A stretch of DNA of 64,000 nt from Flavobacterium sp. TR2 (GTDB lineage: Bacteria; Bacteroidota; Bacteroidia; Flavobacteriales; Flavobacteriaceae). The notes below the pieces were generated by a model, which did not search any database, was not told the DNA's origin, and saw only the letters and a list, made by a program, of their open reading frames with translations. Of the stretch, positions 1-64,000 are shown piece after piece; positions within the stretch are counted from its first letter, which is position 1; every line of letters starts with the position of its first letter. Location of the stretch: the NCBI RefSeq assembly GCF_025252405.1, contig NZ_CP104307.1:3162001-3226000 (forward strand). Direction: 5' to 3'. The position numbers and the translations under genes were made by a program.

Positions 1-1465
1 AACGATCGAGCTGTCTTCTGACTTCTTTTTCAGCTTCCTCAAATGCAGGATGCGAAATATCGGGTCTTGGCAGATTCAATTCGCCTGCCAAATAATTAGG
101 AATAGTGTAAGGAGCAATAAAATAGCCGTCGACGCAAGCTTGAAGCAGTGAATTTGCACCAAGACGGTTGGCGCCATGATCGGCAAAATTGGCTTCGCCT
201 AACGCAAACAACCCAGGAATAGTGGTCATAAGTTCATAATCGACCCAAAGTCCGCCCATTGTAAAATGTGCCGAAGGCGAAATCAGCATAGGCTCTTTGT
301 AGGCATTTATGCCTGTAATCTTTTCGTACATTGCAAAAAGATTGCTGTATTTGGCTTCAATCTTATCTTTTCCCTGCGCTTTGATGGCGTCAGAAAAATC
401 AAGGTAAATGGCATTTTTCATTGGGCCAACGCCATGACCGGCATCAATTCTTTCTTTTGCGGCTCTTGAAGAAATATCTCTTGGCGCCAGATTTCCAAAT
501 GAAGGATAACGGCGCTCTAAATAATAATCGCGTTCTTCTTCAGGAATAGCATTTGCATTTCGGTCGTCTGCGGCTTTTTTAGGAACCCAAATTCGGCCGT
601 CATTTCGAAGCGACTCCGACATTAAAGTCAGTTTTGACTGGTTTTCTCCATGCTGCGGGAGCGAAGTAGGGTGAAACTGAATCCAGCTCACACCCGCCAT
701 GTATGCGCCTTTTTTGTGCGCGCGCCAAATGGCAGAGCTGTTGCAGCCCATGGCAAGTGTAGACAGATAATATACTTTTCCGTAACCGCCAGAAGCCAAT
801 ACTACAGCATCTGCAGCGTGACGTTCGAGTTGGCCAGTTTCAAGATTTCGTGCAATTATTCCCTTAGCTTTACCCTCAATGACAACAAGTTCGAGCATTT
901 CATGGCGGGTATACAAAGCGACTTTTCCCAAAGCCGCCTGACGCTCAAGGGCCTGATAAGCCCCCAAAAGAAGCTGCTGTCCAGTCTGGCCTCTTGCATA
1001 AAAAGTTCGGGAAACCTGAACGCCTCCAAAAGATCTGTTGTTCAAATAGCCTGCATATTCGCGGGCAAAAGGAACGCCTTGAGCAACTGCGTGATCGATA
1101 AGGTGTGCCGAACATTCTGCTAAACGATAGACATTGGCCTCGCGGGATCTGAAATCGCCCCCTTTTATAGTGTCGTAAAACATTCTAAACGTGCTGTCGC
1201 CATCATTTTTATAGTTTTTGGCAGCATTTACTCCGCCTTGAGCGGCAACAGAATGTGCGCGTCTGGGAGAATCCTGAAAGCAGAAAGATTTTATATTATA
1301 GCCTTGTTCGGCAAGAGATGCAGCGCATGAAGCACCAGCTAGACCTGTTCCTACTACTATTACATTTAGTTTTTTCCGATTTGCAGGGTTGACTAGTTTG
1401 GCTTTAGACTTATAAAGACTCCATTTGTCTGCAAGAGGACCTTCGGGTATTTTTGATTCCATCAT
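1..1465 (-). CDS. sdhA: Fumarate reductase/succinate dehydrogenase flavoprotein subunit (3' end cut by window)
   Basis: This is the FAD-bearing catalytic subunit of the membrane-bound succinate dehydrogenase/fumarate reductase complex, which interconverts succinate and fumarate. About 488 N-terminal residues are visible; the rest lies beyond base 1. The N-terminus has the dinucleotide-binding motif VVGTGLAG (about residues 37-44), then [11 protein letters not shown], where H71 is the expected covalent FAD attachment site. The Arg/Gln-rich stretch [12 protein letters not shown] and the motifs [11 protein letters not shown] and HFTMGG are typical of the family. ATG at 1465 was chosen, with a second ATG directly after it. 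The usual upstream cytochrome b subunit gene (sdhC) is absent: 280 bp of non-coding DNA and then a thiolase lie upstream. The family call is secure; whether this is the main or a second copy is unknown. Confidence 0.93.
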
Positions 1466-1673
1466 TTTTAGTCGTTTAAAATGAATTGATACAAAAGCTT
1501 AAAAAGAAAACTAAATTTAATATAAAATATTGATAGTTAGCTGTTTTTTGTATGAAAATATTTAAAAAAAATGAATATCAAGTTATACGAATTAAGGGAT
1601 GTTGTTTGATTGCCTATTTAAACTTGACAGGTTTTAAAAAACTATTGGTTTTAGCGTATAAGTATTAAAAAAA

Positions 1674-1735
1674 TCTGCTAAATCTGCTAAATCTGCGAGC
1701 AAAAATTTCTCAAGCAGATTCAGCAGATTTATAAA
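1674..1735. repeat. AATCTGC-type dispersed intergenic repeat
   Basis: Short iterations of CTGCTAAAT and AATCTGCGAG are followed by the inverted counterpart CAGATTCAGCAGATTT, so the stretch can fold back on itself. Related motifs (AATCTGCGG, GCAGATTTAGCAG) recur near 5925-6000 and 9530-9615, always between genes. It sits downstream of the thiolase gene and could act in transcript ending; its function is not known. Confidence 0.55.
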
Positions 1736-1745
1736 ATCAGATAAA

Positions 1746-3023
1746 TTACTTTTCGATTATCATTGTTACTCCCTGACCGCCTGCGGCACAGATAGAAATT
1801 AATCCTTTTCCAGAACCTTTTTCGCTGAGCAGTTTTGCCATTACGCCAATAATTCTTCCTCCAGTAGCCGCAAAAGGGTGTGCTGCGGCCAAACTGCTCC
1901 CTTTTACATTTAGCTTATTTCGGTCGATGGCGCCTAAAGCTTTCTTTAAACCTATTTCAGCACTTAGTTCTGGGCTTTCCCAAATTTTTAAAGTTGCCAA
2001 AACCTGAGCGGCAAAAGCTTCATGAATTTCGTAATAATCGAAATCCTGAAGATTTAAGTTTGCTTTTTCGAGCATTCGAGAAACCGCAAACAATGGAGCC
2101 AGTAAAAGGTTCTGCTGCTTTTTGACATATTCGATCGCCGCAATCTCGCCAAAGGTAATGTAAGCCAAAATAGGCAGTCCTTGTTCTTTTGCCCATTCTT
2201 CGCTGGCCAAAAGAACACAGGAAGCTCCGTCTGTCAAAGGAGTTGAATTTCCTGCTGTCAGAGTTCCGTTTACTTTATCAAAAGCAGGAGTTAGTTTGGC
2301 TAGTTTTTCAATCGTGCTGTCTCTTCTAAGATTATTATCTTTTTCTAAGCCATTGAAGGGCGTAATCATATCATTAAAAAAGCCTTCGTCATACGCTTTT
2401 GCCATATTCAGATGACTTTTTAGAGCAAACTCATCTTGTTCTTCTCGTGAAATTTTGTAATATTTTGCAGTGATTTCAGTATGTCCGCCCATCGAAAGCC
2501 CTGTTTGCGATTCTTCATTTCGTGGCACCAAAGGCGATAAATCTTTTGGACGAAGTTTTAGAAATGTTTTAATTTTCTCGCCCGATGATTTTGCTTTTCG
2601 AGCGTCGAGCAATATTTTTCGGAGTTTTTCGCTGACAGCAATTGGCATATCGCTGATAGAATCTACACCGCCGGCAATTCCAGAATCTATTTGTCCGAGA
2701 GCAATTTTATTGGCAATATAAATTGCGCTTTCAATTCCCGTATCGCAGGCTTGCTGCAAATCGCAGGCAGGAGTAGCAGGGTCAAGGCTAGTCTGCATGA
2801 CACATTCGCGAATCAAATTGTTGTCGTAAGTATGTTTGATTACAGCACCTCCTGCGACTTCACCCAATAATTTGCCCTTCAGATTGTATTTATCAATAAG
2901 ACCATTGAGCGCTGCGGTCATCATTTCTTTGTTTCCTACATTAGAATAAGCTGTATTGGCTCTTGCAAAAGGAATTCTGTTATAGCCCACAATGGCGACT
3001 TTTTTTATTGTATTTACTTTCAT
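1746..3023 (-). CDS. Acetyl-CoA C-acyltransferase (thiolase family)
   Basis: Thiolases condense or cleave acyl-CoA thioesters, as in beta-oxidation or acetoacetyl-CoA formation. The 425-aa length matches the FadI/long-chain thiolase group, which is slightly longer than the 390-aa acetoacetyl-CoA thiolases. The nucleophilic Cys is C93 in QQACDTG. The second catalytic Cys is C412 in CAAGGQG near the C-terminus. The conserved His residues lie in YEIHEAFAAQ and AAAHPFAATGG, and GGVDSISDMP is a family signature. It stands alone: no acyl-CoA dehydrogenase or FadJ-like gene is next to it, so the exact substrate cannot be given. The downstream sdhA gene on the same strand is 280 bp away and probably separately transcribed. 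Confidence 0.92.
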   Translation of the reverse strand: MKVNTIKKVAIVGYNRIPFARANTAYSNVGNKEMMTAALNGLIDKYNLKGKLLGEVAGGAVIKHTYDNNLIRECVMQTSLDPATPACDLQQACDTGIESAIYIANKIALGQIDSGIAGGVDSISDMPIAVSEKLRKILLDARKAKSSGEKIKTFLKLRPKDLSPLVPRNEESQTGLSMGGHTEITAKYYKISREEQDEFALKSHLNMAKAYDEGFFNDMITPFNGLEKDNNLRRDSTIEKLAKLTPAFDKVNGTLTAGNSTPLTDGASCVLLASEEWAKEQGLPILAYITFGEIAAIEYVKKQQNLLLAPLFAVSRMLEKANLNLQDFDYYEIHEAFAAQVLATLKIWESPELSAEIGLKKALGAIDRNKLNVKGSSLAAAHPFAATGGRIIGVMAKLLSEKGSGKGLISICAAGGQGVTMIIEK

Positions 3024-3202
3024 ATCAGGAAGTTATTTGTTTTCGTTTTTTGAAATTTAGAAGTATAAAGATAGCTATAGATTTCGGTTTCCTGCTTAAT
3101 CCAGATTAAGATTGCCAAGAAATAGGTTAAAAACATCCGTTTTAAATTATTTCGACTGATTTTATTTATTTTGTTTTATTTATTTAGAATGAATTAAAAT
3201 AA

Positions 3203-3234
3203 TTTGGAAAAGTTGAGATTTGCATCTACTTTTG
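3203..3234 (+). promoter_or_regulatory. Bacteroidota-type promoter for the siderophore receptor
   Basis: TTTG at 3203-3206 and TACTTTTG at 3227-3234 are separated by 20 bp, which fits the Bacteroidota primary-sigma consensus TTTG-N19-21-TAnnTTTG. It lies 25 bp before the receptor's start codon, so the leader would be short. No recognisable Fur box was found around it. Confidence 0.6.
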
Positions 3235-3259
3235 TCGCTCAATTTAAAATCAAAACCAA

Positions 3260-5695
3260 ATGAAAATAATTATTAATGCCAGAGTTTATTTTTTTATACT
3301 GTTTTTGAGCTCATTAAATATGATGGCGCAACAGTTTGGAACTGTAAACGGAAAAGTTTTTTTGAGTGGCAATAAACCAGCAGAAAATATTGCTGTGGCT
3401 TTAAAAGGAACAAAATATTCAGATATTACAACCGTTTCAGGACATTATGAAATTAAAAATGTAAAGCCGGGAACATACACTATCGTGTTAAATGGAGTAG
3501 GAATTCAACCTGTTGAGGATAAAATTGTAGTCAACTCAAAACAAACGACGACTAAGAATTTTTCTCTTTCAGAAAGTCAGGAAGACCTTGAAGAGGTGGT
3601 AATCAAAAAGAATAAATACAAGCAAGACAAGCCTTCGTTGTCTTTGCGTCTTCAGACTCCGGTTTTAGAAATTCCTCAAAATATACAAATTGTAAGCGGG
3701 CAGACTTTAAAAGATCAGCAGATTACGAGTATGAGTGACGGTGTGATTCGTAACGTGAGCGGAGCGGTGCGTCTGGAGCACTGGGGAGATTTGTATACGA
3801 ATATTACCATGAGAGGTTCTCAAATTCAGGCTTTTAGAAATGGTTTTAATGTGGTTTCTTCTTTCTGGGGACCATTAACAGAAGATATGAGTTTTGTAGA
3901 CCATATCGAGTTTGTGAAAGGTCCTGCTGGATTTATGCTTTCAAGCGGCGATCCAAGCGGATTGTACAATGTGGTGACTAAAAAGCCAACGGGAGTTACA
4001 AAAGGAGAGGTGAGTGTAATTGGCGGAAGCTATGATTTTTATAGAGTGAGCGTTGATTTTGACGGGAAATTGGATAAAAAAGGAAAATTATTGTACAGAT
4101 TTAATGGAGCTGCACAAAACAAAGGATCGCATCGTCCATTTGAACACAATGATCGCTATGTAATTGCTCCTGTGATTTCATATCAGATTGATGATAAAAC
4201 GAAAATCACTGCCGAATATAATTTTCAATACGCAAATATGACAGAGGTAGGTTCTTACTACGTTTTTGGACCTCAGTCTGATGGATATGCTACTTTGCCT
4301 CGCAGTTTTACGATGACACAGCCAGGATTGCCTGATACTAACATTCAGGACCATAGCGGTTATCTTCAGTTTGAACACAAGTTTGATGAAAACTGGAAAC
4401 TTACGGCTCAAACGTCTTATTTTAAATACATTCAGCAGGGATATAGCTCATGGCCAAGTTTAGTTGGACCAGCCGAAATTGATACTAATGGAGATAAAAA
4501 TCCAGATGTTTTTCTTGCTAAAGGAGATATTATTAGAAATGTTGGCATTTGGGATGCAGAAAGCAATATGTATTTAGGTCAAATTTTTGTGAACGGAAAA
4601 TTCAGTACTGGAAATGTTTCTCATAAAGTATTGGGCGGAGTAGATTTAGGAAGCAAAGATTATATGGCAGATTGGGGACAATCGCATGATTTGGATACTT
4701 ATGCAAATCCGTTTAATGTTTACAATCCAAATTATGGAACGCCAGCAAATGGTTTGCCTCAATTTGATCACGATACTCCTTTAAGCCAAAGAGCAGTAGG
4801 ACGTTACGGTTCGAAATATGCGGCTGGATATGTGCAGGATGAACTTGGTTTTCTTGAAAATAGATTGAGATTGACTCTTGCAGCAAGATATACTTGGATT
4901 AGCCAAACTAGCAGCTACGATCAGCCGCAAGAAGATAGTCACATTACGCCTCGTGCCGGTTTAAGTTATTCTATTACTGATGATTTTGCGGTTTACGGGT
5001 TATACGACCAAGCCTTTACGCCTCAATCGGGTGTGGTGAGAAATGGTGATGTAAAACCGCTTACAGGAAATAATGTTGAATTTGGAATTAAAAAAGATTG
5101 GTTTGACGGTTCTTGGAATACAAGTTTATCGGTTTACAATATCTTAAAGAAGAATGAGTTAACAGGAGATCCTAATAATCAGCCAAATGAGCAATATAAA
5201 ATTGTTCTGGGTGAAAAAAGAGCTCGCGGTGTTGAATTTGACCTAAGAGGAAAAATCTTTGACGGCTTAAATCTTATTGCAAATTATGCTTTTACAGAAT
5301 CAACTGTGACTAAAGTTGATCCCGATGTTTCTGAAGCTAATGGCATTAAAGTTGGAGACGTTGTACCAGGTTATGCAAAACATACGGCAAATGCGTGGTT
5401 AAATTATACGCTTCAAAATGGCAAACTGAAAGGATTTGGGGCTTCTATTGGAGGAACTTTCCTTGACGGACGCCAGACAGATACTTGGAGCCCAGGAGTT
5501 GTATCGCTTCCAACATACTTTAAACTAGATGGAGGATTATCTTATGAGACAGGAAAAATTAAAGTGACTGCAAACGTATTCAATATCTTAGATAAATATC
5601 TTCACAGCGGTTCATACTATGCTTGGTTAAGCGCTTATTACTGGCAGACTGAAGCGCCAAGAAACTTTAGAGTTGGGGTTACTTATAAATTCTAA
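3260..5695 (+). CDS. TonB-dependent siderophore receptor with N-terminal carboxypeptidase-D-like domain
   Basis: This is an outer-membrane gated channel that imports ferric siderophores using TonB energy. A signal peptide (about residues 1-24, ending MMAQ) precedes a carboxypeptidase-regulatory-like beta-sandwich (about 27-108), common in Bacteroidota receptors. A plug domain follows (about 130-245; LEIPQNIQIVSGQTLKDQQ, ITMRGSQ, FVDHIEFVKGPAGFM, GLYNVVTKKP). The rest is a 22-strand barrel ending in FRVGVTYKF with a terminal Phe. The motifs FVKGPAG and GLYNVVTKKP favour the siderophore subfamily over SusC-type or BtuB-type receptors. The gene is monocistronic, bounded by its own promoter and a strong hairpin terminator. 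The ligand cannot be inferred. Confidence 0.9.
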   Translation: MKIIINARVYFFILFLSSLNMMAQQFGTVNGKVFLSGNKPAENIAVALKGTKYSDITTVSGHYEIKNVKPGTYTIVLNGVGIQPVEDKIVVNSKQTTTKNFSLSESQEDLEEVVIKKNKYKQDKPSLSLRLQTPVLEIPQNIQIVSGQTLKDQQITSMSDGVIRNVSGAVRLEHWGDLYTNITMRGSQIQAFRNGFNVVSSFWGPLTEDMSFVDHIEFVKGPAGFMLSSGDPSGLYNVVTKKPTGVTKGEVSVIGGSYDFYRVSVDFDGKLDKKGKLLYRFNGAAQNKGSHRPFEHNDRYVIAPVISYQIDDKTKITAEYNFQYANMTEVGSYYVFGPQSDGYATLPRSFTMTQPGLPDTNIQDHSGYLQFEHKFDENWKLTAQTSYFKYIQQGYSSWPSLVGPAEIDTNGDKNPDVFLAKGDIIRNVGIWDAESNMYLGQIFVNGKFSTGNVSHKVLGGVDLGSKDYMADWGQSHDLDTYANPFNVYNPNYGTPANGLPQFDHDTPLSQRAVGRYGSKYAAGYVQDELGFLENRLRLTLAARYTWISQTSSYDQPQEDSHITPRAGLSYSITDDFAVYGLYDQAFTPQSGVVRNGDVKPLTGNNVEFGIKKDWFDGSWNTSLSVYNILKKNELTGDPNNQPNEQYKIVLGEKRARGVEFDLRGKIFDGLNLIANYAFTESTVTKVDPDVSEANGIKVGDVVPGYAKHTANAWLNYTLQNGKLKGFGASIGGTFLDGRQTDTWSPGVVSLPTYFKLDGGLSYETGKIKVTANVFNILDKYLHSGSYYAWLSAYYWQTEAPRNFRVGVTYKF

Positions 5696-5763
5696 ATCTT
5701 TTTAAAGGTTCTGAGTTGCTAAGCTTCTAAGTTTCTAAGGCTTGAGGTTTGAAATTTAAAGAA

Positions 5764-5806
5764 AAAAGGCTTTAGCCAAACTGGTGATGTTTGGCTAAAG
5801 CCTTTT
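5764..5806. terminator. Bidirectional intrinsic terminator, 18-bp perfect stem
   Basis: AAAAGGCTTTAGCCAAAC (5764-5781) pairs perfectly with GTTTGGCTAAAGCCTTTT (5789-5806) around a 7-nt loop. A/T tracts on both sides let it act in both directions, which suits its place between the convergent receptor and LLM oxidoreductase genes. Confidence 0.85.
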
Positions 5807-6000
5807 CCTTTGCTATATCTTTCATCCAGCTAAAGCTGGACGCTATTCAATTATTGCTATAAAAAAGAGTCATTTTCTATAGATTTAAATTGTACAAAAA
5901 ATTATCTGCTTGAATCATTTTAAATCTGCGAGAAAAATTTTTAGCGCTGCCATTTGCAAAAAGAAATAGAAAGAAAAAACCTTTAATCTGCGGCAAAAAA
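5807..6000. repeat. Intergenic stretch with dispersed palindromic repeats
   Basis: This holds a small CCAGCT/AGCTGG hairpin (5826-5839) followed by GACGCTATTC, and two AATCTGCG-type motifs (near 5928-5938 and 5980-5998) like those at 1674 and 9530. No open reading frame is supported here. Confidence 0.45.
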
Positions 6001-7023
6001 TCATCCCTTCTTAATCAACGGAATCAATTTTGTGCCTATCAATTCTATGGCGCTCATTAATTGTTTGTGAGTCAAACCGGCATTATCCATTTGGAAAGTA
6101 AATCGGTCAACGCCACCTAGGGCTTCGCTGTGGCGCAGAATTTTCTCTGCAGCCCTTTCGGGACTTCCAACAATTAAAACGCCTAAATCATCAATTAAAC
6201 CATCAAATTTGCCTTTTGTTACAGGAGGCCAGCCTCTTTCGTATCCTAATTTGGTCCATAATTCGGCATAACCTGGGTAATAATCTGCAATAGCACTTTC
6301 TGTTGTTGTGCCAATATAGCCAGGCGAATGCAAGCCTACCTTTAATTCTTCAGGTTTATAGCCAGCAGCTTTTCCAGCCTGACGGTATAAATCGACTAAA
6401 GGCTTAAAACGATGTGTTTGTCCGCCAATAACCGCTACCATTAATGGAAGCCCTAGCGAACCAGCTCTGATAAAAGACTCAGGCGTTCCGCCAACTCCAA
6501 GCCATATTGGCAATTTTTCCTGAATGGCTCTCGGATAAACAGGAAGATTATTTATGGCCGGACGAAATTTTCCTTCCCAACTTACAAATTCATTGTCCCG
6601 AATCTGTAAAAGAAGATCTAATTTTTCGCTGAAAAGCGCATCATAATCATTTAAATTAAATCCGAAAAGGGGATAGGCCTCGATAGAAGAACCGCGACCC
6701 ACTACGATTTCGGCTCTTCCCTTTGAAATTAAATCTAAAGTTGCAAAACTCTGATAAACTCTCACAGGATCTGCGGCACTCAAAACCGAAACAGCGCTTG
6801 CCAAACGAATACTTTTTGTCCTTGCCGCCGCCGCACTCAGAATAACTGCTGTAGCAGAATCTAAAAACTCTTTTTTGTGATGTTCTCCAATTCCGAAAAC
6901 ATCTAGACCAACCTGATCTGCAAATTCTATTCGCTGGAGCAGCTGCTCCATTGCATCAACACTGCTCAGAGTATTGTTGTCGCCATACATTGCCGAAGCA
7001 AAACTGTCTATTCCTATTTCCAT
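6001..7023 (-). CDS. LLM-class flavin-dependent oxidoreductase
   Basis: This is a luciferase-like monooxygenase family TIM-barrel enzyme that probably uses FMN or F420. Its 340-aa length is normal. Family features include the N-terminal MEIGIDSFA strand, the FGIGEHH segment (about residues 44-50), the region RLASAVSVLSAADPVRVYQSFATLDLISKGRAEIVVGRG that is highly characteristic of the group, and LPIWLGVGGTPESF. It seems monocistronic; a terminator lies beyond its end at 5764-5806. The substrate is unknown, since close relatives are usually annotated only to the family. Confidence in the family is high and in the reaction low. Confidence 0.9.
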   Translation of the reverse strand: MEIGIDSFASAMYGDNNTLSSVDAMEQLLQRIEFADQVGLDVFGIGEHHKKEFLDSATAVILSAAAARTKSIRLASAVSVLSAADPVRVYQSFATLDLISKGRAEIVVGRGSSIEAYPLFGFNLNDYDALFSEKLDLLLQIRDNEFVSWEGKFRPAINNLPVYPRAIQEKLPIWLGVGGTPESFIRAGSLGLPLMVAVIGGQTHRFKPLVDLYRQAGKAAGYKPEELKVGLHSPGYIGTTTESAIADYYPGYAELWTKLGYERGWPPVTKGKFDGLIDDLGVLIVGSPERAAEKILRHSEALGGVDRFTFQMDNAGLTHKQLMSAIELIGTKLIPLIKKG

Positions 7024-7107
7024 ATTTTTTTAGCTTTAAGCTTTACACTATAGGGCTGTAAGCATTTTAGAAAGCCTAAAGCTTACGGCTTATAGCCTCA
7101 AGCAATA

Positions 7108-7515
7108 TTAATGTGAAAATCCAAATGAAATACTAATAATGATAATGGCAATTACGATTAAGGTAATGCCGACATATAAATAATCTTTCTCCAATAAAAA
7201 CGAGAAAAGCGAAAGCAATACGCGCAAAACGGGTGTCATGAACAAGAAAATAATTCCTGTAAATATTAAGGATTCGCCATTTCCTTGAATTGCTCCGTCA
7301 TAAATCGCGGCAATTACTTCAAATATATTTCGGTCGTTTTCTTTAAAAACTGAATAATCTTCAATCTGATTTCCGTTATGAATCAAATAAACAATACCGC
7401 CAATAAAGGCTACTGATAAAGAGATCCAAACGCCGTAACGAAGCAAGTTCCCTATGATGGTCTGAAAATCTTTTTCTCCAAATTTTTCTTCCTGTACCAT
7501 ATTAGATTTTTCCAT
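7108..7515 (-). CDS. DUF1634 membrane protein, partner of the TauE/SafE transporter
   Basis: This 135-aa protein has a short polar N-terminus and three hydrophobic segments (about residues 28-47, 79-103 and 112-134). The core LLRYGVWISLSVAFIGGIVYL matches DUF1634, a small membrane family usually encoded directly after TauE/SafE permeases. As called here, its start lies 14 nt inside the preceding tauE-like gene. An in-frame ATG at 7500 begins one base after that gene's stop and is an equally good start, giving 130 aa. The translational coupling suggests both act in one complex, probably as an accessory subunit of anion export; this is inference from gene order. Confidence 0.85.
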   Translation of the reverse strand: MEKSNMVQEEKFGEKDFQTIIGNLLRYGVWISLSVAFIGGIVYLIHNGNQIEDYSVFKENDRNIFEVIAAIYDGAIQGNGESLIFTGIIFLFMTPVLRVLLSLFSFLLEKDYLYVGITLIVIAIIIISISFGFSH

Positions 7516-8338
7516 TTAGTCCGTTATAAATCATGTTTATTGCCAAAACAAAAATCAGGCAGGCAAAAAATATTCTCAATTTCTTCGGGTTTGTTCGCAC
7601 TAAGATTTTTGCTCCTGCCATTGCTCCAAACAAAACTCCAATTACAACCGGCATACAGATTCCGGGTTCAATATATCCTTTTTGAATATAAATTACAGAA
7701 CTTGCCATTGCAGTAACACCCATCATAAAATTACTGGTTGTAGTTGAAACTTTAAACGGGACACGCATAATATTGTCCATTGCAATTACTTTAAAGGCGC
7801 CAGAACCAATTCCGAGAAGACCAGACATCATTCCCGCAACTCCCATCATGCTGAAACCGCCAAGTACGTTTTTAGTTCCGTATTTTATGACTTCACCGTC
7901 ATGAGAAGGATAAGTTCCATCCAATTTTAGCTTTTTAGCCAACGGACTGGATTCTAAAACAATGTGTTCTTCTTTTTTTCGAAGCGAATTAATTGCAGAA
8001 AAAATTAGCGTTAAACCAAATAAAACGGCAATAAAAGAAGTTGGGGCAATTGTAGAAAGCAATGCACCGCAAACAGCTCCGATAGTAGTGGCAATTTCGA
8101 GAAAAATTCCCATTCGCATATTGGTGATTCCTTCTTTTACGTAAGCTGCGGCTGAGCCTGAAGAAGTGGCGATAACAGAGACTAAAGCCGCTCCAATAGC
8201 ATAATGAATATCGACGCCAAGAATAATTGTGAGAAGCGGAATGATGATAATTCCTCCGCCCAAGCCTGATAATGAACCGATAAAGCCTGCTAAAAAAGCG
8301 CCCAGAATCATTATAAGCGTAAAGGTAAGTATTGTCAT
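7502..8338 (-). CDS. TauE/SafE-family sulfite/anion exporter
   Basis: This inner-membrane permease family exports sulfite, sulfoacetate or other small organosulfur anions. At 278 aa it is within the usual 240-300. Two homologous hydrophobic halves each carry the Gly-rich family motif: GFIGSLSGLGGGIIIIPLL (about residues 18-36) and SGLLGIGSGAFKVIAMDNIMRVPFKVSTTTSNFMMGVTA in the second half. A hydrophilic loop of about 35 residues lies between the halves. It is the first gene of a two-gene operon with DUF1634. A GTTCATGAAC palindrome about 55 bp upstream of its start is a candidate operator. The substrate is not determined. Confidence 0.88.
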   Translation of the reverse strand: MTILTFTLIMILGAFLAGFIGSLSGLGGGIIIIPLLTIILGVDIHYAIGAALVSVIATSSGSAAAYVKEGITNMRMGIFLEIATTIGAVCGALLSTIAPTSFIAVLFGLTLIFSAINSLRKKEEHIVLESSPLAKKLKLDGTYPSHDGEVIKYGTKNVLGGFSMMGVAGMMSGLLGIGSGAFKVIAMDNIMRVPFKVSTTTSNFMMGVTAMASSVIYIQKGYIEPGICMPVVIGVLFGAMAGAKILVRTNPKKLRIFFACLIFVLAINMIYNGLNGKI

Positions 8339-8392
8339 TTAGTGATATGTTTTTGTATCTGCTAATTTACGAATACATATTTGTTCATGAAC

Positions 8393-8402
8393 TTAAATAT
8401 AC
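8393..8402. promoter_or_regulatory. GTTCATGAAC palindrome upstream of tauE-like gene
   Basis: This perfect 10-bp palindrome lies about 55 bp before the start of the TauE/SafE gene in an AT-rich spacer, a plausible position for a dimeric repressor or activator. No matching regulator is encoded beside it. It is seen in sequence only and could be chance. Confidence 0.3.
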
Positions 8403-8483
8403 CTTAAAAATGTTTGTTGTTTTGGGTTTGTTAGGTGATGGTTGATTGTTTCTTGCAAACTTTGACAAAGTTGCTACAAAAAA

Positions 8484-8918
8484 TTATATTCTATTGTCAA
8501 CTGCGTAAGATGTCTTGCCAATATTAGCCAAAAGTAAAGCTGCCGCAGCACTTGTCCAGACTGAATAATCTAGAGGAGCTTTTACAGAAACCGAGACAGA
8601 CATTGCAAAAGCAAAAAAGAACATTAAAACAGTAGTTCCTAAAGCAGCAAGTCTGGTTTTGAAGCCAACTAATAGCAGCAGGCTCAGTAAAACTTCAAAG
8701 AAAGTGGCAATTCCTGCCAGAATTTCAGCTGTGGCTTTGTTGGCAAATGAATTTAGGGTTTGGGTATAAATAACAAAGTTTTCCCAATTTCCCCAAGCGA
8801 CTGCGTTTGAGCCGGGTGCGCCCCAAATTCCAAATCGGTCTGCTACAGCCGACAACATTGTGATTCCTAAAACTATTCTTAAAATTAAACCTGCTTCTAA
8901 TATTGTGATATTTTTCAT
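8484..8918 (-). CDS. DoxX-family membrane protein
   Basis: This 144-aa protein has four predicted transmembrane helices (about 8-25, 62-83, 89-110, 118-135). The DoxX pattern is visible: an N-terminal LRIVLGITML helix, then ILAGIATFFEVLLSLLLLVGFKTRLAALGTTVLM, with the Glu in the second helix and GFKTR loop conserved. DoxX proteins are linked to thiosulfate:quinone oxidoreductase or redox stress in other organisms, but most are uncharacterised. It starts 7 bp after the acetyltransferase stop at 8926, so the two probably form an operon. A second, shorter DoxX homologue lies at 10883-11269. Confidence 0.82.
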   Translation of the reverse strand: MKNITILEAGLILRIVLGITMLSAVADRFGIWGAPGSNAVAWGNWENFVIYTQTLNSFANKATAEILAGIATFFEVLLSLLLLVGFKTRLAALGTTVLMFFFAFAMSVSVSVKAPLDYSVWTSAAAALLLANIGKTSYAVDNRI

Positions 8919-8925
8919 TCTATAA

Positions 8926-9483
8926 TTAATTTTTGATTTGGAGGTGTTCTAGGTTCTTCTTAACCAAAGTTTTATTGCCAACTACCTTAAAACCAAGTTT
9001 TAAATACAGTTTTTTTGCATTCGGATTGTCTACTTCAACCAGCAGGCCTAAAACCTCTTTATTTTTATGAACGTATTTATCAATCAAAAATTGCAATAAT
9101 TGAGAACCAATTCCTTTTCCCTGATATTTCGGATTTACGCCCAATGAATCGATATAATATTCGCCCTCACGGGTTTCAAACTCAGGATCAAATTCTGGAT
9201 TATAATGCTTTCGGACATATTCCACTATAGGATTTCTCAATTTTTCAATGTCAGCACCGTTATAAATGTTTACTGCGCCAATGATCTCGTTATTATCTTC
9301 AGCAACAAAGCAGTTTTGATAAGAATACTGGTTGTTTTCACTTTCAACGAAATGCTGCAGAAAGTCTTTCGCGCAAGCGTAATCTTCTTTCGCAATAAAC
9401 TTATAGATAATATCTTCCATTGCTAATAGCAATATAGGTGCAATATATTTTGAGTCTCTTTTTTCTGCTTTTCTTATATTCAT
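8926..9483 (-). CDS. GNAT-family N-acetyltransferase
   Basis: This 185-aa protein has the Gcn5-related acetyltransferase fold. The N-terminal strand MNIRKAEKRDSKYIAPILL and the acetyl-CoA pyrophosphate-binding motif A (YQGKGIGSQLLQFLI, about residues 118-132) are clear. NPNAKKLYLKLGFKVVGNK is the usual motif B. The central segment EGEYYIDSLGVNPKYQG supplies the splayed beta-strands. The acceptor substrate is unknown. It is first in an operon with the DoxX gene 7 bp downstream. Confidence 0.88.
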   Translation of the reverse strand: MNIRKAEKRDSKYIAPILLLAMEDIIYKFIAKEDYACAKDFLQHFVESENNQYSYQNCFVAEDNNEIIGAVNIYNGADIEKLRNPIVEYVRKHYNPEFDPEFETREGEYYIDSLGVNPKYQGKGIGSQLLQFLIDKYVHKNKEVLGLLVEVDNPNAKKLYLKLGFKVVGNKTLVKKNLEHLQIKN

Positions 9484-9529
9484 AGTAAAGTATTTTTAGC
9501 AAATTTAAGGCTTTTATGAGTTTAAACTA

Positions 9530-9615
9530 TTTCAAGCAGATTAAAAGATCTATGCAGATTTAGCAGATTAATATTTGGAATAGCAGCATAATTCGCTAAA
9601 TCTGCGGGAGAAAAA
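9530..9615. repeat. AATCTGC-type intergenic repeat with inverted arms
   Basis: CAAGCAGATTAAAAGATC and GCAGATTTAGCAGATTAA are followed by the complementary CGCTAAATCTGCGGG, so the stretch forms an imperfect hairpin. It is the same family as 1674-1735, and lies between the divergent acetyltransferase and MDR genes. Confidence 0.5.
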
Positions 9616-9726
9616 AATAGAGTTTTTGAAAAAAATGTACAAATATACGCTCAATATATACCAATCAAGAGATTTGGACTCGCCTTATATTTGTAGTATA
9701 GTTTTAATTTAAATATTAAAAAGAAA

Positions 9727-10740
9727 ATGAAAGCAATAGGATTTAAAACATCATTACCCATAGAAAACCCGGAAAGTTTTATCGAATTTGAAACTGTAAA
9801 GCCAATTCCTGGACCACACGATTTATTAGTTAAAATTGACGCGATTTCAGTAAATCCGGTCGATTTTAAGATTCGCCAGAATAGTGAGAAAGATACCGTT
9901 TTAGAAACGCCAAAAATTATAGGCTGGGATGCTGTCGGAATTGTTCAGGCTGTCGGGCAGGATGTAACTTTGTTTGAAGTGGGAGACCCCGTGTATTACG
10001 CAGGAGACATTACCAAACAGGGAAGCAATGCCGAATATCAGATTATTGATGAAAGAATAGTCGGCAGAAAACCAAAATCGCTAAGCATTGAAGAATCAGC
10101 CGTTATACCGCTAACCGCTTTAACCGCTTGGGAAATTTTATTTGACAGAATTAGAATAAGTGCCGATAAAGACAAAGGAAAATCTATTTTAATTATTGGC
10201 GGTGCAGGAGGAGTAGGTTCTATTGCCATCCAATTGGCCAAGAAAATCGCTGGCCTAACCGTTATTGCAACAGCGTCGCGTTATGAAACCATCGAATGGT
10301 GCAAGAAACAGGGAGCAGATTTTGTGGTAGATCATAAAGATTTGATTTCTTCTGTCAGAGAAGCTGGTTTTGAGTACGTTGACTTTATTTTAGATTTCGT
10401 AGACACCAATGCTTATTGGGACACTATGGTTGAATTGATTAAACCGCAAGGGCATATTGCCTCAATTACTGGAGGAAGCGATCCTGTTGCATTAACGAAA
10501 CTTAAAAGCAAAAGCGTTTCTTTTTCGTGGGAATTAATGTACACCCGATCTATGTATCAGACGGAGGATATGGTTGAACAGCATAATATTTTAAATATAG
10601 TAGCAGATCTGTTGGACGACGGTATTCTGAAAACAACTTTAAACACAACTTTAAACGGACTCTCGGCAGAAAATGTAAAAAAAGCGCATGAACTTTTAGA
10701 ATCAGGAAAGACAATTGGAAAGATTGCGATTAAGTTTTAA
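9727..10740 (+). CDS. Zinc-binding-alcohol-dehydrogenase family protein (quinone-oxidoreductase-like MDR)
   Basis: This is a 337-aa medium-chain dehydrogenase/reductase. An N-terminal GroES-like domain (about 1-125; PGPHDLLVKIDAISVNPVDFKIR, PKIIGWDAVGIVQAVG) is followed by a Rossmann domain with the nucleotide motif GGAGGVGSIAIQLAK (about residues 157-171). The alcohol-dehydrogenase zinc-ligand Cys residues are missing; a single Cys is visible in the protein. It is therefore probably a zinc-independent NADPH:quinone/enone reductase, despite the usual family name. A TATATTTG -7 box lies 34 bp upstream (9686-9693), without a good -33 element. Confidence 0.88.
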   Translation: MKAIGFKTSLPIENPESFIEFETVKPIPGPHDLLVKIDAISVNPVDFKIRQNSEKDTVLETPKIIGWDAVGIVQAVGQDVTLFEVGDPVYYAGDITKQGSNAEYQIIDERIVGRKPKSLSIEESAVIPLTALTAWEILFDRIRISADKDKGKSILIIGGAGGVGSIAIQLAKKIAGLTVIATASRYETIEWCKKQGADFVVDHKDLISSVREAGFEYVDFILDFVDTNAYWDTMVELIKPQGHIASITGGSDPVALTKLKSKSVSFSWELMYTRSMYQTEDMVEQHNILNIVADLLDDGILKTTLNTTLNGLSAENVKKAHELLESGKTIGKIAIKF

Positions 10741-10882
10741 AGCTTAAAAACATTGTAGGATGGTTTAATACGGTTATTTGGAACTGTTTTAAATAGCGTT
10801 GTTTTTAAATAAGAAATTTTTGTATTTTAGTCGGCTTTAAACCCAATTGGATATAAATTTTTAACCTAAAACAAAATTATCT

Positions 10883-11269
10883 ATGATTTCAAAAAACACA
10901 GACCTTGGACTATTACTATTGCGTATCAGCACTGGCGGACTAATGCTTTTTCACGGTGTTTCAAAACTGATTCACGGAATTTCATTTCTTGTAGAAAATA
11001 TGGGCGCATTTGGATATGCAGTTTATATTGGCGAAGTTTTAGCTCCAATTGCTATTTTACTGGGATTCAGAACTAGAATTGCAGCAGTTCTTTTAGCAAT
11101 AACTTGTGTGGTGGCAGTTGCAACAGTTCATTCTCAGGAGATTTTCTCTATCAGCGAGCATGGGGGTTACGCTTTAGAATTGTTAATGCTTTACTTTTTT
11201 GGCGCTCTTGCGTTGTTCTTTACAGGAGCTGGCAAATTTGCCGTTTCCAAAAACAATAAGTGGGACTAA
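10883..11269 (+). CDS. DoxX-family membrane protein
   Basis: This 128-aa protein has four hydrophobic helices. It shows the DoxX signature LLLRISTGGLMLFHGVSKLIHG at the N-terminus and YIGEVLAPIAILLGFRTRIAAVLLAITCVVAV in the middle, with the Glu in helix two and the GFRTR loop shared with the homologue at 8484. The role is unknown, but such proteins often accompany redox enzymes. It follows the MDR gene by 142 bp, too far for certain co-transcription, and has its own UUCG-loop terminator. Confidence 0.85.
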   Translation: MISKNTDLGLLLLRISTGGLMLFHGVSKLIHGISFLVENMGAFGYAVYIGEVLAPIAILLGFRTRIAAVLLAITCVVAVATVHSQEIFSISEHGGYALELLMLYFFGALALFFTGAGKFAVSKNNKWD

Positions 11270-11295
11270 CCTGCGAAGCAATCATATAATCATAA

Positions 11296-11328
11296 AGGCT
11301 CTAAATTTCGATTTAGAGCTTTTTTTTT
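11296..11328 (+). terminator. Intrinsic terminator with TTCG tetraloop
   Basis: GCTCTAAAT (11298-11306), loop TTCG, ATTTAGAGC (11311-11319), then nine T. A stable UUCG-closed hairpin plus U-tract just after the DoxX gene makes this a convincing terminator. Confidence 0.88.
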
Positions 11329-11329
11329 A

Positions 11330-12452
11330 ATGAATAATTGCATCCAATTTTCCAATATAGCCCACGGTTTCAACCGTGGAAACATTATACATCTCTCGGG
11401 CAATTCATGGTTTTAGTATGTCCTAAAAATTAATGAAAAAGGTTTTGTTTGCAGAAGAGATGGTAGAAATATCTTTTTTAATGTATTGCTTTATGTGTTA
11501 ATATTTAATTTATTGATTATTAATTTTCTATATGAAAATAAATGTAGTAAAATACGAACCTAAATTACAATTTTAAGACTGCTTATGCTCTAGAAATCCA
11601 GTGCCTTTGAGAAGAACCAAATCGGTTAAAATAGATAAAAGCAGGAGAGAAGAGGCAAAAGGCTTCTTTAAATTATTTTTTTACAGAAAAACAGTAAAAT
11701 TTTCAGTTAAAATCTATCAGTTCAAATTCAATCTGAGAGAGATTTTTTTAGTCTTTCATAGAAAATTTAAATGAAACTTTTTCGCATAAAATCGTTGTTT
11801 TTTTCGATGAATTTTAATCATAGAGTTTTTCTATAGTAAAGTTTTAACTATTTGAATGTTAGTTTTTAAAATGTATTAATTAAATAATAGGTTTAATAAT
11901 GAAACCTAGAAGGCATTTTTATCTTGAGAAGATGTTTTATTCCTTAATGTCTGTTTTTTAAGAGAAAAAAATGGCTTAAAAAATGGTTTCAAAAGACAAA
12001 ATCAGCTCACTCGCAAATCTGATTTTTTTACGAAAAACAGAATTTATTTTTTGAACGAAAAAACAAGAGGGATTTTTTCAAATGTCGGCAACGCAAAATG
12101 GATTAGAATTTAAAAAAGAAGATTTGAAGCAAGAAAGTTTTTGGAATCTTAGATTTTTTCGGTACAATTTTGCTTGTGGCGTTTATAGGTGGTTTTTTAA
12201 GCTTTAATATTTAATTTGAATCTTTGGGGTTGTTTTTATCTTTTTTGTTTGTTAAAAAGAATAAAAATACCCTTGTCGAACAGGTTTGATTGCTGTTGTC
12301 AAATCTTTATGGCAGAATTGAAAGATGAAGAAATGCTCTGATGCTTTTTTTTCTGTTTTAAAAACGAAGCGGCAGCATCGTGTTAATAGAGATATAATTT
12401 AAAACATTGCTTATTTCATATCAGATTCGTACATTGTTGAAAAATACAGATC
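11330..12452. other. Gene-poor AT-rich interval of about 1.1 kb
   Basis: No reading frame above 60 codons with plausible coding character is present in this gap. It begins with a dispersed hairpin repeat, CCACGG-TTTCAA-CCGTGG at 11362-11379, the same family as the units near 40405 and 40493. It continues with long T-rich runs (repeated TTTTTTA and GATTTTTTT motifs) and a 41-codon frame at 12082-12207 described separately. A weak promoter-like pair (ATTG, N20, TACATTGT, ending near 12438) precedes the FabZ-like gene. The remainder shows no recognisable RNA gene. Confidence 0.5.
12082..12207 (+). pseudogene. Possible frameshifted remnant of a small membrane protein
   Basis: A 41-codon frame begins MSATQNGLEFKKEDLKQ and runs to TAA at 12205-12207. 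From about 12146 the +1 frame reads ILDFFGTILLVAFIGGFLSF, a convincing transmembrane segment, while the original frame loses protein-like character. One base gained or lost between 12127 and 12146 would join a polar N-terminus to this helix. This is a weak inference from composition only; the stretch may equally be non-coding. Confidence 0.2.
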
Positions 12453-12866
12453 ATGACTAAAAAAATAGAAGACTTAATTCCGCATCGTGCTCCATTTCTT
12501 TTTGTTGATGAAATTATATCTTATACAACAGACACAATCGTTGGTTTAAAGACGTTTACAGAAAAAGATTCTTGGCTTCAAGGCAGTTTTCCGGATTTTA
12601 ATTTTGTTCCCGGAACTATTTTAATCGAAGCTATGGCGCAATGTGGGGGCGCAGGAATCAAGCTTTTAGGAATAGCAGACGGTGTTTTTGGCTTGGTAAG
12701 TCTCGATAATGTTGAGTTTTTTGCAGGTGTTGAGTTTAATAAACTGGTTAAATTTGTGGTAAAAAACATCCGAACTAGTGAAAAAATCATAAAACAGTCA
12801 GGCGAAGCTTTTGATGAAGATAGATTGATTATGAAAGGGGAATGGATGTGTGTGAAGCTTCAGTGA
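12453..12866 (+). CDS. FabZ-like hotdog-fold protein lacking the catalytic His
   Basis: This 137-aa protein has the architecture of 3-hydroxyacyl-ACP dehydratases: the N-terminal LIPHRAPFLFVDEI motif (residues 8-21) and the long hotdog helix VPGTILIEAMAQCGG. In FabZ the active site pairs a His in GHFPxxP with a Glu in EAMAQ. Here the segment reads GSFPDF, so position 45 is Ser in place of His, while E59 is kept. Classical dehydration is therefore doubtful. It may bind acyl chains, perform another hotdog reaction, or be a divergent dehydratase of an aryl-polyene or lipid pathway. No fatty-acid or polyketide genes are adjacent. Confidence 0.8.
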   Translation: MTKKIEDLIPHRAPFLFVDEIISYTTDTIVGLKTFTEKDSWLQGSFPDFNFVPGTILIEAMAQCGGAGIKLLGIADGVFGLVSLDNVEFFAGVEFNKLVKFVVKNIRTSEKIIKQSGEAFDEDRLIMKGEWMCVKLQ

Positions 12867-12943
12867 GATCGAATAATTTTAAAAAAAAATGCCAAACTTT
12901 TGACTGCAGATTATTGGTGACAGCTTTTTATACATTTTCAAAA

Positions 12944-14011
12944 TTAAAAAGCTTCACCAATTCTAAAATAAACTCCCCAATCTCCTTTTCCGACTGCACC
13001 ATCCAGACCAACATTAAATTTTGATTTCTTGAAAGGGTTGTATCGGTAGCCCACACCGCCTCCAGGGTAGATTTTCCAGTCAAAGCTCGGAGTGTCAGAA
13101 CCATAAATTGTGGCGATACCAAAAAAGCCAACCAATCCCATCTTTTTGGCAAAATTGTAACGGTATTCTCCTTGAATGTCCATTAATCCAGAGCCGCGAT
13201 ATTTACCTTGAGAGTACCCTCGAATATCTGTTCCGCCAATCGTGCTCTGCTGTTCGAACGCTACATTTCCAAGAGCAAATTTGCCATAAAGACGTGCTGC
13301 AATGACATCTTTGCTGTCACGGTTTGGAATATATTTGTTGGCTTGAAAAGAGATTCGATTGGAAGCCAATTCGTTATCTAAAAATTTTGGATAACTCGAC
13401 CAATCCAACTTGATTTTGTAGCCTTTGGTCGGATAATAGACTGCGTCTCTCGTGTCGTACAATAAATTAACGACAACAGCATTGCTATGTGAAACAGAAG
13501 AAGGAGAAATGTCGTCTTCATAAACCGTATTGTAATGCGCATAGGTGTATGAAAGTCCGCCGTAGAACTTTCCGATAATTTTGCGCTGGGCTCCAAGGCT
13601 TAAAACCGTTGTTTTGGTTCCGTAATCGTAAAAATCGGGCTGGTCAATATCATCAACGTAAAACTGCGAATTCTGGTTCCCGGTAAAAAAGAAAAGTTTC
13701 AAACGCCATTTGTCTTCGTTTAGGTACCATTTGTTAAAAAGCGCCAAAACATACGATTTGTTGCTTGTGTAAATTGCTGTCATGCCAGACAATGATTTGG
13801 GCGAAATAGTATCGGCTGGATTCAATTTGTACATGGTCATCGGAATGGCGCCAAACATAAATTCTAGATTTCGGTTATAGCTCAAATAAGGCATTACCCT
13901 AAATTCGACTCTTTTTTCTTTTGCTTTTTTGGCAACGGAGTCCGTAATTTTTTGCCCAAAAGAAGAGTATGTAAAGGCTATAAGAAAGAATAAAAGTAGA
14001 AAATGCCTCAT
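12944..14011 (-). CDS. Omp85/BamA-TamA-like outer-membrane barrel protein
   Basis: This 355-aa protein has a signal peptide (MRHFLLLFFLIAFTYSSFGQ) followed by an all-beta sequence rich in aromatic and Gly residues. The segment GGTDIRGYSQGKYRG (about residues 255-270) corresponds to the conserved RGF/Y loop of Omp85 barrels, and the end RIGEAF is barrel-like. POTRA domains are missing: only about 20 residues precede the barrel, so it is a barrel-only member rather than BamA itself. Such proteins are common in Flavobacteriia and unassigned; lipid or protein insertion roles are possible. It is convergent with the FabZ-like gene. Confidence 0.82.
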   Translation of the reverse strand: MRHFLLLFFLIAFTYSSFGQKITDSVAKKAKEKRVEFRVMPYLSYNRNLEFMFGAIPMTMYKLNPADTISPKSLSGMTAIYTSNKSYVLALFNKWYLNEDKWRLKLFFFTGNQNSQFYVDDIDQPDFYDYGTKTTVLSLGAQRKIIGKFYGGLSYTYAHYNTVYEDDISPSSVSHSNAVVVNLLYDTRDAVYYPTKGYKIKLDWSSYPKFLDNELASNRISFQANKYIPNRDSKDVIAARLYGKFALGNVAFEQQSTIGGTDIRGYSQGKYRGSGLMDIQGEYRYNFAKKMGLVGFFGIATIYGSDTPSFDWKIYPGGGVGYRYNPFKKSKFNVGLDGAVGKGDWGVYFRIGEAF

Positions 14012-14125
14012 AGTATAAATTTGTTAATGAAACTTAATATTGGCGTAGCATAACTTAAATGTCGTTTTCTGGTATCTGTAAATTTAAATAAAAAATATAA
14101 GCAATTGAATTAAAATGAATTAAGG

Positions 14126-15322
14126 CTATGGTGTTTGGTTAAAAACGGAAAGCAGTTTTTCTAAAGCGTTTTTAGAATGCAGCTGTTCGCCATTTTTAAG
14201 TGTTTGTTCTAAGGCTATTGCGGCTCTATCTGTCATTCGCTTTTCAAAGTAGGAGATGGCTGTTTTCATGTCAGAAAATTGATTATTAGTTAAGCAATCG
14301 GCCAAATCAAAAGCATCGAGCAAAGCCAAATTAGCGCCTTTTCCGGCAAAAGGAGGCATTCTATGCGCTGCATCGCCGATCATAGTGAGATTTTCGAGCG
14401 TTTCCCAAGTTTGCTTAGGCTGAAAATAGTATTGCGGACGCGGAATAAAATACAAATCCTTGCTCTTAAAAAGCTCATCCCATTCCGAACTCCAATCCTG
14501 ATACACTTCTTTAAACCATTCAAAAATCTTCTGATTGTTTTTAAAATCGAGATCGTTTGCTGCAATCCGGTTCTCGGGTATTTTGCTGCTGAGCAAGAAC
14601 ATCAGAGAACCGTCGCCTTTTGTTCCATACATGATGGTTTGTTCCTTTCCGATGGCAAGAACTTTTCCGCCTTTTGAAAATTCAAAAAGGTTGGGAGCAT
14701 TTTCTTTGGCATTGTAAATCGTCCCTTCAATCATGGCAATTCCGGAGTAAATTGGTTTTTCTGCGCTTATAAAAGGGCGAACTTTAGAATTTGCGCCATC
14801 TGCAGCAATTACCAAATCTGCGTAAACGGCTGTTTTGTTTTTAAACCCCACTCGCCAGCCTTTGTTTTCTTTTTCCATAGAAGTAAACTGGCTATTCCAT
14901 ACAATCGATTCGGGAGAAAGAGAATCCAGTAAAATATTTCTTAGTGCCGAACGGTCTATTTCGGGACGCGGTTTTGAAATATCTTGCAGAGAATCTTGAT
15001 TGTCCTCCAAAACTTTTTTAGATATCGTTCTTGAAACATTATGTTCGTCAAATTTCAATTCAAATTTCGGATTAACAATTCGGGCTTTGCTGGCATTTGG
15101 CCTAATGTTTTTATAAAATTCGGCTAATAGGTCAGCTTGTTTCATGGCTATTAAACCCGAATCTTCATGTAGGTCTAGCGGAGATCCTTGTACGCGTACG
15201 TTTGGGTCGAGGTCTCTCTCGTAGACTTTTGCGTCAATACGCTGAAGCTGTAAAAGGCGTGCTAACATTAAACCGCCCATTCCGCCGCCAATTATGGCAA
15301 CTTGTTTGTTTTTTAGTAACAT
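14126..15322 (-). CDS. TetX-type FAD-dependent monooxygenase
   Basis: This 398-aa class A flavoprotein hydroxylase has an N-terminal FAD motif VAIIGGGMGGLMLARLL (residues 8-24), YERD acidic end, PLDLHEDSG, PRPEIDRSALRNILLDSL (about 118-135), and the second FAD motif TMIGDAAHRMPPFAGKGAN (313-331). The order, length and wording closely follow TetX tetracycline monooxygenases, e.g. TLDLHKGSG and TMIGDAAHLMPPFAGQG as I recall them. Positions matching TetX Q192, R213 and H234, which contact the drug, appear to be E199, K220 and M241 in my recalled alignment. Tetracycline may therefore not be the substrate. It lies 31 bp after an AraC regulator on the same strand, likely co-transcribed. Confidence 0.82.
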   Translation of the reverse strand: MLLKNKQVAIIGGGMGGLMLARLLQLQRIDAKVYERDLDPNVRVQGSPLDLHEDSGLIAMKQADLLAEFYKNIRPNASKARIVNPKFELKFDEHNVSRTISKKVLEDNQDSLQDISKPRPEIDRSALRNILLDSLSPESIVWNSQFTSMEKENKGWRVGFKNKTAVYADLVIAADGANSKVRPFISAEKPIYSGIAMIEGTIYNAKENAPNLFEFSKGGKVLAIGKEQTIMYGTKGDGSLMFLLSSKIPENRIAANDLDFKNNQKIFEWFKEVYQDWSSEWDELFKSKDLYFIPRPQYYFQPKQTWETLENLTMIGDAAHRMPPFAGKGANLALLDAFDLADCLTNNQFSDMKTAISYFEKRMTDRAAIALEQTLKNGEQLHSKNALEKLLSVFNQTP

Positions 15323-15353
15323 AGTTTTGTGTTTAAAAATCTATGTTGCAAAA

Positions 15354-16112
15354 TTATTTGGAGGAGAGGGCTGATAATAGTATAAATCGGTCGTTTTTGT
15401 TTTGAAATAACTCTTTCGGAAGCGAGCCAGAAATCTTTTTGATTTCTTTGATAAAGTGTGTCTGATCTGAAAAATTCTCTTCTGGGAATAAATTTCCTTT
15501 TGCAATATGCTCGAGAGATGCACGAAAACGAAGAATCGAGCAGAATGCTTTTAGTGAAATTCCAAAATGCTGAGTAAAATATCGATTGATCTGACGGCTG
15601 CTCCAATTGGATTTTTCTGAAAACTCTTTTACTGTCATATTTCCTTTAGTTGCGTAAAGAAGCCTGAATAGTTTTTGTTTTCTATTATCAATTTCTTTTA
15701 CGAGTAAAGAATTGATCTTCGAAGAAGCTTTTGCGCTAAACAATTCAAAATCTTCCAGATCATTTTCGTTAAAATCCCAAAAATTATCGTTAAGCAGTTT
15801 TCCTGAATTTACGAGGTCTGCAACGCTTTCGCGAAAAATATATTCTACTACAGGAAGTTTAAAGCTGATTGTTAAGGTTAGGCTGTTGGCAGGAATCTTT
15901 CCTTTTTCGTATTGCTGTGTGCTTAAGCCTAGAAGTCTTATTTGAAAAGGGGTTTTTGCGGTTTTTATGAGAGACAAGTCAATTCGCCCATCAGGAAGAC
16001 CGATTGTTTCTAAAGTTTGGTCTGATTTATTCTCCATACGCCAAAAACTATCCACAAAATCGGAGAGATTTTGACTCGGTTCAATAGATTGGTATGTTAA
16101 ATCGTTGATCAT
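15354..16112 (-). CDS. AraC-family transcriptional regulator
   Basis: This 252-aa protein has a sensory N-terminal domain beginning YQSIEPSQNLSDFVDSFWRMEN, typical of AraC proteins with a DUF6597-type cupin-like domain. It has a C-terminal pair of helix-turn-helix motifs (about 160-240; MTVKEFSEKSNWSSRQINRYFTQHFGISLKAFCSILRFRASLEHI). The second HTH is followed by FSDQTHFIKEIKKISGSLPKEL, which matches the GFxDqSHFxrxFKrxxGxsPxxy signature. It is immediately upstream of the TetX-like monooxygenase and probably controls it in response to an aromatic or xenobiotic ligand. Confidence 0.9.
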   Translation of the reverse strand: MINDLTYQSIEPSQNLSDFVDSFWRMENKSDQTLETIGLPDGRIDLSLIKTAKTPFQIRLLGLSTQQYEKGKIPANSLTLTISFKLPVVEYIFRESVADLVNSGKLLNDNFWDFNENDLEDFELFSAKASSKINSLLVKEIDNRKQKLFRLLYATKGNMTVKEFSEKSNWSSRQINRYFTQHFGISLKAFCSILRFRASLEHIAKGNLFPEENFSDQTHFIKEIKKISGSLPKELFQNKNDRFILLSALSSK

Positions 16113-16218
16113 TCCATCAAATTTAAGGCGAAATTATGCAATTCGCTATTCATTGCTGCGAAGAAAAAGTGAGTCTAAAAAGCTTGTAAAGGCGTTTTTG
16201 ATTTCGGAAAAAAGGCAA

Positions 16219-16300
16219 TGAAAAACTTAACATTGGATAAGTTGTTGATTTTTAAATAAGTACAATTGGTTTTTTACGCGCCTGAAAAACTTAACATTGG
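16219..16300. repeat. 18-bp direct repeat upstream of the Lys-rich gene
   Basis: TGAAAAACTTAACATTGG occurs at 16219-16236 and again, identical, at 16283-16300, with start-to-start spacing of 64 bp. The second copy ends in the -33 element of the promoter below. Two identical sites at about six helical turns suggest looped or cooperative protein binding, or a duplicated promoter element. Confidence 0.6.
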
Positions 16301-16326
16301 CGAATAGGTTTTTCAATTTATCTTTG
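16297..16326 (+). promoter_or_regulatory. Promoter of the Lys/Ala-rich protein gene
   Basis: TTG at 16297-16299 and TATCTTTG at 16319-16326 are separated by 19 bp, fitting the Bacteroidota consensus. The leader would be about 90 nt and extremely AT-rich. The -33 element is part of the second copy of the 18-bp direct repeat. Confidence 0.6.
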
Positions 16327-16422
16327 TTTATTATTTTTTGATGTTAATTTAATGATTTAATAACATTAAAAATTAGTTTAATCCAAAATAAATTTAATCA
16401 ATTTCTTAAAATTAACAGAATA

Positions 16423-16929
16423 ATGACAAAAGAAGTGCTTACTAATGAAATCGATCAGGAAGTAGAAGCTGCTCCAGTTATCTCCAATGAAGAAAACGAA
16501 CAGGGGACTCCAGTTCCAGAAACAGAATCGGCTGTTGAAATTTCAGAATCAAAACCAAAACTTAAAAGAGCTCCTAGAAAAGCAACAACTGAGGAAGCAG
16601 TGGAAAATAAAGAAGCTGAAGCAGAAACAGAGGCTGTATCTGAAGCTGAAGAGGCAACAGCAGAAGAAAACGAAGAACAGCCGAAATCTAAAAAAAATAA
16701 AAAGATGAAAGACAAAGAGAAAAAAGAAAAACTGAAAAAGAAAAAAGCTGCTGCTAAGAAAAAAGAAAAAGCAAAAGATAAAAAGAAGGAAAAAGCGAAA
16801 AAAGCAAAACTAAAAGCTAAGGCTAAAAAGAAAGCAAAAGCAAAAAAGGCAAAAGACAAAGCAAAAGCCAAAAAGATCGCTAAAAATAAAGCAAAAAGAT
16901 CTAAAGCAAAGAAGAACAAGAAAAAATAA
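16423..16929 (+). CDS. Charge-segregated Lys/Ala-rich protein (histone H1-like tail)
   Basis: This 168-aa low-complexity protein has two halves. Residues 1-90 are acidic, rich in Glu with Ala, Thr and Val, and include one basic patch (KPKLKRAPRK). Residues 91-168 are almost only Lys and Ala with a few Asp/Glu/Arg, in KAK and KKEKAK repeats. The C-terminal half resembles the lysine-rich tails of histone H1 and of bacterial Hc1/AlgP-like DNA-binding proteins, so nucleoid or RNA/ribosome binding is plausible. No folded domain, signal peptide or membrane segment is seen. It has its own promoter and is followed by a repeat block. The antisense Phe-rich frame is a shadow. Function is unknown. Confidence 0.8.
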   Translation: MTKEVLTNEIDQEVEAAPVISNEENEQGTPVPETESAVEISESKPKLKRAPRKATTEEAVENKEAEAETEAVSEAEEATAEENEEQPKSKKNKKMKDKEKKEKLKKKKAAAKKKEKAKDKKKEKAKKAKLKAKAKKKAKAKKAKDKAKAKKIAKNKAKRSKAKKNKKK

Positions 16930-16934
16930 TTCTT

Positions 16935-17430
16935 AGTTCGAATTGTCAAGCTGAGTGGAGTCGAAGCTCTTCCTCACCAATAAAATTTAAAGCCACAGAT
17001 TATAAGATTAGCACAGATTTTCAAGAATCCTTTTAATCGTATAATTTGTGGCTATTTTTATGTGGCATAAGTTTGGGCTTCGACTTCGCTCAGCCTGACA
17101 AGTTTTTTAAGCTCCGTACAAATAAAATTTAAAGCCACAGATTGTAAGATTAGCACAGATTTTTTAAATCCTTATTAATCCTATAATTTCTGGCTATAAA
17201 AAGTTTGTCAGGCTGAGCGAAGTCGAAGCTCTTCTGCGCAATAAAATTTAAAGCCACAGATTATAAGATTAACACAGATTTTCAAAAATCCTTTTAATCG
17301 TATAATTTGTGGCTATTTTTATGTGGCATAAATTTAGGCTTCGACTTCGCTCAGCCTGACAAGTTTTTTAAGCTCCGCACGAATAAAATTTAAAGCTGCA
17401 GATTATAAGATTAACACAGATTTTCAAGAA
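16935..17430. repeat. Block of four related units with flipping GTCAGGCTGAG arms
   Basis: Four copies of a segment starting TAAAATTTAAAGCCACAGAT begin near 16980, 17125, 17241 and 17384, the last incomplete. They include CACAGATTATAAGATT, ATCCTTTTAATCGTATAATT and TGTGGCTATTTTT, where GCCACAGA and TTTGTGGC can pair. Between them lies GTCAGGCTGAGCGAAGTCGA in alternating orientation: a diverged copy near 16947, reverse near 17080, forward near 17206, reverse near 17339. The structure is REP-like and was probably built by duplication. It fills the 534-bp gap between two genes; no coding frame is supported. Confidence 0.8.
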
Positions 17431-17436
17431 TCATTT

Positions 17437-17478
17437 CACAATTCACAATTTACAATTTACAATTCACAACTTACAATT
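17437..17478. repeat. Heptanucleotide tandem repeat YACAATT, six units
   Basis: The units read CACAATT, CACAATT, TACAATT, TACAATT, CACAACT and TACAATT without gaps. The last units run into the 3' end of the next gene, so its C-terminal residues are encoded by the repeat. Unit number may vary between strains by slippage. Confidence 0.75.
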
Positions 17479-17928
17479 TAGAGCTTTTTTCTGTACTATA
17501 AGTTTATCAATTTTCTGAAGAAATTCAGGATCAAATTCAGAATAAGCCTTTAATCTGTATTTTTCGTCTCGTATTTTCATAACCAGACGAATTTTTTGCA
17601 CCATCATCCAGATAGGTTCGTAACGTTTATGACCTAACAAATACTGAATTTTAAGTATCGATAATCTCCTGTGCGAAAGCGTCATCAATTCAATGCAAAT
17701 CATCCAGTATCGAATCGGGAGGTTCGAGTTTTCCATTACGGTTCCAGATCGCAGACTTGTACGGCTGCCGCATTTTCGACATTGAAATTTTAAATCATTC
17801 TGTCGGAAAGAATGAACATTGTGCCCGCATTTCCTGCACAGAAGCCCATTCTCTAAACGCTTGTTTTTGAGTACCTCAATGCAGGTCTTTTCATCAGAAT
17901 ATTTTTCAAAATAAGCGCGTAATTCCAT
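17464..17928 (-). CDS. IS1595-type zinc-ribbon/HTH protein without transposase catalytic domain
   Basis: This 154-aa protein matches the N-terminal part of IS1595-family transposases. It has a zinc ribbon with C31-x2-C34 and C50-x2-C53 (LLCRKCG and FQCRKCG) and the following SLRSGTVMENSNLPIRYWMICIELMT and HRRLSILKIQYLLGHKRYEPIWMMVQKIR helical HTH region. The DDE-type catalytic domain that normally follows is absent: the protein ends about 50 residues later at a repeat-derived C-terminus. It is either a 3'-truncated transposase remnant or a domesticated DNA-binding protein. The intact frame argues for recent truncation or for use. No terminal inverted repeats of an IS were found. Confidence 0.75.
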   Translation of the reverse strand: MELRAYFEKYSDEKTCIEVLKNKRLENGLLCRKCGHNVHSFRQNDLKFQCRKCGSRTSLRSGTVMENSNLPIRYWMICIELMTLSHRRLSILKIQYLLGHKRYEPIWMMVQKIRLVMKIRDEKYRLKAYSEFDPEFLQKIDKLIVQKKALNCKL

Positions 17929-18190
17929 TTATACAAGTCCCTATTTACGTTTCGAATATAAAATAATTTAAAAGAAACGAATGGCAATTCGTAAAAAAAA
18001 ATAAAAAGGTTTTTTGGTTTTTTAAATAGGTATTATTTGTTGAAATATATTTCGCACCAATGTGGCGTTTACCAAATATTTAGTTTTTCTGCAGTTCTGG
18101 ATATTTGTCTGGAAATATTATCTCGTTAGGGCTGTGCTTTTATGCGTAGAAGGGCTCAGCTTTAGGCGAATTGCATTTTTGTTTACGGCA
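17929..18190. other. Non-coding spacer
   Basis: No reading frame or recognisable RNA was seen. The sequence is AT-rich with a few TATTT-rich segments. It separates the IS1595-type gene start from the terminator of the next gene and may hold the promoter of the former. Confidence 0.4.
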
Positions 18191-18193
18191 TAA

Positions 18194-18227
18194 AAAAAGG
18201 AATATTCGAAAACGAATATTCCTTTTT
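18194..18227 (-). terminator. Intrinsic terminator of the roadblock-like gene
   Basis: AAAAAGGAATATTCG (18194-18208) and CGAATATTCCTTTTT (18213-18227) form a perfect 15-bp stem with an AAAA loop. The A-tract on its left gives a U-tract on the minus-strand transcript, just after the 18246-18623 gene. Confidence 0.85.
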
Positions 18228-18245
18228 AAGAAAGGTAAAATTGTG

Positions 18246-18623
18246 TTATAATTTAGCTACGATTTCTTTTTTGTACTTATTAAGGATCGATTTTGTCATC
18301 CCTAAATTAGCTTTTGTAGAATCTACAGCCAGGTAAATAAAATAATCCTGATTGTCAGAAACGTCAATAATGTGAATTTGTGAACTTAAGGTAATCATGA
18401 CATTGTCAATTGTTTGTCCGTGTAGCCCTAAAGCTTTAATAGCGTTCATTTTTGCTTTTACTACTTCAAGATTATATGCCGATGCTAGTTCTGGATCAAA
18501 ATCTGCAACTACAGATTGAGAATAGTATGACATACCGCTTGCAATTTCAGCTACAGAAACTGCGATGAACCCTGGGACGTTCTTTTTTAGGTCTTCCCCA
18601 AATTGCGTTAAAAAATCAGACAT
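18246..18623 (-). CDS. Small cytosolic protein, possibly roadblock/LC7 fold
   Basis: This 125-aa protein has no signal peptide or membrane segment. The pattern is an N-terminal helix (SDFLTQFGEDLKKNV), strand PGFIAVSVAEIASGMSYYSQSV, a helix NLEVVKAKMNAIKAL, strands TIDNVMITLSSQIHIIDV and YFIYLAVDSTKANLG, and a C-terminal helix MTKSILNKYKKEIVAKL. This alternation resembles roadblock/LC7 (MglB-like) domains, which regulate small Ras-like GTPases. No GTPase gene is nearby. It has its own terminator and is probably monocistronic. The fold is an inference from pattern, and the function is not recognised. Confidence 0.7.
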   Translation of the reverse strand: MSDFLTQFGEDLKKNVPGFIAVSVAEIASGMSYYSQSVVADFDPELASAYNLEVVKAKMNAIKALGLHGQTIDNVMITLSSQIHIIDVSDNQDYFIYLAVDSTKANLGMTKSILNKYKKEIVAKL

Positions 18624-18893
18624 AATGTTAGAATTTAAATTGTTGTAAATAAGATTGAATTGTTTTGGATAAAAGCAAAATTAGGGATACAATATTATTT
18701 AATTATCCGCATTGCGTACCTTTTTTTATGCATAATTAAAAAATAACACACGTCTGATAAAATTGGTTTTTCTTTTCTCTTAAACGGATTGATGTTTTAA
18801 TTTGAAAATGAAATATTTAAACTGAAAATGCTTTTGAAAAAGCGCTATTGCACCTTTTCAAAAGCATTCTTAAATTAAGCAAAAATTAATTTT

Positions 18894-19526
18894 TTACTTG
18901 ATTTCTGTTATAAATTCCTCTTGTGGAGTTCTCACTTTTTTAAGATTTACCAGCCAGTCATTTGCATCGTCTCTATAACCTAGAGGCAAAACCAAAACGC
19001 TTTTTAGTCCAAGTTCGTTCAAACCTAAAAGTTTATCTACTTCAGCAGGAATAAAACCTTCCATTGGCGTTGCGTCTACTTGCTGTTCTGCAGCTGCAGC
19101 GATTGCTACACCAAACGAAATATAAGCTTGTTTTGCAGCGTGGTTAGCGTGCCATTCTTGTCCAAGAGGCTCATACATACCCCAAAGTCTTTGTTTGTAT
19201 TCGTCCATTGCATCAGCAGGAATTCCTCTTTCTGCAATTGTTCTGTCAAATACGGCAGAAATTTTTTCTAAGCTGTAGCCATCCCAAGCAGCCCAAACCA
19301 GAACGTGTGAAGCATCAGTAACCTGACTTTGATCAAAACTTACAGCTTTAAGTTTTTCTTTCAATTCTTTGTTGGTAATTACAAAAACCTTGTAAGGCTG
19401 TAAACCAGAAGAAGACGGAGCTAGTTTTGCAGCTTCAAGAATATAATCTACTTTTTCTTGCGGAACAGCTTGTCCGTTCATTTTTTTTGTAGCGTAGCGC
19501 CACTTTAGTGCATCTATTAAGGCCAT
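18894..19526 (-). CDS. Nitroreductase-family NAD(P)H-dependent oxidoreductase
   Basis: This 210-aa FMN enzyme is of the NfsB/nitroreductase group, reducing nitroaromatics or quinones with NAD(P)H. The FMN phosphate-binding RYATKKMNG near the N-terminus, the segment LAPSSSGLQPYKVFVITN (about 35-52) and the C-terminal VLPLGYRDDANDWL are diagnostic. Its start faces an HxlR regulator 109 bp away. This divergent pairing is common for electrophile- or quinone-responsive operons, so the regulator probably represses it. Confidence 0.9.
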   Translation of the reverse strand: MALIDALKWRYATKKMNGQAVPQEKVDYILEAAKLAPSSSGLQPYKVFVITNKELKEKLKAVSFDQSQVTDASHVLVWAAWDGYSLEKISAVFDRTIAERGIPADAMDEYKQRLWGMYEPLGQEWHANHAAKQAYISFGVAIAAAAEQQVDATPMEGFIPAEVDKLLGLNELGLKSVLVLPLGYRDDANDWLVNLKKVRTPQEEFITEIK

Positions 19527-19575
19527 TTTTTTTTAATTGATTAAAATTGTATTCAAATGTAAAAAACTTTAAGTG

Positions 19576-19622
19576 TATTTTTGTCATCTGATTACCAAAA
19601 GTAACTGTAACATCGAGGTAAC
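19576..19622. promoter_or_regulatory. Divergent control region with GTAAC half-sites
   Basis: TATTTTTG at 19576-19583 is a possible -7 box for the HxlR gene. Downstream are TTAC (19592-19595) and three GTAAC copies (19601, 19607, 19618) between the divergent nitroreductase and HxlR starts. They are candidate binding half-sites for the HxlR protein; the spacing is irregular, so this is tentative. Confidence 0.35.
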
Positions 19623-19635
19623 TTACTGACAAAAC

Positions 19636-19992
19636 ATGATAAAAGAACAAGTACACGATAAAAAATCTTGCAACCAGCATATTATGGCAGTGCACGACGC
19701 CATGTATATTTTGAACGGAAGATGGAAAATTTCTATAATTGCGTCTCTTTGTTTCAACACGTTGAGATTTACCGATTTGCTTAGGGAAGTCGAAGGAATC
19801 TCGGGAAAAATGCTAAGCAGAGAACTCAAAAATCTCGAAGAAAACCAATTGGTAACCCGTACCGTACTAAACACACAGCCCATAACGGTTGAATATGAAT
19901 TGACCGAATATGGACATTCCTTAAAAGAAGTGATAGATTCTTTGGCAAAATGGGGGCACAACCATAGAAAAAAAATTACAGGTAAAGATTAG
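19636..19992 (+). CDS. HxlR-family winged-helix regulator
   Basis: This 118-aa protein has the HxlR domain: KSCNQHIMAVHDAMYILNGRWKISIIASLCFNTLRFTDLLREVEGISGKMLSRELKNLEENQLVTRTV. It has the conserved N-terminal Cys (C12) often used for thiol or quinone sensing, the GRWK motif, and the wing PITVEYELTEYGHSL. It is divergent from the nitroreductase and overlaps the convergent MarR gene by 4 bp at its end. It is likely a repressor of the nitroreductase, sensing electrophiles. Confidence 0.92.
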   Translation: MIKEQVHDKKSCNQHIMAVHDAMYILNGRWKISIIASLCFNTLRFTDLLREVEGISGKMLSRELKNLEENQLVTRTVLNTQPITVEYELTEYGHSLKEVIDSLAKWGHNHRKKITGKD

Positions 19993-20468
19993 TCAGCGCT
20001 TTTTAGCTCTATAGCTCTCTGAAAAAGACCTTGTTTAGTCAGATTTTGTTCTGCTTCTTCAATCGCTTTAAGCAGGTTGTTCTGAGTATTGGTGATTTCG
20101 TGTAGAGTTTTCCTCATAATCTCCCAAACGGGCTGCATTTTAGTAACTAGTTCTTGGCCTTTTGGCGTTAAGATAATTAACCTCTTGCGTTCGTCCTGCT
20201 TGTCTTTCTTAGAACTAATCATTTTTTCCTTCTCTAGCTCCTTTAATAAACTAATGGTTGAAGGATGGCTGTAGCCAATTTCGTTGGCAATTTCAACCAC
20301 ACTCAGCATCTCTTTGACGTGCAGGGTGTAAATGACCGGAAACCATTTCGGTTCAAAATCAATATTAAAATAAGTGTAAATTTGTGCGCCATCTTTTCGC
20401 AATTGCTCGCTCAGGCGCTGCAAACGGGTAGATATGGCCAATATGCCGATTTCGTCAATACTATTCAT
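19989..20468 (-). CDS. MarR-family transcriptional regulator
   Basis: This is a winged-helix dimer regulator of about 159 aa. The domain shows LSVVEIANEIGYSHPSTISLLKELEKEKMISSKKDKQDERKRLIILTPKGQELV, with the DERKR wing typical of MarR. The upstream ATG at 20495 would run 25 nt inside the acetyltransferase gene. ATG at 20468 begins two bases after that gene's stop and starts the conserved part (MNSIDEIGILAIS), so it is preferred. It is the second gene of an operon whose promoter carries a MarR-like palindrome (20988-21005), pointing to autoregulation. Confidence 0.88.
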   Translation of the reverse strand: MNSIDEIGILAISTRLQRLSEQLRKDGAQIYTYFNIDFEPKWFPVIYTLHVKEMLSVVEIANEIGYSHPSTISLLKELEKEKMISSKKDKQDERKRLIILTPKGQELVTKMQPVWEIMRKTLHEITNTQNNLLKAIEEAEQNLTKQGLFQRAIELKSAD

Positions 20469-20470
20469 TT

Positions 20471-20956
20471 CTATGGATTTAGTTTTAAATGGCAAAAAAC
20501 ATTGTCAGGTTTCATTAACGGAAAGTCAGCAGGAAGCGCTTCTTTTTGTATTCTGATAAAATCATTCTTTTCATAAAAGCGCAAAGCAGCCTGCAATAAA
20601 GAAACCGTTCCTAAATATAGGTTTTTAATTCCGTTTTCTTTGCTATATGCAACTAATCGCTCCAATAATTGCTGGGCAATTTGAAATTCTTTTCCTCTAA
20701 ATTCTTTCTTGACAAACATTTTTCTGATGGCAGCAGCTTCTGGATTAAATTTTACCAAAGCAATAGTTCCAACCAGTTTTCCATCAATAAAAGCACCTAA
20801 AAAAGTACCGCCCGATTTAAAATAAAAGTTTTGGATATCCAATAAATCTGGCTGATCTTCTAGAGTGATCGGCACATTAAATTCTTTTTGCTGAATGTTT
20901 AAAATCAAATCGACGATTTCATTTTCGTACTCATTTTGTATAGTTTGAATGTTCAT
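20471..20956 (-). CDS. GNAT-family N-acetyltransferase
   Basis: This 161-aa acetyltransferase has VGTIALVKFNPEAAAIRKMFVKKEFRGKEFQIAQQLLERLV (about residues 61-101), covering strand beta4 and the acetyl-CoA loop. The usual RGxG pyrophosphate motif reads RGKEFQ, a divergence. LRFYEKNDFIRI is motif B. It is the first gene of the MarR operon and therefore probably the regulated function, perhaps detoxifying a small amine. The substrate is unknown. Confidence 0.87.
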   Translation of the reverse strand: MNIQTIQNEYENEIVDLILNIQQKEFNVPITLEDQPDLLDIQNFYFKSGGTFLGAFIDGKLVGTIALVKFNPEAAAIRKMFVKKEFRGKEFQIAQQLLERLVAYSKENGIKNLYLGTVSLLQAALRFYEKNDFIRIQKEALPADFPLMKPDNVFCHLKLNP

Positions 20957-20981
20957 TTGTATGCTGAATTAAATATAGGTA

Positions 20982-21013
20982 CAAAACTACGTAGTTAACT
21001 ACATATATCCAAA
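20982..21013 (-). promoter_or_regulatory. Promoter with embedded MarR-type palindrome
   Basis: On the minus strand TTTG (21010-21013) and TAGTTTTG (20982-20989) are 20 bp apart, an excellent Bacteroidota promoter for the acetyltransferase-marR operon. The spacer is largely filled by TACGTAGTTAACTACATA (20988-21005), palindromic with one mismatched pair and a perfect 12-bp core GTAGTTAACTAC. A dimer bound there would block both promoter elements, supporting repression by the encoded MarR protein. Confidence 0.72.
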
Positions 21014-21016
21014 CAA

Positions 21017-21040
21017 AAAACTGCCGAAACCGACAGTTTT
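21017..21040 (-). terminator. Intrinsic terminator of the 21083-21673 gene
   Basis: AAAACTGCCG and CGACAGTTTT (21017-21026 and 21031-21040) pair over 10 positions, with one U-G wobble in the minus-strand RNA. A T-rich run follows on that strand. Confidence 0.65.
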
Positions 21041-21082
21041 AAGTATTTATTATGATTTATTGCAGTTTTTAATTTCCAGTTT

Positions 21083-21673
21083 TTATTCTTTAACTAATAC
21101 GATAACAGCTTTGTAGCCTGTTCCGACATTCCATTCGCTTGACGAAATAACCTGTCCTTTATCGTCATAAACCTTAAATTCGGCGGTGTTCGGAGAAGCA
21201 AAACCTTCATTTAGCGCTTCGATGTCAATTTTATTGATTCCTTTTTCCAGATTTATTTTGACACTTTTAAAATCGCCGTTCAAAAAGACTTCAGGCTCAA
21301 TTACTTTATCATTCAAATATACTTTTACTTTATCTCCGTCTACAAAAGCTGCATCACGGTACATAATTGTCGAAGTAACGGCTGTGGTGTTGAAATTTCC
21401 TAAAAACTGATTTCTTCTGTAAAAAATCCCTTCTACATTGGCCTCTGGCTTATAAAGATTGGTGTTTTTAAATAATTCGTCTGGATTAACCTGAAGCGGT
21501 GCAGGTTTCTCGATTGGCGCTGGCGGATTTTCTTTCGGCGCAGCTTCTTTAGGCGGTATAACTTCTTTTTTGGGAGATTGTTTTGCTGGAATCGATTTGA
21601 ATTTATTATCAAGTTCCTGAGCAAAACTATGCAGAGAAAAAGAAACAAAGGCTATTATCAAAAATTTTTTCAT
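21083..21673 (-). CDS. Secreted protein with Pro/Lys/Glu linker and C-terminal beta domain
   Basis: This 196-aa protein has a signal peptide (MKKFLIIAFVSFSLHSFAQ, about 1-19). A Pro/Lys/Glu-rich linker (about 28-66) is followed by a beta-rich domain of about 120 residues containing GDKVKVYLNDKVIEPEVFL and LEKGINKIDIEALNEGFASPNTAEFKVYDD. That pattern resembles carbohydrate-binding or secreted beta-sandwich modules. The linker looks like a cell-wall- or periplasm-spanning spacer. No family was recognised. It has its own terminator. Confidence 0.75.
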   Translation of the reverse strand: MKKFLIIAFVSFSLHSFAQELDNKFKSIPAKQSPKKEVIPPKEAAPKENPPAPIEKPAPLQVNPDELFKNTNLYKPEANVEGIFYRRNQFLGNFNTTAVTSTIMYRDAAFVDGDKVKVYLNDKVIEPEVFLNGDFKSVKINLEKGINKIDIEALNEGFASPNTAEFKVYDDKGQVISSSEWNVGTGYKAVIVLVKE

Positions 21674-21917
21674 GTTTTTGTACTATTAATCTTGAGTGGT
21701 ATTGATAAAAAAATGAGATGCATCATAATCTTTTATCTATAACCATTTTATGGGGCCAATTATTGTCTTGTTATGAATTATTTGTCGAAAAATTAACTTC
21801 TTTTAAAGCCAAATTCTACTGTTTTGTGCTTAAACTGGCTTATCTTTATATGTTATTAAGTTCTTGAAAATCTTAATCTTTGAAGATGATTTTTTTTCGA
21901 ACAAAAATCAAAATATT

Positions 21918-22982
21918 ATGGAATGGAAAAATGTTCTTACCGAGTTATTTAAAATCGACTACCCGATAATACAAGCGCCAATGCTGGGCGTTACCACTCC
22001 GCAAATGGCTGCGGCTGCAAGCAATGCGGGAGCTTTAGGATCGCTGGCATTAGGCGATCTTGCGGCAGAAAAATGCATTGAATTGATAAGAGAAACGAAG
22101 AAATTGACCAACAAACCTTTTGCTGTAAATATTTTTGTTCATAAAATAGATCCGATTACGCCAAAACTTGAGGCTGATTATGCGAAAACGAAAAAATACT
22201 TGCAGAAATTTACCGAGAAGTTGGGCGTTCAAACCGATTTTCCTGATATAAACGAAATTCAGCTTACTGATTATCACGATCAGATTGAAGCGATTCTTTT
22301 GGAAAACTGTGGCATAGTGAGTTTTACTTTTGGAAATTTGGATCAGGAAAGTATTGCCGCTTTAAAAGAGAATAAGGTGCTTTTAATTGGAACCTGCACT
22401 TCGGTTCAAGAGGCTATTGTTTTGGAAAAGAGCGGCATCGATATTATTTGCGTTCAAGGAATTGAAGCTGGAGGGCATCGAGGCAGTTTTTTAGAAGAAA
22501 CGATTCCGCAGATTGGTGGATTATCACTGCTTTCTCAGGTAAGCGAAACGGTAAATGCGCCGCTTATTTATGCTGGCGGAATTTATAATGCCAAAACGCT
22601 GCTGGCATCCAAAACTTTAGGTGCCGATGGTTTTCAGTTGGGAAGTCTGTTTTTGGCTACTGCTGAAAGCGCTTTGCAGGATTTTGAAAAACATCGCCTT
22701 AGAAATGTAAAAGAAAATGAAATCGTCTTAACCAAAAGTTTTTCAGGAAGATACGCGCGCGGAATTCGAAATAGTTTTATAAAAGAAATAGAAGATTCTG
22801 AATTTATTTTGCCATATCCATATCAAAATAAGCTGACTGCCGAACTTAGAAAAATTGCAAAACTAGAAAAGAATGCTGATTTAGTGAGCATTTGGGCAGG
22901 ACAGTCGATTTCTGGTTTTAATGAGGTTTCGACTGAGATTATCATTAGGAACTTAATAGAAGAAACAGAAAATTTTGCTTGA
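21918..22982 (+). CDS. Nitronate monooxygenase (2-nitropropane dioxygenase family)
   Basis: This FMN TIM-barrel enzyme oxidises alkyl nitronates. The 354-aa frame starts at MEWKNVLTELFKIDYPIIQAPM; the 18 extra upstream codons to 21864 lack family character, so ATG at 21918 is preferred. Motifs are PIIQAPMLGV near the N-terminus, GIEAGGHRGSF with the catalytic His, and the FMN phosphate loops YAGGIYN and GADGFQLGSLFLAT. It is monocistronic with no obvious partner. The family is secure; the physiological substrate, possibly propionate-3-nitronate, is inference. Confidence 0.88.
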   Translation: MEWKNVLTELFKIDYPIIQAPMLGVTTPQMAAAASNAGALGSLALGDLAAEKCIELIRETKKLTNKPFAVNIFVHKIDPITPKLEADYAKTKKYLQKFTEKLGVQTDFPDINEIQLTDYHDQIEAILLENCGIVSFTFGNLDQESIAALKENKVLLIGTCTSVQEAIVLEKSGIDIICVQGIEAGGHRGSFLEETIPQIGGLSLLSQVSETVNAPLIYAGGIYNAKTLLASKTLGADGFQLGSLFLATAESALQDFEKHRLRNVKENEIVLTKSFSGRYARGIRNSFIKEIEDSEFILPYPYQNKLTAELRKIAKLEKNADLVSIWAGQSISGFNEVSTEIIIRNLIEETENFA

Positions 22983-23072
22983 TATTTGGTAAATCTATGG
23001 GAGTGATTTTAAATGTAAATAATTGAATGTTAATATTTTGTATATTTATTGTTCAATTAAATAACTTCACGC

Positions 23073-23984
23073 ATGAATAGGTTTAGCTTTATCTTTTTAC
23101 TTTTTGCCATTGGTGTTTTTGCTCAAGAAAGCAAAACAGATTCGATTGCTAGAAAGCAGATTGAAGCGTATAATGCTTCATTTGAAGCCGCTTTTGTAAA
23201 AGGAAATCAGGAGGATTTAATAAAAGCGTATACCGACCAATCTATCTTTATGCCTGAACACAGCAGGCAGCGAACAGGGACAAAAGAGATTCAAGCGTTT
23301 TATAAGCAATGGCTGAGTCAGGCGAAAATTGCTTCTTATCAAAAAACTATTGTAGAGATACAAAATCTCGGAAATTACATTTTAGAAATTGGGACTTTTG
23401 CTGAAAACCTAAACGTAAACGAACAAAAGCCTTTTTCTTATTCTGGAAAGTATTCAGTTCTCTGGAAGAAGTCTTCCAACAGAAAACTGCCCTTGACGAT
23501 TGCGGCTGAAATTTGGGGCGCATCCAGTTATTTTGATGATAAAAACATTCCGAATATAGATGACAGTGCCATCCTGCCAACCACAGCATATATTCCGTCT
23601 GACAAATTAACTTCTGAGGTAAAAGAAAGAAACAATACCATTAAAAAACTGGTTCAAAATAGGCAAGGAGCAGAGCACGCCAAAATGTTTATGCCAGATG
23701 CAATGTATTTAACCTATTATACGCCAATTCTTTCTGGCGAAAAAGAAATTACAGACTATTTTACAGAACATGAAAAACCAGGTACGCTGCGCATTGAACA
23801 AATTTCAATTCAGACTTCGAATATTATCTTCGCACGGGAAGCCATTGTAGAATTTGGCTTTTATAACGTGGATTGGCGAGATGGCGAGAGCAGCGGAAAT
23901 GTGAAAGGAAAAAGCATAAATGTGTGGAAGAAAAATAATGAAGGAGAATTGCTGCTTTTTCGTCAGATGGTAAATCATGATTAA
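23073..23984 (+). CDS. Secreted protein with two SnoaL/DUF4440-like domains
   Basis: This 303-aa protein has a signal peptide (MNRFSFIFLLFAIGVFAQ). Residues about 25-155 form one NTF2-like module (RKQIEAYNASFEAAFVKGNQEDLIKAYTDQSIFMPEHSRQRTGTKEIQAFYKQWL). Residues about 185-303 form a second, more diverged one (HAKMFMPDAMYLTYYTPILSGEKEITDYF, SINVWKKNNEGELLLFRQMVNHD). Such cone-shaped folds serve as ligand-binding or ketosteroid-isomerase-like enzymes. The tandem copy suggests a pseudo-dimer. The role is unknown. Confidence 0.72.
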   Translation: MNRFSFIFLLFAIGVFAQESKTDSIARKQIEAYNASFEAAFVKGNQEDLIKAYTDQSIFMPEHSRQRTGTKEIQAFYKQWLSQAKIASYQKTIVEIQNLGNYILEIGTFAENLNVNEQKPFSYSGKYSVLWKKSSNRKLPLTIAAEIWGASSYFDDKNIPNIDDSAILPTTAYIPSDKLTSEVKERNNTIKKLVQNRQGAEHAKMFMPDAMYLTYYTPILSGEKEITDYFTEHEKPGTLRIEQISIQTSNIIFAREAIVEFGFYNVDWRDGESSGNVKGKSINVWKKNNEGELLLFRQMVNHD

Positions 23985-24025
23985 CTTTTCAGCTAAATTT
24001 CGGTTTTGTTTATTTCTTCTGTTTG

Positions 24026-24057
24026 TTGTTAAATGTTGGTATTTTTATATAATTTTG
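24026..24057 (+). promoter_or_regulatory. Promoter of the TPR/HTH regulator
   Basis: TTG at 24026-24028 and TAATTTTG at 24050-24057 are separated by 21 bp, matching the Bacteroidota consensus. The start codon follows 28 bp later. Confidence 0.55.
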
Positions 24058-24084
24058 AACCCATCTTTATGATTTCTACACACA

Positions 24085-25710
24085 ATGGGTCGATTACTTT
24101 GCATATTTTTTATTTTTATTACTTTAGGTGTTTATCCCCAATCTTCAACAAAAGAGCTGATAGACAATTTAAACACGGTCAGCGATCCTGCCCGTAAGGC
24201 TGATTTGTGCTGCAAAATTGCCTTAAAATTGAGCAAGAGCGACTGGGAACGGGCCGTCAAATACATAGAATTGGCTGAAACCGAAGCCAAGAAAACGGAA
24301 AAACCAAACGAAATTTTGGCCAAAGTATATACTGCTGCGGGAAATATTTACGATTCAAAAGATGTTTTGGATGTGGCGCTGCAATATTATTTAAAGGCTT
24401 ATGATATTTATAAAGAAAAAAACAGCGCTGCAGAAATTACCAGCGCCGAAAATAATCTTGCCATTTTGTATGCAAAAAGCAATAATCAGGAAAAAGCCCT
24501 AAAATTTTTCTTGAATGTCTATAAATATCAGAAAACCAAAAAAGATTCGATTAAACTGGTTAAGATTCTAAACAACATTGGCACCATCTATCTCGACAAA
24601 AATGCCGATTCTTCTTTGCACTATTATCAGAAAGCGCAACTGATAACCGATAAACTACGAAATAACACTTTGACGGTATACATTTATACTAATTTGGCAA
24701 GAGCCTATAAGGCAAAGAAAGACAAGAAGAATGCCGATCTTTATTTTGAAAAGGCTTTTTCTTTGGTGGAGTCTAATATTGATAATTCGCTAAAATCATT
24801 TGTATACGAGTCTCTTTCAGAGTATAATATGGAAGAGAATAAATTTGATGCTGCTATTGCAAATGCAAAAAAGGCTTTTGAATTTAATAAAGATAAGCCT
24901 TTTGGTTTCTCGAATATGCGATTGAATAAAATGCTTTATGTGGCCTATCTTAAAAAAGCTGATTATAAGAATGCGGTTTATTATTTTCAGGAATACAACA
25001 AAATTAGCGACAGCATTAATATTGAACAGAAAGCTGTAAATCTGGAAAGAATACGGCTAGAACAAGATTACAAAGTAAGAAGCCAGATTAGGACATTAGT
25101 CGAAGAAAAAACTAGGTTTAAATATTATGTTGTCGGATTAATATTGGTGGTCGGAATATTAGTGCTCATTATTTTATTAATCAGATATCGCAATAAGCAT
25201 ATCAAAAATCAGCTTGAGCAGGAGAAATTAAAAGCAAAACAGCAAGAACTCAAACAAAGCCTTGAAGCTAAAAATATGGTTTTGGTAGGCAAAGCGATGT
25301 CTGAAATTCACCGCACCGATAATATCAATGAAATCTTGAACGATCTTAAAAAGATCAGACTTAAAACGGCCAGTAAAGAAATGCAGCAGGCAATTGACAT
25401 TGTTTTAAAACGTCTGGAAAAAGATTTGAATACTGATATCTGGAAAGAATTTGAGATAAGTTTTGAGCAGGTTCATAAATCTTTCTTCGACAAATTAACC
25501 GTCGATTACCCGACACTTACTCCAAAAGAGCGACGACTTTGTGCGCTGTTATATTTGGATTTGACTACAAAAGAGATTTCGCAAATTACGGGGCAGTCAT
25601 TTAAATCGATAGAAAATGCTCGAACCAGACTTCGAAAAAAGTTTGATTTGACCAATGAAAAAGTAAATCTTTCCACTTATCTGAATAGTTTTAAGCCTGA
25701 AAATATGTAA
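24085..25710 (+). CDS. Membrane-anchored TPR protein with C-terminal HTH (LuxR-like)
   Basis: This 541-aa protein has a signal sequence (1-18), a periplasmic array of six or more tetratricopeptide repeats (about 30-320), one transmembrane helix (about 347-368), a coiled-coil linker and a cytoplasmic DNA-binding domain. The latter (about 475-535) reads YPTLTPKERRLCALLYLDLTTKEISQITGQSFKSIENARTRLRKKFDL, a LuxR/sigma-4-like HTH. This layout is frequent in Flavobacteriia and suggests one-component signalling across the membrane. Its targets are unknown; the 44-aa gene and giant metallopeptidase follow downstream on the same strand. Confidence 0.85.
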   Translation: MGRLLCIFFIFITLGVYPQSSTKELIDNLNTVSDPARKADLCCKIALKLSKSDWERAVKYIELAETEAKKTEKPNEILAKVYTAAGNIYDSKDVLDVALQYYLKAYDIYKEKNSAAEITSAENNLAILYAKSNNQEKALKFFLNVYKYQKTKKDSIKLVKILNNIGTIYLDKNADSSLHYYQKAQLITDKLRNNTLTVYIYTNLARAYKAKKDKKNADLYFEKAFSLVESNIDNSLKSFVYESLSEYNMEENKFDAAIANAKKAFEFNKDKPFGFSNMRLNKMLYVAYLKKADYKNAVYYFQEYNKISDSINIEQKAVNLERIRLEQDYKVRSQIRTLVEEKTRFKYYVVGLILVVGILVLIILLIRYRNKHIKNQLEQEKLKAKQQELKQSLEAKNMVLVGKAMSEIHRTDNINEILNDLKKIRLKTASKEMQQAIDIVLKRLEKDLNTDIWKEFEISFEQVHKSFFDKLTVDYPTLTPKERRLCALLYLDLTTKEISQITGQSFKSIENARTRLRKKFDLTNEKVNLSTYLNSFKPENM

Positions 25711-25869
25711 ATTAAATTTTAGTGTAACATTTTGATTTTGTTTGTTTTAAATTAAAATGAGTGCTAGTTGAGTGATGCTTTTCTGCCTAAGAGTGTTTTT
25801 GCAATAGTCCTTTTTTTCTGAGTCTGAGATTGCCCTTCTACATTTACCAAACGATAAAAAAACGTTTGG

Positions 25870-26004
25870 ATGGACACAAAGAAAAATGAACCCAATAAAA
25901 GTTTGGAAGAGCTTTTGGAGGAAACAAAAACAAAAAAGAGCGCACTTTTAAAAATTCTGCAAAAAATAACAAAAGCAGGTTCTAAGAATCAACCGCCGAA
26001 TTGA
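25870..26004 (+). CDS. 44-aa Lys/Glu-rich small protein
   Basis: The frame starts at MDTKKNEPNKSLEELLEETK and ends at TGA 26002-26004. It is hydrophilic, probably one or two amphipathic helices (SLEELLEETKTKKSALLKILQKITKAG), with a Pro-containing tail. Codon use looks protein-like. Its stop codon lies inside the following terminator hairpin, which fits a short dedicated transcript. No family is recognised; a regulatory or protein-binding peptide is plausible. Confidence 0.6.
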   Translation: MDTKKNEPNKSLEELLEETKTKKSALLKILQKITKAGSKNQPPN

Positions 26005-26026
26005 TTCTTAGGGCTTGCTTTTTTTG
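25982..26026 (+). terminator. Terminator overlapping the small gene's stop codon
   Basis: CTAAGAATCAA (25982-25992) and TTGATTCTTAG (26001-26011) pair perfectly over 11 bp with an 8-nt loop. A run of seven T follows from about 26018. The left arm and loop encode the last residues of the 44-aa protein, so translation to the end should disturb hairpin formation. Confidence 0.75.
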
Positions 26027-26101
26027 GTTTCTACCAACCCTTGGCGAAGTAATGCACTATTAACTTAAACAGCCTTAATACTAATTTTAAATTTAAAAAA
26101 A

Positions 26102-29100
26102 ATGAACCAGATTTACTCTAAAGCTAGGTATTTGTTTCTTTTGTTAGGTTTGCTGGTCTGTTCCGCAGGAATGGCTCAGTCACCATTGCCAAAAAACAAA
26201 ACAGCTACTGCGCAGTCGGCCATACAGTCGCCAGCTGCTACTCAGAAAAAGGATCAAGTTTTTAAGAAAACGACCGATCAAAATAATAATCAGCAAGATG
26301 ATGCTATTCTTTTAACTCAGACGAGTGTTAAAGGTACAGCGCTTTCGCAGGAAGAGAGCGATGACGTACAAAAGCGATTAAAGGCAAGCCAGAAGTTTTT
26401 TGACAAAAGCCAAAGCGCAGCTACAGCTAAAAATGTGCAAAGTTTGGACACTACAAAAGTCAGATCTTTTGCAAAATCTTCTAATTTAACGATACGCAAC
26501 GTATTTGAAGTCAAAAAAGCCGATTTCGAATTGTCTAATGCAGACAGAATGCAGTTAAAATCGGTTTCAGATAAACACGGCAGAAGTTTGGCGACGTATC
26601 AGCAAATGCATAATTCTGTTCCTGTAGAAGGTGCAATTTACAAGGTTAGGGAAAGAAAAAATAAAATAGATGCATTTGGGCAGACTAGCAAAAAACTGCC
26701 AGCAAACAGTAATTATAAAGTAAATGCGTCGGCGGCATTGCAAAATGCTTTAAATACTGTAAATGCTAAAGAATATGTATGGCAGAGCAAAAAACTTTCT
26801 TCTTTGGTGCATAAAAAAATCAGCACAAAACCAGAGGGAGAATTGGTTTACGTAGGACCCAATTTTTCTACAGAATTGAAAGAATATCATTTGGCTTGGA
26901 AATACGATATTTTCGCTACAAATCCGCAGTCTAGCCAGACGATTTATGTAGATGCCAATACAGGAAAGGTAATCTTAAAAATTGATTTGAGCAGAGATTT
27001 TCGTTCATCTGCTTTGCCTGCTGCAGACGGAAGACTTGCAACTGGTAAAGGAAAAGCCCGTTTTGCAGGAGATGTTACTTTTGGCACAACGCAATATGCA
27101 GACGGTTATAGATTGGAGACTTTATTAGGAAAATATAAGGTGCCAATTTATACCTTGAATATGAATCATGCAGCGCACGCATCTGACGAAGTGCTGACAG
27201 AATATATCGATGAAGATAACAACTGGAATGATCTGTACAATAAAGATCACGATGAAGCAGCAATCGATATTCATTGGGGATTGCAAAAAACATTGAATTA
27301 CTTCGAAGAAAAATTTGACCGTAATAGTGTTGACGATAAAGGAATGACCATTTTTGGTCTTGCGCACTTAGGAACTAATGTTCAGAATGCGTCTTGGACA
27401 GGTGGATGGGCACAGTTTGGCGATGGAGATAAACAGCCGTTTGTAAGTTTAGGAATTACAGGACATGAAATGACTCACGCCGTAACCCAATTTTCTGCCG
27501 GATTGATTTATATGGGAGAATCTGGAGCTATGAACGAATCTTTCAGTGATATTTTTGGTATTTCTATTGAGCTTTATGCGGGCAAAGATTCTAAAAATGA
27601 CATCTGGATGTTGGGAGACGAATTGTACAAACACGGAAGTTTAAGAAGTATGGCCAATCCAAAAGCGGCTGGTCAGCCAGATACATATGGAGGAGAATTT
27701 TGGACAAATCCTGCCAATACTAGTGTTGACAATGGAGGTGTTCACCAAAACAGCGGTATTACCAATTACTGGTACTATCTTTTAGTTGAGGGTGGATCAG
27801 GAGTGAATGATTTGAATAATAGCTACAGCGTAAAAGCTATTGGTCTGGAGAAAGCAGAAAAAATTGCTTATACGACACTTACCGAATATTTATCGCCTTC
27901 TTCAAATTTCATGGCAATGCGTCAGGCAAGTTTGTTGGCGACAGAAGATTTATACGGTTTAGGTTCTGAAGAATACAAGCAAGTAACCAATGCTTGGTAT
28001 GCTATTGGCGTAGGACCGGCTTATGGAGAAAGACAAATCCTTTTGGTTTCTGTAGAGAATCCATCGGTTCCATGCGGGCCATTAAAAGGAGAAGAGCCTT
28101 TTTACGTGAAAATTAAAAATACCGGCACTACAGTAATTAAAGCCAATGAGAATTTAAATTTCAAACTAAGAGCAATGGCAAGCGCTCTAGGAAAATTAAT
28201 CACTTTTTATACTTATGACGGAAAAGTTGCTTTTGGCAAAGATTTAAATCCAGGTGAAGAAACTATTTTACCGCTAAAAAGTAATATTCCATATCAAGGA
28301 AACGGTGCTACAAACTATGTGGAAGTAAAAGTAGATTTAAATCCTATCGTAGAATTTGGAGCAAAAGAAGGCTATACCTTTATTTCGACCCTTGTTGTTC
28401 CTGCGGCGCAAAAAGATTACGATCTTAGAGCAACCGCATTGAGTATGCCTAACTATACAGGAGGCGTGCTTCCTTCAAACTATCAGTCATCGATGACAAT
28501 TTTTAATTTAGGTTGTGCTGCTATTCCGGCAGGAACGGTACTTAAAGTTGGATATGCTAATACAGCTGTCGGAAGTACAACCGTTTGGAAAGACGTTACG
28601 CTTGCAGCAGATTTTAAAGGAAACTCAGAAATGACAGTTGTTTTTGATAATACTTTCGATCTATCTGCGCCTGGTCTGCATACTTACGAAGGATTTGTAA
28701 CATTGGCTCAGGATCCAATTACCACAAATAACAGTATTATAAATGCTGCGTATAACGGTATTATTGCACAGTTTCCATACTCTGAGGGGTTTGAAAGAAC
28801 CGCTGGCGGATGGAATACAAAAGCATTGGCTGGAAATCAGAAGTTTTTATTCCAAAATTACCCTGCATCATTTAGAACCGTTAAATCGCAATATATGTGG
28901 GGAATGGTAGATTTTAAAACCACAGAAAGAATGGGACTTAACTCTGATTTTGTTCTAGAATCTCCAATTTTTGACTTTACAAATGTGGTTTCTCCTTATG
29001 TGGAGTTTGATTTGTATTATCTGCTTCATACAGGATACGACGGATTGGTAGTTGAATATTCTGAAGATAAAGGACAAAACTGGAAAAAAATTGAAACTGT

Positions 29101-32100
29101 AAATTATCCAGAAACCAAACATTTAAGCGACTTATTTGATGGAGGATGGTTTACGGGGGTAAATAATAATCTGAAAAAAGATCCTTATCAGATACGTTTA
29201 AATGAGCTTGCTGGCAAAAAAGCGGCAATTCGTTTTCGTGTAAAATCGGATGATTATTATGACGGATTTTTAGGAGGTTTTATAGACAATATTTTAGTAA
29301 GCGATGCTCCTTATGACTTAGAAGTTCTTTCGGCAAAATTAGATGCTGGTAAATGTGAGGTCAATAAAAACAATGTTACCATTAGCGCAAAAATCACAAA
29401 TAATTTTGCAACAAGCAATCAGGTAGTCAATGTTACCACTAAAGTTCTTGATGCCGCAAAAAAAGAGGTTTTCTCAAAAATAGAAAAAACGACTTTAAAC
29501 TTTACAAGATTTAAAGATACCATAACCTATTCAGTTCCAAATGTTAGTTTAGAAAGTGTTGGAGAGCATACCATTACGGTGACTGTTTTTCCTGAAGACA
29601 TGGCAAAAGATGTTAAACAAGCAAATAATGCCGTAACGCTTACTTATGACAACTGGAATAATGAAGACATGAAAGTTTCTGTTCTTCCTTATAAGATGGA
29701 TTTTGAAGATGCTTCTAAATACAAAGGATGGAGAACAGCTGAGAACAAAGGTTCTGCGGGCTGGAAACACGGATTGCGTCCAGATTTGGGCTCGCCAGGA
29801 TGGTTTATTGCAGATCATACCAAATTTATGGCAAGCAATGACGACAAATGCAATTGCGATGCGTCAAATGATATGCTGGTTTCTCCAGTATTTGATTTGA
29901 CAAACTACAAAACGGCACACTTAACTTTTGATGGTTTTGGAGATTCTCAACAGCTTTCTGACGGATATGTAAAAGTAAGTACAGACGGTGGAGAAACATG
30001 GAAAGAAGTGTTTAAAATGCCTTATTATGGCAGCTGGTGGGAATATGGAGTTGATTTGACCGAATATGCAGGAAAATCTTGTGTTATGATCGCATTTCAG
30101 CACAATGATAATGGATATTTTGCAAACGGTTTTGCAGTAGATAATATTGAAATTAAAGAGACGAAATCGAATGTAAGATTATCAAACCTGAGTGTTGCAG
30201 AAAATGTAAACGAAGATTCGGCTTCGCATGAATTTGTGGTAAGCGCCAGAAATTCTGCATACAAACCGATAAATAAAGTTACAATTGAATACCAGATTTC
30301 TCAAAATGGAACTCCTGTTGGTGCTCCAATTGCTTTAGAGAGAAACGATGAAGTATTAGTGGGTCAGACGATTACCTATACAATTGACAATTTGCCGAAA
30401 TTGCCAGCAGGAAATTATGAAATTGCAATTAAAGCTTTTACAGCCGATGAACCAAAAGATCAGGCAAAGGCAATAACAGGTGTTTTTCAAGTTGTTGCAA
30501 AAGCGCCTGAATTAAATCTGGAAAGTTTTTCAGATGTAACAGCTGGATCATTATTAGGAGCAAAAGGATTTGTCTCAAGTCTAAGTGACGATAATTATCC
30601 TTGGAGAATTGTAACAACTCCAGATAATGCGAACTTAACAGTTCCTAAAAAAGATCATACAGGCGATACATCTGCGAAAATGCTGTATAGCCAATTAGAA
30701 AATTTATCTTATTATGGAGAATTGATTTCGCCAATGTACAAATTGTCTGAAAACGCTTCTGCTGTAGAGTTTTATTATGCAATGCAGAGCAATGTAAATG
30801 ATATTTTGCTTGTAGATATTAAAGCTGCTGGAGGCGAGTGGACAGAACTTTGGAGAAGAAACAAAGAAGGCAGCTACATAGATACAGAATGGAAGAGAGC
30901 AGCATTGAATATCAGTAAATATAGAGGAAAGCTGGTAATGTTCCGTTTTAGACACGCAAAAGCTGCCGGATATTCTTATATGGTTTTAGACGATTTAAAA
31001 ATCTTTAATGATGCCGTTACAGATGTTGCCATGCAGGTTTTATCTCCAAAAGATATTTGCGGCAGTCAGGAATATAAAGTGAAACTGACGAATGAAGGCC
31101 AGAATGCGATCAAAGAAAATTCAATTCAGGTGCAAGTGCAGTATATGAATACCTCTGAGACTATTTCTGAGACTGTTGAAGCTGGAATTCCGGTTGGCGA
31201 AAGTATTGAATATACCTTCAAAAAACAGCCGAAATTAGACGGAATGGGCGATTCGCATATCTTCAATTTCACAGCCAAAGTAGAAGGTGATATTATTGAC
31301 CAAAACAATATCATTGAAAACTATAACTATCAAGGAGTTTCAGGTGATTTTAAATTATTTGACAATGCGTCAATTCATGGTTATGCTGGAAAAAGCGTCT
31401 ACATCAATGCTGAATCTAACTTATTGACGAAAGAATTAGACGCAGTTTCATACAAATGGAATACGGGAGAAGCAACAAACGCTATTGAAGTGACCAAACC
31501 TGGAGATTATATCGTAACCGCAGTGCTCGAAAACGGATGTACTCTGACAGAAAAAGTGACTGTAACATTTGACGCTTTCGAGTCTAACCTGCCAAACGGC
31601 GATGTTTGCGGACCAGAAGTAGTTTTAAATCCAGGAAATTATGCTGCTTACGAATGGTTTGACGGTTCAACAGATCCTACTTTCACTACAACAGAAAGCG
31701 GTGAGTATTATGTAACTGTTTACAACGAACACGGATTAGGTAAAATTTTCACAGCAACTATTAATGTTCTTGAAAACATCGTTCCTGAAATTCAAGCATT
31801 AGGAGGCAATAAAATAACAGCTTCTGCTGATGCTGCAGGTTATCAGTGGTATTTAAACGGAAGAGTTATTCCTAATGCTACCGAAAAAACAGTTGCAACA
31901 ATTTGGGAAGGAAGCTACAGCCTTCAGACAACAAATGCGCATGGCTGCACAAGTATGTCTGCTCCAATTGATTCTAAAGGTCTCCTTATCGGAAAACTGA
32001 CGAATTCTTTCAGAGTATTTCCAAATCCTGCTGTCGACAATGTAAACATCTTTTTGGCTGAAAAAGCTGAGGGCGAAGCTCAAATGAAAATTTACTCAAT

Positions 32101-32239
32101 GGAGGGCAGCGCAGTTTGGAGTAAAACCTATACAGCGGTTCCGTCAAGTGTAAATGTAAGCCAGCTGACTACAGGAGTCTACATTTTAGACTGTACAGTT
32201 CAAGGTAAAAAGTATACAGCTAAGATTATCAAAAAGTAA
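26102..32239 (+). CDS. Giant secreted M4 (thermolysin-like) metallopeptidase with MAM-like domains and T9SS tail
   Basis: This 2045-aa exported protease has a signal peptide (1-25) and an FTP/PepSY propeptide (about 130-305). The M4 catalytic domain (about 330-645) has zinc ligands H455 and H459 in GHEMTH and E479 in NESFSDIFG, and the catalytic His in DNGGVHQNSGI. Three jelly-roll, MAM-like regions follow (about 889-1068, 1195-1353, 1473-1634), with Asn/Asp-rich CARDB- or Ig-like segments between and after. Residues about 1968-2045 (SFRVFPNPAVDN to YTAKIIKK) are a type A T9SS sorting domain. Peptidases of this family are usually a third as long. It likely degrades protein outside the cell. 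The PorT-like gene follows 65 bp downstream. Confidence 0.93.
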   Translation: MNQIYSKARYLFLLLGLLVCSAGMAQSPLPKNKTATAQSAIQSPAATQKKDQVFKKTTDQNNNQQDDAILLTQTSVKGTALSQEESDDVQKRLKASQKFFDKSQSAATAKNVQSLDTTKVRSFAKSSNLTIRNVFEVKKADFELSNADRMQLKSVSDKHGRSLATYQQMHNSVPVEGAIYKVRERKNKIDAFGQTSKKLPANSNYKVNASAALQNALNTVNAKEYVWQSKKLSSLVHKKISTKPEGELVYVGPNFSTELKEYHLAWKYDIFATNPQSSQTIYVDANTGKVILKIDLSRDFRSSALPAADGRLATGKGKARFAGDVTFGTTQYADGYRLETLLGKYKVPIYTLNMNHAAHASDEVLTEYIDEDNNWNDLYNKDHDEAAIDIHWGLQKTLNYFEEKFDRNSVDDKGMTIFGLAHLGTNVQNASWTGGWAQFGDGDKQPFVSLGITGHEMTHAVTQFSAGLIYMGESGAMNESFSDIFGISIELYAGKDSKNDIWMLGDELYKHGSLRSMANPKAAGQPDTYGGEFWTNPANTSVDNGGVHQNSGITNYWYYLLVEGGSGVNDLNNSYSVKAIGLEKAEKIAYTTLTEYLSPSSNFMAMRQASLLATEDLYGLGSEEYKQVTNAWYAIGVGPAYGERQILLVSVENPSVPCGPLKGEEPFYVKIKNTGTTVIKANENLNFKLRAMASALGKLITFYTYDGKVAFGKDLNPGEETILPLKSNIPYQGNGATNYVEVKVDLNPIVEFGAKEGYTFISTLVVPAAQKDYDLRATALSMPNYTGGVLPSNYQSSMTIFNLGCAAIPAGTVLKVGYANTAVGSTTVWKDVTLAADFKGNSEMTVVFDNTFDLSAPGLHTYEGFVTLAQDPITTNNSIINAAYNGIIAQFPYSEGFERTAGGWNTKALAGNQKFLFQNYPASFRTVKSQYMWGMVDFKTTERMGLNSDFVLESPIFDFTNVVSPYVEFDLYYLLHTGYDGLVVEYSEDKGQNWKKIETVNYPETKHLSDLFDGGWFTGVNNNLKKDPYQIRLNELAGKKAAIRFRVKSDDYYDGFLGGFIDNILVSDAPYDLEVLSAKLDAGKCEVNKNNVTISAKITNNFATSNQVVNVTTKVLDAAKKEVFSKIEKTTLNFTRFKDTITYSVPNVSLESVGEHTITVTVFPEDMAKDVKQANNAVTLTYDNWNNEDMKVSVLPYKMDFEDASKYKGWRTAENKGSAGWKHGLRPDLGSPGWFIADHTKFMASNDDKCNCDASNDMLVSPVFDLTNYKTAHLTFDGFGDSQQLSDGYVKVSTDGGETWKEVFKMPYYGSWWEYGVDLTEYAGKSCVMIAFQHNDNGYFANGFAVDNIEIKETKSNVRLSNLSVAENVNEDSASHEFVVSARNSAYKPINKVTIEYQISQNGTPVGAPIALERNDEVLVGQTITYTIDNLPKLPAGNYEIAIKAFTADEPKDQAKAITGVFQVVAKAPELNLESFSDVTAGSLLGAKGFVSSLSDDNYPWRIVTTPDNANLTVPKKDHTGDTSAKMLYSQLENLSYYGELISPMYKLSENASAVEFYYAMQSNVNDILLVDIKAAGGEWTELWRRNKEGSYIDTEWKRAALNISKYRGKLVMFRFRHAKAAGYSYMVLDDLKIFNDAVTDVAMQVLSPKDICGSQEYKVKLTNEGQNAIKENSIQVQVQYMNTSETISETVEAGIPVGESIEYTFKKQPKLDGMGDSHIFNFTAKVEGDIIDQNNIIENYNYQGVSGDFKLFDNASIHGYAGKSVYINAESNLLTKELDAVSYKWNTGEATNAIEVTKPGDYIVTAVLENGCTLTEKVTVTFDAFESNLPNGDVCGPEVVLNPGNYAAYEWFDGSTDPTFTTTESGEYYVTVYNEHGLGKIFTATINVLENIVPEIQALGGNKITASADAAGYQWYLNGRVIPNATEKTVATIWEGSYSLQTTNAHGCTSMSAPIDSKGLLIGKLTNSFRVFPNPAVDNVNIFLAEKAEGEAQMKIYSMEGSAVWSKTYTAVPSSVNVSQLTTGVYILDCTVQGKKYTAKIIKK

Positions 32240-32258
32240 CAAAATTACAGATAGAAAC

Positions 32259-32290
32259 GGCAGTTCTCGCGTAGAACTGCCCTTCTTAAA
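32259..32290 (+). terminator. Hairpin between metallopeptidase and barrel genes
   Basis: GGCAGTTCT (32259-32267) and AGAACTGCC (32273-32281) form a 9-bp stem with loop CGCGT, followed by a weak pyrimidine run. It may be a partial terminator or an mRNA-stabilising element setting the ratio of the two proteins. Confidence 0.55.
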
Positions 32291-32304
32291 AACAAATCAA
32301 TACA

Positions 32305-32952
32305 ATGAAAAAATCAAAGCTAATAATCTGTGCATTGCTAATGTGTGCAGGTGCAATGGCCCAAACCGAAAAGGTTAAACTGGGAGTAAAAGCAGGTTTA
32401 AATATCTCAAGCCTAACATTTGATGAAAATGAATTGAAGTCATCTGATAAAACAGGATTTGCAGCAGGTCTGATGGCAGAAATTCCTGTAGCAAAAAACT
32501 TCTCGGTGCAGCCAGAATTATTGTACAGCCAGCAGGGAATGAAAATCTCGTATTCGGATCCAGACGTTCAGAATTCGCATTATAAAAGCACCATCAAATT
32601 AAATTATTTGAATATTCCTGTAATGCTGAAATACTATGTAGTAAAAGGACTTAGCGTTCAGGCAGGACCTCAGGTTGGAATTTTATTAAAAGCAAACAAT
32701 GAATATCAGGACAACTTTTTAGGCTATGATAATCGCGAAAATTTAGATTTAAAAGATTACGCCAATGGAGTAGATGCATCTGTAAATTTTGGCTTAGGCT
32801 ATCAGTTTAAAGACAAGTTTTATGCCGATGTAAGATATAATGCTTCTTATACAAATGTGTTTAAAGATGTAACGGCAAACACAAATTACATTATCAACAG
32901 TGATATGAAGAATAAAGTTTTTCAAATAACAATCGGTTATTTTTTTAAATAG
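32305..32952 (+). CDS. Outer-membrane beta-barrel protein (PorT-like)
   Basis: This 215-aa protein has a signal peptide (MKKSKLIICALLMCAGAMAQ) and the compact eight-stranded barrel pattern of the Bacteroidota PorT/OMP_b-brl_2 family: VKLGVKAGLNISSL, KTGFAAGLMAEIPVAKNFSVQPELLYSQQGMK, LNYLNIPVMLKYYVVKGLSVQAGPQVGILL, and a C-terminal ITIGYFFK. The resemblance is to the family; it is not evidently the T9SS component PorT itself. It is probably co-transcribed at a lower level with the metallopeptidase, with a strong terminator after it. Confidence 0.85.
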   Translation: MKKSKLIICALLMCAGAMAQTEKVKLGVKAGLNISSLTFDENELKSSDKTGFAAGLMAEIPVAKNFSVQPELLYSQQGMKISYSDPDVQNSHYKSTIKLNYLNIPVMLKYYVVKGLSVQAGPQVGILLKANNEYQDNFLGYDNRENLDLKDYANGVDASVNFGLGYQFKDKFYADVRYNASYTNVFKDVTANTNYIINSDMKNKVFQITIGYFFK

Positions 32953-32976
32953 AGTTAGTAACCTTCATAACTGTTT

Positions 32977-33006
32977 AAAACCACTCTTTTCTAGGAGTGG
33001 TTTTTT
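32977..33006 (+). terminator. Intrinsic terminator after the barrel gene
   Basis: AAAACCACTC (32977-32986) and GAGTGGTTTT (32995-33004) form a 10-bp stem with an 8-nt loop. T residues continue to 33006, where a G breaks the run. Confidence 0.88.
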
Positions 33007-33079
33007 GTTTTTAGAATAATTAATAAGTCCTAAATAATTGCAATGGATAGGTCTTATTTTCCAAAAAAACAGATTCTAA

Positions 33080-33111
33080 TTTGCAGACACCATACCTGCG
33101 TCATATATTTG
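33080..33111 (+). promoter_or_regulatory. Promoter of the B12 operon
   Basis: TTTG (33080-33083), 20 bp spacer, TATATTTG (33104-33111): an exact Bacteroidota promoter. Transcription would begin near 33118, just before the riboswitch. Confidence 0.8.
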
Positions 33112-33117
33112 CGCCTG

Positions 33118-33321
33118 ATTTTGGTCTGTTTTTTCAATTCAGAAAAAGCAGTTAAAAGGGAATCAGGTGTAAATCCTGAACAGACCCGCTACTGTAAGTT
33201 CTACACAAAGTCTTTAAACATTACTAATGCCATTGTTCCGTTTTTGGAGTGAGAAGGCCGTTTAAAGATAGAATAAGTCAGGAGACCTGCCACGATCACA
33301 TAGTTTAAGACTTTCGTGGTA
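33118..33321 (+). promoter_or_regulatory. Cobalamin riboswitch
   Basis: The leader contains the conserved cobalamin riboswitch core: GGGAATCAGGTGTAAATCCT (33158-33177), then CAGACCCGCTACTGTAAG (33181-33198), GAAGGCCG (33253-33260), and the B12 box AGTCAGGAGACCTGCC (33276-33291). It senses cobalamin and normally lowers expression of uptake genes when the vitamin is plentiful. CCACGA directly after the box (33290-33295) can pair with TCGTGG (33314-33319), probably part of the expression platform. The operon behind it is of BtuB type, in keeping with this. Confidence 0.93.
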
Positions 33322-33418
33322 TGAAGTTGATGACAAGATAATAACCTGCTATTGCGTAGTGGGATTACTACTGTTGTATAATTACTGCATCACACAAAGT
33401 TTATTTAATTAAATCGTG

Positions 33419-35467
33419 ATGTATAATTGTAGAAAAACGCTTTTAGCCGCTTTTATTGTATTGATTCCTTTTTTGCTTCATTCTCAAGCAGTGACCGATA
33501 GTTCGCGGGTTTTAAAAGAAGTCGTTTTAAAAGGAAAACTCTATCAGGAAGTCATTCCCGTACAAAGCCTTTCGGGAGTTCTGCTCGAAAAACTTGCCAG
33601 TCATAACGTGGCCGATGCGCTTCGCTATTTTGCAGGAACGCAAATTAAAGATTATGGCGGAGTTGGCGGACTCAAAACAGTTGATGTTCGAAACATGGGA
33701 ACACATCATGTTGGTGTTTTTTATGACGGAATTCAGCTTGGAAATGCCCAAAACGGTGTAACCGATTTAGGCAAATATTCGCTCGACGATATGGAATCGC
33801 TTACCATGTATAATGGCCAGAAAAGCGAAATTTTTCAGTCTGCTAAAGACTTTGCATCAGCTTCAGCAATTTATTTACGAACCAAACGCCCTGTTTTTGC
33901 AGGCAATAAAAAAACAAATCTGCTGGTTCGGTACAAAACAATGTCCATCAATTATCATGATCCTTCTTTCAGATGGGAACAAAAGCTGAGCGACAAAGTC
34001 AGCATGAGTGTAAGTTCTGAGTACATCAAATCAAACGGGCAGTATAAATTTAGATACAAAAGAAAAAATCTAGACGGAAGCATTGCCTACGACACCACAG
34101 CAACACGTTGGAACAGCGATATAGAAGCTTTTCGATTTGAATCGGGCGTTTTTGGCAAAATCAACAAAGGAACTTGGGACGCAAAAATCTATTATTATGA
34201 TTCTGAAAGAGGTGCTCCCGGAGCAATTGTAGAAAACAAGTTTAAAGATGGTTTTAGACAATTCGACAAGAATTTTTTTGGACAATCTTCTCTAACGAAA
34301 GAGGTTTCAGAAAAATATAAATTGCAGCTAAAAGGAAAGTTCGCCTACGATTACACGCATTACATTGCACGAGATACCACCAATGTTTTGGGCGAAACCG
34401 TGACTGAAGGCGCACAATCTGATGACAGCTATTATCAGCAGGAAACCTATTTCTCGGCCGTCAATATGTACAGCATTTTGCCCACTTGGGATGTTTCGCT
34501 CTCAACCGATTTTCAGTACAATAAATTAAATGCGACAAGAAGAGGCATCCAGACACAATTTTCTTTTCCGCAGCGTTATACAGCGCTTGTTTCTCTGGCA
34601 ACTTCCTATCGATATGAAGGCTTTAAAGTTTTAGGAAATGTACTCGCAACCCGCGTCATCGAAGAGGTAAAGTATAACGCCAAAGCTCCCAATAAAACTG
34701 AATTTACTCCTGCTATATTTTTGGGTTACACGCCATTTAAAAAATACGATTTCAATTTAAGAGCATTTGCCAAACGCATTTTCAGAATGCCGACTTTCAA
34801 TGATTTGTATTACACCATGATTGGTTCAAGCACTTTGAAGCCAGAATATATGAATCAGTACGATGTTGGCTTTACCTATAATTTTCGCGTAAAGGAAAGT
34901 TTTTTTGATGCATTTTCTTTTCAGGCAGATGCCTATTATACCAGCACAAAAGACAAAATTGTAGCCGCCCCAACAGGAAATTTATTCCGTTGGATGATGA
35001 CCAATATCGGACAGGTAAAAGGAAAAGGAATCGAAACGGTTTTGAATATGGCAGCTCACATTCAGAAAGTAAATCTAACCGCAAACCTAACGTATACGTA
35101 TTCGCAAAGTCAGGACTTTACAAAGGTTGTAGGATTGGAAATGTCGTCTTACGGAGATCAGATTCCGTATACGCCTTGGCATAGCGGTTCGGGAATTTTA
35201 AACGCCAATTACGAATCTTGGAACTTCAATTACAGCTTTATTTACGTTGGAAAACGCTACAATGGTAACGTCAATAATATCAAAGTCAATGAAGTCCAGC
35301 CATGGTATACGCACGATTTGGCAATTCAGAAATCTTTTGCATTCAAAAATTACAAATTGAACGGAACAGTTGAAGTCAACAACGCTTTTAACCAGCAGTA
35401 TGAAGTAATCTACAATTATCCGATGCCGGGACGAACATTCAAATTTATAATCAGTTTTGAGTTATGA
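33419..35467 (+). CDS. btuB: BtuB-like TonB-dependent vitamin B12 receptor
   Basis: This 682-aa outer-membrane receptor imports cobalamin using TonB energy. It has a signal peptide (ending about LLHSQ), a plug with VVLKGKLYQEVIPVQSLSGVLLEKLASHNVADALRYFAGTQIKDYGG and VDVRNMGTHHVGVFYDGIQLGNAQNG, then a long barrel ending FKFIISFEL. No carboxypeptidase-like N-terminal domain is present, unlike the receptor at 3260. ATG at 33419 is preferred over GTG at 33416. The B12 assignment rests on the cobalamin riboswitch in its leader and on the propeller partners behind it. Its end overlaps the next gene by 4 bp (ATGA), so the two are translationally coupled. Confidence 0.9.
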   Translation: MYNCRKTLLAAFIVLIPFLLHSQAVTDSSRVLKEVVLKGKLYQEVIPVQSLSGVLLEKLASHNVADALRYFAGTQIKDYGGVGGLKTVDVRNMGTHHVGVFYDGIQLGNAQNGVTDLGKYSLDDMESLTMYNGQKSEIFQSAKDFASASAIYLRTKRPVFAGNKKTNLLVRYKTMSINYHDPSFRWEQKLSDKVSMSVSSEYIKSNGQYKFRYKRKNLDGSIAYDTTATRWNSDIEAFRFESGVFGKINKGTWDAKIYYYDSERGAPGAIVENKFKDGFRQFDKNFFGQSSLTKEVSEKYKLQLKGKFAYDYTHYIARDTTNVLGETVTEGAQSDDSYYQQETYFSAVNMYSILPTWDVSLSTDFQYNKLNATRRGIQTQFSFPQRYTALVSLATSYRYEGFKVLGNVLATRVIEEVKYNAKAPNKTEFTPAIFLGYTPFKKYDFNLRAFAKRIFRMPTFNDLYYTMIGSSTLKPEYMNQYDVGFTYNFRVKESFFDAFSFQADAYYTSTKDKIVAAPTGNLFRWMMTNIGQVKGKGIETVLNMAAHIQKVNLTANLTYTYSQSQDFTKVVGLEMSSYGDQIPYTPWHSGSGILNANYESWNFNYSFIYVGKRYNGNVNNIKVNEVQPWYTHDLAIQKSFAFKNYKLNGTVEVNNAFNQQYEVIYNYPMPGRTFKFIISFEL

Positions 35468-36609
35468 AAAAGATATTTTTAAAAATAATATTTGGTTTTA
35501 GCATAGCTATTTCTTTGGTTTCCTGCCGTGAAGACGAAACGATATTTCTTTCTCAAGATACCGCTGTTGCCGCACCCAGAAGCGACGGCAATATTGAAGG
35601 TTTTTATCTTCTGAATGAAGGCAATATGGGAATGAATCGCGCGAGTCTGGACGTTTTCAATTACAGAACAGGAAATTATACTACAGATGTATATTCAGAG
35701 CGAAACCCGAGTGTCGTAAAAGAATTGGGAGATGTTGGAAACGACATTAAAATCTATGGCAATAAAGTGTATGCCGTCATCAATTGCTCCAACAAAGTTG
35801 AGGTTTTAGAAAAATGGACGGCAAAACGCATCAAAAAAATAGATATTCCGAATTGCCGTTACGTGGCATTTTATAAAGACAAAGCGTATGTGAGTTCGTA
35901 TTCTGGACCAGTTGCAATCAATCCGAATGCTGAGATCGGTTTTGTAGCCGAAATTGATACCGCCTCATTAGAAATAAAAAGAAAAGTGACCGTGGGCTAT
36001 CAGCCCGAACAAATGGTTATTCACAACGGAAAATTGTATGTGGCCAATTCTGGCGGTTACAGAGTGCCAAATTACGACAGAACGGTTTCGGTTATTGATC
36101 TGGCGACTTTCACAGAAATCAAAAAAATAGATGTGGGCATCAATTTGTACAGTATGCAGATTGACAGTCGAGGCGATATTTATGTGAGTTCAAGAGGCGA
36201 TTACTACAACACGCCATCTAATCTTTTTGTGATCGATACCAAGACGGACGAAAAGAAAATGCAGCTCGACATTCCTGTTTCGGGAACCTGTCTGGTCGAT
36301 GATCTGCTTTACTACTACAGCGTTTCTTGGAGTTATTTGATTGGCAGTAATAAGGTGAGTTACGGAATTTTGGACACCAAAACCAAAAAAGTGATTACAG
36401 ACCAGATTATTACAGACGGAACCGACAAAAAAATCATGATTCCGTACGGACTTCAAGTCAATCCAGAAACCAAAGAAATCTACATTACCGATGCTCAAAA
36501 CTATGTCGTAACAGGCTATATCTACTGTTTTACGCCCGACGGAAAACTAAAATGGAAAACTACCGCAGGGAATATTCCTGCTCATATTGCTTTTATAACT
36601 AAAAAATAA
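35464..36609 (+). CDS. Surface beta-propeller lipoprotein, BtuG-like (YncE/DUF5074-type)
   Basis: This 381-aa lipoprotein has a lipobox SLVSC with the acylated Cys at residue 21, followed by REDE, an acidic stretch fitting the Bacteroidota surface-export signal. The rest is a repeating four-stranded pattern (VYAVINCSNKVEVLEKWTAKRIKKIDIPN, KLYVANSGGYRVPNYDRTVSVIDLATFTEIKKIDVG, DIYVSSRGDYYNTPSNLFVIDTKTDEKKMQLDI), i.e. a seven-bladed propeller. In Bacteroides such proteins (BtuG) cap BtuB and bind cobinamide or B12 very tightly. Coupling to btuB and riboswitch control support the same role here. The assignment is by architecture and context. Confidence 0.82.
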   Translation: MKKIFLKIIFGFSIAISLVSCREDETIFLSQDTAVAAPRSDGNIEGFYLLNEGNMGMNRASLDVFNYRTGNYTTDVYSERNPSVVKELGDVGNDIKIYGNKVYAVINCSNKVEVLEKWTAKRIKKIDIPNCRYVAFYKDKAYVSSYSGPVAINPNAEIGFVAEIDTASLEIKRKVTVGYQPEQMVIHNGKLYVANSGGYRVPNYDRTVSVIDLATFTEIKKIDVGINLYSMQIDSRGDIYVSSRGDYYNTPSNLFVIDTKTDEKKMQLDIPVSGTCLVDDLLYYYSVSWSYLIGSNKVSYGILDTKTKKVITDQIITDGTDKKIMIPYGLQVNPETKEIYITDAQNYVVTGYIYCFTPDGKLKWKTTAGNIPAHIAFITKK

Positions 36610-36616
36610 CCATTAA

Positions 36617-37819
36617 ATGATGAATAAAAACCTTTTTAAAATCGCTTTGTTTTCAATTCTCTTTTTAGGATTTGCGGCCTGCGATAAAGACAGTGATACT
36701 GATGAAAATCTGCTCCCCTCAGAAGTGCTGAAAGAATCGTACACAATTGAGCGTTTTAAAGTGCTGAATATTGCAACGGCTCTTCCAGCTACAGCAAAAC
36801 TGACTTGGAGTGTTAAAGATTCTATTATCTCAGAAGCAGCAGATTTGGATTTTATCAGTCCGTTTCAGAAAAATTATCCACTGACTTTAAAAGTCGAAAT
36901 GAACGGAGAAATAAAGATCTATAGCTCAGCAATCAACGTGACAAAAGAAACGGGAACATATAGCAAATATATTTCTAATGTATTCGATTTTCGTCCCGCA
37001 GTCGGACAGTTTACAAACGGAATTCCAGAATATGTCTCAGGAAATACAGTATCAAGTATGATTGCCGCAGCAAAAAAAGCAATCGTGGGTTCAAATACGA
37101 CTATGATTTCGTTGGGCGGTTTTGGCGGTTACGTTGTTTTTGGTTTTGATCACACCATTCCAAATATGAACGGGCGTGATTTTAAGGTTTTAGGAAATGC
37201 TTTTTGGGGAAATGAAGCCAACGAAGCGCGTGCAGGATCGTGTGAGCCTGGAATTATCATGGTTGCTTACGACAGAAATAAAAACGGAAAACCAGATGAA
37301 GATGAATGGTACGAAATTGCTGGAAGCGAATACTTTAAAAACACCACAGTAAAAAACTACGAAATCACCTATTTCAAACCCGATGCCAGTAAAACGCCTG
37401 TTGCAGGAACAGAGTTTTGGCAGGTTAACACCGAATATATTAAATGGCAGGATAATGCTGGAAAATCAGGCTATAAAGCTCAAAATGTCTTTCATGACCA
37501 AAGTTATTATCCCCTTTGGATTACCGATGCTTCTTACACTTTGAAAGGAACCCGAATAGCCGATAATTTCTACGATCAAAGCGGCGAAGGATCGTATTGG
37601 GTAGGCAAGTCATTTGAATTTGGTTATGCCGATAATGCGCCAAACAATGACGAAGCTTCAAATATTGATATTTCGTGGGCAGTAGATAAAAACGGAAAAT
37701 ACATAAAGCTTCCCGGAATTGATTTCGTAAAAATATACACCGCAATTAATCAAGAAGCAGGCTGGCTGGGCGAAGTTTCTACAGAAGTATCGGGCGCTTA
37801 CGATTTGCATCTTAACTAA
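36617..37819 (+). CDS. Surface lipoprotein of the B12 operon with Ca-loop-like motif
   Basis: This 400-aa lipoprotein (GFAAC, Cys 22, followed by DKDSDTDE) starts 7 bp after the previous gene. Residues about 30-105 look like an Ig/PKD-type sandwich; the rest is a larger beta domain with ISLGGFGGYVVFGFDHTIPN, RDFKVLGNAFWGNEANEARAGSCEPGIIMVAYD. D219 begins DRNKNGKPDEDEW, a calcium-binding-loop pattern. Proteins of this type occur in B12 loci of Bacteroidota, as I recall. Relation to the B12-binding BtuH family is possible but not shown. The likely role is capture or presentation of corrinoid on the cell surface. Confidence 0.72.
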   Translation: MMNKNLFKIALFSILFLGFAACDKDSDTDENLLPSEVLKESYTIERFKVLNIATALPATAKLTWSVKDSIISEAADLDFISPFQKNYPLTLKVEMNGEIKIYSSAINVTKETGTYSKYISNVFDFRPAVGQFTNGIPEYVSGNTVSSMIAAAKKAIVGSNTTMISLGGFGGYVVFGFDHTIPNMNGRDFKVLGNAFWGNEANEARAGSCEPGIIMVAYDRNKNGKPDEDEWYEIAGSEYFKNTTVKNYEITYFKPDASKTPVAGTEFWQVNTEYIKWQDNAGKSGYKAQNVFHDQSYYPLWITDASYTLKGTRIADNFYDQSGEGSYWVGKSFEFGYADNAPNNDEASNIDISWAVDKNGKYIKLPGIDFVKIYTAINQEAGWLGEVSTEVSGAYDLHLN

Positions 37820-37829
37820 TACAATTAAA

Positions 37830-37934
37830 TTTTTAACACATAGAAACATAGATTTAGCCTTGTGATTTCTTATTAGAACTTTGACAAAGTTTAAGACAAA
37901 CAAGACACATCTCGATTTTTTCTATGTGTTAAAA
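37830..37934. repeat. Inverted repeat with CTATGTGTTAA arms
   Basis: TTTTTAACACATAGAAA (37830-37846) and TTTCTATGTGTTAAAAA (37918-37934) are perfect 17-bp arms around 71 nt. The loop holds GAACTTTGACAAAGTTT (37876-37892), a second dispersed motif. Both motifs recur at 61231-61287, so this is a mobile-like or REP-type unit inserted within the B12 operon's third spacer. Confidence 0.7.
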
Positions 37935-37969
37935 AAAATAGTAACACAACATTTTAAAACCATAACATT

Positions 37970-40249
37970 ATGAAGAAAAACTACTTTATAGCACTGCTGT
38001 TATTTTTTGCATTTCTTGCCCATGCGCAGACAAAAGTGCAAGGCGTTCTTAGAAATGATATTAAATTAAAAACAGCAACGCAAAAACAATTAAATGCAAA
38101 AAATGCCACTGCAACTACTTTTAATGATATTCAGTTTTGGGTCGGTACAGGTGCCAATAAAGCAGCATTTGCCGTGCAATGGAACGATGGGAAAAATGCA
38201 GACGCCTTAATCTGGGGATTTAAATGGGATGGAAGTGCAACTGGCGAAGATATGATGAAAGCCATTGCAAAAGCCGACCCTCGTTTTTACACTCTGCTGC
38301 TGCAAGGAACGCAATTTGGAACTGCGATTGGAGGGTTTGGTTTCGATTTGGACGGAGCCAACACAATTGGATTGTACAAAAGCGGCAATTTGACTTATCC
38401 TTATTATCCTGTGAGCGGTATTGTAAACACAGCAGCTTATGATTTTGACGAGTATACGCCAATTGATGCATCAGATCACTGGCAATCTGGCTGGACTGCT
38501 AAAGGATATTGGTCGTATTGGGTAAGAGATGATGTGAATAATAGTTTTGATTATTCTGGATTAGGTGCATCGAGCCGAGTGTTGCAAAATGGCTCTTGGG
38601 ACGTTTGGAATTTTAATGTTTCGTTCGTAGAAGAGCCTATTGCAACATTTACCCCTGTAGCACCTTACTCGAACGCAATAGACTTTACAAAAGGGTATTT
38701 CATGGTAAATGAAGAATGGTTTGGACATACTAATGGATCTGTAAACTTTGTCAGTAATGATGGGAAAATTAATTATAGGGTTTATAGTGGTGTAAATGAA
38801 AATAAAGCTTTTGGCGCTACTACGCAATATGGAACTATTTATGGAGATAAATTTTATTTTGTTTCTAAGCAAGCTAAAGATGGAGGCGATACGCAATATA
38901 CTCCAGGCGGAAGGCTAGTTGTTGCCGATGCTCTAACAATGAAAACTCTTGCAGAATTTGATAATATAGGAGGAGGAGATGGACGCTCTTTTGTTGGAGT
39001 TGATGAAAAAACAGGATATATAGGCGCTTCAAACGGAGTTTTTGTTTTTGATATTGTCAATAAGAAAGTAGGAACTCTCATTGCAGGAACAGGAGGCGGA
39101 AGCCAGTATGCGGGTCAGATTGGAAACATGATTCGTACTTCTCAATATGTTTTTGCCGTAAAACAAAATGCTGGAATTTTGGTCATTGATCCTAAAACAA
39201 ATACGGTAATTAAAACTATTGCAGGTGCATTTCATTCGGTTACGCAATCTAAAGACGGAAGTATTTGGGGAATTCAAAACAAGAAATTAATTAATATTGA
39301 CCAGCTGACTTTTGCAACGATTGAATATGCCATTCCAACCACCCAATATTTGGGATCTTGGGGAGCGTGGAATGCGGGTAGCTTTACGTATAGCAATAAA
39401 GAAAATGCTTTGTATTGGATGAATTCCGTCAACGCATTTACTTCAGGCGTTCAAATTATAAAATTTGATGTGGCAACCAAGAAATTCAATGAAAGTTTTG
39501 CAACACTTCCGGGACAAACAGGAACTTTTAAGCAAATTCCTTATGGAGCAGCATTGAGAATCGATCCAGTTTCAGACAATTTAATTGTAAACACTACCGA
39601 GAGCGGATTTGGTCTACATTATCAAAAAAACTGGATTCATACTTTTGACAATACGGGAAAATTAATCGATACTAAAATTTTAAACGATTATTACTGGTTT
39701 CCAGCTATGACCGTATTTCCAGACAATGCAGCACCCGTTGTCAATTCCATTCTGCCATCGCAGGTTTCAACGGGAAGCCCGACAGTTATTGACTTAAAAA
39801 CAGTGGTTTCAGATGAAGACAATTTAGCTGCCGCCATTGTAAAAACAATCAAATCCAATAGTGACGAAGCTATTGTCTCGGCAGAAATAAATGCCAATGA
39901 AGAACTGATTTTAACTCCAAAAATAGGAGGAAAAGCAACAATTGTAATCAGTTTTAATTCTAATGGGAAAGTAGTTGAAAAATCGATTTTAGTTGATACA
40001 GCTGTTTTAGGAAGAGACGAATTCACGAAAGTGCAATTATCCATTTATCCAAATCCAGTTTCAGATTATCTGAATATCAGTTCAGAAGATGAAATTGTCG
40101 AAGCTGTAATTTATGATGTTAACGGAAGAGCCATCAACACGAGAATCAATAACAATCAAATTGATGTAAGCCATTTTGCTAAAGGATTTTACATTATCAA
40201 TATTGTAACCGATAAAGCGAAGTATACACACAAATTTATTAAAAGATAA
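37970..40249 (+). CDS. T9SS-exported propeller-like protein of the B12 operon
   Basis: This 759-aa secreted protein has a signal peptide (MKKNYFIALLLFFAFLAHAQ) and an N-terminal domain (about 40-220) with FWVGTGANKAAFAVQWNDGKNADALIWGFKWDG. A DUF5074/YncE-like propeller follows (about 230-580; RLVVADALTMKTLAEFD, GVFVFDIVNKKVGTLI, GILVIDPKTNTVIKTI). It has a VVNSILPSQVSTGSP linker domain and a T9SS sorting domain (about 688-759; VQLSIYPNPVSDYLN to YTHKFIKR). It would be anchored or released outside the cell. Position in a riboswitch operon suggests corrinoid binding. A repeat-containing 150-bp spacer precedes it, so expression may be partly separate. Confidence 0.82.
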   Translation: MKKNYFIALLLFFAFLAHAQTKVQGVLRNDIKLKTATQKQLNAKNATATTFNDIQFWVGTGANKAAFAVQWNDGKNADALIWGFKWDGSATGEDMMKAIAKADPRFYTLLLQGTQFGTAIGGFGFDLDGANTIGLYKSGNLTYPYYPVSGIVNTAAYDFDEYTPIDASDHWQSGWTAKGYWSYWVRDDVNNSFDYSGLGASSRVLQNGSWDVWNFNVSFVEEPIATFTPVAPYSNAIDFTKGYFMVNEEWFGHTNGSVNFVSNDGKINYRVYSGVNENKAFGATTQYGTIYGDKFYFVSKQAKDGGDTQYTPGGRLVVADALTMKTLAEFDNIGGGDGRSFVGVDEKTGYIGASNGVFVFDIVNKKVGTLIAGTGGGSQYAGQIGNMIRTSQYVFAVKQNAGILVIDPKTNTVIKTIAGAFHSVTQSKDGSIWGIQNKKLINIDQLTFATIEYAIPTTQYLGSWGAWNAGSFTYSNKENALYWMNSVNAFTSGVQIIKFDVATKKFNESFATLPGQTGTFKQIPYGAALRIDPVSDNLIVNTTESGFGLHYQKNWIHTFDNTGKLIDTKILNDYYWFPAMTVFPDNAAPVVNSILPSQVSTGSPTVIDLKTVVSDEDNLAAAIVKTIKSNSDEAIVSAEINANEELILTPKIGGKATIVISFNSNGKVVEKSILVDTAVLGRDEFTKVQLSIYPNPVSDYLNISSEDEIVEAVIYDVNGRAINTRINNNQIDVSHFAKGFYIINIVTDKAKYTHKFIKR

Positions 40250-40272
40250 GATTTAGAATAGTCTAATTAATG

Positions 40273-40301
40273 AGCTGCCACTTTTGTGGCAGCTTTTTTT
40301 T
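40273..40301 (+). terminator. Intrinsic terminator of the B12 operon
   Basis: AGCTGCCAC (40273-40281), TTTT loop, GTGGCAGCT (40286-40294), then eight T. A strong hairpin 23 bp after the operon's last stop codon. Confidence 0.9.
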
Positions 40302-40309
40302 GACAAAAT

Positions 40310-40560
40310 GCTCCATAGGAGCATAATAGATAAGAAAAAAAAAGCTCCGTAGGAGCGAAATATCGGTAGGCATATCGGTAACAACATATCGGTAGCCACA
40401 CAGCCAATGGTTTCAACCATTGAATCTAAGATAATCTAGGAAATGCTCCGTAGGAGCAAAATATCGGTAGCGAAATATCGGTAGCCACACAGCCAATGGT
40501 TTTAACCATTGGATCCAAGAGAATTGCTCCGTAGGAGCAACATATCGGTAGACCGATATA
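40310..40560. repeat. Cluster of GCTCCRTAGGAGC palindromes, ATATCGGTAG motifs and covarying hairpins
   Basis: GCTCCATAGGAGC (40310-40322) and GCTCCGTAGGAGC (40344-40356, 40445-40457, 40526-40538) alternate with about six ATATCGGTA motifs. Two hairpins have the core GGTTTYAACC (40405-40422 and 40493-40512). A related hairpin at 11362-11379 has different but complementary arms. The block fills the space between the B12 operon and the next gene and holds no coding frame. It is irregularly spaced, so not a CRISPR array. Confidence 0.8.
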
Positions 40561-40602
40561 TTGGTATAATCGTTATATTTACGATACAAAATTCCGAACA
40601 TT

Positions 40603-41241
40603 ATGAAAGCATTAGTAATTGGAGGTACAGGCGCAACAGGAAAAGAGCTGGTTGATCTGCTTTTAGAAAACAATGATTATACAGCCGTTTCAATTTTTGT
40701 GAGACGTCCGACAGGGAAATCGCATCCAAAACTCACGGAACATATAGTTGATTTTTCAGACGTTAATCCGTTTCAGAATTTAATTGAAGGCGATGTGTTT
40801 TTTTCTTGTATTGGAACGACTTTAAAAGATGCCGGTTCAAAAGAAAAACAATGGACAATCGATTATGATATTCCTGCCCAATTTGCAGCTGCCGCAAAAG
40901 AGAACAACGTAAAATCGTTGGTTTTGGTTTCTTCTTACGGGGCTTCGGCAAAAAGCAGCGTCTATTATTCGATGATGAAAGGAAAGCTAGAAGACTATCT
41001 AGAAGGACTCCATTTTGCGCAATACATCATTTTTAGGCCAGGGCCTTTAATTCGAGAAAATACGGATCGTTTGGGCGAAAAGATTTCAGTAAAAGTCATA
41101 AAATTCTTCAATGCAATCGGACTTTTTAAAAATCTGAAGCCCATAACAACAGCTTTTTTAGCCGAGAAATTAGCCAAAGCTCCAAAAACACTTCCAGAAG
41201 GGTTGACAATACTTGAATTAAACCAAATTCTTAAGCTGTAA
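40603..41241 (+). CDS. NAD(P)H-binding atypical short-chain dehydrogenase-like protein
   Basis: This 212-aa Rossmann protein has the glycine motif VIGGTGATGKELVDLLL (residues 5-21), FVRRPTGK for the adenosine end, DVFFSCIGTTLKDAGSKE, and LVLVSSYGASAKSSVYYSMMKGKLEDYL with the Tyr/Lys positions of SDRs. IIFRPGPLIRE is also typical. It resembles the HTATIP2/TIP30-like atypical SDR group (NAD(P)H-binding, DUF1731-free). The reaction is unknown. It stands alone after a repeat-rich spacer. Confidence 0.85.
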   Translation: MKALVIGGTGATGKELVDLLLENNDYTAVSIFVRRPTGKSHPKLTEHIVDFSDVNPFQNLIEGDVFFSCIGTTLKDAGSKEKQWTIDYDIPAQFAAAAKENNVKSLVLVSSYGASAKSSVYYSMMKGKLEDYLEGLHFAQYIIFRPGPLIRENTDRLGEKISVKVIKFFNAIGLFKNLKPITTAFLAEKLAKAPKTLPEGLTILELNQILKL

Positions 41242-41407
41242 GATAAGTTTGCTAGCAACCGCACAAGAGAAATCGGATTAGAACAAGATGCGTAATCCAA
41301 ACTGTAATACTTAAATCTTTTTGGTTATAAATTTAGAACAAACACGCTCCAGAAAAAGGCTTTTAGACTAATTTGCGCTACCTTTATACACTTTTATCAC
41401 GCTAAAA

Positions 41408-43393
41408 ATGAATCAAGATTTCCCTATTCCCGACAACGAGTTACAGCGTTTAGCCGCCTTAAAGCGCTATAATATACTTGACACACTTCCAGATGATGCT
41501 TTTGACGATGCCACAAAGCTAGTTTCGTATATCTGCGGTGTTCCTATTGCCCATATTTCTTTTATTGATGAAAACAGGCAATGGTTCAAGTCTGAAATCG
41601 GAATAGGAGTTTCTGAAGTGCCTCGTGAAATCACTTTTTGCCAGTATACCATATTGGATACGAAAATGGTTGAAATAAACGACACTTTTTTGAACGAACG
41701 CTTTAAGGATGATCCGAATGTTACAGGAGGTTTTAACATAAGATTTTATGCAGGCGTGCCTCTTACAACACCAGACGGCTATAATATTGGGACGATTTGC
41801 GCAATTGACCATGTTGTAAAAGAACTGAATGAAAACCAGCGCAATGCCCTTTCTATCGTGGCAAAACACGTTATTGCACAGTTAGAGTTGGGAACAAAAA
41901 ACAGCCAATTGTATGCCCAGAGAAAAATTGCTGAGCGCGCGGTTTTGGCGCGAGACAGCTTTTTGGCGAATATGAGCCACGAGATTAGAACACCTTTAAA
42001 TGCTATTGTTGGTTTTACAGATTTGCTTGTCCAAACTAAGTTAGACGAAACTCAGCATGATTATATCGAAAGCGTTCAAATTGCCGGAGAAAGATTGCTT
42101 TTGATAGTAAATGATATTTTAGACCTTTCTAAAATTGAGTCGGGTAATTTAACGATCGAGTCAAATCCATTCAATTTAAAGAAAACGCTTAAGCATATTT
42201 ATAATCTGCTAAAGGTGAAAGTAAAAAGCGATGTCGATTTTAATCTCTTTCTGGATGCTGAAATGCCAGATATGGTTGTAGGCGATCAGGGGCGATTAAG
42301 CCAGATTTTGGTAAATCTTATTGGTAATGCGCTTAAATTTACAACTGAAGGAGAAGTTACGGTTTCAGTAAAAAAAATAGAGGAAACAGAAGATCGCTAT
42401 ACGCTTAAATTTTCGGTAAAAGATACTGGAATCGGAATCGCAAAAGATAAACTGGAAACCATTTTTGAACGATTTACTCAAGGAGAAGAAAGCACCACGC
42501 GAACATTTGGCGGGACAGGGCTTGGACTTAACATCGTAAAACAGCTGGTTGAACTGCAGAAAGGAGAAGTTCATGTAAAAAGCACTTTAAACCGCGGTTC
42601 TGAGTTTTACGTAATTATCTCGTATGAAAAAACAAATTTTGAAGAAACTGCAGTAAAAACCATTTCTAAAAATGATTTAGGAAATCTTAAAATATTGCTT
42701 TGCGAGGACAATGTCTTAAACCAAAAGCTAGCAAAAAGCGTAATTAATAATTTTGGCTTTGATCTGGATATTGCCAATAATGGAGAAGAAGGGATTGAAC
42801 TTTTATCGAAAAACGAATATGATTTGGTTTTAATGGACTTGCAGATGCCAGTTAAAGACGGATACCAAACCACAGAATACATTCGAAATGAAATGAATTC
42901 CAATATTCCGATTATCGCCATGACGGCGCATTCTCTGGTAGGAGAGCAGGAGCGCTGCTATAAATCGGGTATGGATGCCTATGTGCCGAAGCCTTTTAAA
43001 CAAGCCGTTCTTCTAAAAGCCATAAAAACAGTAATGACTCCAGATAGAGACACACATCATAAAAGAATTATTGATATGTCTTTCCTAGACGAAATGTCTG
43101 GCGGCGATTCTGAATTTAAGAAGGATATGGTAAATCTTTTTGTTGAAAAAATTCCGAATCAAGTGGCACAATTGGAAGAAGCATTTAAAAATACCGATTA
43201 TGACAGCGTAAAGAAACTGGCGCATAATATGAAATCAAGCATGGACATTTTTATGCTGCAGGATTTGAGCAATTGTCTGTCGATTATTGAAGAAGAAGCG
43301 TCATTTGGCAAATTTACTGCCGAAACATTAGATAAAGTAAATATTTTTAGCTGCGGAATAGAGGAAGTCGTTAAAATTTTAAAAGAGCTATGA
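41408..43393 (+). CDS. Hybrid sensor histidine kinase (GAF-HisKA-HATPase-REC-HPt)
   Basis: This 661-aa cytoplasmic phosphorelay kinase has a GAF domain (about 1-165, beginning NELQRLAALKRYNILDTLPDDAFDDATKLVSYICGVPIAHISFID), HisKA with phospho-acceptor H191 in NMSHEIRTPLNAI, and HATPase (about 300-405; DTGIGIAKDKLETIFERFTQG). A receiver with D477 in LMDLQMP and a C-terminal HPt with H606 in LAHNMKSSM complete the relay. No membrane segment is present, so the signal is probably internal, with the GAF domain a small-molecule sensor. It lies 74 bp before the response regulator of the glycosyltransferase operon, which it likely phosphorylates through its HPt. Confidence 0.93.
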   Translation: MNQDFPIPDNELQRLAALKRYNILDTLPDDAFDDATKLVSYICGVPIAHISFIDENRQWFKSEIGIGVSEVPREITFCQYTILDTKMVEINDTFLNERFKDDPNVTGGFNIRFYAGVPLTTPDGYNIGTICAIDHVVKELNENQRNALSIVAKHVIAQLELGTKNSQLYAQRKIAERAVLARDSFLANMSHEIRTPLNAIVGFTDLLVQTKLDETQHDYIESVQIAGERLLLIVNDILDLSKIESGNLTIESNPFNLKKTLKHIYNLLKVKVKSDVDFNLFLDAEMPDMVVGDQGRLSQILVNLIGNALKFTTEGEVTVSVKKIEETEDRYTLKFSVKDTGIGIAKDKLETIFERFTQGEESTTRTFGGTGLGLNIVKQLVELQKGEVHVKSTLNRGSEFYVIISYEKTNFEETAVKTISKNDLGNLKILLCEDNVLNQKLAKSVINNFGFDLDIANNGEEGIELLSKNEYDLVLMDLQMPVKDGYQTTEYIRNEMNSNIPIIAMTAHSLVGEQERCYKSGMDAYVPKPFKQAVLLKAIKTVMTPDRDTHHKRIIDMSFLDEMSGGDSEFKKDMVNLFVEKIPNQVAQLEEAFKNTDYDSVKKLAHNMKSSMDIFMLQDLSNCLSIIEEEASFGKFTAETLDKVNIFSCGIEEVVKILKEL

Positions 43394-43467
43394 TATAAGG
43401 GAAATATGCAGTAGCTTTATACTAATGATGATAATTTAGTTTGTCCCAAAGAGAAAAAAAATAAAAA

Positions 43468-43833
43468 ATGAGAATTATTGTAGCCGAAGATAATGATATC
43501 CTACGCAAATCGTTGTCTTTTTTCTTAGAGTCTAAAGGGTTTACGGTTGACCAGTTTTCTGATGGAAAAGAAGCTCTAGAAGCGATCGAAAAAGAAAACT
43601 ATGATTTAATACTGACCGATATAAATATGCCAGGAATCAGCGGAATGGAAATTACCCAGCACGTTAGAGAGAACCTAAAATCTGATATCCCTGTCATTAT
43701 ATTGACTTCTTCTGGGGTTGAGCAAACTGAGCTTGATTCTTTTGATATTGGGGCTAACGAATTTATTGCCAAGCCTGTAAGTCCAGCCGTACTTTTAGTT
43801 AGGATTAATAAATTGCTAAAAACCCGAATCTGA
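43468..43833 (+). CDS. Single-domain response regulator
   Basis: This 121-aa CheY-like receiver has no output domain. The acidic pocket is E7-D8 (VAEDND), phospho-acceptor D51 (LTDINMPG), and conserved K102 (AKPVS). Output must come through protein contact, either with a neighbouring operon protein or as a phosphate shuttle. Its stop codon shares a base with the start of the YaiO-like gene (TGATG), so the two are translated together. Candidate partners are the glycosyltransferase and HEAT-like protein. Confidence 0.93.
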   Translation: MRIIVAEDNDILRKSLSFFLESKGFTVDQFSDGKEALEAIEKENYDLILTDINMPGISGMEITQHVRENLKSDIPVIILTSSGVEQTELDSFDIGANEFIAKPVSPAVLLVRINKLLKTRI

Positions 43834-45047
43834 TGAAGTATATTTATAATTGCATTCTACTGCTTTTTATTTCTTCAATTGCTATTGGCCAAGAAATCAA
43901 TGTAGAGGAGACTTTAGCAAATGCAAGACAGGAAGCAGAAAAAGGAAATTATGATAAAGCCTTGTCTCTTATTGAGCCTCTACGCACGAAATATCCAGAA
44001 AACGAGGACGTACAGACTTTTGCAGGAAGAATTTACAGCTGGAAAAAAGACTATAAAACAGCGGTGAAAGTTTTATCTCCAATAGCTGATCGAAACAATC
44101 CGAATCCAGAAGCGTTGCAGGCGCTTATAAACGTTTATTTCTGGACAGAAGATTATGAAAAGTGTATTTCCTATTGTGATAAATATCTCGCTATAGATCC
44201 AAAATCGGTTGAGGTTTTGAAAATTAAGGCAACCTGTCTGGAAAAACTCAATCGCGATCAAGAAGCATTAGATCTAATAGAAAAATCGGCTTATATCGAT
44301 AATAGCACTCAAGCTTTTAGAGGGATCCGAACCCTTATCGGGCGTAAAGCAAAAAATGCAGTTTCGGCTTCTTACCTAAACATTTCAACATCAGATCCAG
44401 GGCAGCCGCCATTTCATTACGGATATGTAGAGTATTCGCATAAATTCAGCAAATCGGCAATCGTCGGAAGAGCGAATATCGGAAACATAGGAAGCGAAAC
44501 TCAAATGATGTTCGAAACCGATTTTTATCAGACCTTTTCAAACAAAAGCTATTTGTATGCAAATGCTGGGGTATCTACGGGAGAAACCATATTTCCTGTT
44601 GCCAAAGCAGGTTTAGAATATTATTTTGCTCCGCAAAAAAAGTTTGATTTTTCGCTAGGCGCAAGATTTATGCATTTTGATGCAGACGATATTACGCTGC
44701 TGACAGGGCAAGTGGCATACAATGCAGGAATTTACAGTTTTGCTTACAGACCTTATTATGATGTTTCGAACGAACTTTTTTCTCATGTTTTAAGCGTTCA
44801 GCGTGTAAATGAAGAAAAAGAACGTCTCATAAGATTGGAGCTGCAATACGGAAATGTTCCTTATTTGTATCTCTACAATAGTTTTACACAGCCTTTAAAA
44901 GCATATCGTGCCGGAATTCAGTATCAGCATCGTTTTGGAGACTCCTTTTTTGTTCGCCCTATTTTCCTTTACGAATACGAAGAATATACCCCAGGAGAAT
45001 ATAGAAATAAGTTTAATGTACAGTTAATTGTAACCAAACGTTTTTAA
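43833..45047 (+). CDS. TPR protein with YaiO-type outer-membrane barrel
   Basis: This 404-aa exported protein has a signal peptide (MKYIYNCILLLFISSIAIGQ) and three to four TPRs (about 25-165; ARQEAEKGNYDKALSLIEPLRTKYPENEDVQTFAGRIYSWKKDYKTAVKVL, EALQALINVYFWTEDYEKCISYCDKYLAIDP). It has a C-terminal barrel (about 180-404) of the YaiO family ending FNVQLIVTKRF. The TPR-plus-barrel layout is that of exopolysaccharide export porins such as PgaA and BcsC, although much smaller. Located next to a processive glycosyltransferase, it probably passes polymer through the outer membrane. Confidence 0.88.
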   Translation: MKYIYNCILLLFISSIAIGQEINVEETLANARQEAEKGNYDKALSLIEPLRTKYPENEDVQTFAGRIYSWKKDYKTAVKVLSPIADRNNPNPEALQALINVYFWTEDYEKCISYCDKYLAIDPKSVEVLKIKATCLEKLNRDQEALDLIEKSAYIDNSTQAFRGIRTLIGRKAKNAVSASYLNISTSDPGQPPFHYGYVEYSHKFSKSAIVGRANIGNIGSETQMMFETDFYQTFSNKSYLYANAGVSTGETIFPVAKAGLEYYFAPQKKFDFSLGARFMHFDADDITLLTGQVAYNAGIYSFAYRPYYDVSNELFSHVLSVQRVNEEKERLIRLELQYGNVPYLYLYNSFTQPLKAYRAGIQYQHRFGDSFFVRPIFLYEYEEYTPGEYRNKFNVQLIVTKRF

Positions 45048-45048
45048 G

Positions 45049-45870
45049 ATGACAGAAATCTGGGAGCTATATAAACACGGTCAGTGGGAAGTGCCTTTTC
45101 TCACTTTTTCCATATATCTGTTTGTAGTGGCCTCATTCATTTTATATCTAAGTATTGTAGCCAGCAGAAGCAGCAAAATAAAGAAAGAAAGGCTTAGTAA
45201 AGAATACGGTGCAGCGATAGACAAAGTACTGTCGGCCGTTATTTTTGAAGATGTCCCGTATGCTGAAATTATAAAAGACAAAAATTTTCAAGTGCTTTTT
45301 GACACCTCTTTTTTTAGAGAGGTTTTAATGGATTCCCTTATCAATCTGCATAAAAATTATGAAGGCGTTTATGCGCAGAAATTGGAACAGTTTTATAAAG
45401 ATTCTAGTTTAGTAAAAGTTTCCTTTAGAAAACTTAAAAGTTTAAAATGGGAAGTAAAATGTAAAGGAATTACAGAATTGGCAGAGTTTAATATTAAAGA
45501 AGCATTTGCTAAAACTATAGTTTATTCTAAAGCCAGAAATAAAACATTGAAAATTGTTGCTTTAAATGCCTGTATAAAACTTCAAGGCGCTAAAAGCATC
45601 AAATATTTAGTAGACCATTCTGATCCAATTGATGATTGGATGCAGTTGAATATTATTGGTGCCTTTAAAAAACATGATCTTGGTGACAGAGAGGGAATTG
45701 AGCATTTGTTGGAATCGCAGAATACAACAGTCATTACGCTTGGACTAAAACTTATAAAAGAACTTAAACTTACGCAGAAAGTTCCTCATGTAGCCCAATT
45801 GGCAGCTCACTCAACAAATACAATCATAAAATACGAAGCACAGAGCATTCTGCAGACATTAACAGTATAA
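45049..45870 (+). CDS. Membrane-anchored HEAT-like repeat protein
   Basis: This 273-aa protein starts one base after the YaiO-like gene. One N-terminal transmembrane helix (about 17-40, FLTFSIYLFVVASFILYLSIVA) is followed by a Lys-rich boundary and an all-helical cytoplasmic part. The latter (about 55-273) has two-helix repeats such as FAKTIVYSKARNKTLKIVALNACIKLQGAKSIKYLVDHS and VITLGLKLIKELKLTQKVPHVAQLAA, consistent with HEAT or ARM units. Such scaffolds bind partner proteins. Here it could link the response regulator to the glycosyltransferase. No enzyme motif is seen. Confidence 0.8.
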   Translation: MTEIWELYKHGQWEVPFLTFSIYLFVVASFILYLSIVASRSSKIKKERLSKEYGAAIDKVLSAVIFEDVPYAEIIKDKNFQVLFDTSFFREVLMDSLINLHKNYEGVYAQKLEQFYKDSSLVKVSFRKLKSLKWEVKCKGITELAEFNIKEAFAKTIVYSKARNKTLKIVALNACIKLQGAKSIKYLVDHSDPIDDWMQLNIIGAFKKHDLGDREGIEHLLESQNTTVITLGLKLIKELKLTQKVPHVAQLAAHSTNTIIKYEAQSILQTLTV

Positions 45871-45883
45871 ATGAGATAATGAA

Positions 45884-47317
45884 ATGACTTTTTTTACTAC
45901 TGAAATAACATGGTTTTTGGATGCATACATTCTCGTGATTCTTGGTTATGCCATATTAATCATGTCTTCTTATCTGATTTTGGCTTACCTTTCTACAAAA
46001 GAACTCAGGAATTATCTCAAAAGAAACAGTTTTGTAGATTACGATGTTTTATTGACCAGCGAATTTGCGCCAAAACTTTCGCTGATTGCACCCTCATATA
46101 ACGAAGGGCTTACAATAGAAGAAAATGTAAAATCGTTGCTTTCGCTGAATTACAATAATTATCAGGTTATTGTCGTAAATGATGGGAGCAAGGATAATTC
46201 GATGGAAATCCTGACCAAAACGTACGATCTTGTTTTAACAGATTTAGATATTCATCCAAAAATCGGAACTAAAAAAGTTAAAGGAATTTACACTTCAAGA
46301 AATGCCGCTTTCAAAAAACTGATTGTCGTTGACAAAGAAAACGGAGGCAAAGCAGATGCCTTAAATGTCGGGCTCAACATTGCGCAAAATCCTTATGTGG
46401 TTTGTATTGATGTAGATTGCATTCTTGATAAAGATTCGCTTTTAAAGTTGGCAAAACCCTTTTTGGAGTCTCATGGCAAACGCATTATTGCAACTGGAGG
46501 CGTGGTGCGAATTGCGAATCAATGTGTGATTAAAAACGGACGTTTGGTCGAGGTTCATGTGCCAGATATTATGCTGTCAAGAATTCAGGTTTTAGAATAC
46601 CTTAGAGCTTTTCTTTTGGGAAGAATGGCTTGGGGAAAACTGGACGGATTATTATTGATAAGCGGTGCTTTTGGAGCTTTTGATAAAGAAATTGCCCTGC
46701 TTTCTGGCGGTTACAGCACCAAAACAGTTGGTGAAGATATGGAGCTTATAGTGAGAATGCGCCGTTATATGCTGGATAATAATCTGCCTTATTCGGTGAG
46801 CTATATTCCAGATCCCCTTTGTTGGACCGAAACTCCTGAAGATTTTAAGATATTCAAAAAACAGCGCTCCCGCTGGATGAGAGGAACAATTGAAACATTA
46901 AGCATACACCGCAGAATGTTTCTTAATCCGAAATATAAGCTGTTGGGAATGTTGAGCGTGCCGTATTGGACTTTGTTTGAATTTTTAGCTCCAGCAATAG
47001 AATTTATCGGTTTGGCCATAACCGCTGTATTTATAATATTCGGTTTGCTTAACTGGCATTTTTTCTTTTTGCTGCTGCTTTTCGTATATTCGTTCGCAGT
47101 TTTCTTTTCGGTTATAGCTTTGTACAGCGAAGAGAAAACCTATCATAAATACCCTAAACAAGCAGATTTTTTCAAACTTTTAATGGCCGCTTTTATAGAA
47201 CCGTTTTATTTTCATCCGCTTACTGTATACGCTGCTTTGATTGGCTATAAAGAAAAAATTATGGGAACTAAAGGTTGGGGCGAAATGACTAGAAAAGGAT
47301 TTACTAAGAAAGAGTAA
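45884..47317 (+). CDS. Processive family 2 glycosyltransferase (polysaccharide synthase)
   Basis: This 477-aa inner-membrane GT2 enzyme resembles BcsA, PgaC and hyaluronan synthases. It has an N-terminal helix (about 13-37), a GT-A domain with D100 (VVNDGSKDNS), DVD motif at 176-178 (CIDVDC), catalytic GED at 283-285 (TVGEDMEL) and Q327-x-x-R330-W331 (KKQRSRWMRG). At least three C-terminal transmembrane helices follow (about 355-425). The full D-DxD-(E/T)D-QxxRW set marks a processive synthase. The sugar is not deducible. It is the core enzyme of the operon with the YaiO-like barrel and HEAT-like protein. Confidence 0.92.
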   Translation: MTFFTTEITWFLDAYILVILGYAILIMSSYLILAYLSTKELRNYLKRNSFVDYDVLLTSEFAPKLSLIAPSYNEGLTIEENVKSLLSLNYNNYQVIVVNDGSKDNSMEILTKTYDLVLTDLDIHPKIGTKKVKGIYTSRNAAFKKLIVVDKENGGKADALNVGLNIAQNPYVVCIDVDCILDKDSLLKLAKPFLESHGKRIIATGGVVRIANQCVIKNGRLVEVHVPDIMLSRIQVLEYLRAFLLGRMAWGKLDGLLLISGAFGAFDKEIALLSGGYSTKTVGEDMELIVRMRRYMLDNNLPYSVSYIPDPLCWTETPEDFKIFKKQRSRWMRGTIETLSIHRRMFLNPKYKLLGMLSVPYWTLFEFLAPAIEFIGLAITAVFIIFGLLNWHFFFLLLLFVYSFAVFFSVIALYSEEKTYHKYPKQADFFKLLMAAFIEPFYFHPLTVYAALIGYKEKIMGTKGWGEMTRKGFTKKE

Positions 47318-47320
47318 AAA

Positions 47321-47950
47321 ATGACAAAGAAAATTTTAATAGTTGATGATCATTTGGTTGTGAGAAATGGAGTGGCAATGATCTTGGAAAGGCAATTTGA
47401 AGATGTTGCCATTTCGAATGCCGAAAATTTCTTTGAAGCAGTAACGCTTTTGAAAAACCTTCCTTTTGATTTGGTTATTTTGGACATCAATATTCCGGGC
47501 GGAAAAAATACCGATATGATTACCGAAATACGAGCCATTCAGCCCGATGTAAAAATATTGGTTTTCTCAGCGCATGAAGAAGAACAGTATGCTATAAAAT
47601 ATCTGTCCTGCGGCGCCAATGGCTATGTAGACAAATTGTGCAGTGAAGAAAAAATCATGTTTGCCATTACTTCAATTTTGGAATCGGGAACTTATGTTTC
47701 TCCAGAATTGGTCAGTAAATTAGTAGGCAATCAGTCCAATAAAAGAAAAACAAATCCGTTGGAAGGGCTATCAAAAAGAGAACTTCAGATTACAGATTTG
47801 CTGGTGCAGGGAAACGGCAATTTAGAAATTTCAAATATTCTGAATATTCATGTGTCGACTGTGAGCACTTATAAAGCAAGGGTTTTTGAAAAATTAAAAG
47901 TCAATAATCTAGTGGAGCTCATTAATTTGTACAAAACTTTTCAAAGCTAA
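47321..47950 (+). CDS. LuxR/NarL-type response regulator
   Basis: This 209-aa transcription factor has a receiver with D9-D10 (LIVDDH) and phospho-acceptor D55 (VILDINIPGG), plus a C-terminal LuxR HTH (about 146-205; LSKRELQITDLLVQGNGNLEISNILNIHVSTVSTYKARVFEKLKVNNLVELINL). It follows the glycosyltransferase by 3 bp, so it is in the operon. It overlaps the convergent propeller kinase gene by 4 bp. That kinase or the hybrid kinase may be its phosphodonor. It probably controls the polysaccharide operon or biofilm genes. Confidence 0.93.
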   Translation: MTKKILIVDDHLVVRNGVAMILERQFEDVAISNAENFFEAVTLLKNLPFDLVILDINIPGGKNTDMITEIRAIQPDVKILVFSAHEEEQYAIKYLSCGANGYVDKLCSEEKIMFAITSILESGTYVSPELVSKLVGNQSNKRKTNPLEGLSKRELQITDLLVQGNGNLEISNILNIHVSTVSTYKARVFEKLKVNNLVELINLYKTFQS

Positions 47951-50900
47951 TTGTATTCAACCATTATCTCGATTGTTGTTCCTTTATCGATGTCGCTTAT
48001 AATGTTGATGTTTCCTTCAATAAGAATAAGAAGTTCAATAATCATATGAAGTCCGAGGTGGTAATTTTTTGAAATCGGATTTTTATAAAAATTATGGTAA
48101 TAGTCAATAAGCTCTTTGCTCATGCCTTTCCCATTATCTACAATTTTCAAGGTAAGCATATTTTTTTCAGCAGCAGACAACAGTTCGATTCTTCCGTTTC
48201 TAGTATTTTTAATGGCATTATCAATTAAGTTGTGAATAATGATTGAGAGCGCTTTTTTGTTTGTTCTAACGCAGAAATCTCTGTCTACATTGTTGATAAT
48301 GGCATTATTTTCTGCTTCGGCAATCTTTTCAAAAATCTGAATTCTTTCCTCGATTAATTGGTATAAAGAATAACTTTCTTCTTCTAGTTTTTTGCCTTCA
48401 ATAAAAATAGACGAATATTTGATAAGATTTTCGACATATTCATACAATTGAGAAGTTGAGGTTTGCAAAGTTCCCAATTGCTGTTTGAGCTTTGGATCGT
48501 CTTGAATAATGCTATTCTCAAAAAGATGTTTTATAGAAGAAGACAAGAACTTTAAAGGACTTTTGATGTCATGGCTAACACTTTTAACCAGCATTTCGTG
48601 CTGTTTAATTTCCTGTTTCAAGTTATTTTCGGTTTTCTCCAATTTTTTAACGGTAGAAGCCAATTTTTTGGTTTTTTTCGCAATTACCTCTTCCAGTTTT
48701 ATGCTTTTCATTTTCAAGTAATACAGCCTAATGTACCAGATGGCAATTACAAAACCAATGGCGAGAATCCAGCATAGAACGGTGAACCAAATGGTCTGGT
48801 AAAATTTTGCCGGCACAACCAGAATTACTTTTTTGTAGGCATAATTGGCAGCAAAACCAGACAAGCTTCTAAAAGTTAGGGTATAAGTTCCTGGAGGTAG
48901 TGTGGTAAAAGATATCGATTTATCCGCCTTTAGCCTTTCCCAGCGATCACTGCCAATTTTGTCCATTTTGGCTTCAATTGTCAGATTTTTAGGATTGCCA
49001 TAATAAGGATAAGAAACAAGAAAACTGACCCTTTGAAAATTATTCTCTAAAAAAATGGTGTCTTTCGGCAAAAGTGTTTTCTGATCCAAAAGAACCTTAT
49101 CTATAAAAAGTTCTTTGCCTGGCAGCAGAGGAGACACTTTATATGGATTAAAAAACACCATACCATTCATAGAAGGAAAAACAATCTCATTATTTTTCAG
49201 CAAATTTCCGCAAGGCTGGCATCCGCCATTAAATTCGCTAGTCAAAAAGCCATCGACTTTGTTGTATTGGTGGTAGTAGATAACCGTTTTTTTATTTCTG
49301 CAATAGTTAAGCAGCGCTTTTCTTGAAACCTGAAAGAGACCTTTATTGGTTGAGATCCAGAAAAAATGATTTTGATCCTCTATGATGCAATGTGCGGTAT
49401 TTAGCGCGTACTCTTCGTCTGTTGGAAAAGAATGTAAAACATGGTCAGAATACAAGTAAAATCCCTTCTCGTATGTCGTGAGCCACATTTTCTGATTGCT
49501 ATCGATAAAAATGCTCCTAATGCTTAATTTTTCGGTACCCGTGGCAAAATGTATTTTTTTTGACTTTAAATTATATTCAAACAATCCATCATTTCCTCCC
49601 AAATAAAGAGTGCTGCCTTGTTGGGCTATGTAATTAATGTTATGCCTGAAAATAGCCTCTAGCTTTACAGCTCCTTTTTTTATAGCATACAGTTTGGGTT
49701 TATGAAATTCATCAATACCCACAGCAACCCAGATGGTATTGCTATTATCCTTGAATATTGTTTTCGGATTTTGATTAAAGCGATAGGTGAGATGTTTTTT
49801 GTATCCCGATTTTTTTAAGTAGCAAAATACATTCATCGATCGGCTGATCCAGATGTTTTTTTCATCATCGAGCGCGATATTCAGACGCTCATCCAGAAAA
49901 ACACTTTTAGGAAATGAAATACTGTCTATAACTTTTTTGCTGTTAATGATTAACCCTTCAGAAGTGATAACAGTGCTGTCGTTGAGAGCTTGCGCAGCAT
50001 AGTACACTTCAGCTCTCCCGCTGTTGTTTGTGATCGATTTAAAAGCAGGAAAAGAAATAATGCACAAACCGTTGGTGCCGCTCCCTAAATACAGTTTTTG
50101 ATTTTCTGAATCGAAATAAACGGCAATGATATTGCTTGTTTCAAAATCCTTATACTCTACGATTAGCTGCGCTGTTAATTGGCTATTCTGATTTTTTAAC
50201 TGATATATTTTATTTTTTACGGAAAGAAAGACCTGTCCTGTTGTAATATTCCAATATAATTTGTGATTGCCTTTTAACAATAGCGCATTTAGTTTTCCAG
50301 AAGTCTTGCCATTTTTAGAGAAACAATAATAATTGCCAGTATCGGTGAGATAGAAAAGAGTATTGTTTATCGTAAAAAAGTTGAAAATATTATCATTTTG
50401 GAATGCGGTTTTAGAAATGATTTTTATTTTAGAATCGTACAATTCTACAGTTTCATTATCTATAAAAAAGATATTTCCGTTGGTGAGTTTAATATAATAA
50501 GGTTCGTGTTTATCAACCGTATTGTTTGAAGGAAGCCCATCATGGAAAAAATAACGTCTGCCGTTTCGGATTAGATTATAAGTAGGAGCATTTTTTTTGA
50601 GTATATGAACTTTGGTGTTTTTGATTAAGACAAGCTCTTTTTTGCTTTCATTAAAACTTGTAAGACTGTCTTTTTCGATGTTTCCAAAAATATCGGTGAA
50701 ACGGGTGTGTTCTAAAGAGGTGTTGGAGGAATTAAAAGCAAGAAAATTATTTCCGTCATAACGGACAATCCCATTTTCTGTTGTCATCCATATAAAATGA
50801 TGTTTGTCCTGAACGATTGCTTTTACGCTATTCTGTTGCAGTTCGTTATTGTCCGCAGTGTACCATCTGGCTCTGTAGTTTTCTTGGCAGACCATTTTGG

Positions 50901-50958
50901 TTGTCATAAGCAGCAGCAAAAAACAACGAAGATAAAGTGAGGCCCTTATTTTGAACAT
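47947..50958 (-). CDS. Two-component propeller sensor histidine kinase
   Basis: This 1003-aa membrane kinase has a signal peptide and a large periplasmic sensor with repeated propeller blades (VKAIVQDKHHFIWMTTENGIVRYDGNNF, NTIWVAVGID, FFWISTNKGLFQVSR). It has a Y_Y_Y domain (about 655-720), one transmembrane helix (about 730-755), HisKA with H796 in SVSHDIKSPLKFL, and HATPase (VDNGKGMSKELIDYYHNFY, HLGLHMIIELL). It resembles hybrid two-component systems but lacks the receiver and AraC output. It must therefore signal to a separate regulator, most simply the convergent LuxR-type protein at 47321. Such sensors often detect glycans. Confidence 0.92.
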   Translation of the reverse strand: MFKIRASLYLRCFLLLLMTTKMVCQENYRARWYTADNNELQQNSVKAIVQDKHHFIWMTTENGIVRYDGNNFLAFNSSNTSLEHTRFTDIFGNIEKDSLTSFNESKKELVLIKNTKVHILKKNAPTYNLIRNGRRYFFHDGLPSNNTVDKHEPYYIKLTNGNIFFIDNETVELYDSKIKIISKTAFQNDNIFNFFTINNTLFYLTDTGNYYCFSKNGKTSGKLNALLLKGNHKLYWNITTGQVFLSVKNKIYQLKNQNSQLTAQLIVEYKDFETSNIIAVYFDSENQKLYLGSGTNGLCIISFPAFKSITNNSGRAEVYYAAQALNDSTVITSEGLIINSKKVIDSISFPKSVFLDERLNIALDDEKNIWISRSMNVFCYLKKSGYKKHLTYRFNQNPKTIFKDNSNTIWVAVGIDEFHKPKLYAIKKGAVKLEAIFRHNINYIAQQGSTLYLGGNDGLFEYNLKSKKIHFATGTEKLSIRSIFIDSNQKMWLTTYEKGFYLYSDHVLHSFPTDEEYALNTAHCIIEDQNHFFWISTNKGLFQVSRKALLNYCRNKKTVIYYHQYNKVDGFLTSEFNGGCQPCGNLLKNNEIVFPSMNGMVFFNPYKVSPLLPGKELFIDKVLLDQKTLLPKDTIFLENNFQRVSFLVSYPYYGNPKNLTIEAKMDKIGSDRWERLKADKSISFTTLPPGTYTLTFRSLSGFAANYAYKKVILVVPAKFYQTIWFTVLCWILAIGFVIAIWYIRLYYLKMKSIKLEEVIAKKTKKLASTVKKLEKTENNLKQEIKQHEMLVKSVSHDIKSPLKFLSSSIKHLFENSIIQDDPKLKQQLGTLQTSTSQLYEYVENLIKYSSIFIEGKKLEEESYSLYQLIEERIQIFEKIAEAENNAIINNVDRDFCVRTNKKALSIIIHNLIDNAIKNTRNGRIELLSAAEKNMLTLKIVDNGKGMSKELIDYYHNFYKNPISKNYHLGLHMIIELLILIEGNINIISDIDKGTTIEIMVEYN

Positions 50959-51124
50959 TCAACTAGTTTTATACCATGCAAACTTAAAAAACATATAGCA
51001 GAAATTGCTCTTTGTAGTTTTAAATCTACAACGTTGTAGATTTATTGGCACAGCAAAAATGTGTCCTCTGATACTTTGTAAGGCTATATTTGTCTCAAAA
51101 GATTAATGTCAACGTTCAAAATGT

Positions 51125-51679
51125 ATGAGGATAGGAGTAATTGGGTTATGTAGTTTTACAATGGATTTTATGAATCGTTCAATAAAGGCTGGACATCAGG
51201 TACTGTTAAGTTCTACCCGCGAGAATCGGCAGTTTAAAGATCTGGCTCAGAAAATGGGGGAGAATGTGAAATTGGTAAGCAGAAACGAAGCTGTAGCCGC
51301 TGACATACTGCTTTTATTTATTCCTCGCGAAGATGTCGAACTATTTTTAACCGATTTGCCCAATATGAACGAAAAAATATTGATCCATGCGAGCAATCCT
51401 ATTTTCAGTTTAGAATGCCTGAGGCCAAATTCAAAAGCATCGTGCGAAATAATTGCTTCGCTTTTGCCAGAAGCTCATATAATAAAGGTGCTTAATATTG
51501 TGAATCCGAGTGTGCTTTCGCTCTTAAATCAAAGACATACAGGAAATGAAATATTTTTTGCAGGAAAAGATAAGCACGCAAAAGATAAGGCAAAAACTTT
51601 TTTTAAAAGCCTAAACCTTGCTGGGGTAGATTTCGAAGATTTCTCTTTACCTCCAATACCAGCCCATTTGATGAACTAG
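51125..51679 (+). CDS. NADP/F420-oxidoreductase-like Rossmann protein
   Basis: This 184-aa protein resembles the NAD-binding domain of NADPH:F420 oxidoreductases and ProC-like reductases (MRIGVIGLCSFTMDFMNRSIKAGHQVLLSSTRENR, ADILLLFIPREDVELFLTDL, KILIHASNPIF, IIKVLNIVNPSVL). The GxGxxG loop reads GVIGLCSFT, which is degenerate, so nucleotide binding may be weakened. F420 is not expected in this group. Close homologues often act as NADPH-dependent reductases of unknown substrate. It is convergent with the ABC permease and shares a terminator. Confidence 0.78.
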   Translation: MRIGVIGLCSFTMDFMNRSIKAGHQVLLSSTRENRQFKDLAQKMGENVKLVSRNEAVAADILLLFIPREDVELFLTDLPNMNEKILIHASNPIFSLECLRPNSKASCEIIASLLPEAHIIKVLNIVNPSVLSLLNQRHTGNEIFFAGKDKHAKDKAKTFFKSLNLAGVDFEDFSLPPIPAHLMN

Positions 51680-51791
51680 GATTTTTTATAAAGAAACCAG
51701 CTTTGAATAATAAAATTGTTCAAACCCCGAAATGTCTCAGGAAAGCTAACTTCTTGGGGCATTTTTTTTGTATAACACTTAGCCAGAATAT

Positions 51792-51829
51792 AAAAAGCTG
51801 CGCAAGGGCTCAGACTTGCACAGCTTTTT
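51792..51829. terminator. Bidirectional terminator
   Basis: AAAAAGCTG (51792-51800) with CAGCTTTTT (51821-51829), and inner GCAAG with CTTGC separated by one mismatch. A tract on one side and T tract on the other make it usable for both the Rossmann gene and the ABC permease gene. Confidence 0.78.
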
Positions 51830-51848
51830 GGAAAAAACTCAAAACTAA

Positions 51849-54260
51849 TTACTCATATTTTAAATATTTCAGCACATCGACTTTTGTTACCTGATACGCT
51901 TTTGCCAAAACAATGGTCAGCGTTAAAAATAGCAGCGAAACAAAAGCTGCGAGAAAAGGCAGGAACGGAATATCAATTCGAGAAGCAAAGTTCTCGAGCC
52001 ATTTTTGCATTAATAGAAAAGCAGGAACAATTCCGATGAAGAAACCAATTACGCAGAAAACTACATACTGTTTGGATAATTCTTTCAGCAAAGTATTGGT
52101 TTCTGCGCCAAGCGTTTTTCTGATGGCAATTTCTCTTAATCTTCTTTCCATAGAAAAAGAAGCCAAAGCAAATAATCCGAAGATGGCAATTAATATTACC
52201 ACAACATTCAATAGTGCAAACAAATTTCTCTGATCTTGATATTTTTTATAGGTTCTTGCAAAGTTTTTATCTACAAAATCATACTCAAACGGATATTCCT
52301 GATCGACTTTAGATTTCCAGAATTTATCAATTGCCGCGATCGTTTCAGGCATTCCCTCAGGAGATATTTTGACAGAAACATTTCGCATATCATTTGTCAT
52401 CCAATCAAAAGCCTTGATATGGAAGAAAATCATTGGAGCAACATTATATTCTAAACCGATATAATGGAAATTTTTGACAACACCGACAACTTTAAATTTC
52501 TGTCCGCCAAAAGTGATGTCTTGATTTACAGGATCTTTTACCTGCAGCGTTTTTGCGGCGGTTTCATTCAGTAAAGCGCTCGAAATGCTGTCTGTAGCCA
52601 ATTCAGGATTCAAGTCTCTTCCTTTGTATATTTTGATGCCTAAAAGCTTTAATTCGCCAAAATCAACAGGCATTTGCTGTGTCACAACTTCTTTGTTCGA
52701 TTTGTAATGAAGTCCTTGCCATGAGTTCTCATTGCTTCCTATAGAAAACATTCCGGCAGAAACGGCTTCAACACCTTTAATTTTCAGCAGTTCTTGTTTA
52801 ATAAGTTTATATCTTTCATATTGGTTTTTGCCTTTTTGCGGCTTAAACGAAATATCCATGACCTGAGCACCATTAAAACCTAAATCTTTTGCCATCATAA
52901 AGTTTACCTGTTTGTAAACAATAAACGACCCGATAATAAAAAGAGTGGCAATAGAAAACTGTAAAACAAGCATTCCGTTACGAATCCAGACACCATTTTT
53001 GCTTCTCGAAAAATTGCCTTTTAGAACTTTTAAAGTTTCAAAATTGGAAATATAAACTGCTGGGAAAACGCCAGAAACAATAATAACAAAAAAGAAAATC
53101 AAGATTAGCTGCAAATAGAATTGAGTTCCTATCAGGGATAGATTTTTGTTTAGAAAAGCATTATAAAACGGAAGCGAAAGTTCTACTATTACCATTGCCA
53201 GTAAAACCGAAAACAAGGTAATGAGCGTGGTTTCAAAAACAAACTGCGCAACAATCTGCGATTTTGTAGCGCCAACTATTTTTCGGACTCCAACTTCTTT
53301 AGCACGTTTTACAGCATTTGCAGTAGCCATATTAATGTAATTTACAATCGAAAGAATTAAAATTAGGATCGATAGCCCCATTACGATTTTTAGAAACTGC
53401 AAATTGGCATTCTGTTCAGGAAAAGCATAATTTCCCTGATAAAGTCTCGCTCTTGTAAATGGCAGGAGTCTAGATTTTATAGGATCTCCGTATTGTTTTA
53501 TAAACTGTTCAATAGATAAACCTTCAGCTTTTGCCTGCTTTTTATAGTTGTCTTCAAGAAAAATTTTATCCAAATTTTGGATAACTGCTGTCGTATCGCT
53601 TTGTCTTTTCAGCTTAAGCATTAATCCGTAGCTAAAGCCCCAGTTGTCTTTATTTTTTTCCAATTCTTCTTCAACCACGGGAGTTATAACAGCCGGCATT
53701 ACCGATGATTTTTCAGGCATTTTGTAAACACCGCGAACAACAAAAATTCGATCGGCATATTTTACCTGTTTGCCCATTGGGTTTTCATTCTTAAAAATGC
53801 GCAAAGCGGTTTCTTTAGAAAGTACCATGCTGTTGCGATCGCTCAAAGCAGTTTTAGCATTACCTTGAATAAATTCAAAAGGAAAAAAAGAAAAGAAAGT
53901 AGTCTGAGCCGAAAAGATTTTGTCAACCAATTCGATTTTTCCGTTATACTGAATCGTTTCTTTGGTATAAAATGGTCTAAAATAACAGTATTGATCCAAA
54001 TAGGAAGTAGTTTCTTTTAGCATTCGGCCAGGAATCGGGGAGTTTGTTGTCCAAATATTGCCTCCGCCAAAATCATTCATTACGCTATAAATCTTATCCT
54101 TTTCAGGATTCCATTGGTCATACGAATGTTCGTCGTTCCAGTATAGGATTGCAAAAATCAAACCCGCAATTCCAATACTCAAGCCCAATATATTGAGCAC
54201 AGTAAAGAATTTGTTATTCTTAATATGATAAACAAATATGTTTGTCCAGTTCTTAAGCAT
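51849..54260 (-). CDS. MacB/FtsX-type ABC transporter permease
   Basis: This 803-aa permease has two copies of the FtsX module. An N-terminal helix (MLKNWTNIFVYHIKNNKFFTVLNILGLSIGIAGLIFAIL) and a MacB periplasmic core (about 45-240) precede FtsX helices (about 285-405). A second N-helix region (about 425-450), second periplasmic domain and final FtsX helices (about 680-795; RRLREIAIRKTLGAETNTLLKELSKQYVVFCVIGFFIGIVPAFLL) follow. VKRAKEVGVRKIVGATKSQIV is the family coupling motif. Duplicated FtsX permeases of this length are common in Bacteroidota and drive mechanotransmission or export. The ATPase partner precedes it by 4 bp. Confidence 0.93.
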   Translation of the reverse strand: MLKNWTNIFVYHIKNNKFFTVLNILGLSIGIAGLIFAILYWNDEHSYDQWNPEKDKIYSVMNDFGGGNIWTTNSPIPGRMLKETTSYLDQYCYFRPFYTKETIQYNGKIELVDKIFSAQTTFFSFFPFEFIQGNAKTALSDRNSMVLSKETALRIFKNENPMGKQVKYADRIFVVRGVYKMPEKSSVMPAVITPVVEEELEKNKDNWGFSYGLMLKLKRQSDTTAVIQNLDKIFLEDNYKKQAKAEGLSIEQFIKQYGDPIKSRLLPFTRARLYQGNYAFPEQNANLQFLKIVMGLSILILILSIVNYINMATANAVKRAKEVGVRKIVGATKSQIVAQFVFETTLITLFSVLLAMVIVELSLPFYNAFLNKNLSLIGTQFYLQLILIFFFVIIVSGVFPAVYISNFETLKVLKGNFSRSKNGVWIRNGMLVLQFSIATLFIIGSFIVYKQVNFMMAKDLGFNGAQVMDISFKPQKGKNQYERYKLIKQELLKIKGVEAVSAGMFSIGSNENSWQGLHYKSNKEVVTQQMPVDFGELKLLGIKIYKGRDLNPELATDSISSALLNETAAKTLQVKDPVNQDITFGGQKFKVVGVVKNFHYIGLEYNVAPMIFFHIKAFDWMTNDMRNVSVKISPEGMPETIAAIDKFWKSKVDQEYPFEYDFVDKNFARTYKKYQDQRNLFALLNVVVILIAIFGLFALASFSMERRLREIAIRKTLGAETNTLLKELSKQYVVFCVIGFFIGIVPAFLLMQKWLENFASRIDIPFLPFLAAFVSLLFLTLTIVLAKAYQVTKVDVLKYLKYE

Positions 54261-54264
54261 GACC

Positions 54265-54975
54265 TTAGTTGTTAGAATTTACCAAAACATCCACATTTCT
54301 ATGATTTGCTTTTTCAGAAAGAATTGCGCCATCTTTCATCAAAATGGTTCTCTGAGAAAAAGAAGCGTCATAATCGGAGTGCGTTACCATTAAGATTGTC
54401 GATCCGCTGGCATGAAGATCAGTCAGTAATTCCATCACTTCGTTTCCGTTTCTGCTGTCCAGATTTCCTGTCGGCTCATCGGCCAGAATAATTTTTGGAT
54501 TATTGATTAAAGCTCTTGCTACCGCCACGCGCTGCTGCTGTCCGCCCGAAAGCTGCTGCGGGAAATGTTTCAGCCGATGGTCGATTCCTAATATTTTTGC
54601 CATTTCGTTTACGCGAGATTTTCTTTCTGCAGAAGGAACATTGCTGTAAATTAAAGGCAGTTCGATATTATCAAAAACAGACAATTCGTCAATCAAGTTG
54701 AAATTCTGAAAGATGAACCCGATGTTTTCTTTTCTAACCTGCGACTTTTGCTTTTCTTTTAAGCCAACCATTTCCTGATCTAGAAGCTTGTAGCTTCCGC
54801 TTGAAGCACTGTCCAAAAGCCCGACGATGTTCAATAAAGTCGATTTTCCACTTCCCGAAGGTCCCATAATCGATACAAAATCGCCTTGATTGATGGTCAG
54901 CGAAATTTCGCTTAATGCTTTGGTTTCTAATTCCTCAGTTCTAAATACTTTTGAAAGTTTTGTAATGGTAATCAT
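54265..54975 (-). CDS. ABC transporter ATP-binding protein (MacB/LolD type)
   Basis: This 236-aa ATPase has Walker [10 protein letters not shown] (38-46), Q-loop IFQNFNL, signature [15 protein letters not shown] (142-156) and Walker B IILADEPT (162-169), then the H-loop VTHSDYD. The LolD/MacB subfamily fits the FtsX-type permease 4 bp downstream. The gene is divergent from an NtrC regulator. A near-consensus sigma-54 promoter and a 16-bp palindrome lie upstream, so expression is likely dependent on that regulator. Confidence 0.95.
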
Positions 54976-55144
54976 AATTTGACTGTTTTAATTTTGATTG
55001 ATTTTCTTTTAAAATTTTTAGCCCCTTCGGAAATGACAGAAACAAGTCTGAAAATTAAGATAAATTATTTTTAATTTATCGCTATTTATTTTGTTATTTG
55101 TATTTCCGAAAGAGGTTAATAATTAATGATTTACAAGTTCTAAT

Positions 55145-55161
55145 GTGATTTTCGTGCCAAT
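55145..55161 (-). promoter_or_regulatory. Candidate sigma-54 promoter of the ABC operon
   Basis: Read on the minus strand the site is TTGGCACGAAAATCACA: the -24 half is an exact TTGGCACG and the -12 half is imperfect (consensus TTGC). It points to the ABC transporter about 170 bp away. The divergent gene encodes a sigma-54 activator, which strengthens the call. Confidence 0.6.
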
Positions 55162-55220
55162 AAATTAAACATTGTAAACGCCTTGTTTTTAAGGGATTAT
55201 TTTTCGATAAAAATCTTAAC

Positions 55221-55236
55221 TGTCCATTAATGGACA
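55221..55236. promoter_or_regulatory. Candidate enhancer (UAS) TGTCCATTAATGGACA
   Basis: This perfect 16-bp palindrome is about 60 bp upstream of the sigma-54 site with respect to the ABC operon and 25 bp before the regulator gene. A further half-site, GTCCA, lies at 55243-55247. The geometry fits a binding site of the adjacent NtrC-family protein, active on the ABC operon and perhaps on its own gene. Confidence 0.68.
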
Positions 55237-55260
55237 CCTTTCGTCCAAAACTGAACAATA

Positions 55261-56610
55261 ATGAAAAAGACCAACGCATCTATTTTAATCATCGACGACC
55301 AAGAAGATATTCTTTTTGCATCAAAAGTCTACCTGAAAAAGTATTTCGAGAACATTTATACACTCAATAATCCGAAAAATATTGTCGAATTATTGTCTAA
55401 AAATGCGATTGATGTAGTCCTTTTAGACATGAATTACAGATTAGGTTTTGAAGATGGGAGAGAAGGGCTCTATTTGCTGAAGGAAATCAAAACGCTTTCG
55501 CCAAAAACGGTGGTAATACTAATGACCGCATTCGGAAAAGTGGAAACGGCTGTTGAAGGTTTAAAATCGGGAGCTTTTGACTATATTCTAAAACCTTGGG
55601 AAAATAAAAAGCTCTTAGAATCGGTAAAACAAGCTGTAGATAAAGCCCGTAAAGAACAGAGGAAAAACAAAGATGTTGAGATAAAAGAAGAATTCTTTGT
55701 CGGTAGTTCTGAAATTATAAAAAAAGCCTATGCATTAGCAGACAAAGTGGCAAAAACCGACGCCAATGTTTTGATTTTAGGCGAAAACGGAACAGGAAAA
55801 TTTGTTATGGCGCATCATATTCATACGCAGTCTGAAAGAAAAAATCAGCCGTTTATAGCGGTAGATTTGGGTTCTTTAAATTCGAATATTTTTGAAAGTG
55901 AATTGTTTGGCTATGCCAAAGGCGCTTTTACCGATGCTAAAACGGATACGGCAGGACGTTTTGAAATGGCGCAGAACGGGACTATCTTTTTGGATGAAAT
56001 AGGAAATGTGCCGCTTCATTTGCAATCAAAATTGCTTCAAGTGATTCAGACGAAAACTGTAACAAGATTAGGAGAAACGAAAGCAAGGCCTTTGAACGTA
56101 AGAATTATTACAGCAACAAATTTGAACTTAAAACTAGAAGTAGCCGATAAAAATTTCCGCGAAGACTTGTATTATCGCATCAATACGATGGAAATTGTTT
56201 TGCCTCCGCTGAGAGAACGCCACGAAGATAAAATTCCGCTTGCCGAATATCTTTTGGATAAAATGATTGAAAAATATGGCCGTGACGAAATTGCTTTTGA
56301 TAAAAAAGTCTTGGAGCAGATTGAAAAACACGCTTGGAATGGAAACATCCGCGAGATGGAAAATAAAATTGAACGAGCGGTTATTCTTTGCGAAAACAAT
56401 TCGATCACCGTTTCTGATTTGGATTTAGAAACAATAACGCCATACGAAGAAAACTCAGATGATATTCAGCTTTCTTCGGTCGAAAAGGCCGCTGTTGAAA
56501 AAGCACTTCTTAAAAATAACAATAATATCAGTAAAACTGCCGAAGAATTGGGCTTGTCGCGAGGCGCGCTCTACAGACGTTTGGAGAAATTTAATATCAA
56601 TATCGGTTAA
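55261..56610 (+). CDS. NtrC-family sigma-54-dependent response regulator
   Basis: This 449-aa activator has a receiver (D13-D14, phospho-acceptor D56 in VLLDMNYR), an AAA+ domain (about 145-375) and a C-terminal Fis-type HTH (about 405-447; VEKALLKNNNNISKTAEELGLSRGALYRRLEKF). Walker A reads GENGTGKF (174-181) where GESGTGKE is usual, and the sigma-54 contact loop GAFTGA reads GAFTDA (221-226), a variant I recall from Bacteroidota. Walker B is GTIFLDEIG. It is followed 3 bp later by its kinase. The divergent ABC operon with sigma-54-like promoter is the likely target. Confidence 0.94.
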   Translation: MKKTNASILIIDDQEDILFASKVYLKKYFENIYTLNNPKNIVELLSKNAIDVVLLDMNYRLGFEDGREGLYLLKEIKTLSPKTVVILMTAFGKVETAVEGLKSGAFDYILKPWENKKLLESVKQAVDKARKEQRKNKDVEIKEEFFVGSSEIIKKAYALADKVAKTDANVLILGENGTGKFVMAHHIHTQSERKNQPFIAVDLGSLNSNIFESELFGYAKGAFTDAKTDTAGRFEMAQNGTIFLDEIGNVPLHLQSKLLQVIQTKTVTRLGETKARPLNVRIITATNLNLKLEVADKNFREDLYYRINTMEIVLPPLRERHEDKIPLAEYLLDKMIEKYGRDEIAFDKKVLEQIEKHAWNGNIREMENKIERAVILCENNSITVSDLDLETITPYEENSDDIQLSSVEKAAVEKALLKNNNNISKTAEELGLSRGALYRRLEKFNINIG

Positions 56611-56612
56611 AA

Positions 56613-57947
56613 ATGTGGAACGCTTTACAGACTTATAAACTTCTTTTTTTGCGGTTGATTTTTATCGTGATCGGAATCGAATTGTCGCTATATTTCTTTA
56701 GAATTGGTTTGCTTTTTACAGGAATTTTTGGTCTCTGCATAGTTTTTCTGCTGTCTCGCGAAATGTATTTTTATGTACGCAATCTGGTTCTAATCTACAA
56801 CAAAACCATTTCTTCAATATTGCAGGATGACTTTAGTTCCGATTTTTCTAAGCATAAATTCAATAGTACGTATAATGAATTGTTCACTTTGTACGAGACA
56901 TTAAAAAATAAGCAAAATGAGCAAGTTACGAGAGATATTATTTACCGTTCGATCTTAAATAATATAGAATCGGGTGTTATTATTTTGCAAAAGCAAGAAG
57001 CCGATTGGAACATTTTTTTAATGAACGATTATTTTTCTGGCCATTTTAATGTTCCGAAAGTTTCGAAATGGAAATACTTGAAAAATCAGCTGCCGTCTTT
57101 GTGCGAAATTATCGAAGAAGATGATTTTAACGAAATAAAAACCTCTATAGAACTGAGCATAAACGAACAGAGCAAGCAGACTTTTGTTTTGCAGGCTTCT
57201 CGCACCGAAATTTTTGGGCAGGATTATTTTATTGTTTTACTCGACTCGATTCAGAATGTAGTGGAGAAAAAAGAAAAAGATGCGTGGATCAATTTGATGA
57301 AAGTGATTTCGCATGAATTATTAAATTCTATAACGCCAATTCGTTCGATCTGCCAGAATTTGGAAGATTTAGTGGAGCAAGAGTCGCTTTCGACAGAAGA
57401 TTTGGAAGATATGAAACAAAGCGTGCAAACGATGCTGAAACGAAGCGACCATTTGCAGAAGTTTGTCGAGGGGTATCGAAAACTGGCCATGCTGCCTTCT
57501 CCTAAAAAAGAAAAAGTGTCATTGCAGCAGGTGGTTGAAAACTGCATTCAAATTATGAATCCGCTTTTGAAGAAAAATAATATCGAAATGTTGAATGCGG
57601 TCACGCAAAACTATCTAATAAATGTAGATTCGCAACAGATCGAACAGGTGCTGATTAATCTCTTGACAAACTCAATCAATGCTTTGGAAAATAGCGGTTT
57701 GAAACAAATTTCGATTTTGGCAGAAGCCAAAAACAATCGCATTTTTATAAAGGTTTCTGACAGCGGAAAAGGAGTAGAAAAAGAAATTGAAGACAAAATA
57801 TTTCTTCCGTTTTTCACCACCAGACCCGAAGGCGCGGGAATCGGCCTGACTTTATCTAAAAATATTGTTGAAGCGCACGGCGGTTATATTTCGCAAAAAA
57901 GCGAAAACGGAAAAACGACTTTTGAAATCAGTTTGATTGAGGAATGA
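56613..57947 (+). CDS. Sensor histidine kinase paired with the NtrC-type regulator
   Basis: This 444-aa kinase has two N-terminal transmembrane helices (about 11-32 and 35-55) with almost no periplasmic loop, so the stimulus is likely within the membrane or cytoplasm. A PAS-like domain (about 110-215; ESGVIILQKQEADWNIFLMNDYFSGHFNVPKVSKWKYL) precedes H234 in VISHELLNSITPI and the HATPase (DSGKGVEKEIEDKIFLPFFTTRPEGAGIGLTLSKNIVEAHGG). The FFTTRPEGAGIGL box is typical of NtrB/AtoS-type kinases. It is co-transcribed with the regulator (3 bp spacing). Confidence 0.93.
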   Translation: MWNALQTYKLLFLRLIFIVIGIELSLYFFRIGLLFTGIFGLCIVFLLSREMYFYVRNLVLIYNKTISSILQDDFSSDFSKHKFNSTYNELFTLYETLKNKQNEQVTRDIIYRSILNNIESGVIILQKQEADWNIFLMNDYFSGHFNVPKVSKWKYLKNQLPSLCEIIEEDDFNEIKTSIELSINEQSKQTFVLQASRTEIFGQDYFIVLLDSIQNVVEKKEKDAWINLMKVISHELLNSITPIRSICQNLEDLVEQESLSTEDLEDMKQSVQTMLKRSDHLQKFVEGYRKLAMLPSPKKEKVSLQQVVENCIQIMNPLLKKNNIEMLNAVTQNYLINVDSQQIEQVLINLLTNSINALENSGLKQISILAEAKNNRIFIKVSDSGKGVEKEIEDKIFLPFFTTRPEGAGIGLTLSKNIVEAHGGYISQKSENGKTTFEISLIEE

Positions 57948-57980
57948 TATTTTCTCGGTTATTTACGCAATATTGGCTGG

Positions 57981-58013
57981 AACTTTGTCAAAGTTTCAAA
58001 CTTTGACAAGGTT
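57981..58013. repeat. AACTTTGTCAAAGTT dispersed repeat acting as a hairpin
   Basis: AACTTTGTCAAAGTTT (57981-57996) and AAACTTTGACAAGGTT (57998-58013) form a 16-bp stem with one mismatch. It lies between convergent genes and may terminate both. The same motif occurs at 8457-8472, 37876-37892 and 61255-61287. Confidence 0.65.
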
Positions 58014-58038
58014 TATGCTTATTGAATTAAAAAATGTC

Positions 58039-58932
58039 TTAGTTTTTTTCACGCAGATTCAGCAGTTTTAATCTGTTGCTTTTAAAATTCACTTCTGAAA
58101 TAATAGTCGCTGAAAAAATCAAAGCTCCGCCTAGAAGCAAGCGCCAAGTTAAGTTTTCGCCCAAAATAAAGAAAGCGCCAATCGCCCCAAAAACAGGTTC
58201 AAACAGATAAATTACCGCCACGCGTTCTGCCGATAAATAGCGCTGAGAGACATTTGAAACCGTGTACATAAAAGCCGTAGAAAACAAAGCGCAATAAACT
58301 ACGCCCATCCAGAACGTATTGTTTTGCGGAAACCATTCTGACGAACTGTCTGTTAACGCTATTAAAAAAGTAAAAAGCGCACAGAACGCAAACATTGGAA
58401 CAATGGAGTACAAGAGGTTTTTGGTAGCTGAATGTTTCTCAACAGCAATTAAATAAACCGCAAAGGCGAAGGCTCCGGCGATGGTAAATAAATCTCCAAA
58501 GTTTATGGTAAACTTATCCTGAATCGCAATAATAAAGAGACCGGCTAAAGCAGTAAAAGCCGCAATCCAGATTTTTAGCGAAGGATTGGTTTTGTAAACG
58601 GCCAGTTTTAAGAGCGGAATAATAATAACCGTTAATCCTGCGATAAAGGAGCATTGCGAAGCATCTGTATATTTAAGCCCAACAGTCTGCAGCTGAATGC
58701 CTAAAAACATTGGCACAGCAAGCAAAAAGCCTGTTTTGATGGCTACTCGATTGATGTCTTTCACATATTTCCAAAATATGACACTCAATACAGCAACAGC
58801 CAGCAGGAAGCGGTAGAATAAAAATATATTTAGAGAATACTCGCCAATTGCCATTTTGGTTACAGAGTACGATATTCCCCAAAAAGCGGTTCCAAGAATT
58901 AATAAAAACAATAAAAGCTGTCTTCTTTCCAT
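58039..58932 (-). CDS. EamA-family (DMT) transporter
   Basis: This 297-aa inner-membrane protein has ten hydrophobic helices in two EamA halves. The halves show FWGISYSVTKMAIGEYSLNIFLFYRFLLAVAVL (about 17-49) and SAERVAVIYLFEPVFGAIGAFFILGENLTWRLLLGGALIFSATIISE (about 227-273). The family exports amino acids, metabolites or drugs; the substrate is unknown. It follows an acetyltransferase by 11 bp in the same operon. It is divergent from a LysR regulator, a common arrangement for export control. Confidence 0.9.
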   Translation of the reverse strand: MERRQLLLFLLILGTAFWGISYSVTKMAIGEYSLNIFLFYRFLLAVAVLSVIFWKYVKDINRVAIKTGFLLAVPMFLGIQLQTVGLKYTDASQCSFIAGLTVIIIPLLKLAVYKTNPSLKIWIAAFTALAGLFIIAIQDKFTINFGDLFTIAGAFAFAVYLIAVEKHSATKNLLYSIVPMFAFCALFTFLIALTDSSSEWFPQNNTFWMGVVYCALFSTAFMYTVSNVSQRYLSAERVAVIYLFEPVFGAIGAFFILGENLTWRLLLGGALIFSATIISEVNFKSNRLKLLNLREKN

Positions 58933-58943
58933 TTCAAATGTAT

Positions 58944-59465
58944 TTAAATCAATACTTTTTTCATCATTAAATCGGTTTGTTCGTCGTCGCCTAACCTAAA
59001 AATATGCGTGTCAAATTGCACAAAACCATTTTTAGTGTAGAAACTCACGGCTCTGAAATTTTTCTCCCAAACGCCAAGCCACATATACGCTGCCTTTAGC
59101 GTGCCAGCGATTTCTTCTGCCTGAGCATATAAGGCCTGTGCGACTTTTTTGCCGTGAAATTCTTTTGCCACATAAATGCGTTCAATTTCTAAGGCATTTA
59201 AATCTTCTTTTTCGGTTTGGGCATCAGCTGTATTCAATTTTAGGTAGCCCACGATTTTTTCGTCTAAAAGAGCTAGATAGAAATATGATGATGGATTGTT
59301 TAATTCGGCACTTAGTTTTGCTGTAGCGAAGCTTTCGTCCAGATATTTTTTCATGTTTTCTTCGCTGTTGACATCGGCAAAAGTTTCAGAAAAAGTTTGT
59401 CTGCCGATGGTTTGAAGCGTTAAAACGTCGTCTATCGTGGCTTTGGTTATTTTTAGAGCATTCAT
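58944..59465 (-). CDS. GNAT-family N-acetyltransferase
   Basis: This 173-aa acetyltransferase has IERIYVAKEFHGKKVAQALYAQAEEIA (about residues 93-119), where the acetyl-CoA loop reads HGKKVA in place of the classical RGxGIG. WLGVWEKNFRAVSFYTKNGFVQFDTHIFRLGDDEQTD is motif B. This C-terminal wording is like diamine/PaiA-type or spermidine acetyltransferases, but the substrate is not proven. It is first in an operon with the EamA transporter and is divergent from LysR. Confidence 0.88.
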   Translation of the reverse strand: MNALKITKATIDDVLTLQTIGRQTFSETFADVNSEENMKKYLDESFATAKLSAELNNPSSYFYLALLDEKIVGYLKLNTADAQTEKEDLNALEIERIYVAKEFHGKKVAQALYAQAEEIAGTLKAAYMWLGVWEKNFRAVSFYTKNGFVQFDTHIFRLGDDEQTDLMMKKVLI

Positions 59466-59528
59466 TTTTTATTTCTTTAATGCGTTAAAAGCTATTTTTT
59501 GTTTTTGATAAATGCGTAAATTGCATCA

Positions 59529-60392
59529 ATGGATTTACAGCAGATTAAATATTTTTTGGCTTTGGCGCGCGAACTTCATTTCTGGAATACTGCCGGAAAA
59601 ATGAATATTACACAATCAGCGCTCAGCCGTCAGATTCAGTCTCTTGAGAATCAGCTTGGCGTTCAGTTGTTTGAGCGAAACAAACGCAATGTCAAACTGA
59701 CTGCGGCAGGCCAATTCTTAAAAGAAAAATGGGAGGTAGAATTGAGTAAACTTGAATTTATTCATCAATCTGCCCGCCAGATTCAGTTAGGGGAGAGCGG
59801 CACCATTACCATTTCTCATCCCGATTCTATTTCGGCTTCTATTATGCCCGAAATTTTGTCCCGTATTTCAGATGCTTTTCCAAAGCTTAAAATCAAACTG
59901 GTTCAGGTTTTATACGAGAATCAGCAGGATTTTCTCCGCAATTACAAAATAGATTTGGCATTTACCAGAGACATTAATACCGATAAAGATATTCAGTCTC
60001 AAAAAATCCAAACCGATTATTTGGCGATTGTCGTTCCAGAAGATCATCCTTATCAGACACCTGCCGATTTAACCAAGGAAACGCTTGCTTCTCAAAAATT
60101 TATCTTGCCAACCAATGATGAAGGAAGCAGTTACAGCGATCTTATCCGAAGGTTATTCAACTCTTTCGAGAATGCTCCCGAAGTGTATCTTTATTCTGAA
60201 TTTGGTTCTGCCATTATCGCTTTGGTTCGTAAAGGACTCGGAATCGCCATTTTGCCAGATTCGTATGTTTTTCATGAAATTCCAGGAATCCGATTTATCA
60301 AATTGCCTTTAGAAACCGATTTATATGTCAACTGGAGAACCGAAGATCATAACCCTGTGCTGGCCAATGTTTTGAAACTGATTATTCCGTAA
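59529..60392 (+). CDS. LysR-family transcriptional regulator
   Basis: This 287-aa regulator has the N-terminal HTH (MDLQQIKYFLALARELHFWNTAGKMNITQSALSRQIQSLENQLGVQLFERNKRNVKLTAAGQ, residues 1-62) and a periplasmic-binding-protein-like effector domain (about 90-285; GTITISHPDSISASIMPEIL, DYLAIVVPEDHPY, VRKGLGIAILPDSYV). It is divergent from the acetyltransferase-EamA operon with 63 bp between starts, and probably controls it. The effector is unknown. The gene ends 5 bp before the convergent GNAT gene. Confidence 0.94.
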   Translation: MDLQQIKYFLALARELHFWNTAGKMNITQSALSRQIQSLENQLGVQLFERNKRNVKLTAAGQFLKEKWEVELSKLEFIHQSARQIQLGESGTITISHPDSISASIMPEILSRISDAFPKLKIKLVQVLYENQQDFLRNYKIDLAFTRDINTDKDIQSQKIQTDYLAIVVPEDHPYQTPADLTKETLASQKFILPTNDEGSSYSDLIRRLFNSFENAPEVYLYSEFGSAIIALVRKGLGIAILPDSYVFHEIPGIRFIKLPLETDLYVNWRTEDHNPVLANVLKLIIP

Positions 60393-60396
60393 GCCG

Positions 60397-60843
60397 TTAA
60401 GCTCTTAGCATTCCGATATGCGGAATTCCGTCTTCATCATAAACTTCTCCCTGCTCTGCAAATCCTAACGATTGGTAGAATTTGGACAAATGATATTGCG
60501 CACTGATTCTGATTGGACCTTTTCCAAATTTTTCTTCGCATCCCGCAATCGAAGCCTCCATTAGTTTTACTCCTAGACCTAATCCGCGATGAGATCTTGC
60601 AATTACCACTCTTCCTATCGAAACTTCATCGTACGATACCCCTTTAGGAAGCAAGCGTGTTATGCCAGCCAATTCGCCATCGGCATAATACAATAAATGA
60701 AAACCTTTCTGATCTTTATTGTCCAAATCGAGATAAGGGCAGTTTTGTTCGACCACAAACACATCGCTTCTTAATCGAAGCATATTGTACATTTCGTGAT
60801 TGGTTAATTCGTCAAAAGATTTAATGGAATGGCTGAATGTCAT
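60397..60843 (-). CDS. ElaA-like GNAT-family N-acetyltransferase
   Basis: This 148-aa protein has the ElaA pattern: HSIKSFDELTNHEMYNMLRLRSDVFVVEQNCPYLDLDNKDQKGFHLLYYADGELAGITRLLP at the N-terminus, RVVIARSHRGLGLGVKLMEASI (about 78-99) with the acetyl-CoA loop, and SAQYHLSKFYQSLGFAEQGEVYDEDGIPHIGM at the end. FVVEQNCPYLDLDxxD is the typical ElaA signature. The substrate is unknown. Confidence 0.92.
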   Translation of the reverse strand: MTFSHSIKSFDELTNHEMYNMLRLRSDVFVVEQNCPYLDLDNKDQKGFHLLYYADGELAGITRLLPKGVSYDEVSIGRVVIARSHRGLGLGVKLMEASIAGCEEKFGKGPIRISAQYHLSKFYQSLGFAEQGEVYDEDGIPHIGMLRA

Positions 60844-61026
60844 TTTTTATTTTTGGCTTTAATTTTTGACAAAGATAAACGAGAGAATAATGATTAAAAA
60901 TGCTATTTTTTTATCATGTGATGCTGGAAATGCATTAGTTTTTTTAAATTCCAAACTTTAAATCCCAAATTCCAAGATGAAAAGACAAAAAACTAAAGGC
61001 TTTATTTTTAAGCTTTACGAACAGTT

Positions 61027-61158
61027 TGTCATTCCGAGGAACGAGGAATCTCCGCAAGTAGCTCCGCTCAGAATGTGTTGCCAATCTTTGTAGAGTTTCT
61101 TGTGGAGATTTGCTTCGCCTGTTCGCTATCGCTCGGGTCTCGTTCCTCGGAATGACAA
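61027..61158. repeat. 131-bp element bounded by 20-bp inverted repeats
   Basis: TTGTCATTCCGAGGAACGAG (61027-61046) and its exact complement form (61139-61158) flank about 92 bp with further internal matches (GGAATCTCCGC and GTGGAGATTTGC). No reading frame is present. The structure is MITE- or REP-like and is a recurrent type in Flavobacteriia. It lies in the 468-bp gap between the ElaA-like and Gdx-like genes. Confidence 0.8.
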
Positions 61159-61230
61159 GATTGCGTGAACATTCTATGTGTTAGAAACTAGTTTCTTTCC
61201 ATTACCTTTTTAGACAAAGAAAAACCTATG

Positions 61231-61287
61231 TTTCTATGTGTTAAAAAACAAAAAAACTTTGTCAAAGCTTGAAACTTTGACAAAGTT
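61231..61287. repeat. CTATGTGTTAAA and AACTTTGTCAAAG repeats
   Basis: TTTCTATGTGTTAAAAAA (61231-61248) is followed by AACTTTGTCAAAG (61255-61267) and CTTTGACAAAGTT (61275-61287). These are the same two motifs as at 37830-37934 and together form a hairpin after the Gdx-like gene's end, where they could act as its terminator. Confidence 0.65.
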
Positions 61288-61311
61288 GTCTCCAATTAGG
61301 ATGATATGTTT

Positions 61312-61638
61312 TTAGTGGGAAACCGCTTTTAAACCAACAATAGAACCAACCAAAGTGGCTAGAAAAAATAATCTCCAGAACGCTGCAGGTTCTTTAAAAA
61401 TAAAGATTCCGACCAATACCGTTCCGACTGCGCCAATTCCTGTCCAAACAGCATAAGCAGTTCCTAGCGGTAATGTTTCTGTAGCTTTCATTAATAAAAG
61501 CATACTTATCGTTAATGATATGAAGAAACCAATATACCAATAGTACATTTCGGTTCCTGTAGTTGCTTTTGCTTTTCCGAGACATGAGGCAAAAGCTACT
61601 TCAAATAGGCCTGCAATGATTAAGATAATCCAGTTCAT
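61312..61638 (-). CDS. gdx: SMR-family Gdx/SugE-type guanidinium exporter
   Basis: This 108-aa four-helix small multidrug resistance protein has the essential E13 (GLFEVAFASCLG). The motif LPLGTAYAVWTGIGAVGTVLVGI (about 60-82) and the ending VGLKAVSH are characteristic of the SugE/Gdx branch rather than EmrE, which points to guanidinium export coupled to protons. The protein acts as an antiparallel dimer in the inner membrane. No ykkC-type guanidine riboswitch was recognised in its leader. A Crp/Fnr regulator lies upstream on the same strand. Confidence 0.88.
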   Translation of the reverse strand: MNWIILIIAGLFEVAFASCLGKAKATTGTEMYYWYIGFFISLTISMLLLMKATETLPLGTAYAVWTGIGAVGTVLVGIFIFKEPAAFWRLFFLATLVGSIVGLKAVSH

Positions 61639-61838
61639 ATAGTTAAAATTTTGTGATGCAAAGTTCCGCGATCAAAATCAGAAATAATTTAACAAATGAT
61701 AAAAAATGAAGTTATTTTTAAAATTACAAAAAAAGGAAGCTTTAGCAACTAGCGATGTGTATTGAAATTAATGAAACGCCTTTTTAAAGTTTCTAAAAGC
61801 GATTGTTTCTATCTGTTAAAATAATTTTTCTCTAATTG

Positions 61839-62399
61839 TTATTTTAATTCTGAACGTATTCTGCTTAAACTGACCTGTGTAATCCCCAAATAAGAAGCGA
61901 TATGTCCTAATTGAACTCTTTGCAGGAGTTCAGGATGGTCTTTCATTAGTTCCAAATAGCGTTCAGAAGCATTTTTGAATTGTTTAGAAATCAAACGTTC
62001 TTCTGTTTTTATTAATTCCTTTTCAGCAAATTTTCTTCCCCAATTGGCAATGTGAACGTCTTGATTAAAGAGTTTTCTAAGGTTTTCTGTTTTGAGTTCG
62101 TACAATTCGCAATCTTCCAAAAGTTCGATGGTTTCATATCCGGGCTGATCTTCAACGTAACTTTTCATTGAGATTATGGTTTCGCCTTCTTTTCCAAACC
62201 AAAAAGTGACTTCGTTATCGCGTTCTACATAGGCTCTAACCAATCCTTTTTTTATAAAATAGATATTCGATTCTACTTTGTTGGCCTTTAGCAAAATATG
62301 TCCTTTAGCAAAAGCTATTTCTGTAACGTTGTTTTGCAAAGCAATTTTAGACTGCTCAGGAAGTTGGTGTATGCGATCAAGAATGTTGGAAATATCCAT
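61839..62399 (-). CDS. Crp/Fnr-family transcriptional regulator
   Basis: This is a cyclic-nucleotide-binding-like sensor domain (about 10-120; ALQNNVTEIAFAKGHILLKANKVESNIYFIKKGLVRAYVERDNEVTFWFGKEGETI) with a C-terminal HTH (YLELMKDHPELLQRVQLGHIASYLGITQVSLSRIRSELK). ATG at 62399 (MDISNILDRI) is preferred. The longer frame to 62486 adds 29 residues without family character. No Cys cluster for iron-sulfur is seen, so it is not Fnr proper. It is 200 bp upstream of the Gdx gene and might regulate it, but this is only positional. Confidence 0.9.
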   Translation of the reverse strand: MDISNILDRIHQLPEQSKIALQNNVTEIAFAKGHILLKANKVESNIYFIKKGLVRAYVERDNEVTFWFGKEGETIISMKSYVEDQPGYETIELLEDCELYELKTENLRKLFNQDVHIANWGRKFAEKELIKTEERLISKQFKNASERYLELMKDHPELLQRVQLGHIASYLGITQVSLSRIRSELK

Positions 62400-62492
62400 T
62401 TTTTGTTTTTTGGAATAAAGATAATAGATGTTAAGTGTAACCGAAAAATTTCGATAAAAAACATTAGCTTTCCTGTTGAAGGGCATAAAATT

Positions 62493-62652
62493 AACGCAAA
62501 GTCCGCAAAGACATTTTTATTCTGAGACTAATACCAATCAATATTTTAAGTTTGCAAAGCTTTGTGCAGACATAGCTTTACGAACTTTTTCATTGTAATG
62601 ATTCCAAAAAAACTTTGCGCACTTTGCGTAAAATCTTTTGCGGACTTTGCGG
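62493..62652. repeat. Inverted pair of CGCAAAGTCCGCAAAG repeats
   Basis: AACGCAAAGTCCGCAAAGA (62493-62511) is answered by TCTTTTGCGGACTTTGCGG (62634-62652) and TTTGCGCACTTTGCGT (62614-62629), so a long hairpin can form across about 160 bp. It is another dispersed family in this chromosome and lies in the gap between the Crp gene and the efflux gene. Confidence 0.75.
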
Positions 62653-62720
62653 TAAAATATATGGCTTTTATCTATGTGTTAAAAATAATTTAGTCCTATG
62701 GGTCATGTTTTAATAAAAAA

Positions 62721-62745
62721 ATCCCATTTCAAATTGAAATGGGAT
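62721..62745 (-). terminator. Hairpin terminator of the efflux gene
   Basis: ATCCCATTTCAA and TTGAAATGGGAT (62721-62732 and 62734-62745) pair over 12 bp, though the innermost pairs must open to leave a loop. An A-rich run to the left provides the U-tract on the minus-strand transcript. Confidence 0.72.
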
Positions 62746-62805
62746 ATAAAACAGCCTCTGCGATGAGCTATTATAAACAGAAGCAATTTTTGACCAACAT
62801 ATAAA

Positions 62806-64000
62806 CTAATTTATTCCTCCGCCTAAAGCTTTGTACAGCAATACTTGAGAGTTTGCGTTTCGAAGCTGGATATCAACAAAATCCAATTCGGCCTGCAATT
62901 TATTTTTTTGTGCATTGATGATTTCGAGATAATTGGCGTAACCGCTCAAATACAAATCGTTTGAGACGTTTACCGCAATTTCGAGATGATCAATTTCGTT
63001 CAATTTATATTTTAAAACGTCTTCATAAGCTTCATTTCTATGCAGCAAAGCGCTTAACTCGTTGAAAGCTGTTGTGACAGCATTCTGATATTGAAGAAAC
63101 GAGATTTCCTGCCTTCTGTTGGAAACATAAAATTCCTGTTTGATCTGTCCTTTGTTGAAAACAGGAGCCGTCAATCCGCCCAATAACTGCCAAGCGAAAG
63201 AGCCTGCATCAAAAAGAGTGTTGAATGAAAACGAGTTGAAACCTGCATATCCGCCCAGATTCACCGTTGGGAAAAAGGCAGCTCGAGCCGATTTAGCATC
63301 TGCGTTGCTGGCAAGCAATTCGAAATAAGCTTCAGATACGTCTGGTCGTTTATGAATGATAGAATCTACGCTTATTTTTTGGTTTAAAACTTCTAAATGG
63401 CCCGCTAGAAAATCAGTGCTTCTGTCAATTTTTCCGCCATATTCGCCTAAAAGCGTCAATAAAGCTTTTTCGGTCTGATCGATGCTTAATTTCAGTTCTG
63501 AAGCTTCGGCATGAATGTTATTGTTTTGCGCATTAAACTGCTGTACAGCCAATTCTGTAGCCTTTCCGACCGATCTTTGTGCCGAAACGATATCTAGCGC
63601 TTTTTCCTGCGTTTTCAAGTTTTTGTCGTAAATAGCCGCTTGTTTGTCTAAAGCAACCAATTTGAAATACAGGTCGGCAATATCGCCCAAGAGACGCGTC
63701 TGCAAGAGGCGCATTCCTTGCTGAGAAGCAAAAAATCGCTGTTGGGCAGCTTTTTTACGATTGCTCAATTTTCCCCAGATGTCAGCTTCCCAAGAGACTT
63801 TCGCCCCCAGAAAAAAGTTAGGAGTAACATTTTCGTTGATTTTTTGTTTGTCTGTAATATTCTGAGAAAAGTTAGTGTCATAGTTACCAACACCCTCCAT
63901 TGTATATTTTCCGTAATGTGTTCCAGAAGCATCTGCTACAAAATCTAAAGAGGGAAGAAGTGCCAGTTTTGCCACTTTTAAGTGCGAATTGGCAATGAGG
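62806..64000 (-). CDS. TolC-like (NodT-type) outer-membrane efflux protein, 5' end outside window
   Basis: This outer-membrane factor is the exit duct of an RND or MFS efflux system. About 397 residues are visible, starting within NSHLKVAKLALLPSLDF, the first helical hairpin; the apparent GTG at 63975 is internal because the frame stays open to base 64000. Features are KVSWEADIWGKLSNRKKAAQQRF (the FDLWG-type motif), LLGDIADLYFKLVALDKQ, RPDVSEAYFELLASNADAKSARAAFFPTVNLGGYAG (the RPDI/V motif) and YLEIINAQKNKLQAELDFVDIQLRNANSQVLLYKALGGG. The partner fusion and pump genes presumably lie upstream, beyond 64000. Confidence 0.93.
   Translation of the reverse strand, partial: LIANSHLKVAKLALLPSLDFVADASGTHYGKYTMEGVGNYDTNFSQNITDKQKINENVTPNFFLGAKVSWEADIWGKLSNRKKAAQQRFFASQQGMRLLQTRLLGDIADLYFKLVALDKQAAIYDKNLKTQEKALDIVSAQRSVGKATELAVQQFNAQNNNIHAEASELKLSIDQTEKALLTLLGEYGGKIDRSTDFLAGHLEVLNQKISVDSIIHKRPDVSEAYFELLASNADAKSARAAFFPTVNLGGYAGFNSFSFNTLFDAGSFAWQLLGGLTAPVFNKGQIKQEFYVSNRRQEISFLQYQNAVTTAFNELSALLHRNEAYEDVLKYKLNEIDHLEIAVNVSNDLYLSGYANYLEIINAQKNKLQAELDFVDIQLRNANSQVLLYKALGGGIN

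Follow-up and report, generated by a model that had tools for sequence, protein, structure and literature searches.

Cyclic di-GMP activates the synthase in the Bcs, Pga and Pel systems. Synthase-dependent matrix polymers in general are "frequently" under c-di-GMP control (PMC12802240; this and the other sources cited are drawn on in partial text). The nearest precedents for the locus described here are EpsW/EpsZ, Mxd and Bcs with BcsE. In the EpsW/EpsZ pair of Myxococcus xanthus, a single-domain receiver, when phosphorylated, exerts post-translational control over a membrane enzyme that takes part in polysaccharide synthesis (PMC12802240). The Mxd system of Shewanella has a GT2-type protein, MxdB, and the chemotaxis receiver CheY3, itself required for biofilm, interacts with the effector MxdA (PMC3691769, PMC7666153), while Bcs systems with BcsE combine a processive GT2, TPR-barrel export and a receiver-GGDEF tandem regulator (PMC7439463). 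We describe here an operon of Flavobacterium sp. TR2 that places a receiver and a HEAT-repeat protein beside a GT2 synthase; no description of this gene set was found in open-licence PMC text, a scope outside which most subscription literature lies.

Results

In the window (the whole 64,000-nucleotide stretch of DNA that was analyzed), the ORF list places six ORFs on the + strand at 41408..47950, with successive intergenic gaps of 74, -1, 1, 13 and 3 bp, in agreement with the six co-directional genes, -1 to 74 bp apart, of the original prediction. These genes and a converging neighbor are listed with the basis of each assignment.

41408..43393, + strand: hybrid histidine kinase (HK); Pfam/NCBIfam domains
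43468..43833, + strand: single-domain receiver (REC); Pfam
43833..45047, + strand: TPR protein with YaiO outer-membrane barrel; Pfam/NCBIfam
45049..45870, + strand: membrane-anchored HEAT-repeat protein; family profile and structure model
45884..47317, + strand: GT2 processive-type synthase; Pfam/NCBIfam and motifs
47321..47950, + strand: REC-GerE (LuxR/NarL type) regulator; Pfam
47947-50958, - strand: Reg_prop kinase, converging with the LuxR-type gene; Pfam

HK, REC, HEAT and GT2 genes occurred together in all 17 near relatives (defined by HEAT identity of 50% or more), a co-occurrence far exceeding chance. In 14 of the 17 the YaiO gene lay between REC and HEAT (identity 61-84%), and the other three (L042-L044) had no YaiO in the examined stretch; the 14 were already known to have YaiO beside HEAT, so the YaiO count is no free test. 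The LuxR-type gene and the Reg_prop kinase adjoined the operon in one of the 17, and we accordingly rejected the LuxR-type regulator as a core member and regard its gene as peripheral. Of the proposed six-gene unit, then, HK, REC, HEAT and GT2 stand, YaiO is optional and the LuxR-type gene falls away. The possibility that the genes lie apart in most relatives fails on this linkage and on the adjacency of HEAT and GT2 in multiple phyla (below), and the placing of receiver and HEAT genes beside the synthase proved to be a conserved neighborhood.

Pfam assigned to the HK a weak GAF_2 domain (under the cut-off), HisKA, HATPase_c, REC and a C-terminal Hpt that is borderline (24.4 against a cut-off of 24.6 bits), its histidine lying within AHNMKSSM from residue 605; the HisKA motif SHEIRTPL starts at residue 190 and the REC motif DLQMP at residue 477. 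No transmembrane segment was predicted, so the kinase is probably soluble. The receiver-only protein retains the acidic pair (E7, D8), D51 and K102. The parts of a multistep phosphorelay are all present (HisKA, REC, the borderline Hpt and a separate further receiver), and we propose the single-domain receiver as the synthase switch. The YaiO protein combines TPRs and the barrel with a signal-like N-terminal segment; the barrel scores (PF19413, 127.9 against 23.9 bits; TIGR04390, 157 against 32 bits) place it in the family. It is the genome's only YaiO match and, judged by family, the putative polymer exporter.

The window's HEAT protein on its own scored under the Pfam cut-off (HEAT_2, 14.3 against 27.7 bits). 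The family profile matched designed alphaRep (HEAT-type) repeats among PDB structures, with E values as low as 2.7e-80, and the structure model (pLDDT 86.8, pTM 0.74) is an all-helical solenoid, predicted to be cytosolic, after a single N-terminal transmembrane helix; profile and model together uphold the "HEAT-like" label. Fold searches returned generic or designed solenoids only, and weak partial matches in the HEAT search may be other HEAT proteins. We propose this protein as the adaptor between synthase and receiver.

The synthase carries the full D-DxD-ED-QxxRW set first attributed to it, as NDGS (99), DVDC (176), GED (283) and QRSRW (327), in a catalytic region flanked by transmembrane segments, and it is the genome's only match of its kind at E<=1e-10. 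It is an equivalog neither of PgaC/IcaA, its best NCBIfam match (TIGR03937, 128.7 against 422.3 bits), nor of BcsA/CelA (TIGR03030, 28.5 against 699.1 bits). A GT2 profile, built like the REC and YaiO profiles from Bacteroidota loci only, gave PgaC 113, YaiP 49 and BcsA 25 bits versus at least 373 for 80 linked GT2s. In a GT2 tree rooted on BcsA all 121 linked GT2s stood apart from E. coli PgaC, YaiP and BcsA; because the node support was only 0.54, we rely on the score gap instead. The genome had no match to PilZ (PF07238; 5 of 14 controls matched), BcsB (PF03170; E. coli and B. subtilis controls matched) or PgaD (PF13994; the E. coli control matched), and PgaB had no Pfam match in the operon and three neighboring ORFs. 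The predicted lack of Pga and Bcs parts thus extends to the whole genome for PgaD, BcsB and PilZ, and for PgaB covers the operon and those three ORFs. Plain Pga or Bcs membership was rejected on the sub-cut-off equivalog scores, the absence of PgaD, BcsB and PilZ, and the GT2 score gap. A GGDEF search found no match in this genome (1 of 21 genomes overall), which fits a c-di-GMP-free organism.

GT2 directly followed HEAT in all 40 HEAT-centered Bacteroidota regions, and HEAT lay upstream of GT2 in 75 of the 80 best-matching GT2 loci, counted when <=1.5 kb upstream or in the same ORF (L134, L159); the design spans many phyla, beyond the Flavobacterium lineage. The five loci with no HEAT match comprise three contig ends (L105, L142, L162) and two N-terminal fusions (L131, L148). 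These 80 loci rank highest in similarity to a single GT2, among at least 407 confirmed candidates. The 40 regions were hand-picked from two homologue lists; with 14 relatives and the window they take in all 40 places of one list and leave out 27 weaker ones of the 48 places of the other. The HEAT profile found 60 of the 80 loci before iteration and 75 after it, the iteration taking sequences above 25 bits and adjacent to GT2, with a counting threshold of 12 bits. As an off-target control, 3491 ORFs yielded three further rows: another stretch of the protein already matched in two cases, an additional HEAT gene in the third. The yai, pga and bcs regions of E. coli K-12, 139 ORFs in all, yielded no match.

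A search for HEAT-GT2 fusions returned 1570 proteins at E<=1e-3; of the best 120, 112 were 912-972 aa long and 11 had a precomputed HEAT_2 domain. Acholeplasma-type bacteria, which lack a cell wall, have HEAT and synthase fused in a single protein. In all four fusions examined, transmembrane prediction indicates an added segment that keeps both domains cytosolic. Fusion L131 folds confidently (pTM 0.86, in a model containing no receiver); its helical domain had no Pfam or profile HEAT match and takes the HEAT label from aligned relatives and the model. The HEAT-GT2 pair is the constant part of the system; conservation and natural fusions establish the pairing, and the two proteins may be in physical contact.

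YaiO is optional to the system. Its gene lies between REC and HEAT, after GT2 or off the locus, and at 30 bits none was found within the examined stretch in 7 of 40 Bacteroidota regions and 33 of 80 best-matching GT2 loci (at 100 bits, 7 of 40 and 42 of 80). The YaiO profile gives E. coli BcsC 44.7 bits and leaves E. coli YaiO unlisted; because it also scores BcsC, YaiO counts at 30 bits are upper bounds. None was seen in the Bacillota loci examined.

A receiver was encoded at most 3.3 kb upstream in 34 of 40 Bacteroidota regions and 46 of 80 GT2 loci, and it formed the C-terminal part of its ORF in all 34 and in 45 of the 46; a receiver downstream only (4 kb) was seen in none of the 40 and five of the 80. 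Six of the 40 regions and 34 of the 80 loci lacked the upstream receiver. Of the 34, only seven had <2 kb of upstream sequence, so contig ends leave most absences unexplained and the receiver is not obligatory. Single-domain receivers kept the acidic pair, D and K intact in 34 of 37 cases. In several other phyla, larger proteins carry the receiver as their C-terminal domain; 12 of 18 receivers in larger proteins were degenerate, and D-to-E replacement occurred in 8 of 18 versus 1 of 37 single-domain receivers (Fisher p 2.6e-4). Pfam analysis of nine larger receiver proteins identified a GGDEF domain in four, without the GGDEF motif.

A Bacteroidota receiver profile was used to rank matches in 18 non-Bacteroidota genomes from among those of the 80 loci; in five of the 18 the HEAT-linked receiver came first, out of 45-66 matches. 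These are five of the six genomes with a single-domain receiver upstream; two of them are Stutzerimonas and so not independent. Linked multi-domain receivers ranked lower (L085, 5th of 53; L087, 7th of 33; L095, 9th of 103), others were not among the matches listed, and in Bdellovibrio L086 the linked receiver was not favored. Receiver distances co-vary with HEAT distances beyond GT2 (partial r 0.32 over 67 loci, 0.30 over 43 non-redundant ones) and with GT2 distances beyond HEAT (0.25, and 0.14 non-redundant), both without a species-tree control.

Discussion

We lean, by a little, toward the view that this operon encodes exopolysaccharide machinery of the synthase-dependent type, belonging to a class for which no description was found, and that the phosphorylated receiver acts on the synthase by way of HEAT. 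The gene order is observed; the steps built on it are conditional. The GT2 synthase and the membrane-anchored HEAT protein would form the inner-membrane core, and the YaiO/TPR protein, to judge from its family, would take the polymer across the outer membrane. From its domain order, the soluble hybrid kinase would phosphorylate the single-domain receiver via its own REC and Hpt, and the phosphorylated receiver may dock on the HEAT solenoid, allowing or raising synthase activity. Where the receiver is the end domain of a larger protein, often D51E or degenerate, it could stay docked permanently, the other domains having taken over control. More tentatively, and at rather less than an even chance, one could envision HEAT-GT2 as the core of an undescribed cross-phylum polysaccharide synthase class whose general input is receiver docking on HEAT: single-domain, phospho-switched and c-di-GMP-free in Bacteroidota, single-domain too in several Proteobacteria, and elsewhere a frozen D-to-E docking domain in larger proteins, some with a motif-less GGDEF.

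Other explanations fit parts of these data. HEAT-GT2 could be a constitutive core in which HEAT serves assembly, stability or localization, much as PgaD and BcsB are needed for their synthases, while receiver and kinase regulate another step of the pathway. HEAT is indeed more constant than the receiver (75 versus 46 of the 80 best-matching GT2 loci), and in the fusions examined the partner of GT2 is HEAT, with no receiver fused to either noticed among them. However, the receiver is the usual upstream gene or domain, its D-to-E enrichment in larger proteins suits a docking module, and its distances partly co-vary with those of HEAT; we consider a constitutive core unlikely, if credible. A role of the receiver as phosphate sink or relay intermediate, with transcriptional control via the LuxR-type regulator or others, is improbable: such a regulator and the Reg_prop kinase are next door in the window, but just one of the 17 near relatives has them beside the operon, whereas all 17 have the receiver there.

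A trimmed Pga or Bcs system with its missing parts elsewhere in the genome would account for PgaC/IcaA as the best NCBIfam match of the GT2 (128.7 bits) and for a TPR-barrel exporter. We think it very improbable nonetheless, since family scores are far under the cut-offs, the genome has no PgaD, BcsB or PilZ match, and PgaC, YaiP and BcsA fall well short of the linked GT2s on the GT2 profile (113, 49 and 25 versus at least 373). If receiver control through HEAT is correct, a HEAT-partnered, receiver-fed synthase class would explain polymer gating without c-di-GMP, assign a role to an unnamed HEAT family and offer a marker by which unknown polymers could be found in many phyla, including Acholeplasma-type bacteria.

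Compared with described systems, the locus resembles Pga/PNAG in its distantly PgaC-like GT2 and TPR-barrel exporter and departs from it in lacking a PgaD match genome-wide and PgaB within the operon, and in having a YaiO-type exporter and a HEAT partner. The E. coli yaiO-yaiX-yaiP-yaiS region likewise has a YaiO barrel near a GT2 gene, but no HEAT or receiver match, and YaiP reaches just 49 bits on the GT2 profile. MxdA is GGDEF-like; the Flavobacterium genome has no GGDEF match, and Pfam finds no such domain in the operon. Mxd differs in that its effector binds c-di-GMP and MxdC is efflux-pump-like, MxdB being likened to our GT2 by description only (PMC3691769, PMC7666153). With EpsW the operon shares a single-domain receiver with its phosphorylation residues, but not the large monotopic phosphoglycosyl transferase as target: EpsZ, a phosphoglycosyl transferase, belongs to a Wzx/Wzy pathway and the operon enzyme is a GT2, and the portion of the source at hand mentions no HEAT partner (PMC12802240). 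Bcs differs in its BcsB and PilZ, absent from the Flavobacterium genome, and the bcs region of E. coli yields no HEAT match. The BcsE receiver is degenerate and its signal is c-di-GMP, unlike the receiver here; a motif-less GGDEF domain with a receiver is nevertheless found, as with BcsE, in some relatives of the HEAT-GT2 system (PMC7439463).

Results

Six genes lie together at 41408..47950 of the window, all on the forward strand, as the original prediction had placed them; it had spaced them by -1 to 74 bp, and the gaps are 74, -1, 1, 13, and 3 bp. Its domain assignments likewise agree with the Pfam and NCBIfam domain calls.

Genes of the operon (41408..47950, +), in order, by domain calls
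Gene 1: hybrid kinase (HK), with HisKA, HATPase, REC, and a borderline Hpt
Gene 2: receiver-only protein
Gene 3: TPR plus YaiO barrel protein
Gene 4: membrane-anchored helical protein (HEAT)
Gene 5: GT2
Gene 6: REC-GerE regulator (LuxR type)

The genome containing the window is 5.1 Mb. A Reg_prop/Y_Y_Y sensor kinase (47947-50958, -) converges with the LuxR-type regulator, overlapping it by 4 bp, and on the other side a DUF5074 protein that ends in a type IX secretion tail at its C-terminus (37970-40249, +) follows two other co-directional ORFs.

Among 17 near relatives whose HEAT protein is at least 50% identical, HK, receiver, HEAT, and GT2 cluster in every one. The set of receiver, YaiO, HEAT, and GT2 had been proposed as a unit, which holds for the receiver, HEAT, and GT2 but only in part for YaiO: it stands between receiver and HEAT in 14 of the 17 (HEAT identity 61-84%), and none was seen within the fetched 16 kb in the remaining three (L042-L044; HEAT 50-59%). 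The LuxR regulator does not hold up as a conserved member, being present with the convergent Reg_prop kinase in a single near relative of the 17 (L167, among the close relatives L164-L177). In those close relatives HEAT is the most divergent core gene, at 61-84% identity to the window versus 87-95% for GT2 and 82-99% for the receiver. The named sources of the HEAT protein's relatives (120 listed of 183) were Flavobacterium and one Flavobacteriaceae bacterium.

In 40 hand-picked Bacteroidota regions, each built around a HEAT match, GT2 directly follows HEAT in all 40 and a receiver lies at most 3.3 kb upstream in 34; YaiO-like matches share the strand in 25 regions, are confined to the opposite strand in 8, and are absent from 7, and in more distant Bacteroidota YaiO is often behind GT2. 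The HEAT family profile matched in 63/296 genomes of the phylum (E≤1e-10), and the window HEAT as a single-sequence query in 36/296 (E≤1e-3). HEAT-linked GT2 ORFs are 1134-1270 aa long in nine regions (L053, L054, L056, L058, L062, L066, L067, L069, and L072). Three scanned proteins (L054, L066, and L067) carry, after several TM segments, an LtaS-like PF00884 domain fused to the GT2 C-terminus; in L051 this domain is its own protein between GT2 and YaiO, and a protein resembling the PF00884 ones, at the GT2 locus L112, matches VP1736 and lipoteichoic acid primase/synthase structures. The presence of PF00884 domains with GT2 suggests that the polymer may be decorated with a phospho-group on the outer side of the membrane.

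A GT2 alignment was scanned against GTDB genome contigs, and the 80 loci scoring best for similarity to a single GT2 were retained, a set that is not random. By their titles, some of which may belong to misbinned MAGs, these include Bacteroidota, Gemmatimonadetes, Bdellovibrio, Bacillota, alpha- and gammaproteobacteria, Myxococcota, Terriglobia, Elusimicrobia, Sphaerochaeta, Patulibacter, and others. With an iterated profile, HEAT was found in 75 of the 80: it shares one ORF with GT2 in L134 and L159 and otherwise lies upstream on the GT2 strand, at most 1.5 kb away. Of the other five, three have a contig end as their start, and in two (L131 and L148) the GT2 itself is extended at its N-terminus. 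Among 3491 ORFs the profile gave three further rows and no stray proteins, and it matched 0/139 ORFs in the E. coli K-12 yai, pga, and bcs regions. A same-strand YaiO-like match was present in 42/80 loci at 30 bits and 34/80 at 100 bits; the 30-bit threshold overcounts because on E. coli the profile scores BcsC at 44.7 bits and leaves YaiO unlisted. The module also occurs in records titled Thermoplasmatota archaeon and Beijerinckiaceae (L127 and L145), perhaps misbinned MAG contigs; the gene order of L145 is like that of the Bacteroidota loci L135 and L144. In Bacillota, large proteins (707-1016 aa) lie upstream of HEAT-GT2 (L087:2817-4937, L096:2800-5847, and L129:3513-5771); none has a Pfam match at E≤0.01, and they are a possible partner in cells lacking an outer membrane.

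L131, L134, L148, and L159 are each one protein comprising a TM segment, a long domain, an added TM, and GT2; judging by hydropathy and charge, the added TM would be required for HEAT and the catalytic domain both to face the cytosol. HEAT_2 passes the cut-off in L134 (30 vs 27.7 bits) and falls short of it in L159 (24.3); Pfam finds none in L131, where the long domain is helical throughout in the predicted model. This model has a mean pLDDT of 89 and pTM of 0.86, so the position of the helical domain with respect to the synthase seems, as a whole, confidently predicted; Foldseek on the model returned hyaluronan synthases at the top and cellulose and chitin synthases within the best 50. As a query L131 retrieved 1570 proteins; among the best 120, 112 are 912-972 aa, 11 have a precomputed HEAT_2 domain, and names include Bacillota, Acholeplasma, Mariniplasma, and Izemoplasmatales.

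A receiver lies at most 3.3 kb upstream in 46 of the best 80 GT2 loci (as the C-terminal domain of its own ORF in 45) and downstream only in 5; upstream sequence is shorter than 2 kb in 7 of the 34 loci without an upstream receiver. The 55 nearest receivers comprise 37 single-domain proteins, 34 of which keep the acidic pair (E7, D8), D51, and K102 (window receiver numbering), and 18 in larger proteins, 12 of them degenerate; D-to-E replacement affects 8/18 of the latter versus 1/37 of the former. Bacteroidota receivers keep D51 in 34/36 and K102 in 36/36. Pfam found a GGDEF domain in 4 (L094, L117, L131, and L134) of the 9 scanned among the 18 larger proteins, and pattern search found the GGDEF motif neither in those four nor in the other 14.

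We searched a Bacteroidota receiver profile against 18 outside genomes, tying places to loci by coordinates and ORF length. The HEAT-linked receiver ranked first in Mesorhizobium (48 matches), a Rhodospirillales (66), an Elusimicrobia (45), and two Stutzerimonas (65 and 64), and among the matches listed was not first in Bdellovibrio or the multi-domain cases. Receiver and HEAT distances co-vary beyond GT2 (partial r 0.32, permutation p 0.0005, 67 loci; 0.30 in 43 non-redundant loci), as do receiver and GT2 distances beyond HEAT (0.25 and 0.14, respectively), all values that ignore the species tree.

Discussion

The pairing of HEAT with GT2 is the most general and best supported part of the system, and the receiver switch is the bold part. 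Domains, gene order, conservation, residue patterns, and fusions were observed directly, and the most economical reading of them is a relay onto HEAT next to the synthase: phosphate would pass from HK to its own REC, its own Hpt, and the single-domain receiver, which would dock on HEAT beside GT2, while the polymer would leave via YaiO. The direction of the receiver's control is one we infer. Because GGDEF and PilZ matches are absent from the organism's own genome, c-di-GMP is unlikely there.

On the parts tested, membership in Bcs and in Pga fails. In the portions consulted, PMC12802240 describes control of synthase-dependent systems as "frequently" c-di-GMP based, and shows, with EpsW/EpsZ, that a glycan enzyme, there of another pathway, can be activated by a phosphorylated single-domain receiver. 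Passages of two other sources report that the Shewanella Mxd effector interacts with CheY3 (PMC7666153) and that BcsE contains a degenerate receiver-GGDEF tandem (PMC7439463); these portions of the three papers describe no HEAT partner for EpsW/EpsZ, Mxd, or BcsE, respectively. We file the operon as a variant of synthase-dependent polysaccharide systems, new in this form.
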